Source: Sphingobacteriales bacterium
GTDB taxonomy: Bacteria > Bacteroidota > Bacteroidia > Chitinophagales > Chitinophagaceae
DNA length: 37,295 bases
Assembly (NCBI GenBank): GCA_024640465.1
Contig: JAHEEX010000009.1
Span: forward strand, 1-37,295
Reading direction: 5' to 3'
Shown piece by piece: positions 1 through 37,295 of the stretch. Below the pieces are notes generated by a model, which was given only the letters and a program-made list of their open reading frames with translations, had not been told where the DNA came from and searched no databases. Numbering within the stretch: position 1 is the stretch's first letter; each line of letters begins with the position of its first letter. Made by a program: the position numbers and the translations under genes.

Positions 1-38
1 AACCAGGAATAATCCCAGCGTTTCAATTTATCAGACAA
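1..38 (-). CDS. possible 5' end of a truncated gene
   Basis: Reading the minus strand, a TTG codon 17 nt beyond the stop of the preceding small gene opens a frame that stays open to the window edge and reads roughly MSDKLKRWDYSW. The aromatic, basic start would suit the N-terminus of a membrane protein. Only 12 codons are visible, there is no ATG, and no family can be named. This is a weak call based on an open frame and operon-like spacing. Confidence 0.25.
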   Translation of the reverse strand, partial: MSDKLKRWDYSW

Positions 39-55
39 GAAAATCCTTTTACTTT

Positions 56-538
56 CTATATTAATGAAGAAAATTCTTTCGGGGAGATCAGTGATTTTGC
101 AGAAGAAACTGCAGAGTTAGTAAGTAATTTTTCCTCCAACATGTTTGCCATTTCATCCAGGTAAAGTATTACATCTGCGCGTTCATTTCTTTTTAACCAA
201 CGGAAACCTCCAGGTAATCTTTCCAATATTTCCCTATCCTCCAGGTATTCAATATTATGAATATCACTGGGTGTCAATCCTGCTTCTATAAGATGCGAGA
301 TGAGCTGGTCTGCAGGCAGGTTGCTAACATTACAATAATCTTCCGCCAGTTCTGTCCATTCCCCAATACCGGTATGGGCCAAACGCAGAATTTCGGTTCT
401 GTTCAGCGCAGTGATCACCTGCAAAAGATTGCCACAATTACAGGAACCATGGTTTCCCCAGGCATATTCCGAACCGGATGCTAACCTCCGGGCCGTTTGC
501 CTGAGAGCATTAATAAGGAATGAATTGGCATTTGCCAT
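56..538 (-). CDS. conserved-looking small protein with CNCGN motif, unknown function
   Basis: This is a 160-residue soluble protein that I do not recognise by function. It starts at an ATG and has no signal peptide or membrane segment. A CNCGN motif near residue 33 follows a Trp/Gly/Ser-rich stretch; two closely spaced cysteines could bind a metal or form a redox pair, which is inference. The rest is predicted to be helical and rich in Leu, Glu and Asn, ending in a Ser-rich tail. The gene lies 88 nt downstream of leuS on the same strand, so it may be co-transcribed. The upstream sequence on the minus strand contains a GGGGGAG run about 25 nt before the ATG, too far away to act as a normal ribosome-binding site. 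Confidence 0.8.
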   Translation of the reverse strand: MANANSFLINALRQTARRLASGSEYAWGNHGSCNCGNLLQVITALNRTEILRLAHTGIGEWTELAEDYCNVSNLPADQLISHLIEAGLTPSDIHNIEYLEDREILERLPGGFRWLKRNERADVILYLDEMANMLEEKLLTNSAVSSAKSLISPKEFSSLI

Positions 539-626
539 AATACCATTTTAAAGTATAACACAGCTCCCCCTTTTTTGTTGCAGGAGTTGATTATAAGTTT
601 ACTTACCATCCACCTGAATTTTCCGA

Positions 627-3404
627 TCAAATGACCACATTGATCATTTTATTCTTAACATAAATGATCTTTTTAGGGGCCTTCCCTTCAAGCCATTTCT
701 GTACAATGGCATCAGATAAAACAAGTGCTTCCACGTCGGATTGACTGGCATCCAGGGAAATGGTCATCTCCGTCCTCGTTTTACCATTAATGGCAACCGG
801 GTAAGCTTTGGCTGTTTCAACCAGATATTTGGAAACTACTTCCGGAAAAGGCTGGTCAAGGATTGTACCTTCATGGCCCGTCATCTGCCATATTTCTTCG
901 CAAATATGTGGGGCGTAAGGCGAAAGGGCTATTATAAGTTTTTCCAGGATGGCCACTTTATGACATTTGAGGTCACTCAGTTCATTTACACCAATCATAA
1001 ACTGACTTACAACGGTATTAAAAGAAAACCTTTCCGTATCTTCTTCGACCTTGCGAATGGTGCGGTATAATGCCTTCCATTCTGCATCAGTAGGCTCATC
1101 TTTTGTAATAACAAGACCTTTTTCTTCATGAACAAAAAGCCGCCATAATTTTTTCAGAAACCGGTGCACCCCTTCGATCCCTTTTGTATCCCATGGTTTA
1201 TCCTGCTCAACCGGACCGAGGAACATTTCATACATACGGAATGTATCCGCGCCATATTTTTCTACTATTTCATCCGGGTTTACCACATTGAAATACCTTT
1301 TGCTCATCTTTTCCAACCTCGTTCCACACCGGTATTTCCCTTCCTCAAGGATAAAATCAGCATCATGGAAGTCGGGCTTCCACTTTTTAAATGCTTCCGT
1401 ATCCAATTCAACCCCGTTAACCAGGCTCACATCAATATGTAACTCATCTGTTTCATACCCCTCTTTTAGTCCGGCTGAAACAAAGCGATTTGTTCCCCTG
1501 ACCCTGTATGCCAGTCGCGAATCACCTCCTATCTTTCCTTGATTTACCAGCCTTCTGTATGGCTCTTCATGACCCAGGTATCCAAGGTCAAAAAGTACTT
1601 TGGTCCACATTCTGCTATACAGTAAATGCCCCACGGCATGTTCTGTTCCGCCAATATACACATCCACCTGCCCCCAGTAATCACTCGCTTCCCGGCTGCA
1701 AAAGGTTTCCTTGTTTTTCGGATCCATATAACGCAAAAAATACCAGCTGCTGCCGGCATATCCGGGCATGGTATTTACTTCGCGAATTCCATCCTGGTAG
1801 TTTTTCCAATCAGGGAGATTACCCAACGGTCCCTCACCTTCCGGACCCGGCCTAAGGTCTTCCATTGGAGGTAAAACAACGGGCAGCTCCTCTATCGGTA
1901 AGGTATAAGCGATTCCATTTTTCCAGTAAATGGGAAAGGGTTCTCCCCAATAGCGTTGGCGACTGAATGCAGCATCCCGCATTTTATAATTCACCTGGCG
2001 CTTCCCATGCCCTGTTGATTCGAGCTTTTGCAAAGCTACTTCCATGGCATCGCGCATCACCAGCCCATTGAGGAAATGGCTATTCTCCAGGACGGCATCT
2101 TTTGTTGGATTTGCTTCGGTGCCATTATAGTGAGTACCTATAATATTTGTAATGGGTATATTGAAATGTTCTGCAAATTTATGATCACGTTCATCGCCAC
2201 AAGGCACAGCCATGATAGCGCCGGTGCCATATCCCGCCAGAACATATTCGCTGATCCATACCGGGATTTTATCGCCGGTAAAAGGATGCAGGCAATAAGA
2301 ACCGGTAAAAACACCTGTGATCTTCTTTTCGGCCATACGTTCCCGTTCGCTTCTGCTATTTACATACTGCAGGTAAGCTTCCGCTTTATCCTGTTCGGGA
2401 TTGGCAATCAGCATAGGTACAAGTTCGTGTTCCGGTGCAACAACGAGGAAATCCACGCCAAATAGGGTATCAGGCCGCGTGGTATATACTTTTAGCACTT
2501 TTTTATCCCCCGCATAATTTTCCGGAGATTGAATGTCAAAATCTACTTCAGCGCCGTAGCTTTTACCTATCCAGTTTGTTTGCATGTCTTTCATGCTATC
2601 ACTGAACTCAACAGTCTGTAATCCGCTAAGCAGCCTGTCAGCATATTCCGTGATCCGCAGGTACCACTGTCTTAATTTTTTCTTTACAACCGGGAACCCG
2701 CCTCTTTCACTGACACCATTAATGACCTCATCATTGGCCAATACAGTGCCCAGGGCTTCGCACCAGTTCACTTCGCCATACCCACAAAATGCCAGTCGAT
2801 ATTGCATGAGAATATCCTGCCTGGCTTTTTCATCAAAAGCTTGCCAGTCGGCTGCAGAAAATCGCAGGTTACGGTCGCCCGGACAAATATGATCCTGGTT
2901 TCCCGACTCATTGAAAATTTGCTCCAGGTCCTTGATACTTTCCGCTTTATTGTTTTTGCGGTTATACCAGCTGCCAAATAACTGAAGGAATATCCACTGA
3001 GTCCACTTGTAGTAATCTGCATCACTGGTCCTTATTTCCCGGTCCCAATCATAACAAAAACCGATCTTATCCAATTGCGACCTGAAATTCAGAATGTTCT
3101 GATCTGTAGAAACCGCAGGAGGAATGCCATGCTCAATGGCATATTGTTCTGCCGGCAGGCCAAAAGAATCATACCCCATTGGGTGTAATACATTAAAGCC
3201 TTTCAGGCGTTTGAAACGACTGAAGATATCACTGGCGATATAGCCCAGGGGATGGCCCACGTGCAGCCCTGCACCACTTGGGTAGGGAAACATATCCAAT
3301 ACATAATATTTAGGCCTGGCGCTGGTATTGCTTACTTTGTAAACCCCGTCAGCGATCCATTTCTGCTGCCATTTCTTTTCAATCTCTCTAAACTGATATT
3401 CCAT
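627..3404 (-). CDS. leuS: leucine--tRNA ligase
   Basis: Class I aminoacyl-tRNA synthetase that charges tRNA-Leu with leucine in the cytoplasm. The protein is 925 residues, longer than the roughly 860 of E. coli LeuRS. Visible hallmarks are the HIGH-class motif as HVGH (residues 48-51), the CP1 editing domain with TTRPDTLFG near residue 310, and the second signature as KMSKR (699-703), where the usual final serine is arginine. A family-specific stretch at about 147-200 (WYNRKNNKAES... onward) lengthens the region before the connective peptide. The zinc-ribbon cysteines seen in E. coli near VNWC are mostly absent. The C-terminal anticodon-binding and small C-terminal domains are present. The ATG start fits the usual EYQFREIEKKWQ beginning. 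It is divergent from ftsX, and the small CNCGN gene lies downstream. Confidence 0.98.
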   Translation of the reverse strand: MEYQFREIEKKWQQKWIADGVYKVSNTSARPKYYVLDMFPYPSGAGLHVGHPLGYIASDIFSRFKRLKGFNVLHPMGYDSFGLPAEQYAIEHGIPPAVSTDQNILNFRSQLDKIGFCYDWDREIRTSDADYYKWTQWIFLQLFGSWYNRKNNKAESIKDLEQIFNESGNQDHICPGDRNLRFSAADWQAFDEKARQDILMQYRLAFCGYGEVNWCEALGTVLANDEVINGVSERGGFPVVKKKLRQWYLRITEYADRLLSGLQTVEFSDSMKDMQTNWIGKSYGAEVDFDIQSPENYAGDKKVLKVYTTRPDTLFGVDFLVVAPEHELVPMLIANPEQDKAEAYLQYVNSRSERERMAEKKITGVFTGSYCLHPFTGDKIPVWISEYVLAGYGTGAIMAVPCGDERDHKFAEHFNIPITNIIGTHYNGTEANPTKDAVLENSHFLNGLVMRDAMEVALQKLESTGHGKRQVNYKMRDAAFSRQRYWGEPFPIYWKNGIAYTLPIEELPVVLPPMEDLRPGPEGEGPLGNLPDWKNYQDGIREVNTMPGYAGSSWYFLRYMDPKNKETFCSREASDYWGQVDVYIGGTEHAVGHLLYSRMWTKVLFDLGYLGHEEPYRRLVNQGKIGGDSRLAYRVRGTNRFVSAGLKEGYETDELHIDVSLVNGVELDTEAFKKWKPDFHDADFILEEGKYRCGTRLEKMSKRYFNVVNPDEIVEKYGADTFRMYEMFLGPVEQDKPWDTKGIEGVHRFLKKLWRLFVHEEKGLVITKDEPTDAEWKALYRTIRKVEEDTERFSFNTVVSQFMIGVNELSDLKCHKVAILEKLIIALSPYAPHICEEIWQMTGHEGTILDQPFPEVVSKYLVETAKAYPVAINGKTRTEMTISLDASQSDVEALVLSDAIVQKWLEGKAPKKIIYVKNKMINVVI

Positions 3405-3700
3405 GAAATAAGTTATGAATTATGCTTGTCTGACTAAGCAGGGCACAAATATTATCTGTCCTTTACATTACTTTTTTTGCCACATTTTATCATCAAGTGC
3501 TTTAATATCCTTCTCTATTTGACGGATATAATAACCATTACTTTTAAAATGTTAAAACAACGAAACAGGAAAATTTGATGAGGTCCATCTCGTTATAGGG
3601 TTGCAAAAATACATAAACCCGGCAAAATCACTATTTTTGCCCGCATTTAACCTTCCGTTTCCCCTGTGATGGCTATTTGTTTAACCATAATCCGATCGTT
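3405..3700. other. divergent leuS/ftsX intergenic region
   Basis: This 296-bp gap separates divergently transcribed leuS and ftsX. It has no credible ORF or RNA gene. It is AT-rich and holds one good -7 box reading toward ftsX (listed separately). No convincing promoter for leuS was found: a TAATATTTG string on the minus strand is one base off the TAnnTTTG spacing. Confidence 0.6.
3632..3639 (+). promoter_or_regulatory. putative -7 box for ftsX
   Basis: TATTTTTG matches the Bacteroidota primary-sigma -7 consensus TAnnTTTG and would give a leader of about 55 nt before the ftsX ATG. No TTG-type -33 element sits at the usual 17-23 nt spacing; the nearest is 28 nt upstream. The call is therefore half-supported. 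Confidence 0.35.
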
Positions 3701-4576
3701 ATGACCGAAATCAGCAAGACTTCCATGAAGCGCAGCAAGCCTTCCTATTTTATGGCCATCCTGGGCGTAGCCCTCGTTTTGTTCATTTTAGGCATGCTCG
3801 GCTGGATCACCATTAATGCCAGTAAACTTGAAAATTATTTCAAGGGCAGTGTACAGGTACATGCCTTTATCCGCGAAGGCAGCCAGCAAAAAGAGATTGA
3901 TTCCCTTAGGAGTTATATTACCCAACTGCCATATGCACGCAAAGTAGAATATGTAACCAAAGACATGGCGAAAGCTAAATTCATTGGAGATGGTAATGAG
4001 GACTGGAATAAGGTGCTCGACTATAACCCTTTACCGGCAAGTGTGGATTTTTATCTCGATCCCGCCTTTGTAAATAAAGACAGCCTGAATAACATAGTGG
4101 CCGACATTCAGAAAAATTTTATTGTGAGTGAGGTAAAATACCCCGATGCGGTTGTAAGCAACCTGAATAATGTGGTTCGGAAAATTGAAATTTCCCTGTT
4201 GGTATTATCTGCAGTTCTCTCACTCATTGCAATTATTTTGATTGATAATACCATAAAACTGGCCATGTTTTCCAACAGGTTCCTGATAAAAACCATGCAG
4301 ATGGTAGGAGCTACCCGGTGGTTCATTTCAAAACCTTTTGATCGGAAGGCAATCTTAAATGGCCTTTTAAGTGCAATTCTGGCAATTGGTGCTATCGGAC
4401 TGATCATTTATACAGTTGAAACATGGTGGCTTCCGGAAATCAAAGTCCTGAGAGATAATTATTTATTGGGTTTGCTTTTCCTTTTGTTGATTATGATTGG
4501 CATTGGAATAACCTATATAAGCACACATCGCAGCGTTACCAAATACCTGAAAATGAAACTCGATGATCTTTATTGA
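3701..4576 (+). CDS. ftsX: cell division protein FtsX (permease-like)
   Basis: This is the integral membrane subunit of the FtsEX complex, which couples ATP hydrolysis by FtsE to activation of peptidoglycan hydrolases at the septum. The protein is 291 residues. A short cytosolic N-terminus is followed by TM1 (about residues 21-42), a periplasmic domain of roughly 130 residues, and three further membrane helices with the loop NRFLIKTMQMVGAT, the typical FtsX coupling motif. The ORF track starts at a TTG at 3677. I prefer the ATG at 3701 (MTEISKTSMKRSKPSYF), which gives the normal family N-terminus. FtsE is not adjacent and must be encoded elsewhere. The DUF3098 gene and uppP follow on the same strand, an arrangement I associate with Bacteroidota. 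Confidence 0.95.
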   Translation: MTEISKTSMKRSKPSYFMAILGVALVLFILGMLGWITINASKLENYFKGSVQVHAFIREGSQQKEIDSLRSYITQLPYARKVEYVTKDMAKAKFIGDGNEDWNKVLDYNPLPASVDFYLDPAFVNKDSLNNIVADIQKNFIVSEVKYPDAVVSNLNNVVRKIEISLLVLSAVLSLIAIILIDNTIKLAMFSNRFLIKTMQMVGATRWFISKPFDRKAILNGLLSAILAIGAIGLIIYTVETWWLPEIKVLRDNYLLGLLFLLLIMIGIGITYISTHRSVTKYLKMKLDDLY

Positions 4577-4641
4577 TCCCTGATTATAAAACATGTTTGG
4601 GCATTACATTTTTTCACTTATTTTGCAATAGAAAATTACAC

Positions 4642-4878
4642 ATGGAAAAGAAGAACAATGTATTATTTGGCCGGGATAACTTTATGTGGATGGCCATCGG
4701 TGCGGTTGTAATACTGGCGGGAATTTTTTTAATGGCGGGTGGCAAAAGCGCTGATCCAAATATTTTTTCCGACAACGAAGTATACAGTGTCCGCAGGATA
4801 ACGATTGCGCCAATAATGATCATTCTTGGCCTGTTAATTGAAGTGTACGCCATCATGAAAAAAACAAAATCAGCCTGA
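4642..4878 (+). CDS. DUF3098 family small membrane protein
   Basis: This 78-residue protein has two hydrophobic helices separated by a short loop (GGKSADPNIFSDNEVYSVRRITIAPIM). The length, the two-TM layout and the RRITIAP-type motif fit the DUF3098 family, whose function is unknown. The track's longer ORF begins at a TTG at 4573. The ATG at 4642 is chosen because it directly precedes the conserved charged start MEKKNNVLFGRDNF. It lies between ftsX and uppP, which suggests a role in envelope assembly or division; that is inference from position only. A strong hairpin terminator follows the stop codon. Confidence 0.85.
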   Translation: MEKKNNVLFGRDNFMWMAIGAVVILAGIFLMAGGKSADPNIFSDNEVYSVRRITIAPIMIILGLLIEVYAIMKKTKSA

Positions 4879-4897
4879 TATTTGGCAGACTTTTATT

Positions 4898-4925
4898 AAA
4901 AAGCGATGGCTTCCATCGCTTTTTT
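4898..4925 (+). terminator. intrinsic terminator after ftsX-DUF3098
   Basis: A 12-bp stem (AAAAAGCGATGG / CCATCGCTTTTT) with a 3-nt loop is followed by a T run. It lies 20 nt after the DUF3098 stop and only 35 nt before the uppP ATG, so uppP either has a compressed promoter or depends on read-through. Confidence 0.85.
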
Positions 4926-4960
4926 CATTTATCGAATACATTCAACTTATATAAACCTTT

Positions 4961-5761
4961 ATGGAAATATTCCAGGCCATTATTTTAGCCATCATTGAAG
5001 GTATAACTGAATTCCTGCCGGTCTCATCCACCGGGCATATGGCACTTACTTCTGCCATTATGGATATCAACAAAGAGCCTTTCACCAAGCTATATGAAAT
5101 TGTCATTCAGTTTGGCGCTATCCTTTCTGTTGTTGTATTATACTGGAAAAAGTTTTTTGATTTCAGGAAATTTTCTTTTTATATAAAGTTATTACTGGCC
5201 ATTATTCCTGCATTGGCTTTTGGTGCATTATTCAAGCACCATATTGAAGAAATATTGGGAAAACCATTGGTCATTGCACTCATCCTTTTAATAGGTGGCA
5301 TACTGCTTTTATTTGTAGATAAATGGTTTAATAAACCTGTCGTTTTAAAAGAAGATGACATTACCAACAAACATGCTTTTATCATCGGACTTTACCAGGT
5401 CCTGGCTATTGTATTTCCAGGGCTAAGCCGAAGTGCCGCAACCATAATCGGTGGTATGCAACAAAAACTTAGCAGGCCGCTGGCTGCGGAATTCTCTTTT
5501 TACCTGGCAGTGCCAACCATGATGGCTGCTACGGTTAAAAGCCTGTATGATGTATATAAGGAAACACCAGAAGTGCTGAGTACCAATAACCTCAATACAC
5601 TTATTATTGGCAGTATAACTGCTTTCATCGTTGCGATCCTTGCCATACGTTTTTTTATCAGTTTTTTACAAAAACATGGTTTCAGGCTTTTTGGCTGGTA
5701 CCGGATCATCATCGGCATAATCCTGCTGGCGCTTATACTAACTGGTTATATTAAGTCTTAA
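4961..5761 (+). CDS. uppP: undecaprenyl-diphosphatase
   Basis: BacA/UppP family integral membrane enzyme. It dephosphorylates undecaprenyl pyrophosphate to undecaprenyl phosphate, recycling the lipid carrier for peptidoglycan and other envelope glycans; the activity also gives bacitracin tolerance. The protein is 266 residues, the family norm, with about eight membrane helices. Both catalytic signatures are intact: EGITEFLPVSSTGHM (residues 13-27) and PGLSRSAATIIGG (around residue 155). The ATG start is immediate to the family's N-terminal helix. It follows ftsX and DUF3098 but is separated from them by a terminator hairpin. Confidence 0.97.
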   Translation: MEIFQAIILAIIEGITEFLPVSSTGHMALTSAIMDINKEPFTKLYEIVIQFGAILSVVVLYWKKFFDFRKFSFYIKLLLAIIPALAFGALFKHHIEEILGKPLVIALILLIGGILLLFVDKWFNKPVVLKEDDITNKHAFIIGLYQVLAIVFPGLSRSAATIIGGMQQKLSRPLAAEFSFYLAVPTMMAATVKSLYDVYKETPEVLSTNNLNTLIIGSITAFIVAILAIRFFISFLQKHGFRLFGWYRIIIGIILLALILTGYIKS

Positions 5762-5853
5762 TCTATCTTATCCGGCAGTAAAAACGGTCACATAGAATTA
5801 TAAGCTTGCAATCATTTTTTTATTACCTTTCTAAGTAAACAACAACCCCTGAG

Positions 5854-7185
5854 ATGCAGCCAGCTTCAAGAAAGACTGAAAATGCCTGGGCTATGTACGA
5901 CTGGGCAAACAGCGCCTATAACCTGGTCATTACAACAACCATTTTCCCGGCTTACTATGTTGGGGTCACCAGCAGTAAAATCAAAGGGGAAGCTTCTTAT
6001 GTTGATTTCTTTGGATATAAGATCATAAATACGGTTTTGCAGGATTATACCCTGGCTGTTGTATTCATGATTGTTGCATTCAGCTCACCGATACTTTCCT
6101 CCATTGCCGATTACCGGAAAAACAAAAAAGTATACCTCCGCTGGTTTAGCCTGCTTGGAGCTGCTTCCTGCAGTGCCTTGTTTTTTTTCACACCGGAAAA
6201 AATTGAATATGGCATGATATTCTTTGGCCTTGCTGCATTGGGTTATTGGTCGAGCCTGGTATTTTACAATTCATATTTACCGGATATTGTTGCCGTTGAA
6301 GACAGGGACAGGGTTAGCGCTAAAGGATTTGCGTTGGGATATATCGGAAGTGTTCTCTTACAGGTCATCTGTTTCATCATTATACTTTTCCCTGCAAAGT
6401 TTGGGTTGGATGCTTCTGATAGTACCATCGGTGCACGTATTTCTTTCCTGCTTGTTGGTATCTGGTGGTTTGGCTTTGCACAGATTACCCTGCGTGCCAT
6501 GCCCCTGGAAAGCAAACAAGTAAGGCAGGCCAGAAAAAATGTATTGACAAATGGTTTTAAGGAACTTAAAATTGTTTTTAACCTGGTACGGAAGGCACCG
6601 GTGCTGAACAGGTTTTTACTTTCTTTTTTCCTTTACAGCATGGGGGTGCAAACGGTCATGCTGGTGGCTGCAGGTTTCGCTAAAAAAGAAATATTTCCGG
6701 AGAAAAAAGATGAGCCAAAACTTTTGATCACCATGATCATCATTCAACTCATTGCCATATTTGGCGCTGTATTGATGAGCAGGTTATCCAAAAAAGTGGG
6801 CAATATCTGGGTATTGATCATAGCCGTTGTAATATGGATCGGTGCTTGTATCTGTGGTTATTATGTAAAAACACAGACTCAACTTTATTTCCTTGCAGCA
6901 GTTATAGGGCTTGTTATGGGCGGTATTCAGTCAATGAGCAGAAGCACTTATGCCAAATTATTACCTGCCACAACAGATACAACATCCTATTTCAGTTTTT
7001 ATGACGTAACAGAAAAAATTGCGCTTTTCCTTGGCCTTTTTGTCTTTGGAACCATTGAACATCTTACAGGAAGTATCCGAAATTCAATCCTCTTCCTGAT
7101 TATTTTCTTTGTACTTGGTTTAATCTCCCTTTTTAATACTAAAAGTGCGGCCCCAAAAGAAAAATATGAAACTCTATACCATTAA
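5854..7185 (+). CDS. MFS transporter, UMF1/Atg22-like family
   Basis: This is a 443-residue polytopic membrane protein with about 12 predicted helices. The N-terminal signature ENAWAMYDWANSAYNLVITTTIFPAYY is characteristic of the UMF1 (Atg22-like) branch of the major facilitator superfamily, whose fungal members export amino acids from the vacuole. Bacterial substrates are not established. A second MFS-like loop, MGGIQSMSRSTYAKLLP, appears near residue 355. The gene ends 20 nt inside the start of the following hydrolase gene, so the two are likely translationally coupled. Substrate cannot be read from the sequence. Confidence 0.93.
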   Translation: MQPASRKTENAWAMYDWANSAYNLVITTTIFPAYYVGVTSSKIKGEASYVDFFGYKIINTVLQDYTLAVVFMIVAFSSPILSSIADYRKNKKVYLRWFSLLGAASCSALFFFTPEKIEYGMIFFGLAALGYWSSLVFYNSYLPDIVAVEDRDRVSAKGFALGYIGSVLLQVICFIIILFPAKFGLDASDSTIGARISFLLVGIWWFGFAQITLRAMPLESKQVRQARKNVLTNGFKELKIVFNLVRKAPVLNRFLLSFFLYSMGVQTVMLVAAGFAKKEIFPEKKDEPKLLITMIIIQLIAIFGAVLMSRLSKKVGNIWVLIIAVVIWIGACICGYYVKTQTQLYFLAAVIGLVMGGIQSMSRSTYAKLLPATTDTTSYFSFYDVTEKIALFLGLFVFGTIEHLTGSIRNSILFLIIFFVLGLISLFNTKSAAPKEKYETLYH

Positions 7186-8011
7186 TACAGGTAATTTCAA
7201 GCTTGACGGCGGCGCCATGTTTGGCGTGGTCCCAAAAGTAATTTGGAACAAACTTAACCCGGCAGATGAAAATAATCTCTGTCCCTGGGCTATGCGATGC
7301 ATGCTGATTGAGGATGACAACAAATTAATACTCATTGATAATGGTGTTGGTGATAAGCAGGACGAAAAATTCTTCGGTCATTATCATTTGCATGGAAACG
7401 ACAGCCTTGAAAAATCGTTGAAGCAACTTGGGTTTCATCATACTGATATTACTGATGTTGTACTTACCCACCTGCATTTTGATCATTGTGGCGGATCCAT
7501 CACCAGGAAGGACAACAAACTCGTTCCGGCTTTTCCAAAAGCTCATTATTGGAGTAATGAGCGGCACTGGCAATGGGCAACAGAACCTAACGACCGCGAA
7601 AAAGCATCTTTCCTTAAAGAAAATATATTACCCATCAAGGAAAGTGGTCAACTACAAATGGTACGAATACCTCCAACCGGCAATGCCTACTTCACCGATT
7701 CCATTAGCATGAGATATGTTCATGGCCATACAGATGCGATGATGCTTCCACAGATTACATACAAAGGGAAGACCATTGTTTTCATGGCAGATCTTATTCC
7801 GGCAGTAGCTCATTTGCCGATCCCTTATGTAATGGCTTATGATATGTTCCCACTAACAAGCCTGCTGGAAAAAAAATCATTTCTTCAGGAGGCACTTGAA
7901 AAAGATTATATCCTTTTCTTTGAACATGATCCGTTGTACGAGTGCTGCACACTCCAGCAAACTGAAAGAGGCATAAGAATGAAAGAATCTTTTAAACTTT
8001 CAGATGTCTGA
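7166..8011 (+). CDS. MBL-fold metallo-hydrolase
   Basis: Metallo-beta-lactamase-fold enzyme of 281 residues and probable cytoplasmic location; no signal peptide is visible. The dinuclear metal site is complete: HLHFDH at residues 102-107, His188 in HGHTD, Asp209 in MADL and His254 in EHDP. This pattern resembles lactonase/quorum-quenching-like or glyoxalase-II-like members, but the substrate is unknown. The track starts at a GTG at 7145. The ATG at 7166 is preferred because it begins directly with the first strand (MKLYTINTGNFKLDGG). It overlaps the transporter gene by 20 bp and converges on the DUF3108 gene with only a 13-bp gap. Confidence 0.92.
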   Translation: MKLYTINTGNFKLDGGAMFGVVPKVIWNKLNPADENNLCPWAMRCMLIEDDNKLILIDNGVGDKQDEKFFGHYHLHGNDSLEKSLKQLGFHHTDITDVVLTHLHFDHCGGSITRKDNKLVPAFPKAHYWSNERHWQWATEPNDREKASFLKENILPIKESGQLQMVRIPPTGNAYFTDSISMRYVHGHTDAMMLPQITYKGKTIVFMADLIPAVAHLPIPYVMAYDMFPLTSLLEKKSFLQEALEKDYILFFEHDPLYECCTLQQTERGIRMKESFKLSDV

Positions 8012-8024
8012 AAAAGGGATCCAT

Positions 8025-8816
8025 CTAGCGAACACTAAGGAGGGAAGAAATAGGGTAACGGAGATTTTTGTAAGACATCATATCTACTTTAACACTGCCA
8101 ACAGTAATTGGACTCTCTATCCGGAGGGGAATATGATTCGGGTCATCTGATACCCAAACGGCCATTTTCTCGCCGCCTTCAAAAATAGTTCCCTTAATTA
8201 GCATTGGCTTGAACTTGATAGCCCTGAACTTTCCATAACGCGTTTTAATGATCTCTTTACCCATGTAACGGATATAAAGATTATACACTTCATCATCCAG
8301 AAACATGTTGAAAGGAATTTTATCGCCTGGCTTGTATTTATTGAAATCAATATTGCGGGCATAATAGATCGAACTCAGTACATCCTGTATACAGGGAGGA
8401 ACTTTATACGTACCATGTTGAGACACCGCTTCATTTTTTGAATGATCAAAATTGATGTTCTCATATTTTTTATAGCCGCCTTCATCTACATTTCTGATAA
8501 ATTTATAGGGCCTTAAAGTACCTGTATCAATAAAAGATTCATACCTGTCGCGAACTTTAAATATCCAGTCATATTTAGGATTTGAGTTGCCAATGCCAAT
8601 GATATTATAAACAGGCTTATTATTGAGATTTGTCCGGTTTACCGTAAATGAAGCATCCCCGGCATCTACAAAAAAACCGACGACACTATAAAATACCTTA
8701 AAAGTGATATTTTCTCCGTGAGAAAAAGTAGTATTTACGATTCCACAAAAATCTGTACCTGCACTCAGCTGGATAGAAGAGAAAGCCAATAATAACAGGA
8801 GTATAAACTTCTTCAT
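8025..8816 (-). CDS. DUF3108 family exported protein
   Basis: This 263-residue protein has a clear Sec signal peptide (MKKFILLLLLAFSSIQLSA) and a mature part rich in beta strands. The start at 8816 is chosen over the longer 8837 because it opens the signal peptide cleanly. The C-terminal motif GEKMAVWVSDDPNHIPLRIE is typical of DUF3108, and the fold is expected to be an LolA/LppX-like half-barrel. Location is probably periplasm. The function is not known. Its stop nearly abuts the MBL hydrolase stop on the other strand, so the two transcripts converge. Confidence 0.88.
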   Translation of the reverse strand: MKKFILLLLLAFSSIQLSAGTDFCGIVNTTFSHGENITFKVFYSVVGFFVDAGDASFTVNRTNLNNKPVYNIIGIGNSNPKYDWIFKVRDRYESFIDTGTLRPYKFIRNVDEGGYKKYENINFDHSKNEAVSQHGTYKVPPCIQDVLSSIYYARNIDFNKYKPGDKIPFNMFLDDEVYNLYIRYMGKEIIKTRYGKFRAIKFKPMLIKGTIFEGGEKMAVWVSDDPNHIPLRIESPITVGSVKVDMMSYKNLRYPISSLLSVR

Positions 8817-8841
8817 GTAAAGTTGATGGTGTATCACAGAT

Positions 8842-8849
8842 CAAAGCTA
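8842..8849 (-). promoter_or_regulatory. putative -7 box for the DUF3108 gene
   Basis: On the minus strand TAGCTTTG fits TAnnTTTG exactly and would start transcription about 19 nt before the ATG at 8816. No TTG -33 match was found at suitable spacing. Confidence 0.35.
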
Positions 8850-8920
8850 TAAAAATGATCCGTCCTTTAAAGATAAACATCATTTTTAAGACAATATTCA
8901 CCTATCGAATATTATGCCAC

Positions 8921-9898
8921 TCATTTGAATATCCTAATACCCAAAATAAACAGGCTGCCAGCCAGCGCCGGTAATACCAGATTTATCAGCCAGATACCGG
9001 TTGCAGCCGCATAAATACCCAATATATTACCACTGAAAAGACCAAATAGCATAATGCTGTATTCCCATCGCAATCCCAGCTCGAGCAACGCAATGGTTGG
9101 CAATGTTGCCAACAAAAGGAACAAAACACTTACTGTCCAGAAGCCTGACCACCAACCCATTTCAACCTGCATCATTTGAAGCATCAGGTTGTATTGTATG
9201 ATAAAAACAAGAAACCTAAGGAAAGACAGAATCATAACGTTTAACAAAATAGTAACATTCATTTCACTGAGTACGTCAATATGTCTTGAATAAATCTGAA
9301 CCCCCGGTAATTTTTCAAATAGCTTTACCAGCAAACCCAGTTTGAAATAAATAATACATCCTGCTATGGCAATGAAAAAAACCAGGACCTCTAAAACGGT
9401 TATCCATACATGTAATGAACTGAATTCCACTGAGGCAGTTATTTTATCAGATAAAAAGAATAACCCTACGCCTCCAAGAATAAGTGTTACCAGTAATTGT
9501 GAAAAACTACCCGCCAATGTGAGTGAAACAGCCCTTACGCGTTTCCCATCAGGGATAAACAATACCCTTCCGCCATATTCACCGATCCTGTTTGGCGTAT
9601 TCAGCGCAAATGCCAGCCCGGATAAGATGGCTTTGAATGCTTCTCCAAAACTAATCTTATGAAGGTGCCTGAGCAGTAACTGCCATTTAAGTGTTTCCAG
9701 CCCCCAGTTAACAAACATCAAGAGAATAGTGGCGATTAGTTTCCAGGCTTCGGTGCCTGTAAGCGCCTGCCTGATCTCCATTAAGTGCTTCTCCAGGTTA
9801 GGTTGCCTGGTAACCTGGCGATAGACCGACCAGCTCAACCAGCAGAAGAGAATGGGTCCCAGGAAGTAGTTGAGGAATATTTTGATATTTTTGTTCAG
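8921..9898 (-). CDS. flippase-like / LPG synthase TM-region membrane protein
   Basis: Polytopic membrane protein resembling the lysylphosphatidylglycerol synthase TM region (UPF0104/flippase-like) family, with six or more helices and the family motif LNTPNRIGEYGGR near residue 100. Members lack the catalytic synthase domain and are thought to act on lipids; the substrate here is unknown. The ORF track begins at a TTG (9838), but the frame is open upstream to a TGA at 9917-9919. The upstream residues (NKNIKIFLNYFLGPILFCW) make the expected first membrane helix. No ATG or GTG exists there; the only plausible codon is CTG at 9896-9898, giving 325 residues. So this gene uses a rare start, a TTG that costs part of helix 1, or carries a sequencing error. 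It is divergent from ruvC. Confidence 0.85.
   Translation of the reverse strand: MNKNIKIFLNYFLGPILFCWLSWSVYRQVTRQPNLEKHLMEIRQALTGTEAWKLIATILLMFVNWGLETLKWQLLLRHLHKISFGEAFKAILSGLAFALNTPNRIGEYGGRVLFIPDGKRVRAVSLTLAGSFSQLLVTLILGGVGLFFLSDKITASVEFSSLHVWITVLEVLVFFIAIAGCIIYFKLGLLVKLFEKLPGVQIYSRHIDVLSEMNVTILLNVMILSFLRFLVFIIQYNLMLQMMQVEMGWWSGFWTVSVLFLLLATLPTIALLELGLRWEYSIMLFGLFSGNILGIYAAATGIWLINLVLPALAGSLFILGIRIFK
9886..9893 (+). promoter_or_regulatory. putative -7 box for ruvC
   Basis: TATTTTTG on the plus strand lies 41-48 nt before the ruvC TTG start, inside the 5' end of the divergent membrane-protein gene. A possible TTG -33 lies only 13 nt upstream, which is too close, so the promoter is only half supported. 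Confidence 0.3.
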
Positions 9899-9917
9899 TA
9901 GCGCAGATTTATCGCTT

Positions 9918-9925
9918 CAAAAATA
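9918..9925 (-). promoter_or_regulatory. putative -7 box for the flippase-like gene
   Basis: TATTTTTG on the minus strand would start transcription near 9911, about 13 nt before the proposed CTG start. It faces the ruvC -7 box, so the two transcription starts would overlap. No -33 element was found at normal spacing. Confidence 0.3.
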
Positions 9926-9933
9926 CTCACCTA

Positions 9934-10500
9934 TTGCAAGAAAAATCGAAAATTATTCTGGGCATCGACCCGGGTACTGTGATAATGGGTTACAGTCTTT
10001 TAGAAGTATGTGGTCCAAGACTCAAAATGATAGCCATGAATTCTGTAAAGCTCAATGGACGTAAAGATATGTTCGAAAGGCTTCGGATCATTCACCAGAC
10101 CATCCAGGAAATCATTGTGGAACACAGGCCCCATGAATTGGCCATTGAAGCCCCCTTTTTTGGAAAGAATGTACAAAGCATGCTCAAACTTGGCCGGGCC
10201 CAGGGAGTAGCCATTGCCGTTGCCATGCAATGCGGACTGCCGGTTACTGAATATTCCCCAAAAAAAGTGAAACAGGCTATTACCGGAAATGGCAATGCGA
10301 CTAAGGAAGTCGTATGGGAAATGCTTCAGCGCATACTTTCGGTAACGGGTAAAGGAAAAAATTTCGACGCTTCTGATGCGCTGGCAGTGGCGTTATGCCA
10401 TCACTTCAATCAAAGTTCAGTAAAGCCCTCACCAATACAGGGAAAAAAGAAAAAAGGATGGGAGGATTTTATCCGTGAGAATCCTCACCGCATTTCATAA
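9934..10500 (+). CDS. ruvC: crossover junction endodeoxyribonuclease RuvC
   Basis: Holliday-junction resolvase of homologous recombination, working with RuvAB to cut four-way junctions. The 188-residue protein shows the RNase H-like catalytic set: Asp12 in GIDPGT, Glu72 in LAIEAPF, and Asp145/Asp148 in NFDASDALAVA. The basic C-terminal tail (KGKKKKGWEDF, approximately) is typical of Bacteroidota homologues. The only usual start codon in the open frame is TTG at 9934; the frame opens after a TGA at 9883 and holds no ATG or GTG before the IDPG motif. Its stop lies 3 nt from the stop of the convergent small membrane-protein gene. Confidence 0.96.
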   Translation: MQEKSKIILGIDPGTVIMGYSLLEVCGPRLKMIAMNSVKLNGRKDMFERLRIIHQTIQEIIVEHRPHELAIEAPFFGKNVQSMLKLGRAQGVAIAVAMQCGLPVTEYSPKKVKQAITGNGNATKEVVWEMLQRILSVTGKGKNFDASDALAVALCHHFNQSSVKPSPIQGKKKKGWEDFIRENPHRIS

Positions 10501-10503
10501 AGT

Positions 10504-10830
10504 TTACACAAGATCCTTTTTCTTGAACAGGAATAATGCCGCAGGTATCAGCAAGGCTAACTCTGCAAATTGAAATGCACCGGTCCAAACATCCAGTATC
10601 AGCTTCAACACAACAAATACCAGGAACAACCATAATCCCCATTTTTCCATGGACCATAACCCTGCCAGCGCCGCAAACATGAGGATGATCAAAAAAACAT
10701 TTACAGCTGGATAGTAGATCCCAAAAGGGGCATAGGCACCTGTAAATGCATATATTACATTAAATAACCCCAGAGCAAAGAGGATGGATATGGTAACCGT
10801 CATTACAGCCGGTCTTTGTTTTGTCGTCAT
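10504..10830 (-). CDS. small integral membrane protein, unknown function
   Basis: This 108-residue hydrophobic protein has about four membrane helices and a KKK-rich end (FLFKKKDLV). The function is not recognised. The start at 10830 (MTTKQRPAVMTV) is preferred to 10851 because it falls just 4 nt after the stop of the HIT gene, which is typical of an operon junction, whereas the longer form would overlap that gene. It is the last gene of the greA-HIT run. Confidence 0.75.
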   Translation of the reverse strand: MTTKQRPAVMTVTISILFALGLFNVIYAFTGAYAPFGIYYPAVNVFLIILMFAALAGLWSMEKWGLWLFLVFVVLKLILDVWTGAFQFAELALLIPAALFLFKKKDLV

Positions 10831-10834
10831 GTTA

Positions 10835-11230
10835 TTACTTGATGTTTGCACAAATCTTTTCCTGCACAGATTTCATTTTTTCTGGCGACAATTTCAGTTT
10901 CGGCCTTGTGAAGTTTAGATCATCTGCATTATTTATAGGCACAAGGTGTAGATGTGCATGTGGAACTTCCAGTCCGATAACGGCAATACCACATCGTTTA
11001 CAAGGTACAGACTGTTGGATGGCGAGTGCAAGGGGCCGGGCAAAAACCAGCAATTCTTCCAGGTATTTTTCCGGGAGGTCGAAAATATAATCCGTTTCCA
11101 GTTTGGGTACCACAAGTGTATGCCCGGGGCAGAGAGGTGAAATATCCAGAAATGCATAAAACTGCTCATTTTCTGCAATCTTGTAGGATGGGATTTCTCC
11201 ACTGATTATCCTTGAAAAAACGGTTGGCAT
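10835..11230 (-). CDS. HIT family hydrolase (histidine triad)
   Basis: Cytoplasmic histidine-triad protein of 131 residues, likely an adenosine 5'-phosphoramidase or a related nucleotide-binding hydrolase. The catalytic triad motif HAHLHLVP (residues 91-98) is intact, and the N-terminal FSRIISGEIPSYKI and CPGHTLVVPK segments match bacterial HinT-like proteins. Two cysteines in CKRCG precede the motif; whether they matter is unknown. It lies 78 nt downstream of greA and 4 nt before the small membrane-protein gene, so the three are probably one transcript. Confidence 0.95.
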   Translation of the reverse strand: MPTVFSRIISGEIPSYKIAENEQFYAFLDISPLCPGHTLVVPKLETDYIFDLPEKYLEELLVFARPLALAIQQSVPCKRCGIAVIGLEVPHAHLHLVPINNADDLNFTRPKLKLSPEKMKSVQEKICANIK

Positions 11231-11308
11231 GATCGGTAGCTTTGCCGTAAAGTTACAGGTGATTACTTGTAAATGAATGCATAATTTCTATTCCGGGAAT
11301 TGCTACAA

Positions 11309-11782
11309 TCAGGCAGTGATTTTATCAATCTGGAATTTCAATAAACCATTCGGCGCCTGGATCTCTGCAATCTCGCCGGGCTTTTTCCCCATCAGCCCTT
11401 TGCCAATAGGAGATGTGATGGATATCTTACCCAGTTTGAGGTCTGCTTCCTTTTCAGAAACAATCTGGTAGGTCATGGATTTCTTTGTAGCCAGGTTGGT
11501 AATGGTTACATGTGTTAGTATTGAAACTTTACTTGTATCAATATTGGATGCATCGAGTATCCTGGCAGTGGCCAACTCACTTTCATAACGTTTGATCCTT
11601 GCTTCCAGTAATCCCTGGGCCTCTTTGGCAGCGTCATACTCGGCATTTTCTTTCAAATCGCCTTTTTCCCTTGCTTCTGCAATGGCCTTTGATGCGGCTG
11701 GCCGATCAATGGTTTTCATACGCTGTAATTCTGCTTTCATCTGCTCCAGGGTTTCCCTGGAAACATATATGATATCGCTCAT
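11309..11782 (-). CDS. greA: transcription elongation factor GreA
   Basis: Binds the RNA polymerase secondary channel and stimulates cleavage of the backtracked transcript 3' end. The protein is 157 residues, the family norm. The N-terminal coiled coil carries the acidic tip motif GDLKENAEYDAAKEAQ (around residue 41), and the C-terminal FKBP-like domain ends in GEIAEIQAPNGLLKFQID. A GGAGG Shine-Dalgarno sequence lies 5 nt before the ATG, a strong site for a phylum in which such motifs are usually weak. A minus-strand terminator just upstream isolates it from the lipoprotein gene. It heads the greA-HIT-membrane protein run. Confidence 0.97.
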   Translation of the reverse strand: MSDIIYVSRETLEQMKAELQRMKTIDRPAASKAIAEAREKGDLKENAEYDAAKEAQGLLEARIKRYESELATARILDASNIDTSKVSILTHVTITNLATKKSMTYQIVSEKEADLKLGKISITSPIGKGLMGKKPGEIAEIQAPNGLLKFQIDKITA

Positions 11783-11820
11783 ATTATCCTCCGTCGTTTA
11801 AGCCCATTAAGGCGTAAGAC

Positions 11821-11859
11821 AAAAAAAGCGCAACGCCCCAGGATTACTGAAGCGTTGCG
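11821..11859 (-). terminator. intrinsic terminator after the 182-aa lipoprotein gene
   Basis: On the minus strand an 8-bp GC-rich stem (CGCAACGC / GCGTTGCG) with a 15-nt loop is followed by CTTTTTTT. It lies between the lipoprotein stop and the greA start and should end the upstream transcript. Confidence 0.85.
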
Positions 11860-11902
11860 ATTGAAGCAAAAATAATAAAAAAAATGTATTTAGAAAAAGG
11901 TA

Positions 11903-12451
11903 CTAAAAACCATACCTGGCAAATGCAGTACGATAATAGATTTTTCCCTCTTTATTGAATCTCCAGTTTTCCTGGTATAAGGTTGAATCTGCCTTACCAT
12001 TATTACGAACAACCCTTTCTTTAAACCAAACGGAAACAAAATCAAGGTCTTTTTCATCACTCCTTAATGAAACAAACGTAAGAAATTCCTCATTCAGAGA
12101 TTTAAACTGGGAACGGAAGTTGCTTACTTTTTTTACAAATTCTGCGGAAGGACCATTGAATTTTTTTTCATCAAATGCTACTGAAGTTACCGTTTCGGCA
12201 AAATAAGGTAACAATAAAGAATCAACAGATTTGCCCGCTTCCAGGATCTTATACATTTCCATTACCTTAACCGTATTTTGCGGATTTCCCAGTTTTAGAT
12301 CAGTTGCAAGTGTTGCCTGGAAGGGATAATTAACTACTGGCTCTACAGTATCAGTTACAGTTTTAAACTCTGTTACCGGTGCAGGTTTTTCAGCTTCTTT
12401 GCAGGAAAAAAGAAGTGACAGTGATAATGAAACGAATAGTAATTTTTTCAT
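11903..12451 (-). CDS. lipoprotein of unknown function
   Basis: This 182-residue protein has a lipoprotein signal peptide ending in LLFSC (lipobox, Cys17), followed by a Pro/Thr/Val-rich linker. The globular part ends with a strand pattern (SVWFKERVVRNNGKADSTLYQENWRFNKEGKIYY) that recalls NTF2/SnoaL-like cone folds. That fold assignment is tentative and no function is proposed. It should be anchored to a membrane facing the periplasm. It has its own terminator downstream and a 137-bp AT-rich upstream gap, so it is probably monocistronic. Confidence 0.85.
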   Translation of the reverse strand: MKKLLFVSLSLSLLFSCKEAEKPAPVTEFKTVTDTVEPVVNYPFQATLATDLKLGNPQNTVKVMEMYKILEAGKSVDSLLLPYFAETVTSVAFDEKKFNGPSAEFVKKVSNFRSQFKSLNEEFLTFVSLRSDEKDLDFVSVWFKERVVRNNGKADSTLYQENWRFNKEGKIYYRTAFARYGF

Positions 12452-12588
12452 GGTTGAATTTCTTTTATAAAAAATTGAGTTACTAAAATAGCAAAAAAAA
12501 CTGAAGATGCGTATACGCTGATTGCCAATAAAAAAGAATTAAAGCATAAACATTTGATTTCAAGCCGATGTATATTTTAAAAAGCGCA

Positions 12589-13518
12589 TTACAATAAAGC
12601 AAGTTTTTGCAAAAGAACTTTAGACATCCCAAGGAACGCTTCATGACTATACCCTGCAATATGTGGCGTGATGATCACTCTTGGATCAGCCAGTAAAACA
12701 TCCAGCATTTCTTTTTCTGCCGATGAATATGCCCCGAGGTTTTCATTTTCCAAAACATCAAGGGCCGCACCGGCAATTTTATCTTCCTTAAGTGCCCGGA
12801 TAACAGCTGCTGTATCATGCACTTTTCCCCTGCATGTATTTATAAAATAGGGTTTACGTTCCAGGCTTCTGAAGAATTCATCATTGGCGAGGTGAAACGT
12901 TTCGGTTGTTAAAGGAAGGTGAAGACTGATTACATCAGCATAACGAGCAATCTGTTCCAGGCCTGCCTCCCTGATATACCCGGCAGCATAACCAAATTTA
13001 TATTTATCATATGCCAGCACGGTAACATCAAAAGGTGCAAGCAAACGGGCAAAACTACTCCCGGTATGCCCGTAACCAAGTAGCCCAACTGTTTTACCAC
13101 TTAGCTCGGTTCCACGATTTGGATCACGCAGCCATTTTCCGGAAGCTACTTCACGGGAAGATGAATTAACCTTATGCATCATCGATAATAACATTCCAAG
13201 GGCCTGTTCTGCCACCGAGTTCCTGTTTCCTTCCGGGCTGCTCTCGCATTGAATGCCGCGGGACCTGGCAAATTCAGTATCAATCAGTTCCATCCCACTT
13301 CCCAGCCTTCCGATCCATTTAAGATTAATGGCTTTTGTAATTAATGACGCATCAACTTTAAGGCGGGTTGTTACAACCAAACCCGTACAGTCTGCTATTT
13401 TTTCACTCAGCTCTTCATAGGTAATTAATGGCAGATAAAGCACTTCAAAACCTTTTGTTTCAAGTGTTTCCTTTAAAAAAGGATGTGCCTTCGCCGTTAT
13501 GATCACTGTAGGTCTCAT
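12589..13518 (-). CDS. D-2-hydroxyacid dehydrogenase (SerA/PdxB-like), NAD-dependent
   Basis: A 309-residue member of the D-isomer-specific 2-hydroxyacid dehydrogenase family. It has the split catalytic domain and a Rossmann domain with [12 protein letters not shown] (residues 145-156). The catalytic residues are visible as Arg230 (NTCRG), a Glu in DVLENEN (about 257-259) and His286 ([11 protein letters not shown]). Candidate roles include 3-phosphoglycerate dehydrogenase or 4-phosphoerythronate dehydrogenase. PdxB would make chemical sense because pdxA lies two genes away, but the length and lack of a PdxB C-terminal domain do not favour it strongly. The ATG overlaps the rsmA stop by 4 bp (ATGA), implying translational coupling. 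Confidence 0.9.
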
Positions 13519-14267
13519 CCCATCCTGGGTATTAAGGATACATATTCTTCCACTGATAATTGTTCTGCCCGGCGTGTAAAAATCGGGTCACTTAGTTCTG
13601 CGGCCGGAAAAAGCGCTTTTAGCGGATTACGCAATTGTTTTCTCCTCTGGCTAAAAGCTGCTTTTACAAGAATCAGCAACTTTCGATAATCCTTTATGTT
13701 ATGTGGATTATGCATGTTCTTCAGGCTGATCACCCCACTCTTTACTTTGGGCGGAGGGTTAAAACAATCTTCATCTACATCAAAAAGATAATCTACTTTG
13801 AAATAAGCCTGTAGCATTACACTCAGAATCCCGTAATCTTTATTACCTGGCCTGGAAGCTATCCGAACAGCTACCTCTTTTTGAAACATACCAATAACCC
13901 TGTCCGTCATATCCCTCCACTCCAATACCCGAAACATTATTTGTGTTGAAATATTATAAGGAAAATTTCCGATCAGGGTAAATTTTTCCTGGAATGGGGG
14001 CTCTACCTCCAGGATACTGCCTTCGATAATTTTATTTTTAAGCTCAGGATAGTGATCCTGCAGGTAAACAACTTTTTCATGGTCCAGTTCCACAGCCTTA
14101 AAATCGATACCGGGTATCCCTATCAGATATTTTGTGAGCGCACCACCACCTGGTCCAACTTCCAAAAGCCTTTGAAACGATTCCTCCTCCAATACGGCAA
14201 TGATCCTGCGACAAATGGTTTCATCTTTCAGAAAATGCTGGCCCAGAGATTTTTTTAAGGTATACAT
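13515..14267 (-). CDS. rsmA: 16S rRNA dimethyladenosine transferase (KsgA/RsmA)
   Basis: Dimethylates two adjacent adenines in the 3'-terminal helix of 16S rRNA late in 30S subunit assembly, using S-adenosylmethionine. The protein is 250 residues. The N-terminal KKSLGQHFL signature, the SAM-binding [12 protein letters not shown] (34-45) and the catalytic motif NFPYN (101-105) are all present. The C-terminal substrate domain contains the expected [13 protein letters not shown]. It overlaps the following dehydrogenase by 4 bp and is divergent from pdxA with a 69-bp gap. A TATTTTTG box sits just upstream, so the transcript may have a very short leader. Confidence 0.97.
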
Positions 14268-14274
14268 CCGGCCT

Positions 14275-14282
14275 CAAAAATA
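14275..14282 (-). promoter_or_regulatory. putative -7 box for rsmA
   Basis: TATTTTTG on the minus strand ends 8 nt before the rsmA ATG, so initiation at the usual distance would give a nearly leaderless mRNA. No -33 TTG is seen at normal spacing, so this could be chance in AT-rich DNA. Confidence 0.25.
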
Positions 14283-14336
14283 CAGGAAACATCGCCGTTT
14301 TCCTTGTAACTTTACCCGCTAAAACGAAAAGTTCAC

Positions 14337-15428
14337 ATGAACGCTCCCCAAATCAGACCAATAATTGGCATCAGCCTCGGCGATATAAACGGTATAGGAC
14401 CGGAAATCATCATTAAAACATTTTCCGACCAACGGATAACGGAGTTCTGTACCCCGGTGATCTTTGGTTCAAACAAGGTGATCAATTTCTATCGCAAATC
14501 ATTGCCCGACTATAACCTGAACTTCAATAATGCTAAAGATTTACAGAAACTAAACCCCAAACAGGTAAATATCTTTAGCTGCTGGGAAGAAGAGATCAAT
14601 ATAACACCCGGCCAAATGAATGAAACTGGTGGTAAGTACGCCATTTTATCTTTACAGGCAGCCGTCCAGGCACTAAAAGAGAATAAAATTCACGGTTTGG
14701 TGACAGCCCCTTTTCATAAGAAAAATGTACAAAGCACCGATTTTCCATTCACTGGTCATACCCCATATTTACAACAGGCCTTTGGTGTACAGGATGTATT
14801 AATGTTAATGGTTGCGCAGAATATGCGCATCGGGTTGCTTACGGAACATGTGCCTATTGCGGAAGTAGCCAAACACATTACCAAAGAAAAGATTCACAGT
14901 AAACTGCGTATCCTCAAAGAAAGCCTGAAAAAAGATTTTGGAATCGATAAACCACGTATCGCAGTCCTGGGACTTAACCCACATGCCGGAGATGAAGGAT
15001 TGGTTGGAAAAGAAGAAGTAGATATCATCCGGCCAGCCATAATTGAAGCCAGGAAAAATGATCTGCTCGTTTTCGGGCCTTATAGTGCCGATGCTTTTTT
15101 TGCACAAGGAAACCATGATAAATTTGACGCAGTGCTGGCCATGTACCACGACCAGGGACTGATTCCTTTTAAATCCCTTGCACTGGGCGAAGGGGTGAAT
15201 TATACGGCAGGGCTATCCGGCATCCGCACTTCCCCAGACCATGGTACGGCAATGGATATCGCAGGAAAAGATAGAGCTGATGAGTCCTCTTTCCGAGAAG
15301 CAGTTTTTGCTTCGATTGATATTTTTAATCAGAGAATGGGATATGCAGAAGCCAGGCGAAATCCATTACGCAAAATTGCAGCCCAGGTAGTGGCGAAAAT
15401 GGAAGATGAAAGAATTGAGGAAGAATAA
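14337..15428 (+). CDS. pdxA: 4-hydroxythreonine-4-phosphate dehydrogenase
   Basis: Pyridoxal 5'-phosphate biosynthesis (DXP-dependent route): oxidises 4-phosphohydroxy-L-threonine to the unstable amino-ketone used by PdxJ. The protein is 363 residues, slightly longer than the E. coli enzyme. Metal and substrate motifs are intact: GDINGIGPEI at the N-terminus, VTAPFHKKN, GLNPHAGDEG and YHDQGLIPFK, supplying the expected histidines; ISGIRTSPDHGTAMDIAGK follows near the end. The ATG start gives MNAPQIRPIIGISLGD, the normal beginning. It is divergent from rsmA, and a 7-bp tandem repeat tract follows immediately after the stop. Confidence 0.97.
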   Translation: MNAPQIRPIIGISLGDINGIGPEIIIKTFSDQRITEFCTPVIFGSNKVINFYRKSLPDYNLNFNNAKDLQKLNPKQVNIFSCWEEEINITPGQMNETGGKYAILSLQAAVQALKENKIHGLVTAPFHKKNVQSTDFPFTGHTPYLQQAFGVQDVLMLMVAQNMRIGLLTEHVPIAEVAKHITKEKIHSKLRILKESLKKDFGIDKPRIAVLGLNPHAGDEGLVGKEEVDIIRPAIIEARKNDLLVFGPYSADAFFAQGNHDKFDAVLAMYHDQGLIPFKSLALGEGVNYTAGLSGIRTSPDHGTAMDIAGKDRADESSFREAVFASIDIFNQRMGYAEARRNPLRKIAAQVVAKMEDERIEEE

Positions 15429-15431
15429 ACT

Positions 15432-15466
15432 AAAGTGGAAAGTTGAAAGTCGAAAATCGAAAGTAA
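15432..15466 (+). repeat. 7-bp tandem repeat tract (AAAGTNN x5)
   Basis: Five successive heptamers read AAAGTGG, AAAGTTG, AAAGTCG, AAAATCG, AAAGTAA directly after the pdxA stop codon. A second tract with the same AAAGTNN unit occurs at 23516-23543, also after a + strand gene. Confidence 0.8.
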
Positions 15467-15475
15467 AACAACCGT

Positions 15476-16171
15476 TTATTTAAAAACAGCATCAGAAAAA
15501 CCCTGGTTAATCTGGTATGACTGATAAGTGATCTCGACTTTCCCTTTTTTATTTTTAAGTGCTTCCTCTTTACTAACAGGTTTTTCCCCGGCTTCATATT
15601 CAAAAGTTACCCCTTTAGGTAACTTATAATCCTTAGTATTAAAAGTTACCATTACTTTATCTGGCAGCCCCCATTGTGCAAATTTTCCATACTGCATTTC
15701 CATCTGGTATGTACCATTCTCACGGGTAGTAGTAACCGCTTTTTTTATCAGCAGGGCTTTTTCATCAATGTATAAAGTAGAAAGTATGATGTCTGACTCT
15801 TCACCAGACGGTAATAACTTTATAACCTTCAGTTTAAACCCGCCTACCTCTGCTTCTCCGGCATCAATGGCAACATATTCCCCTGTAGTCATTAGAGCAT
15901 TAAGGTTAACACTTACGCCACCCTTTGGCAGCAATGAAATTCCACCATCTTTTTTAATACGAAACTGATCAGGCTTTTTATAATAAACATTGACCTTTGA
16001 AACTGGAATCTTCAAAAAACTTACATCTGTTTTCAAATTTCCTGTGGCCTTATAATCCTTTACCACATCCATCTTAACCCTGATTTTTTTTAACAACTCT
16101 GTTACATCCTGTGCAGCCATTTGGGAACAGGTTAACAGAAAAGAAAATAAAAGGAATAGGAGTCTTGTCAT
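15476..16171 (-). CDS. LolA-like outer-membrane lipoprotein carrier family protein
   Basis: This 231-residue exported protein has a Sec signal peptide (MTRLLFLLFSFLLTCSQMAAQ). The Cys in that peptide is not in a good lipobox because the +1 context SQMAAQ favours signal peptidase I. The mature protein alternates long beta strands (YKATGNLKTDVSFLKIPVSKVNVYYKKPDQFRIKK), the usual opening of LolA/LolB-like half-barrel proteins. The role is probably periplasmic lipid or lipoprotein handling, but the specific function is unknown. An inverted repeat sits 37-51 bp upstream of the ATG. Confidence 0.82.
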   Translation of the reverse strand: MTRLLFLLFSFLLTCSQMAAQDVTELLKKIRVKMDVVKDYKATGNLKTDVSFLKIPVSKVNVYYKKPDQFRIKKDGGISLLPKGGVSVNLNALMTTGEYVAIDAGEAEVGGFKLKVIKLLPSGEESDIILSTLYIDEKALLIKKAVTTTRENGTYQMEMQYGKFAQWGLPDKVMVTFNTKDYKLPKGVTFEYEAGEKPVSKEEALKNKKGKVEITYQSYQINQGFSDAVFK

Positions 16172-16207
16172 TTGAGGTAAAATTAAAACAGCATACCAGT
16201 CAGTTTC

Positions 16208-16222
16208 ACCTGAATTTCAGGT
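16208..16222. promoter_or_regulatory. perfect 15-bp palindrome upstream of the LolA-like gene
   Basis: ACCTGAATTTCAGGT is a perfect inverted repeat with a one-base centre, in the 115-bp gap upstream of the LolA-like gene. Its size fits a dimeric regulator site. No T tract follows it, so it is not an obvious terminator. Confidence 0.4.
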
Positions 16223-16286
16223 CGATATGGTATTCACAAGAACATTAACAATTAGCAGTCAAAAGAGTTCTCTTGTCTGTCTACAT

Positions 16287-17207
16287 TTACAGAAAGGCAT
16301 CTGATTCACGATATGCCTTTATCAGTGCGATTTCCCCTTCTTTACCTTTTTGTGCATTTCCATGTTCCATACCCAGGATTCCCTTATACCCCTTTGAATA
16401 AATATGCCTGAAGATATTGTGGTAATTCATTTCGCCTGTAGTAGGTTCATTCCTTCCAGGGTTATCCCCAATTTGTAAATATCCTATCTCATCCCAGCAT
16501 CGGTCAATGTTGTCTATAATATTACCCTCATTCCGCTGCATATGATACATATCAAAAAGGATTTTACAGGAAGGGTTTTTCACTGCTTTACAAATCATAT
16601 AAGTTTGGGTGGAATGCCTGAGAAACAGATCCGGGTTATCGCTTAACGGCTCCAATACCATTACCAATCCACCGGCTTCTAAAATATCTGCCCCCTTGCG
16701 CAGGGCATCAATTACATTGGCCGTTTGCATATCGGCCGGAAGGCTTCGCTCAAAATTGCCAGGTACTACCGTGGCCCATTTTGCCCTGCAACGTTTGGCC
16801 ACTTCAACAGCTTCTTTACAATCCCTGATCATTTTTTCGGTCCATTCAGTTTTACCAGTGGTAAGTGAAGTTTTCCAATGCCAGCTGTCTGATGTAATAA
16901 CAAATACGCCCATCCTCATCCCCAGTGTATCCAGGGTTTTTCCTATGCGTTCCTGTTCCTGTGGTGTTCGGCTCATCATTCCATTATCTTCAATTGACCT
17001 GAATCCCTGGTCATGCGCAAATTTTATCTGGTCTGTAAAATCTTTCCCGGCATTGTTAGCAAACATGCCTTCGTGAATGGCATAATTGAGATTGAATGGT
17101 TTGTCCGCATATGAACCCTGGTTATTGCCAGCCCTTAATGCCAAACTGGAAGAAATTAAAGCCGCTCCGGCGAGGCTTCCTTTCTGCAAAAATGTTCTGC
17201 GTTCCAT
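16287..17207 (-). CDS. Tat-exported sugar isomerase/epimerase-like TIM-barrel protein
   Basis: A 306-residue protein of the AP-endonuclease-2/xylose-isomerase-like TIM-barrel superfamily, closest in feel to hydroxypyruvate isomerase-like proteins. It begins with a twin-arginine signal (RRTFLQK at residues 3-9) and a hydrophobic stretch, so it should be exported folded. Metal-ligand candidates are Glu in MVLEPLSDN, Asp and His in ILFDMYHMQRNEGN and Glu in GMEHGNAQKG. The substrate is unknown; a sugar or sugar acid in the periplasm is inferred from the family. It is divergent from the SUMF1-like gene with a 126-bp gap and lies near a Tat-exported oxidoreductase, suggesting a shared pathway. Confidence 0.88.
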   Translation of the reverse strand: MERRTFLQKGSLAGAALISSSLALRAGNNQGSYADKPFNLNYAIHEGMFANNAGKDFTDQIKFAHDQGFRSIEDNGMMSRTPQEQERIGKTLDTLGMRMGVFVITSDSWHWKTSLTTGKTEWTEKMIRDCKEAVEVAKRCRAKWATVVPGNFERSLPADMQTANVIDALRKGADILEAGGLVMVLEPLSDNPDLFLRHSTQTYMICKAVKNPSCKILFDMYHMQRNEGNIIDNIDRCWDEIGYLQIGDNPGRNEPTTGEMNYHNIFRHIYSKGYKGILGMEHGNAQKGKEGEIALIKAYRESDAFL

Positions 17208-17333
17208 AATGAAAAAGATTTGATTACAATTTAGGATAAAAAATGGGGTTTGATAAGATTACAAAAAACTTGGACTGCTATTTTTTTATGCCCTCCTAAA
17301 AATCAATTATACTTGTAGATAAAAAAGTTACCA

Positions 17334-18287
17334 TTGAATAAGCCCTATTCTTTTTTGGTTTGTATACTGCTTGTAATGCTTGTATCTAAAGTCTATACAC
17401 AAGTCAAAGACTTTTCTGTGTATGAGGCTCCGGTTCCGGGTTCAGCATTTACTATAAAAATGATTCCTGTTCAAGGCGGAACTTTCAAAATTGGAAATTA
17501 CATGGCAACAGGAAAAAATCCTGTTGAAACCAAACAGGTAACACTTTCAGACTTTTGGATGGGCGCATTTGAAATCACACATGACCAGTTTGGTATATTC
17601 TATAAAGATGAATCAGTTACCCAGGGTTCAAAAACAGACGCCATTACTAGACCTACAGCTCAATATATCGATCTCAGTTGGAATATGGGTAAAGAAGGCG
17701 GTTTCCCTGTAAACAGCCTCAGCCAGGATGCAGCCCTGATGTTCTGCAGATGGCTGTACCAGAAAACCGGGATTTTTTACAGGCTGCCTACAGAAGCTGA
17801 ATGGGAATATGCATGCAGGGCCGGTACAAATACACTCTATCCATTTGGCAATGATGCGAAATTGCTGGATGACCATGCCTGGTATCAAAAAAACAGTAAA
17901 AATAAGTATCAAAAAGTTGGCTTAAAAAAACCTAATCCCTGGGGGTTTTATGATATGCTGGGAAATGTTTGTGAATGGACCTTAGATCAGTATGATGACA
18001 ATTATTTCAATCTGATTGGCAAACAACCGGTTGATCCTGTAATACCTCCTGGAAGTCGTTATCCAAGGAGTTTAAGAGGTGGGTCGTATCTCGACCCTGC
18101 ACCACAATTGGCAAATGGTTACCGTTTTGAATCAGAACCATCCTGGAACAAAAGAGATCCGCAAGTTCCAAAAAGCCGCTGGTGGCTGACTGACGCGCCG
18201 TTTGTAGGATTCAGGATTCTTTGCCCCCGTAAACAACCATCAGCTGAAGAAGCTGACAAATTTTATTCGTTGTACCTGGGAAAATAA
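17334..18287 (+). CDS. secreted SUMF1 / formylglycine-generating-enzyme-like protein
   Basis: A 317-residue protein with a Sec signal peptide (MNKPYSFLVCILLVMLVSKVYTQ) and one FGE-sulfatase (SUMF1) domain. Family motifs include GGTFKIGN, DFWMGAFEITHDQFGIF, RLPTEAEWEYACRAGT, NPWGFYDMLGNVCEWTLDQYD and LRGGSYLD. The C-terminal GFRILCP lacks the GFRCA-type cysteine placement of true formylglycine generators, so sulfatase activation is unlikely; many bacterial SUMF1 proteins have other or structural roles, for example the gliding proteins GldJ and GldK. The start is TTG, the only one that gives a complete signal peptide. It precedes the oxidoreductase gene by 157 bp. Confidence 0.9.
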   Translation: MNKPYSFLVCILLVMLVSKVYTQVKDFSVYEAPVPGSAFTIKMIPVQGGTFKIGNYMATGKNPVETKQVTLSDFWMGAFEITHDQFGIFYKDESVTQGSKTDAITRPTAQYIDLSWNMGKEGGFPVNSLSQDAALMFCRWLYQKTGIFYRLPTEAEWEYACRAGTNTLYPFGNDAKLLDDHAWYQKNSKNKYQKVGLKKPNPWGFYDMLGNVCEWTLDQYDDNYFNLIGKQPVDPVIPPGSRYPRSLRGGSYLDPAPQLANGYRFESEPSWNKRDPQVPKSRWWLTDAPFVGFRILCPRKQPSAEEADKFYSLYLGK

Positions 18288-18444
18288 TTTTTAACTTCCG
18301 GTAATTTAATAGAAGCAGAATACACTCATGATATATAAAGGCCAATGAAGGCCAAAGAGATTTAAGAGAATATAAAAAATACTTACCCATTCATACAATG
18401 TTTTTTTTTAACATCATGATCCTTTAAATAATAATTTCTTTTTT

Positions 18445-19782
18445 ATGAACGATTCTTCCAAACCTACACGCCGCGATTTTGTCAGGCAAAGCAGTCTGCT
18501 CGCCGGGGGCCTTGTAGCCAGTCCGCTTTTGTCAAAAGCTAATTTCTTTTCAGGTGCAGATGACACTATCAAAATTGCCCTTATAGGATGTGGTGGCCGG
18601 GGCACAGGCGCTGCCATGCAGGCATTGCTTACAAAACAAAATGTGAAACTGGTTGCCATGGCGGATGCATTTCGCGACAGGCTGGATGATTGTTATAAAG
18701 CACTTAATTCAGATGACTTGTCTGACTGGTCTGGCGTAAAAGGCAATGTAAAAAATAAGATAGATGTGCCCGAAGAAAGAAAATTCACCGGTTTTGATGG
18801 TTATTTAAAGGCCATTCCCCTTGCCGATGTTGTAATCCTTACCACGCCTCCGGGCTTTCGGCCAATCCATTTTGAAGAAGCTGTAAAACAAAACAAACAC
18901 ATCTTCATGGAAAAACCAGTTGCCACCGATCCCGCGGGAATTAAAAGAGTACTGGTTGCGGCGGAAGAAGCCAAAAAGAAAAAATTGAATGTAGTTGTTG
19001 GTTTACAACGCCATTATCAGAATTCATACAAAGAATTATATAAAAGAAAAGATTTGATTGGCGACATCACGTCTGCACAGGCCTGGTGGAACAATGATGG
19101 GGTTTGGGTGAATCCAAGAAAAGAGGGACAAACAGAAATGGAATACCAGATGCGTAACTGGTATTATTTTGTATGGCTTTGCGGCGACCACATAGTGGAA
19201 CAACATATTCATAATATTGATGTTGTGAACTGGTTCAAAAACGGCTATCCGGTGAAGGCGCAGGGTATGGGTGGACGTGAGGTGAGAAAAGGAAAAGAAT
19301 ACGGAGAGATATTTGATCATCACTATGTGGAATTTCAATATGCAGATGGTTCAATTCTTAACAGTCAATGCCGGCATATAAAAAATACCATGTCGAAAGT
19401 GGATGAATTACTCATTGGAACCAAAGGCAAGATCTTCTGCGGCAATGCAAATATTGTAGACCATAGAGGAAACGTTTTATACCAGTTTGATAAAAAAACA
19501 GAAAACAACCCATACCAGACAGAACATGACGAGTTATTTGCAGCAATAGCTAAAGGAGAATATAAATTTTCGGATGCTGAAAATGGCGCCAAAAGCACTA
19601 TGACAGCCATCTTTGGAAGAATGGCAACATATTCCGGACAAGTTCTGGATTGGGATAAAGTGCTTAATTCGGGACTGGACCTTCATCCTAAAACCTACGA
19701 TTTTGCAGCTGCACCACCAGTGCTGCCAGGGCCGGATGGATTTTACAAAATCGCCACACCGGGTATTACTAAATATGCCTGA
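18445..19782 (+). CDS. Tat-exported Gfo/Idh/MocA family oxidoreductase
   Basis: A 445-residue NAD(P)-dependent oxidoreductase with a twin-arginine signal (TRRDFVRQ, residues 8-15, then a hydrophobic Leu/Ala/Gly stretch). The Rossmann fold begins IKIALIGCGGRGTGAAM. The catalytic EKPVATDP motif and a later HIVEQHIHNIDVVNW segment, which supplies the usual His/Asp, are intact. Exported members generally carry their cofactor bound and act on sugars or glycosides, as in glucose-fructose oxidoreductase; that is family knowledge, not visible here. A 23-bp-stem terminator follows. It is probably functionally linked with the TIM-barrel and SUMF1-like neighbours. Confidence 0.92.
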   Translation: MNDSSKPTRRDFVRQSSLLAGGLVASPLLSKANFFSGADDTIKIALIGCGGRGTGAAMQALLTKQNVKLVAMADAFRDRLDDCYKALNSDDLSDWSGVKGNVKNKIDVPEERKFTGFDGYLKAIPLADVVILTTPPGFRPIHFEEAVKQNKHIFMEKPVATDPAGIKRVLVAAEEAKKKKLNVVVGLQRHYQNSYKELYKRKDLIGDITSAQAWWNNDGVWVNPRKEGQTEMEYQMRNWYYFVWLCGDHIVEQHIHNIDVVNWFKNGYPVKAQGMGGREVRKGKEYGEIFDHHYVEFQYADGSILNSQCRHIKNTMSKVDELLIGTKGKIFCGNANIVDHRGNVLYQFDKKTENNPYQTEHDELFAAIAKGEYKFSDAENGAKSTMTAIFGRMATYSGQVLDWDKVLNSGLDLHPKTYDFAAAPPVLPGPDGFYKIATPGITKYA

Positions 19783-19792
19783 TCCGTTTTAT

Positions 19793-19855
19793 ATAACCGC
19801 AAAGAAATAAGAAAATATTGTTTTGTTTTCTTATTTCTTTGCGGTTATTTTTTTT
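19793..19855 (+). terminator. long-stem intrinsic terminator after the oxidoreductase gene
   Basis: A perfect 23-bp stem (ATAACCGCAAAGAAATAAGAAAA and its complement) with a 10-nt loop is followed by eight T residues. It lies 10 nt after the stop. The T run is only on the plus strand side. Confidence 0.9.
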
Positions 19856-20010
19856 AAGACAAATTATCATCGCCATCGTGAAGCCATGGTTCGTGTCCTC
19901 TCGAACCATCATCATTAACATTTCGTTTTCCGCTTCGTGAAGACACGAACCGGGGCATCCCGATAATCAAATACCAAACCTTGAATCTTTTCGATAATTT
20001 ATTTTAAGAC
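19852..20010. mobile_element. candidate MITE-like element with REP-like palindromes
   Basis: A 141-bp segment (19861-20001) starts AAATTATC and ends GATAATTT plus one A, giving 8-bp terminal inverted repeats. It is flanked by the 9-bp direct repeat TTTTAAGAC (19852-19860 and 20002-20010), as after a target-site duplication. Extended by the flanking matches, the direct repeat is 16 of 17 bases (TTTTAAGACAAAxTATC). Inside are two diverged copies in opposite orientation of GGTTCGTGTCyTCwCGAA (19888-19905 and 19934-19951). The right direct repeat contains the stop codon of the ABC permease, leaving its frame intact. No transposase is encoded. Confidence 0.5.
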
Positions 20011-20879
20011 AAAATATCTTTCCGGTTAAATATATAAACAGAAGCTCCCAGAAAAATAACAATATGGGCCGCTAATATTCCTGCTGATCGAAGTACTGCA
20101 GGGAGGTTCTCCACTGACCCTACGATCTGTTCGTTATTACTGTTTACCTGGACGTCAAAAAAGCCCTTCCAGCCTAACATATGTGATGTGAACAGATAAG
20201 GCTTTACGGCATTAAATATGGGAAGGTTGAGTGTGTTCAAAATGGTAAAGACAATGATTATACTCATGCACGCCATAATTGGTCCGATTGAATTTTCGGC
20301 AAAAATACTCAGGAAAAATGCCAGCGATGCCACAGTTAGCATTGCCAGTGCAGCGAAACCAAAAGCAGCCACATAACGCCAAAGGGTATCCGATTGTAAA
20401 ATTTGTGTGACCACTTCACTCTTCATGATGATCATGTCATCTGCCCCAAAAATCAACATTGAAAGGAACAGCGCCCACACTGCCATCCAGATAAGCAGGG
20501 CGAGTGTATAAACAGCAGATGCCAGGAATTTACTGATAATAAGTTTTGTCCTGCTTACCGGCTTTGATACGAGCAATCGAAGTGTACCCATATTGGCCTC
20601 ACCGGAAATCATATCGCCAGCCACCAGGGCAATAAGCAAGGGCACATGGATCAGCAAGGTCTGTAAAATGATATATGCCAGCAGGTACCCATTGAGGATT
20701 TTCCCTTCCACATTAAATGAATCAGATAATGTCTGCATCCCAAATTTAATATAGGTTTCCCCATCAACATAAAAGCCCAGTTGAATTAATCCTACGATCG
20801 CTGCTATTGCAGCAAATGCGATATAGGTCCGGGGCTTATGGAAAATTTTAAACAGTTCAATTTGTACCAGTTTCCACAT
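20004..20879 (-). CDS. ABC-2 type transporter permease
   Basis: A 291-residue integral membrane protein with six predicted helices, opening MWKLVQIELFKIFHKPRTYI as is usual for ABC-2 permeases of the drug/lipid exporter kind. The motif GDMISGEANMGTLRLLVSKPVSRTKLI marks the cytoplasmic loop that contacts the ATPase. It is co-transcribed with the ATPase gene, overlapping it by 23 bp. The substrate is unknown. The final codons (DILS) lie within the direct repeat that flanks a small MITE-like element. Confidence 0.93.
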   Translation of the reverse strand: MWKLVQIELFKIFHKPRTYIAFAAIAAIVGLIQLGFYVDGETYIKFGMQTLSDSFNVEGKILNGYLLAYIILQTLLIHVPLLIALVAGDMISGEANMGTLRLLVSKPVSRTKLIISKFLASAVYTLALLIWMAVWALFLSMLIFGADDMIIMKSEVVTQILQSDTLWRYVAAFGFAALAMLTVASLAFFLSIFAENSIGPIMACMSIIIVFTILNTLNLPIFNAVKPYLFTSHMLGWKGFFDVQVNSNNEQIVGSVENLPAVLRSAGILAAHIVIFLGASVYIFNRKDILS

Positions 20880-21795
20880 GTGCTTTTTCCTTTGTAAGTG
20901 AGAGAAAATATTCTTCCAATGAATTAACCGGCTTTAATGATATTACCTGAACGTCCATTTCCACCAGCTGCCTGACCAACATAGGAATCTCATCCCTGGA
21001 AATATCCAAAATCAGTTTTCCGGAGTATGCAGATTTCCTGAGGTGCTCATTCCAAAAGGTTGTTTCCAGTTTTGTCCTACAGTCAATATTATCAGTGGTT
21101 TCAATTTCCAATACAAGTTTTGCAGGATCCACAAGTTCGCGAACTGACCCTTCAATAATTTTTTTCCCTTTATCTATTATAAGGATCCTGTTTGCAATCT
21201 GTTCCATTTCCCCCAGCAAATGGGAAGAAACAAGAAATGTTTTCTGTTGATCCATGCTAAGCATCTGGATCAGGTTTCTGATATCAGCTATACCCTGTGG
21301 ATCAAGACCGTTGGTTGGCTCATCGAGGATGATGAGGTCCGGATCATGCACCAGGGAAACGGCAATGCCTAACCGTTGTTTCATGCCCTGTGAGTAGGTT
21401 CGTACTTTGTCACCTCCCCTATCCTCTAACCCAACCTGGCCTAACTTAATGGCCAACTCTCTACGGGTGAACGACTTACCACTAAGCCTGGCAAACAAAG
21501 AGAGATTATCCAGTCCACTCAGGTATTTATACAGGTCAGGTTTTTCAATAACAGCACCAACTTTACCCAATATCTCATTACGGCTTTGATTAAGGTCTTT
21601 ACCGAAAATTTTTATCTGGCCACCAGTGGGTCGAATAAGTGTTAACAGCATACGGATAGTAGTTGATTTTCCTGCGCCGTTCTGGCCCAGGAAACCAAAA
21701 ACATCGCCTTTAAATACAGAAAAGGATAATCGATCAACAACCGTAATTCCAGAAAACTGCTTAGATAAATCCTTCACTTCTATGATCTTATGCAT
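20857..21795 (-). CDS. ABC transporter ATP-binding protein
   Basis: A 312-residue ATPase partner of the downstream permease. Walker A is GQNGAGKST (37-45), the signature is YSQGMKQR (134-141), Walker B is LIILDEPTNGLDP (154-166) and the switch His lies in VSSHLLGEME. The C-terminal 90 residues form the extra domain common in drug-type exporters. The ORF track extends to 21939, but the ATG at 21795 begins the conserved MHKIIEVKDLSKQF; the upstream 48 codons are Tyr/Phe/His-rich and unlike a coding N-terminus. Confidence 0.94.
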   Translation of the reverse strand: MHKIIEVKDLSKQFSGITVVDRLSFSVFKGDVFGFLGQNGAGKSTTIRMLLTLIRPTGGQIKIFGKDLNQSRNEILGKVGAVIEKPDLYKYLSGLDNLSLFARLSGKSFTRRELAIKLGQVGLEDRGGDKVRTYSQGMKQRLGIAVSLVHDPDLIILDEPTNGLDPQGIADIRNLIQMLSMDQQKTFLVSSHLLGEMEQIANRILIIDKGKKIIEGSVRELVDPAKLVLEIETTDNIDCRTKLETTFWNEHLRKSAYSGKLILDISRDEIPMLVRQLVEMDVQVISLKPVNSLEEYFLSLTKEKAHVETGTN

Positions 21796-22155
21796 ACAGA
21801 GGGGGTGAATTATGCTGTTATAACAAAAATAAGGGTTAGAGGTTTTGTAAATCAATTCATTAGGAGAGATAAAAAAATATTTTACGTAAAACGCTTGCAA
21901 ATGTGCCCACCTGTGTATTAGCTTTGTTTCATAATCCACCCTAATAAGTTTTCCTTCTCTGGGTTATCCTCCGATTAACTACACTTCTATCCATTTCCAA
22001 AGACCATCTCAAAACGTCTTAACAACCACAGTATAACAAATCCAGGTTCCGGTCTAAACCAATGCTTATTCTCGTTTTTTACAACTTTCTCCAAATCGCC
22101 TGAAAACCGCCCAATCCTCGAACAACCGCGATTTACCACCTCTTAACCACAAAAG
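21796..22155. other. divergent intergenic region with long G-poor leader
   Basis: This 360-bp gap has no gene. It holds a promoter-like pair for the plus-strand gene (21895-21926). The following 220 nt are rich in C, T and A, with G at only about a tenth of positions on the plus strand, ending CCACAAAAG just before the ATG. No stable hairpin or riboswitch was recognised. Confidence 0.6.
21895..21926 (+). promoter_or_regulatory. putative primary-sigma promoter of the 429-aa T9SS gene
   Basis: TTG at 21895-21897 and TAGCTTTG at 21919-21926, separated by 21 nt, fit the Bacteroidota TTG/TAnnTTTG pattern. Transcription would begin near 21933 and give a leader of about 220 nt. Confidence 0.5.
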
Positions 22156-23445
22156 ATGAAAAAGTTGTTACCTATTAACGGGTTTATGTACCTGTTGATA
22201 TTTACCCTCACAAGCGGAGCCTTCAATAAGGTTTCAGCGCAATGTATCGCTCCTTCTTTAACTTTTGAAAATCCCGTACTTGTATCAGGTACAAACGGCA
22301 AGGTTGGAGCCACTTACAAATTCCCTTTTGTTACAACTACAGCAGACGCATATATCAGAATTGATAGTATAGTTGGCGGAGCTTCATTATTAAACATAGA
22401 TATTACCAGTACAGGATACCAGCACGCCTGGCAACCGGTTGTTGATGGACCTTCCACTCCTGCAGGAAGCAAGTATTATATACGTTGGAATATTTCATTC
22501 AAAAATGCAGGGACCAATGAAAATACATCAATCGGTTGTCTGAATTTATCTGCCATTGATGTAGATGGTGATAATGTACGTATGCGCGAATATGTTGAAG
22601 CTTTTAACTGTGTTCAGCATACTCATCCTTATCCATCAGTCCTTGAAATCAACATGATGAATACCAGTTCAGGTATGTGCACCATGGCAATGGGACAGGT
22701 TGCCAACAAACCAAACATTGATACCAATGCAAACGATACCCGGATAAATTTTGATTTTGGCACTACCAATTCGGTTTCATTCGTAACAGGTGCGATGGTT
22801 GATAACAATTCAACAGGAGCTGCTGCTACAGATCGCCACTTTAGCCTGTATTTTAAAAATTTCAGCAATGTGTCAACATTACCAGTTCGCTTATTGAGCT
22901 TTTCAGGAAGGGCAATAAGTAATAATAGTGTTCAGGTGAGCTGGGTAACAGAACTGGAAGTGAATAACAAACAATTTGAAATTCAACGCAGCTTTGACGG
23001 TAAGGATTTTCAGACAGTAGCCATTGCATTTAGTTTGGAAGGCACCGGAACTAAAGCCTATAAAATAACAGATAAGATTCCGTCAGGTTCGCCTTCAAAA
23101 GTTTACTACAGGATCAAACAAATTGATATTGATGATAAGTATTCGATAAGCAAAATCATTTTGATCAGCATGGAAGAAAGTAATAACATGTTCATTAAGC
23201 TTTCACCAAACCCTGTTGAAAATGAATTTACATTAACACTTGAAAATAGCAGTACTCCGTTAACATCGATAAGGATTGTGGATATGTCGGGCAGGGAAAT
23301 TTTCAGGAAAAGCCTCGCCGGTTTGAATACCAATATGCACCGACTGGATGCCAGGCAGGCCAATATGCAAAAGCCGGGCATGTACATTGCGGAATTGCTC
23401 TTTGCCGATGGCAGTCATACAACACAAAAGATGATTAAAAGATAA
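22156..23445 (+). CDS. secreted protein with T9SS type A sorting domain
   Basis: A 429-residue exported protein with a Sec signal peptide (MKKLLPINGFMYLLIFTLTSGAFNKVSAQ). Residues about 30-240 form an unrecognised beta-rich domain. Around 250-345 is a fibronectin-III-like stalk (VQVSWVTELEVNNKQFEIQRSFDG...VYYRIKQIDIDDKYSISKI). The last 75 residues are a type IX secretion signal: SPNPVENEFTLTLEN, then a DMSGREIF turn and a terminal KMIKR. It should cross the outer membrane and be surface-attached or released. The function of the N-terminal domain is unknown. A terminator follows, and a promoter with a long leader precedes. Confidence 0.92.
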   Translation: MKKLLPINGFMYLLIFTLTSGAFNKVSAQCIAPSLTFENPVLVSGTNGKVGATYKFPFVTTTADAYIRIDSIVGGASLLNIDITSTGYQHAWQPVVDGPSTPAGSKYYIRWNISFKNAGTNENTSIGCLNLSAIDVDGDNVRMREYVEAFNCVQHTHPYPSVLEINMMNTSSGMCTMAMGQVANKPNIDTNANDTRINFDFGTTNSVSFVTGAMVDNNSTGAAATDRHFSLYFKNFSNVSTLPVRLLSFSGRAISNNSVQVSWVTELEVNNKQFEIQRSFDGKDFQTVAIAFSLEGTGTKAYKITDKIPSGSPSKVYYRIKQIDIDDKYSISKIILISMEESNNMFIKLSPNPVENEFTLTLENSSTPLTSIRIVDMSGREIFRKSLAGLNTNMHRLDARQANMQKPGMYIAELLFADGSHTTQKMIKR

Positions 23446-23481
23446 TTTTCAAAATACTTTTTTAGAGGTTGTGAATCTTAA

Positions 23482-23512
23482 CGGGGCCTCTTTTCCTGGA
23501 GGCCCCCTTTTT
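23482..23512 (+). terminator. intrinsic terminator after the 429-aa T9SS gene
   Basis: An 8-bp GC-rich stem (GGGGCCTC / GAGGCCCC) with an 8-nt loop is followed by CTTTTT, 37 nt after the stop. Confidence 0.85.
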
Positions 23513-23515
23513 AAA

Positions 23516-23543
23516 AAAGTAGAAAGTGAAAAGTGGAAAGTGA
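23516..23543 (+). repeat. 7-bp tandem repeat tract (AAAGTNN x4)
   Basis: Four exact-register heptamers AAAGTAG, AAAGTGA, AAAGTGG, AAAGTGA follow the terminator directly. The unit is the same as in the tract after pdxA. Confidence 0.8.
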
Positions 23544-23708
23544 TAATATAAAATGTAAAAATCAATTTCAGAATATGCAATAACTGGTTTTTAGTGCTTT
23601 TTCCAATCCATACTTTCTGATAAACCATATCCAAGAAGATATTTCAATTCCATTGATGGCCAGCGGCCTTTTAGACCTTACATTTTTTAATTTAAAAATC
23701 TTGGAATT

Positions 23709-24401
23709 ATGGAAACTTCATTTTTTGCCCGCGTCGGTCGTCTTAGTGGAATCATTATTATGGCAATGATCCTGCTTACGAGTATTAATGCTAAAATATT
23801 TAAAACCCCTATCGAGCCCTTTACAGTTAAGTCTGAGGCTTCTGTTGAAACCAACTCTCAATTGCTTGGATTCCGCGGCGAAAGTAACCGCCAGAAAAAA
23901 GTTGTACTGAAATGGAATGTTGCTTCCCCTGAATTATTTACCTATAATATAGAAAAAAGCAGGGACGGTGAAAACTTTACAGCTATTCAAACAAGCGGTA
24001 TCCAACAGGATAAGGACAATAGCTTCTACTGGACAGATAATTATCCTAAGGCAACTAATTGTTACCGCCTGAGGATGACAGATGCTTCCGGAAAAAGCAG
24101 CTATTCTAAAACACTTGTAATAGAAACTTTTAAAAGCGGCGATGTTGAACTGGTTTGCGCTACCCCACAGGTATCTTTGAATGATATCCAGGTTGATGTT
24201 CAAATGAAAGAATACGGATATGTAAACCTGCACATCACCAATGATAAAGGTGAAATCATTTTGCAACAAAGAGAGAAATGTAAAACAGGTATCAACCAAT
24301 ACCTGATCAACGGCAGCCATGACCTTAAACCGGGAGACTACTTTTTAAAAGTAGTGGTGAATGGTACAGACAGGATGCTGGTTCATCTGATAAAGGAGTA
24401 A
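23709..24401 (+). CDS. small exported protein with FN3-like and degenerate T9SS-tail-like domains
   Basis: A 230-residue protein with an N-terminal hydrophobic signal (ARVGRLSGIIIMAMILLTSINA). Residues about 60-140 match the stalk module seen in the other secreted proteins here (YNIEKSRDGENFTAIQ...NCYRLRMTDASGKSSYSKTLVI). The final 80 residues have the layout of a type IX sorting domain (LHITNDKGEIILQQ...LKPGDYFLKVVVNGTDRMLVHLIKE) but lack the usual PNP start, so secretion by T9SS is uncertain. There is no other domain. The upstream region contains TACATTTT, a weak -7 match. Confidence 0.8.
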   Translation: METSFFARVGRLSGIIIMAMILLTSINAKIFKTPIEPFTVKSEASVETNSQLLGFRGESNRQKKVVLKWNVASPELFTYNIEKSRDGENFTAIQTSGIQQDKDNSFYWTDNYPKATNCYRLRMTDASGKSSYSKTLVIETFKSGDVELVCATPQVSLNDIQVDVQMKEYGYVNLHITNDKGEIILQQREKCKTGINQYLINGSHDLKPGDYFLKVVVNGTDRMLVHLIKE

Positions 24402-24421
24402 TTAAGTTTAGTTTTATTTCA

Positions 24422-24465
24422 AAATAAAGAGGCACTTTACCAAAATGTAAAGTGCCTCTTTATTT
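24422..24465. terminator. bidirectional terminator between convergent genes
   Basis: A perfect 19-bp stem (AAATAAAGAGGCACTTTAC and its complement) with a 6-nt loop lies between the stops of the 230-aa gene (+) and the winged-helix regulator (-). T-rich stretches lie on both outer sides. Confidence 0.88.
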
Positions 24466-24492
24466 TACTTAGATGATAAAGGATTAAACCAA

Positions 24493-24789
24493 CTATTTAC
24501 CTGCAGATAAATATGTCTGCAGGTTTTTGACATACTGATCAAATGCTTTAATGCCGGCCTGCGTTATTTTACAAATAGTTTGCGGATAATTATCTTTAAA
24601 CTGTTTTATGATATCGATATATCCGGCTTCACGGAGTTTTTGTAACTGAACACTCAGGTTTCCGGCGGTGGCACCGGTCTTATCTTTCAGGAATGTAAAT
24701 TCAGCCTCCTTCACACCAATAAGCAATGATACAACAGCCAGGCGAAGCTGCGAATGTAAGACAGGATCCAGTTCTTTGAATTCACTCAT
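24493..24789 (-). CDS. winged-helix transcriptional regulator
   Basis: A 98-residue stand-alone winged-helix DNA-binding protein (MarR/ArsR-like, HTH_34 type). Recognisable segments are LRLAVVSLLIGVKEAEFTFLKDKTGATAGNLSVQLQKLREAGYIDI, where TGATAGNLSVQLQKL is the recognition helix region, and a wing followed by a C-terminal helix, KAFDQYVKNL, for dimerisation. No sensor domain is present. Its ATG overlaps the stop of the upstream membrane-protein gene by 4 bp, so translation is coupled. It probably regulates its own operon or responds to the membrane partners; that is inference. Confidence 0.92.
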   Translation of the reverse strand: MSEFKELDPVLHSQLRLAVVSLLIGVKEAEFTFLKDKTGATAGNLSVQLQKLREAGYIDIIKQFKDNYPQTICKITQAGIKAFDQYVKNLQTYLSAGK

Positions 24790-25433
24790 AAGTTAACCTG
24801 CTCGCCGGAAGTTAAGGAATCTGATTTACCATATTTAATAAGCGCTATATGTCCCGGCACTAAATAACCCATTGCAACACAAAATGCATGAACCAATAAA
24901 ACTTCTGCTCCAAGTTTTTCCTTGAAATAAAAAATTGTAAAGGCTCCGGTCCAGTTGATTAATGCACCTATGATTAGTAAGCGGTACCTGAATGCAGAAC
25001 CATGTATAAACATCCAGAAACCATACAACAATAATAAATACCCGAAATTTAGGCCGGCATTATTCAAATCCAATTGACTGTTCCCATAAACCATTATTGC
25101 AAGGCTAATAAAAAAGGCAACCCCAATTTTATTAACCAGTTCGTTAGTATATGTTTTAACCTTAATAACAGGCTTCACAAAATATTTTCTCAAAAATTGT
25201 TCATAAACAACCACCATGGCAGCTGATATTCCAAATACCTGCCACACGAGGGTTCCTTCATGAATATCTGCCTTAATTAATCCATAATGTACAATACTTG
25301 CAAGGAATAATAACCAGCCCCACAATATCCAGCCTCGTCCACTATCTCTTTCCGCTGCCCTGGCCCGGCCAATCATTTGTTCTATTAACCGAAGGCTTTC
25401 CTCACCGCTAAACGAAGTGGTTTCCTTTTTCAT
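24786..25433 (-). CDS. multi-pass membrane protein, paralogue A
   Basis: A 215-residue membrane protein with about six helices and a cytosolic N-terminal amphipathic segment (EESLRLIEQMIGRARAAERDSGRGWILWGW). A cytoplasmic loop reads IKVKTYTNELVNKI. Both segments are repeated in the upstream neighbour, so the two are tandem paralogues. I cannot assign a function. It overlaps both flanking genes by 4 bp, and the regulator follows directly, suggesting a membrane partner for DNA-binding control. Confidence 0.88.
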   Translation of the reverse strand: MKKETTSFSGEESLRLIEQMIGRARAAERDSGRGWILWGWLLFLASIVHYGLIKADIHEGTLVWQVFGISAAMVVVYEQFLRKYFVKPVIKVKTYTNELVNKIGVAFFISLAIMVYGNSQLDLNNAGLNFGYLLLLYGFWMFIHGSAFRYRLLIIGALINWTGAFTIFYFKEKLGAEVLLVHAFCVAMGYLVPGHIALIKYGKSDSLTSGEQVNL

Positions 25434-26026
25434 GGATTTTCAGTTTGATAACGTTTACGCAAAAGATAACCAGGGATAATCCAGGCTATTATAACAGAAA
25501 TTCCAAAAAATAATATCTGAAATTCGTATGGGATATACACTGCGATCAGGGCCAAAATCCAACATCCGATCCCACCCAATACAAGAGATGGAAATCGCAA
25601 TATTTTACCAGACAAAAATGTCGGCATGCCATAAAGTGCCAAAATAAAAGGATTCATTAATCTAAAATTATTATTACCGGTTTGAGATGAAGAAATTAAG
25701 ATAATAAAAAGCAAAAGGATACCAAATACAATCCATACATAAGATACTATTTCACTTGTATATGTTTTTACCTTTACTTTCTTTCGGTTTTTGTACAAAT
25801 AAAAAAACTGGTAAATAACTGCCAGCCAGGTTAACATCCAAACAAGATAATGTTGTGGATAATCCAAAAAACGGATGAGGATAAACTCAGCAACACTGCA
25901 AATCAATACAACCCATCCCCACACAAGATAAAGATGGCCGTTTTCACTAAACTGATTCCTGGCCCGATTGATCATTGACTGAATCAATTCAATACTTTGA
26001 CTTTCGGATAAATTTTCTTCCTGCAT
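25430..26026 (-). CDS. multi-pass membrane protein, paralogue B
   Basis: A 198-residue membrane protein with about six helices, paralogous to the next gene: SQSIELIQSMINRARNQFSENGHLYLVWGW and VKVKTYTSEIVSYV match its N-terminal helix and loop in order and spacing. I start at the ATG at 26026 (MQEENLSESQSIE), which aligns with the paralogue's start; the track's 26071 would add a hydrophobic 15-residue extension. The function is unknown. It lies in the run from TonB receptor to regulator and its stop overlaps the next ATG by 4 bp. Confidence 0.87.
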   Translation of the reverse strand: MQEENLSESQSIELIQSMINRARNQFSENGHLYLVWGWVVLICSVAEFILIRFLDYPQHYLVWMLTWLAVIYQFFYLYKNRKKVKVKTYTSEIVSYVWIVFGILLLFIILISSSQTGNNNFRLMNPFILALYGMPTFLSGKILRFPSLVLGGIGCWILALIAVYIPYEFQILFFGISVIIAWIIPGYLLRKRYQTENP

Positions 26027-26090
26027 GACCTGGGAAATTTTATAATACACTCTAATAAAAAGACTATACATGTCTGCTAACCTTATATTA

Positions 26091-26750
26091 TCATTTACAC
26101 AATGAATAAAAATATTTCGCCTGGCCCATTCCCCAGCTGGGATGGATTGAACTTACTGGTTTAAAACTTTCCTGTTTCTTAATGGATTCCTCGAATAATA
26201 TTTTAGCCTCCGTTTTGCTGCCCCCAAACTGTTCTGGCGTATAAAATTTATCCTGCCCTTCCAAAAGATATGTCCGCGGATTCTGAGGATCAAGTTGCTT
26301 CGCTTTTTGCAAGGCTTCGGAAGCCGCCATTCCATATGTCTGGTACCTGGTCATGGGATCTGCCATCATACGAAGCGTTGCAATCATCTTTTTAATACAC
26401 CATATCTCTGAATTCTCTGTGGTCAATGCTGAAGCTTTTGCGAGCAATTGCTCCGCTTTATCAGCTTCCGGATCTGTTTTATCAGCAAAACCTCCCTGTT
26501 GTCCATTGGCCATCATAGTACCCATCATAACCCGGCTCAGGGCTGCATAATAAAAAGGCAACCATTGCTCCTTTTCAGCTTCCCCAATCCTTTCAAACGA
26601 ATTGGACAGTTCCTGCCATTTCTCAACCGTTCTTGCCTGTTCGATCTGAGAAACTTTATCCTCCATGGCTTTTATATACTTTTCATTTTGTGCAATTCCG
26701 GCAAAGTGAAAAGAAACAAAAAGAGAGAAAAGAATACATATTTTTTTCAT
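26091..26750 (-). CDS. exported helical (TPR-like) protein, unknown function
   Basis: A 219-residue protein with a Sec signal peptide (MKKICILFSLFVSFHFAGIAQ). The mature part is helical, with repeats reminiscent of TPRs (WLPFYYAALSRVMMG, ADKAEQLLAKASALTTENSEIWCIKKM, ASEALQKAKQLDPQNPRTYLLEGQD). A Met/Gly/Gln-rich loop (MANGQQGGFADKTDPEADK) separates the first units. It probably resides in the periplasm as a scaffold. It lies 47 nt after the TonB receptor and 64 nt before paralogue B, consistent with one transcript. Confidence 0.87.
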   Translation of the reverse strand: MKKICILFSLFVSFHFAGIAQNEKYIKAMEDKVSQIEQARTVEKWQELSNSFERIGEAEKEQWLPFYYAALSRVMMGTMMANGQQGGFADKTDPEADKAEQLLAKASALTTENSEIWCIKKMIATLRMMADPMTRYQTYGMAASEALQKAKQLDPQNPRTYLLEGQDKFYTPEQFGGSKTEAKILFEESIKKQESFKPVSSIHPSWGMGQAKYFYSLCK

Positions 26751-26797
26751 AATGATAAATTTAAATGAGTTGTTTTCTAAATGATTATTGATTTGTT

Positions 26798-29047
26798 TTA
26801 AAGGTTTATATTAATGGCATCCTCCGTACGGTCAACACCAAAACTGAGGAAAGCTCCAATAAATAAGAACATCTTCGAAGGCGGCACTATAGCTTCTTTT
26901 CGCAACCCATTATATGAATATTGATACCCATAAATCTGGTCGAAATTGAAAACATTGCTTATGGAAATAACATAGACAGCAAACATCTTTGCATTTTTTT
27001 TGCCCAGGTTTGGGAGGAAATTCAGGCTAAAACTCACATTATTATAATCAGGTGTTTTTCCCATATCCGTGAATTCTGTTTTGCCCAACTGGTAATCAGT
27101 AGCAATAAAATAATATGGCCTGCCACTCGCATAATTGTATGCGCCATTAAAACCGGTCTTCCATTTTGTGACAAATTTTTTGACGATCAATGATGCTGTA
27201 TGTTTTGCAGCAAAACTGGGCTGTATGGCATACGGAAAATTCAGAAAATCACGTTTGGTATCCAGGTATGAATAAGATATCCAGTAATCCACACCTTTAA
27301 TTGTTTTTCTATCACGCCAGAATAATTCAAATCCTTTTGCATCACCATAACCGCCATTGCCGGTAGCAATCTGCTGTGCATTAACCGCAATTGTTTTAAC
27401 TAGGGCCTGATATTTTTTATAGAATACCTCTGCCCGAAGGGTTATCTGACTGGTTACCTTTTGATATTGGGCGATATAGTGGGTGGCCTTTGAAAATATC
27501 AATGAAGTATTTGCCGGTGGGAATATTCTTTCCGGGTTCTGATAAAAAATACCATACGCAATGGATGCCTGGCCATTTTTACCCGTTTTATATGCCAAAG
27601 AAATCCTGGGAGCCAGATTAGTTTTATTCAATAATGCTGAGTGCTCAAAACGCCCACCAACTTTAGCAGCAAGATCATTGGTGATATATATGTCCGTTTC
27701 TGCAAAAAGAGATGTTATTTTCTCTTTGATTTCCAGCGGAAAAACATTTCCGTTGAAAGCAGTATATTCAGTTTGATCATCAGTGTAATTATACTCTGAC
27801 CCAAATCTGACAACATTAAGCCCGGAAAATCTTTTTTCAAAAACCAGCTTACCATTAAAGTATTGCCCTTTTTGCAGTTGCTGAAAGTTTTTGAATTCAA
27901 GTCCATGGAGCAATACTTCCTCATTCCCGCTATTGTATAAACCAGACTCAATATCATCCCGGTTATACGTATATGATAGTCCTGCCTGCATTTTCCAGCC
28001 TTTTCCCAGGTTTTCACGCCAGAAAAGATTATGGTATGTATTCAGGTTTTTTAAGGCAAACCCATCTTTATATGTAAGTGTGTCAAGGCTGGGCGTATAG
28101 AATTTAAGCTGGTTGGTACTAAATGTTCCATAGTATTTAATGATACCGTTTTTAGAAGTCCTGATCCTGAAATTAGCATCCGCTGAATGGAAAATTGGCA
28201 CCAGCTCATATTCCTGTTTTTGCTTAATTAGCGCGAAAGCAGGACGCAGGTCGGTATAATTATAATTTAAACCACCGGAAGATCTTTTATCTTTTGAAAG
28301 GTGTTGGTATCCCCCACTAATACCAATGATGGTTACGCCAAGATTTGCGGATGTCTGTTCCGGAATATCGATCGATTCAAGTATGAGCGCTGAAGATAAG
28401 GCCTGTCCATATAATGCGGAATATCCTCCTGTGCTAAAGACTGTACCTTTAAAAATAAAGGGAGAAAACCTGCCTCTTTGCGCAATGTTGGGGACACTGC
28501 TGTAAAAGAAATTATTGACCAGGGTACCGTCTATAAAAGTTTTTGTTTCTGTAGCGGTTCCTCCCCTTACAAATAAACCTTCACTTTCACCAACCTGCTG
28601 GGCACCTGGCAAAGATTTAAGCGCCCCAACCACATCTGCATTTCCACTGGCAGTAGTAACTATATCAATCGGTGTTAATACCGTGCCTTTTTTACGGTCA
28701 CTTGCTTCAAAAGTGCCGGCACTGATCACCACTGCTTTGAGTTCATTGATTTCATCTTTCAATAATATCTCTATTTCCAGCGGATCCGAAGCGATACTCA
28801 CCTCAACTTCTGTAGTTCTGTAACCAATGGAAGTAGCTGTAATAATATGGATTCCTTTTTCTGAAGTGGTAAACCTGAAGTTACCAGCCGAATCAGTTGT
28901 GGCGCCATCATAACTATCCTTAATACTTATACTGACACCGTAAACGGGTTTCTTTTTGCCATCCACTACCCTGCCGGAAATTTTTACCTGGCTGTTTACC
29001 TTTCCAGCCATTAGTAAACCCGCCAGGAATATCATCCATTTGCTCAT
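26798..29047 (-). CDS. TonB-dependent outer-membrane receptor
   Basis: A 749-residue outer-membrane protein: signal peptide (KWMIFLAGLLMAGKVNSQ), a carboxypeptidase-regulatory-like domain (VKISGRVVDGKKKPVYGVSISIKD, about residues 22-110), a plug domain (TASGNADVVGALKSLPGAQQVGESEGLFVRGG...) and a 22-strand-type barrel rich in aromatic strand ends. The last residues are INL rather than the canonical terminal F. No SusD partner follows, so a glycan uptake pair is not indicated; the substrate is unknown. The ATG at 29047 is used instead of the upstream TTG at 29068, which lies inside the predicted promoter. It is the first gene of the run ending with the winged-helix regulator. Confidence 0.94.
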   Translation of the reverse strand: MSKWMIFLAGLLMAGKVNSQVKISGRVVDGKKKPVYGVSISIKDSYDGATTDSAGNFRFTTSEKGIHIITATSIGYRTTEVEVSIASDPLEIEILLKDEINELKAVVISAGTFEASDRKKGTVLTPIDIVTTASGNADVVGALKSLPGAQQVGESEGLFVRGGTATETKTFIDGTLVNNFFYSSVPNIAQRGRFSPFIFKGTVFSTGGYSALYGQALSSALILESIDIPEQTSANLGVTIIGISGGYQHLSKDKRSSGGLNYNYTDLRPAFALIKQKQEYELVPIFHSADANFRIRTSKNGIIKYYGTFSTNQLKFYTPSLDTLTYKDGFALKNLNTYHNLFWRENLGKGWKMQAGLSYTYNRDDIESGLYNSGNEEVLLHGLEFKNFQQLQKGQYFNGKLVFEKRFSGLNVVRFGSEYNYTDDQTEYTAFNGNVFPLEIKEKITSLFAETDIYITNDLAAKVGGRFEHSALLNKTNLAPRISLAYKTGKNGQASIAYGIFYQNPERIFPPANTSLIFSKATHYIAQYQKVTSQITLRAEVFYKKYQALVKTIAVNAQQIATGNGGYGDAKGFELFWRDRKTIKGVDYWISYSYLDTKRDFLNFPYAIQPSFAAKHTASLIVKKFVTKWKTGFNGAYNYASGRPYYFIATDYQLGKTEFTDMGKTPDYNNVSFSLNFLPNLGKKNAKMFAVYVISISNVFNFDQIYGYQYSYNGLRKEAIVPPSKMFLFIGAFLSFGVDRTEDAININL

Positions 29048-29065
29048 CTTTCGATTCTTGAAAAA

Positions 29066-29097
29066 CAAATATAAAGTAGTTTATGATATAAACCAAA
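29066..29097 (-). promoter_or_regulatory. putative promoter of the TonB receptor operon
   Basis: On the minus strand TTTG (29097-29094), a 20-nt spacer and TATATTTG (29073-29066) match the Bacteroidota TTTG-N19-20-TAnnTTTG pattern closely. The transcript would start about 12 nt before the ATG at 29047. This is the best promoter match in the window. Confidence 0.65.
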
Positions 29098-29107
29098 TTT
29101 ACTGATT

Positions 29108-29140
29108 TAAAAAAAACCGCCCGTTTTAATGGGCGGCTTT
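29108..29140 (-). terminator. intrinsic terminator after the 533-aa T9SS gene
   Basis: On the minus strand CCGCCC-loop-GGGCGG (6-bp GC stem, 8-nt loop, extendable by flanking AAGC/G-rich pairs) is followed by TTTTTTTT. It lies 23 nt after the stop at 29159. Confidence 0.85.
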
Positions 29141-29158
29141 AGTATGTTATTTGCTTCA

Positions 29159-30760
29159 TTATCGCTTGACAATCTTTTCATGTATGGTTTCTGAACCGGA
29201 TGTAATTTCCAGGAAATAAATTCCAGGTTTGAAATTGCCCAGGTCATTAATATAAAGGTTATTAACTCCTTTAATGCCTGTATACGTTTTTTGAAGGGCT
29301 ATTCTGCCACTGGCGTCACTTATCCTTAACTGGATAGGATTTGCTTTAAGTAATTCTATCGCTACATTTATTTCATTAATAAATGGATTTGGTTTCGGTT
29401 TATTAATAAAATGAATAATTTCTGTATTATTAATCTGAAGTACTTTACTGTAAAAGCTTCTTCCATCACTATATACTTCCCGGATTCTATAGAATTTCTT
29501 TGATCCGAAGTCCTGGTTAGGATCATTGAATGTGTATGTCTGGTTTGCCTGATCTGTATTAATAGGATCAACTGTACCGATGGTACTATAATTCATTGAA
29601 AAATCATCGCTTCGTTGCACCTCATACCTTTGAACCCCTTTATTGTTATTGTTAACCTTCCAGCTTAATCTGTTCTCTCCATTAAAATATTTACCAGTGA
29701 GGTCAATATTTATTCCATCGAGTACAACCACAGGGAAATAACAACTTGCCAGGTCAGCTGGTGTTAAGCCTGACGGCATAGTATAGGGAATAATTTGTGT
29801 TCCGCTACCAAGGGTACTTGATCTCCATAATTCTGCTGTATAAGGAGGATTAGGATTCGTTGGACCATTAAAACGACGGGTACTGACATATATTGAACCA
29901 GATGGATCTAAAGCCGTACCTACTACAACTGTACTATCAATCATATTATAATCTGCCAACAAAGTCATTGGAATAACACCGGTACCTGCTACTGCGGGAA
30001 TATCACCAGCATTGACCCTGAACAACCTGGCATCTGTATATTTATTTGTACCACCAACATCTCCAAAAGCAGAACTCATGTAATATAAATTACCAGCATT
30101 ATCAAAAGCCAAATCTCCGTTAAACAGATCCCATTTGGACATTCCCGGGGCATCTGGCAAGTATCCCAGCAATTCAATAGTAGAACATCCCAGGCCAGGC
30201 ACGCCTCCGCAGGTTGTAAACCGGATCAGTGGATTAAATGTAGCGCCGGCAGCAGATTGCTGGCGATGAACACCAATCATATAGCCAACACCTGTTGGTG
30301 AAACGGCCATTTTTACAATATGATAATCATCGAGGGATGCCGGAGTAGTACCTATCCTGGTTAAAGTAGCCGTCAGGGTATTTATGGTATAAATATCCTT
30401 TCCCATGCCATAACCTGAACCCATTTGAGTGCATAAATAAAATCTATTGGTGATAAAGTCCACACCTAAAGATGAAGAACCATAAAAATATGGATCACTA
30501 GAAGTTCTTCTCTTCCGTATCATATATGAGGTGCTTCCCATTTGAGCTCCGATTGCTCCGGTAAGATAATTGATGGACCTGATTTCGCTGGGGGCGTTTA
30601 CGCCTGAGCCGCCAACGTCATTAAAAACCCCATACATCACTGTGCCGCTGGAACAATCCGGTACTTGTGCCTGGGATTTTATCGCAAGCATCTGCAGGGC
30701 TATTAGCAGGCTGAGTGCTGGCCATACTTTCATCTTCAATTCAAGGCGATTAGGTTTCAT
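29159..30760 (-). CDS. secreted T9SS protein with beta-propeller-like N-terminal domain
   Basis: A 533-residue exported protein. The signal peptide ends LALQMLAIKSQAQ-like (ALSLLIALQMLAIKSQAQ); I use the ATG at 30760, with 30733 as an alternative, while the track's 30799 is a TTG. Residues about 30-310 repeat short beta units such as DFITNRFYLCTQ, DLAFDNAGNLYYMSS and LDPSGSIYVSTRR, suggesting a six- or seven-bladed propeller or an NHL-like fold; this is not certain. Then come the FN3-like stalk (NRLSWKVNNNNKGVQRYEVQRSDD...) and the C-terminal T9SS signal (KPNPFINEINVAIELL... KIVKR). It is probably co-transcribed with the upstream propeller gene, 57 nt away. Confidence 0.9.
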   Translation of the reverse strand: MKPNRLELKMKVWPALSLLIALQMLAIKSQAQVPDCSSGTVMYGVFNDVGGSGVNAPSEIRSINYLTGAIGAQMGSTSYMIRKRRTSSDPYFYGSSSLGVDFITNRFYLCTQMGSGYGMGKDIYTINTLTATLTRIGTTPASLDDYHIVKMAVSPTGVGYMIGVHRQQSAAGATFNPLIRFTTCGGVPGLGCSTIELLGYLPDAPGMSKWDLFNGDLAFDNAGNLYYMSSAFGDVGGTNKYTDARLFRVNAGDIPAVAGTGVIPMTLLADYNMIDSTVVVGTALDPSGSIYVSTRRFNGPTNPNPPYTAELWRSSTLGSGTQIIPYTMPSGLTPADLASCYFPVVVLDGINIDLTGKYFNGENRLSWKVNNNNKGVQRYEVQRSDDFSMNYSTIGTVDPINTDQANQTYTFNDPNQDFGSKKFYRIREVYSDGRSFYSKVLQINNTEIIHFINKPKPNPFINEINVAIELLKANPIQLRISDASGRIALQKTYTGIKGVNNLYINDLGNFKPGIYFLEITSGSETIHEKIVKR

Positions 30761-30817
30761 AACTGAGATATTAGATTGCTTAAAAAAGTTTCTGTTCAAA
30801 GGGATATGGATATTTTA

Positions 30818-33787
30818 CTATTTTGTTTTTATGACCGATCCTGACCATTGCACCCCCTGCCCATTCAGCATCACACGGTAACTTCCATCTGGCAAAGAAG
30901 ACAGGTCCAAACTAACTTCCTGAATACCCGCTATAAGCGATATTTGCTTTTTCTGTACCAGCCTGCCGCTATTGTCCAACACACGTAATTCAGCAACTAT
31001 TGGCTTTGACTGGGTTAAGTGTATTTTCACATTACCCCTGCTCGGATTAGGATAGAGGTAAATATTTGATTTGCTTAGTTCTGCCGTCACCATCAATACA
31101 CGCGTATATGCCGATTGTCCGTCTTTATCAACTATACGTATACGATAGTATGATACATTGCTGCGGTCTATTACATGTGAGAACCTGTATGTCTGGATAC
31201 CCTGCAGATTTGATTTTGCTATTTGGGTGGAAATGGTACTGAATACCTGGCCATCTTTACTATATTCCAATTCGTATCTGTCCACATTTACTTCTTCTGT
31301 TACCTCCAGTGAAATTTCATTAGCAGACCCAACCCTGTTTACTGCAAACGAACTGATTTTAGCAGGCAGTGTTCCCAAAGGTGCAAGGTCCCTTTCCCAC
31401 AATCCGCGGCCATAAGATCCTAAACGGATTTTTCCGGTTGAGGTTACTAACAGATCACTTACGAGAATGGCATCCGTGAAGCCTTCATTATATGAAGTCC
31501 ATGTAAGTGAATATGAGGCACCTGAAATACTGCCCGGAACATTATTGGCATAGAAAACGCCAATGTCGTTACCGATATATAAGTTTGATGGTGTGATGGG
31601 ATCGAAAACCACTGTATTTGCTGGAACGTCTGGAAGACCGGCACCTATATTTGTCCAGCTTGTTCCGCCATTTGTACTCATATATACATGTGAAGACCCA
31701 AAGCCGGACAAAGAAACGGCGATCCTGTTGGGATTGGTAGGGTCAACAGCAATATCACTGTAATACCTGTCTGGCAAGGTTCCGGTGATTTCTGTAAAAG
31801 TTGGTGAAGCAACTGTGGCATTTGTTGTTTTCCATAATTTACTGCGAACCCCACCTCCCGGGCTGGTTGAAAAATAAACGGTACTATTATTTGGTGCATC
31901 CATTGCGATAATGGGATTATTATTTCCTGCAATGGCAGCACCTCCATTTAGATCTGTCCATGTTGCACCGTCATCAGCAGATCTCTTGAAATAAATACTT
32001 CCCGCAAACATATACGTTGATGGTACCTGGCGACTATAGACCATGGGTACATTAAAACAGGCCAATTCCGCAACAGCACCAGTCCCTGCTCCAAATGTAG
32101 AACCACTGTTGGTTGAACGTCTGCGGTTAAAATAATATGATTCCACAATCTGCACAGTACCTGTAGATTTTATAGCAGCATGAAAACCATCGCCCAGGCT
32201 ACCGATTCGCCTGCAGCCCGGATTTCCTTCATATACCATGGCTTCATTATCCTGTAGCCCCAGCAACATATAATTTGAATTAGCAGGAGAAATGGCCATA
32301 TTGGAATAAATCTGCGCCGTATTTAACCCACCATTAAGTGTCTGGTAATTCAGGCCGCCATCGGTGCTACGGAAAATGCCACCATCTGTACATAAAAAAA
32401 GGGTGTTGCCGGTAGCATCATGAGGTGAATATGAAATTCGGTGTACATCAGCATGTACATAATTATCGTTTACACCCTCCATGAGGGTTCCAACCGTAGT
32501 ATTATTTACATTCCAATTACTCCATACCCCAACGTTGGAAAGGCCGCCTGTAGTGGTTCCGCCATTGGTTGCTCGCCAGGTATTTAATTCAGCCCAAATA
32601 ATGGTATTTGCACTGGCCGGGTTTGCAGCAATATCGTGAGCATACCAGCCCTGGGTGGTAACTTTAGAACTTCCATTAATATTAGGTGTAGCAGTCCAGT
32701 TAGCCCCTTCGTCATTTGAATAATATAACCCCGTAGCATCACCTGCATTATCCGGATGACGTCCTATACTTGCATATACTTTACTGGTATTATTTGCACT
32801 GATGCTGAGCATCGTTTTCCCGGTTATGCTTGCAGGTAAGCCTGAACTTAGTTTTGTGAAAGTTGGTGTTGCTGCATTTGCATTCACCGTTTTATAAATC
32901 CCTGATCCGGCAGATCCAAAATTGCCGCAGCCAACATAAATTACGTCAGGGTTTCCCGGCTTCTGACAAAAATCCATTGCATTGGCAACATTATGAATCA
33001 GTGTCCATGTTGCACCGGAATTTGTTGTCCTGTAAATACCATCTGTAGTTCCAGCCCAAACAGTAGAAGGCGTTGAAGGGTGTATCCACATATCCATAAC
33101 CCCCTTAACACTGGAACTTGAAAAATCAAGTGTCTTTGTCCAGGTTACACCGCCATCAACAGATTTAATGATGCCAATTCCATAAGTACCCCTGAATAAA
33201 CGAATATGGCCTGCACCAGTGGGCCCCCCAGCAAGTGATGCAGGGTTATTATAGACTTCCCCAGTTCCTGCATAAATTTCATTTGGATTCAGGGGATTGA
33301 TCACAATGGAGCTTACACCCAATACAGGAAACCCGGTTGGAACAAATTGCCAGTTAATACCTCCCGCACCACCTGTTCCACCATTGGTGGTTTTCCATAT
33401 GCCTCCACTGGCAGTGCCAACAAACATTATATTTGGATTCGTTGGATGAAAAGCAATGCTTAAAACACGACCGGCAAAATTTTTAGGGCCAAGTTCTGTC
33501 CATGGAGACGTGTTGGGCAATTCCATTCCCAGGGAGGTAGCCCGGGATTGTAAACTCATGGAAATTGACTTGTTGAAACCGGGAGAATAAGTTCGGGCAT
33601 TTAATGTAGCATTGGGATAGGTCCTCATTTCAGACCATAAATCAAAGCCCTTAATGGCCTCCCCCTTCTCTTCTTCCTCTTCGTTTTCCATTTCGTTCTC
33701 AAATTGATTACAGGAGAATGAAAATAAAATACAAAAAGTAAGTACGAGCCTTATATTATAGTTTAATCGGGTAAAACAAATTCTCAT
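30818..33787 (-). CDS. large Asp-box/sortilin-like beta-propeller lipoprotein with T9SS tail
   Basis: A 989-residue surface protein. The N-terminus has a lipobox (FSFSC), then a strongly acidic segment (ENEMENEEEEEKGEA) resembling the lipoprotein surface-export signals of Bacteroidota. Residues about 90-740 carry many Asp-box (BNR) repeats (WKTTNGG, SVDGGVTW, YRTTNSGATW, STDGGLNY, MSTNGGTSW), as in VPS10/sortilin-type or sialidase-like propellers. There is no visible sialidase catalytic set, so glycosidase activity should not be assumed. An FN3-like stalk and a T9SS type A domain (YPNPSRGNVKIHLTQ...) finish the protein. Having both a lipobox with acidic tail and a T9SS domain is odd. The second T9SS gene follows downstream. 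Confidence 0.92.
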   Translation of the reverse strand: MRICFTRLNYNIRLVLTFCILFSFSCNQFENEMENEEEEEKGEAIKGFDLWSEMRTYPNATLNARTYSPGFNKSISMSLQSRATSLGMELPNTSPWTELGPKNFAGRVLSIAFHPTNPNIMFVGTASGGIWKTTNGGTGGAGGINWQFVPTGFPVLGVSSIVINPLNPNEIYAGTGEVYNNPASLAGGPTGAGHIRLFRGTYGIGIIKSVDGGVTWTKTLDFSSSSVKGVMDMWIHPSTPSTVWAGTTDGIYRTTNSGATWTLIHNVANAMDFCQKPGNPDVIYVGCGNFGSAGSGIYKTVNANAATPTFTKLSSGLPASITGKTMLSISANNTSKVYASIGRHPDNAGDATGLYYSNDEGANWTATPNINGSSKVTTQGWYAHDIAANPASANTIIWAELNTWRATNGGTTTGGLSNVGVWSNWNVNNTTVGTLMEGVNDNYVHADVHRISYSPHDATGNTLFLCTDGGIFRSTDGGLNYQTLNGGLNTAQIYSNMAISPANSNYMLLGLQDNEAMVYEGNPGCRRIGSLGDGFHAAIKSTGTVQIVESYYFNRRRSTNSGSTFGAGTGAVAELACFNVPMVYSRQVPSTYMFAGSIYFKRSADDGATWTDLNGGAAIAGNNNPIIAMDAPNNSTVYFSTSPGGGVRSKLWKTTNATVASPTFTEITGTLPDRYYSDIAVDPTNPNRIAVSLSGFGSSHVYMSTNGGTSWTNIGAGLPDVPANTVVFDPITPSNLYIGNDIGVFYANNVPGSISGASYSLTWTSYNEGFTDAILVSDLLVTSTGKIRLGSYGRGLWERDLAPLGTLPAKISSFAVNRVGSANEISLEVTEEVNVDRYELEYSKDGQVFSTISTQIAKSNLQGIQTYRFSHVIDRSNVSYYRIRIVDKDGQSAYTRVLMVTAELSKSNIYLYPNPSRGNVKIHLTQSKPIVAELRVLDNSGRLVQKKQISLIAGIQEVSLDLSSLPDGSYRVMLNGQGVQWSGSVIKTK

Positions 33788-33875
33788 CGTTGGGTTTCAA
33801 TTAGGATTTGGAATTGTAATAGGGTATTGGATTTTTTAACATGAAAGGTTTTGATCTTCAATACTTTACTTATTG

Positions 33876-33895
33876 AACAGGCATTTTAGCCTGTT
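33876..33895. promoter_or_regulatory. palindrome at the predicted transcription start of the propeller lipoprotein gene
   Basis: AACAGGC-ATTTTA-GCCTGTT is a perfect 7-bp inverted repeat. It sits one base inside the -7 box at 33897-33904, so it would cover the transcription start. It could be an operator or a 5' RNA hairpin; no T tract follows it. Confidence 0.45.
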
Positions 33896-33896
33896 A

Positions 33897-33927
33897 CAAA
33901 TTCATAAGTATGAAGAAATAAAACCAA
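33897..33927 (-). promoter_or_regulatory. putative promoter of the propeller lipoprotein gene
   Basis: On the minus strand TTG (33927-33925), a 20-nt spacer and TGAATTTG (33904-33897) fit TTG/TAnnTTTG with one mismatch. The leader would be about 100 nt. Confidence 0.4.
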
Positions 33928-34146
33928 TGACGCTAAAGTAATAAACGCTTTTACCTATGTAAAATTGTGGGTGGAAATTTCGATTAACACATGATAATCT
34001 TCGATATACACAAGAAAAAACGTAAATATTCGAAGTGGAATTACGAAGAAAATGGGAGCAGTTGGTTCCGGATAACCGGAGAAAAAAAATGTTACATAGT
34101 AAATGCTCAAACAAAATCCAATAAAAAACAATTGACTTCTGAACAT

Positions 34147-34175
34147 AAAAAAACCGGTACTTCTCAGTACCGGTT
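34147..34175 (-). terminator. intrinsic terminator after atpA
   Basis: A perfect 10-bp stem (AACCGGTACT / AGTACCGGTT) with a 4-nt loop is followed on the minus strand by seven T residues, 18 nt after the atpA stop. It closes the ATP synthase operon. Confidence 0.9.
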
Positions 34176-34193
34176 CATTGTATTGGCTTTCAT

Positions 34194-35771
34194 TTATTTA
34201 TACGTACTCATCAAACCTTTGGCCATTTCAACCATCTGCTTGAGTCCTTCTTCCGGAAGGTTGCCTTTTTTAAACTCCGCAAGGATCTGAGGATATTTGT
34301 TTTCCATCTCCAACAGGAAATGCTCTTCAAATTCCTTTACAAATTTTACCGGTACCTTGCCCAGTAATCCCTGGGTGCCAAGGTAAATAATAGCAACCTG
34401 CTTTTCAACAGCTACCGGCTGGTATTGCCCTTGCTTGAGGATTTCCACGTTACGCGCACCTTTATCAAGTACAGCTTTGGTTGCAGCATCAAGGTCACCA
34501 CCAAATTTAGAGAAGGCTTCCATCTCACGATATAATGCCTGGTCAAGCTTCAGGGTACCGGCAACCTTCTTCATCGACTTGATCTGGGCGTTACCACCCA
34601 CACGGCTAACCGAAATACCCACATTGATCGCAGGGCGGATACCTGAGTTGAACAGGTTTGATTCAAGGAATATCTGACCGTCTGTAATGGAAATCACGTT
34701 AGTAGGGATGTACGCTGAAACGTCACCTGCCTGTGTTTCAATGATCGGCAATGCAGTTAGTGAACCACCACCCTTTGCCAAATGCCTGATGGTTTCAGGA
34801 AGGTCATTCATTTTCTGTGCAACCTCATCTTTACTGATCACTTTTGCAGCACGCTCAAGAAGGCGACTATGCAGGTAGAATACGTCACCGGGATATGCTT
34901 CACGTCCGGGCGGGCGACGCAACAACAAACATACTTCGCGATACGCAACAGCCTGTTTGGAAAGATCATCATAAATGATCAAAGCGGCACGGCCAGTATC
35001 ACGGAAGAACTCTCCAATGGCAGCACCGGCGAAAGGTGCATAGAACTGCAGTGGAGCGGGTTCAGACGCAGAGGCGGCAACTATGGTAGTATATTCCATG
35101 GCGCCTGCATCTTCCAGTTGCTTCATTACACCGGCAATAGTGGAAGCTTTCTGGCCAATCGCAACATATATACAATAAACCGGTTTGCCGGCTTTGAAAA
35201 ATTCTTTCTGGTTGATAATGGTATCAACGGCAATGGCTGTTTTACCAGTCTGACGATCACCAATGATCAACTCACGCTGACCGCGACCAATGGGGATCAT
35301 TGCGTCAATCGCTTTAATACCTGTTTGCAGTGGCTCTTTTACCGGCTCACGAAAGATTACACCTGGTGCCTTGCGCTCCAGGGGCATCTCATATAATTCT
35401 CCTTTAATAGGCCCTTTACCATCAATAGGATTGCCGAGGGTATTGATAACACGACCAACCAGTCCTTCACCTACTTTAATAGATGCGATCAGGCCGGTAC
35501 GTTTTACTTTAGAACCTTCTTTGATATCCCCGCTTTCACCCATCAATACCACACCTACGTTATCTTCCTCCAGGTTAAGTGCGATGGCTTTTACACCATT
35601 TTCAAATTCTACCAGTTCACCCGATTTTACATTTTTAATTCCATAAATACGGGCGATACCGTCGCCTACCTGTAATACAGACCCAACCTCTTCCAGTTCT
35701 GCAGCCGTACTGAAGTTCTGCAGTTGCTGGCGAAGAATCGCTGATATTTCATCCGGTTTAATGTCTATCAT
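34194..35771 (-). CDS. atpA: F1 ATP synthase subunit alpha
   Basis: Regulatory nucleotide-binding subunit of the F1 hexamer (alpha3beta3) in F-type ATP synthase. The protein is 525 residues. The Walker A motif is GDRQTGKT (171-178), and the alpha-subunit features VSRVGGNAQ and YLPTN-like ([18 protein letters not shown]) are intact. The N-terminal beta barrel ([14 protein letters not shown]) is normal. It lies 34 nt downstream of atpH and ends with a strong terminator. The next gene on this strand is a T9SS lipoprotein, not atpG, which is unusual. Confidence 0.99.
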
Positions 35772-35805
35772 AAAAGACTATTTATAAATGATTACGATTA
35801 AAAAA

Positions 35806-36369
35806 TTACCTGATTTTTTGAATATACATGTTTTCGACAAACTGAGTTTTTATGAACTCCAGGTCGTGTTTAATGCTGGCATTAAATAATTCATCATCAA
35901 TCTGTATAACAAATCCGCCAATAAGTGAGTCATCCACTTTTTCCTCTAATACCAGTGTACTACTCTTATATCTTTCTATTGCCTGCATTCTTTTAAGGAT
36001 ATTTTCCTTTGTTTCATCAGAAACCGGAATAGCAGTAGTCAGTTTCATGATCTTTATACCTTTATACGCACGATATTGCAAGGCAAAATCATCCCTGATT
36101 TCCAACAGAGAAGTCATTCTTCCCTTTTGAAATACGAGGTTGAAAAAAGACTGGGTGAGTTTACTGATCCTTCCGCCAAAAACAGCATCAAACAAAGCAA
36201 CTTTCTTATCACCGTTTATGATGGGAGATAAAATGATCCTTCGGAACTCTTCATGATCCACTGTTCGAATCAGTTCAATATCCTTGTTAACCTCTTCCAG
36301 TTGATTTGTCTCTACTGCGAGGGTGAACAATGCTTTGGCATACCTGTTTGCAACTTTATACTGACGCAT
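35806..36369 (-). CDS. atpH: F1 ATP synthase subunit delta
   Basis: Stalk protein that links the F1 head to the b-subunit peripheral stator (OSCP in mitochondria). The protein is 187 residues with the typical N-terminal helical bundle (VANRYAKALFTLAVETNQLEEV) and the conserved C-terminal segment GGFVIQIDDELFNASIKHDLEFIKTQF. It lies 24 nt downstream of atpF and 34 nt upstream of atpA, within the atp operon. Confidence 0.95.
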   Translation of the reverse strand: MRQYKVANRYAKALFTLAVETNQLEEVNKDIELIRTVDHEEFRRIILSPIINGDKKVALFDAVFGGRISKLTQSFFNLVFQKGRMTSLLEIRDDFALQYRAYKGIKIMKLTTAIPVSDETKENILKRMQAIERYKSSTLVLEEKVDDSLIGGFVIQIDDELFNASIKHDLEFIKTQFVENMYIQKIR

Positions 36370-36393
36370 GTATATATTGATTCAACGGATATA

Positions 36394-36897
36394 TTAATTA
36401 GTACGATACCTTTCCAGATCATCAGCCAATTTCCTGATATATCCTTCCTGTTCTGATTTACTATCCAACTCTCTGCGGATCACTTTCTCCGCAACTTCGA
36501 TGACCATATTGCCAATCTGGTTCTTTACATCAGTCAGGGCAGCCATCTTCTGGTTCTCCAGTGCAACACTTGAATCTGCAAATATTTTATTGGCTTCAGC
36601 CTTTGCCTGTTCCTTGGCTTCACTGATGATTTTGTCTTTTGTTTCCTTCGCTTCCCGGAGCATGGCAGCCCTTTCTTCACGGGCCTGGATCAGTAAAGCT
36701 TCATTTTCGCTTTTCATCTCTGCCATTTCAGCTTTCACTTTTTCAGCGGTAGCCAATGAATCGGCAATGGTTTTTTCCCTTTCTCCCAATGCTTCCAGGA
36801 TCGGCCCCCAGGCAAATTTTTTGAGTATAAAAAACACGATCAAAAAAGCCAGGAGTGTCCAGAAGATCAAACCAAACGAGGGCGTTAGTAAATCCAT
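36394..36897 (-). CDS. atpF: F0 ATP synthase subunit b
   Basis: Peripheral stalk subunit: one N-terminal membrane helix ([24 protein letters not shown]) followed by a long charged coiled coil ([26 protein letters not shown]...), 167 residues in all. The FAWGPIL motif after the membrane segment is typical. It forms the stator dimer that holds F1 against rotation. An intercistronic hairpin separates it from atpE upstream. Confidence 0.97.
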
Positions 36898-36934
36898 ATG
36901 AATATTTTTTAACGTTGTCTGCGAAAAAGTAAAA

Positions 36935-36971
36935 TAACTGCACCCTCGGCCCTGTGCTCCAGGTGCAGTTA
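36935..36971 (-). promoter_or_regulatory. intercistronic hairpin between atpE and atpF
   Basis: A perfect 10-bp stem (TAACTGCACC / GGTGCAGTTA) with a 17-nt loop lies 13 nt after the atpE stop. The T run after it is weak (TATTTTAC), so partial termination or mRNA protection of the atpE message is more likely than full termination. Confidence 0.55.
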
Positions 36972-36984
36972 GAATTTTTCCTGA

Positions 36985-37295
<311 letters not shown>

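Follow-up and report, generated by a model that had tools for sequence, protein, structure and literature searches.

The REP doublet and its neighbors

The window (the whole stretch of 37,295 nucleotides that was analyzed) is contig C4 of a draft Bacteroidota genome of 3.8 Mb in 330 contigs, which is 94% complete. It contains a REP doublet (positions 19883 to 19956, forward strand) between two convergent genes, with a Gfo/Idh/MocA oxidoreductase gene on its left (18445-19782, forward strand) and an ABC-2 permease gene, recognized as an open reading frame on the reverse strand, on its right (20004-20879). The doublet resembles a BIME or REPIN core, its two REPs being placed head to head with their GCC tags facing outward, and its limits were set by alignment of the genome copies, which have these 74 bp in common and differ in their flanks. 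Between the oxidoreductase gene and the doublet, on the target side, lies a terminator-like hairpin (19795 to 19846, forward strand) with the arms AACCGCAAAG and CTTTGCGGTT and a 22-bp stem, found both by folding (z = −10.3) and by a terminator scan. An Rfam search of the window gave no match.

REP-A (19883 to 19909, forward strand) consists of the tag GCC, the stem ATGGTTCGTG/CTCGAACCAT, and the loop TCCT (folding z = −5.9), whereas REP-B (19930 to 19956, reverse strand), which is also supported by the other copies, has the tag GCC, the stem CCGGTTCGTG/CACGAAGCGG, and the loop TCTT (z = −5.1). The family consensus for the stem is CACGAACCAT in REP-A and CACGAACCGG in REP-B, and the window copy has one stem mismatch in each. 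The two REPs are joined by a 20-nucleotide linker, CATCATTAACATTTCGTTTT (19910 to 19929, forward strand), which a comparison of oriented copies by eye shows to be alike in most of them. To the right follows an arm (19957 to 19985, forward strand) that resembles the right arms, approximately ATCCGGAGAATCAAATACCTAACCTCG, of several oriented copies (L003, L004, L006, L008, L011, L021, and L023). Both GGTTCGTG palindromes, present as GGTTCGTGTC at 19888-19897 and GACACGAACC at 19942-19951, are strongly folded relative to shuffled sequences, and in DNA folding each REP as well as the doublet outperformed 200 of 200 shuffles (z = −4.7 to −5.9). The doublet can alternatively fold into one long hairpin; the differences between the REP-A and REP-B stems (AT/AT versus CC/GG) are compensated, which supports two local hairpins.

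A multicopy repeat family in the genome

A BLAST search with positions 19852-20010 recovered about 30 loci in the genome at 77 to 95% identity, with a common part of about 19883-19959, and these doublets are mostly intergenic. This bears out the expectation in the initial annotation of a multicopy, noncoding, REP-like mobile element with differing flanks. When the copies are oriented, their first half reads approximately GCC-ATGGTTCGTG-TCYY-CACGAACCAT, followed by the linker, and their second half approximately the reverse complement of GCC-CCGGTTCGTG-TCYY-CACGAACCGG. Of 41 distinct REPs, 38 carry the tag GCC; read with four bases, the tag is TGCC, AGCC, or CGCC in 36 of the 41 and TGTC in one. 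The loop starts with TC in most. The tag positions are unpaired across these REPs, and the outer two stem positions covary, being Watson-Crick pairs in 40 and 34 of the 41, compared with maxima of 32 and 26 in shuffles. Taken together, the copies are short imperfect palindromes, present many times, mostly intergenic, and arranged in inverted pairs, as is characteristic of REPs and BIMEs.

With respect to placement, a simple ORF caller put 12 copies between convergent genes, 13 between codirectional genes, and none between divergent genes, and the three copies called as lying inside genes involve short open frames. Some copies share extra arms, on the left near CCTATGTTTACAAATTGAAAACGAGGTTTTTTGGGC and on the right near ATCCGGAGAATCAAATACCTAACCTCG; since only some copies have them, the family is a mosaic. 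The unit of 141 bp that had been proposed does not hold, because its limits are not common to the other copies; the unit is rather the 74-bp doublet with variable arms. The same applies to the 8-bp terminal inverted repeats, AAATTATC at 19861-19868 and GATAATTT at 19993-20000, which are absent from the other copies and lie 14 and 36 bases outside the core, the left one inside a direct repeat.

The hairpin at 19795-19846 is part of a separate repeat motif that is commoner than the REP, with 202 genomic sites for AACCGCAAAGAAA at up to one mismatch compared with 16 for the reversed control. We also observe that AACCGCAAAGAAA is greatly overrepresented at at least 100 genome sites, including this one, and that a GAACGCAAAG-like half often follows it.

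Target duplications and empty sites

The doublet in the window is flanked by a direct repeat. The left copy, TTTTAAGACAAATTATC (19852 to 19868, forward strand), and the right copy, TTTTAAGACAAAATATC (20002 to 20018, forward strand), are identical at 16 of 17 positions and were found by local alignment of the flanks (score 20.5). Every string named in the initial annotation is present in the sequence, including the 9-bp direct repeat TTTTAAGAC at 19852-19860 and 20002-20010, but the true length of that repeat is 17 bp and it can be extended to 33 bp. In the extended form (19836-19868 versus 19986-20018), 28 of 33 positions are identical and the extension reaches into the terminator. In several other copies, too, the right arm ends close to a CTTTGCGGTT-like motif, so that only the 17-bp part is an unambiguous target duplication here. 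The right copy holds the last codons of the reverse-strand permease gene together with its stop codon, the coverage of which had been noted correctly. Within the 17 bp, the sole mismatch is a change from the gene end in the noncoding left copy; of the four in the extension, three are changes from the CTTTGCGGTT motif in the right copy. This pattern would fit decay of each copy where selection is absent.

Empty sites in relatives had been predicted, and they were found, all occupied/empty comparisons being made between species with one genome per species. In G001, G007, G017, and G020, the two genes stand close together and the element is absent, and in G017 the end of the permease gene carries AAGACAAAATATC just once. 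From this it follows that the right, permease-encoding copy in the window is the ancestral one and the left copy the derived one. The opposing outcome, a single copy in the genome and no empty site, did not arise.

Direct repeats of unique flanking DNA are also present at other copies, with 10 of 28, the window copy included, reaching a flank-to-flank alignment score of at least 15. No pseudo-element out of 1218 from the window and contig C323 reached this score, and in 20,000 permutations of the flanks the observed summed score was never matched. The length of the duplication varies by copy, from about 20 to 80 bp, with repeats of 21 bp (L012, identical), 28 to 29 bp (L016), 44 bp (L022), 48 bp (L017), and 77 bp (L020). 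A further repeat, at L018, is less certain, as this copy sits among another repeated motif: on contig C251, GCTCCGGAGGAGCGACATTCTTGTAG occurs several times in both flanks of the doublet. The remaining 18 of the 28 copies have no direct repeat at a score of 15, for which decay could be the cause. In most repeat-flanked copies the right end lies 0 to 6 bases past GGGGC (28 in the window copy), while the left ends lie at 2 to 75 bases and are not uniform. The AACCGCAAAG motif was also considered as the element's own end and rejected, since it is far commoner than the REP and has no flank duplication when it stands alone (0 of 20 sites).

The repeat at L020 begins within the last codons of a gene whose protein reads as deoxynucleoside kinase-like. 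In G001, G016, and G017, this kinase-like end occurs once and the element is absent before the next gene, whose product likewise reads as PEP carboxykinase-like. For L022, the search for an empty site yielded no relative in which the two genes are adjacent. The duplicated segments thus contain gene ends, of the permease in the window and of the kinase-like gene at L020, which indicates that they derive from the target rather than from the element. With the empty sites at these two loci, the doublet behaves like a mobile element that is accompanied by a target duplication. These duplications, gene ends included, show that GCC doublets do insert, and they record where.

How the doublets may have spread

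We consider it probable that the window holds a nonautonomous mobile REP doublet that was inserted with a long and variable target duplication, and the best reading is that it stands nearest to the CGTC-type REPs while being GCC-tagged. The folded hairpin of the doublet would be recognized by an enzyme acting in trans, and a copy of the doublet would be joined near its GCC tags to a target nicked on the two strands at widely spaced points. Fill-in of the long overhangs would then yield a target duplication that is long and variable, and copies downstream of genes, where the proteins are left unchanged, would persist.

The main rival, because the left end points are not uniform, is template switching, in which a replication fork is held up at a terminator or hairpin, and the growing strand switches to an ectopic REP doublet, copies it, and then resumes on its own template tens of bases upstream, so that an X-REP-X arrangement arises without a transposase. 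It accounts for the variable duplication length as well as the left ends, for the missing linked transposase, and for copies near AACCGCAAAG motifs, one of which is a terminator-like hairpin in the window. However, the right ends lie a few bases from GGGGC in most repeat-flanked copies, the 20 AACCGCAAAG sites have no such duplications, and template switching gives no reason why a REP doublet would be the DNA that is copied, which together make it an unlikely explanation. A tandem duplication of a flank-plus-REP unit followed by the loss of one REP would produce the same arrangement, and REP clusters reiterated together with flanking DNA are known (PMC3733652, PMC3116915). The tandem arrays L142, L131, and L113 resemble such clusters, and in L142 (Pedobacter) the repeated unit holds another REP with slight decay, as would be seen after a plain tandem duplication. 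Yet about ten sites in the genome show a simple X-REP-X with no adjoining second REP, so that many separate losses would be needed, and the relatives carry the empty form at the window and L020 sites; we therefore regard this route as highly improbable. As for a classical MITE with 8-bp terminal inverted repeats and a 9-bp target site duplication, the strings that suggested it do exist, but a MITE has conserved inverted repeats and a short duplication of fixed length, and here the inverted repeats and limits are absent from other copies and the duplication measures 17 to 33 bp in the window and about 20 to 80 bp elsewhere. This candidate was rejected, and we give it almost no credence.

Mobilization by a RAYT-type enzyme (TnpA_REP), as for the REPINs of Pseudomonas, would agree with the doublet layout, which is that of a REPIN or BIME, and the enzyme could be the Y1_Tnp of this genome or one missing from the assembly. 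On contig C323, about 1.2 kb separates the sole Y1_Tnp gene of the genome from a tandem REP doublet, and a DAHP synthase gene stands between them; this doublet is one among about 30 placements. However, this protein is of the IS200 type: it resembles solved IS200/IS605 transposases, it scores 59.7 bits for NF033573 (curated cutoff 55) and 26.5 for REP_Tyr_transpos (cutoff 80), and its C-terminal motif is YLDRQ, unlike the NP(L/V)(R/K)xG context described for RAYTs (PMC2817692). Orthologues of it adjoin aroB in 18 further genomes from the genus, all of which are without the exact REP core, and the REP lies within 1.5 kb of none of 59 other Y1_Tnp loci, 30 of them from REP-bearing genomes. Furthermore, IS200/IS605 elements are described as lacking a larger target duplication (PMC2817692). 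The RAYT with matching ends that had been suggested as a mobilizer is thus not what the Y1 genes examined provide, and we found no RAYT flanked by a cognate REP in this assembly, which at 94% completeness may miss genes. It is unlikely that the mobilizer is a RAYT encoded by this genome, and RAYT-type mobilization in general appears quite improbable.

The IS1634 transposase, known for long and variable repeats, was not detected in the genome, and neither was Ku. Tandem duplications through end joining are known in mammalian cells (PMC5730883), but with no Ku detected it is less likely that a fragment was captured through end joining at a staggered break. As a separate observation, the Y1 gene (L032 4918-5337, contig C323) lies between a DAHP synthase/chorismate mutase gene and aroB, as its orthologues do in 18 other species of the genus, and this transposase, placed within an operon for aromatic amino acids, is possibly domesticated.

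Relation to known repeats and distribution across Bacteroidota

The closest counterparts in layout and in the missing linked transposase are the CGTC-tagged REPs, described by Di Nocera et al. in 2013 (PMC3733652), whose class was not assigned here because the tag differs. In the passages of that work considered here, these repeats, reported from Bacteroidetes among five phyla and without an associated transposase gene, are mostly head-to-head dimers, with a loop of 4 to 5 bases, an unpaired tag at the foot of the hairpin, an unpaired 3-base tail, and a stem starting with an AT pair. The GCC doublets share the predominant dimeric arrangement, the 4-base loop, the unpaired tag, and the lack of an associated transposase gene, and the AT pair is found in REP-A only. 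They differ in the tag, NGCC and mostly TGCC here but CGTC (or TGTC/CCTC) there, in the stem (10 bp versus 8 to 9), and in the tails (CAT or AAA versus CCA). These passages mention no long direct repeats of the target, and the literature leaves open how RAYT-less REPs such as the CGTC class spread (PMC3733652).

Like REPINs and BIMEs (Bertels and Rainey 2011, PMC3116915; Nunvar et al. 2010, PMC2817692), the GCC doublet is an inverted, intergenic, dispersed unit. Unlike REPINs with a RAYT, it has no GTAG/GTGG tag and no REP-flanked RAYT and it carries a target duplication; it was not assigned to the GTAG/RAYT class because of what was found for tag and RAYT. Target duplications of such length are unusual for REP-type repeats and do not feature in the REP literature considered here. 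Long direct repeats of variable length upon insertion are shared with IS1549 and IS1634, for which repeats of 8 to 514 bp and no accepted mechanistic model are reported (PMC2266710), but those are autonomous insertion sequences with their own transposase. Literature searches with the letters of the palindrome and for REPs with target duplication returned nothing on this element.

The exact core GGTTCGTGNNNNCACGAACC occurs 44 times in the genome and is absent from 40 congeneric species. The longer pattern ATGGTTCGTGNNNNCACGAACCAT is present in at least 107 public-genome stretches, almost all from Bacteroidota, a host range that is a lower bound; the matches listed come mainly from Pedobacter, Terrimonas, and Pinibacter, and many are preceded by GCC. 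Three Pedobacter genomes have 12 to 25 exact cores each, with no reversed-control matches. The X-REP-X arrangement recurs in other genera, at L155 (with a 113-bp repeat) and L083, as does X-REP-X-REP-X at L152. We put forward only tentatively the notion that GCC-tagged REP doublets form a Bacteroidota-wide class, which may spread RAYT-free and, unlike known REPs, with long variable target duplications, through an unrecognized enzyme or a repair-based mechanism. The length, end points, and decay of the duplications form a measurable signature, for which any enzyme or repair mechanism that is proposed has to account.

Two further variants were noted among these genomes. In Pedobacter miscanthi (L113 6913-7690), four REPs are arrayed in tandem, and the repeating unit, about 250 bp long, contains a terminator-like hairpin. 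In Terrimonas ferruginea (L069, L073, L075, L082, L128, and others), the REP loop is mostly TATA, and palindromic flanks lengthen the hairpin in several copies.
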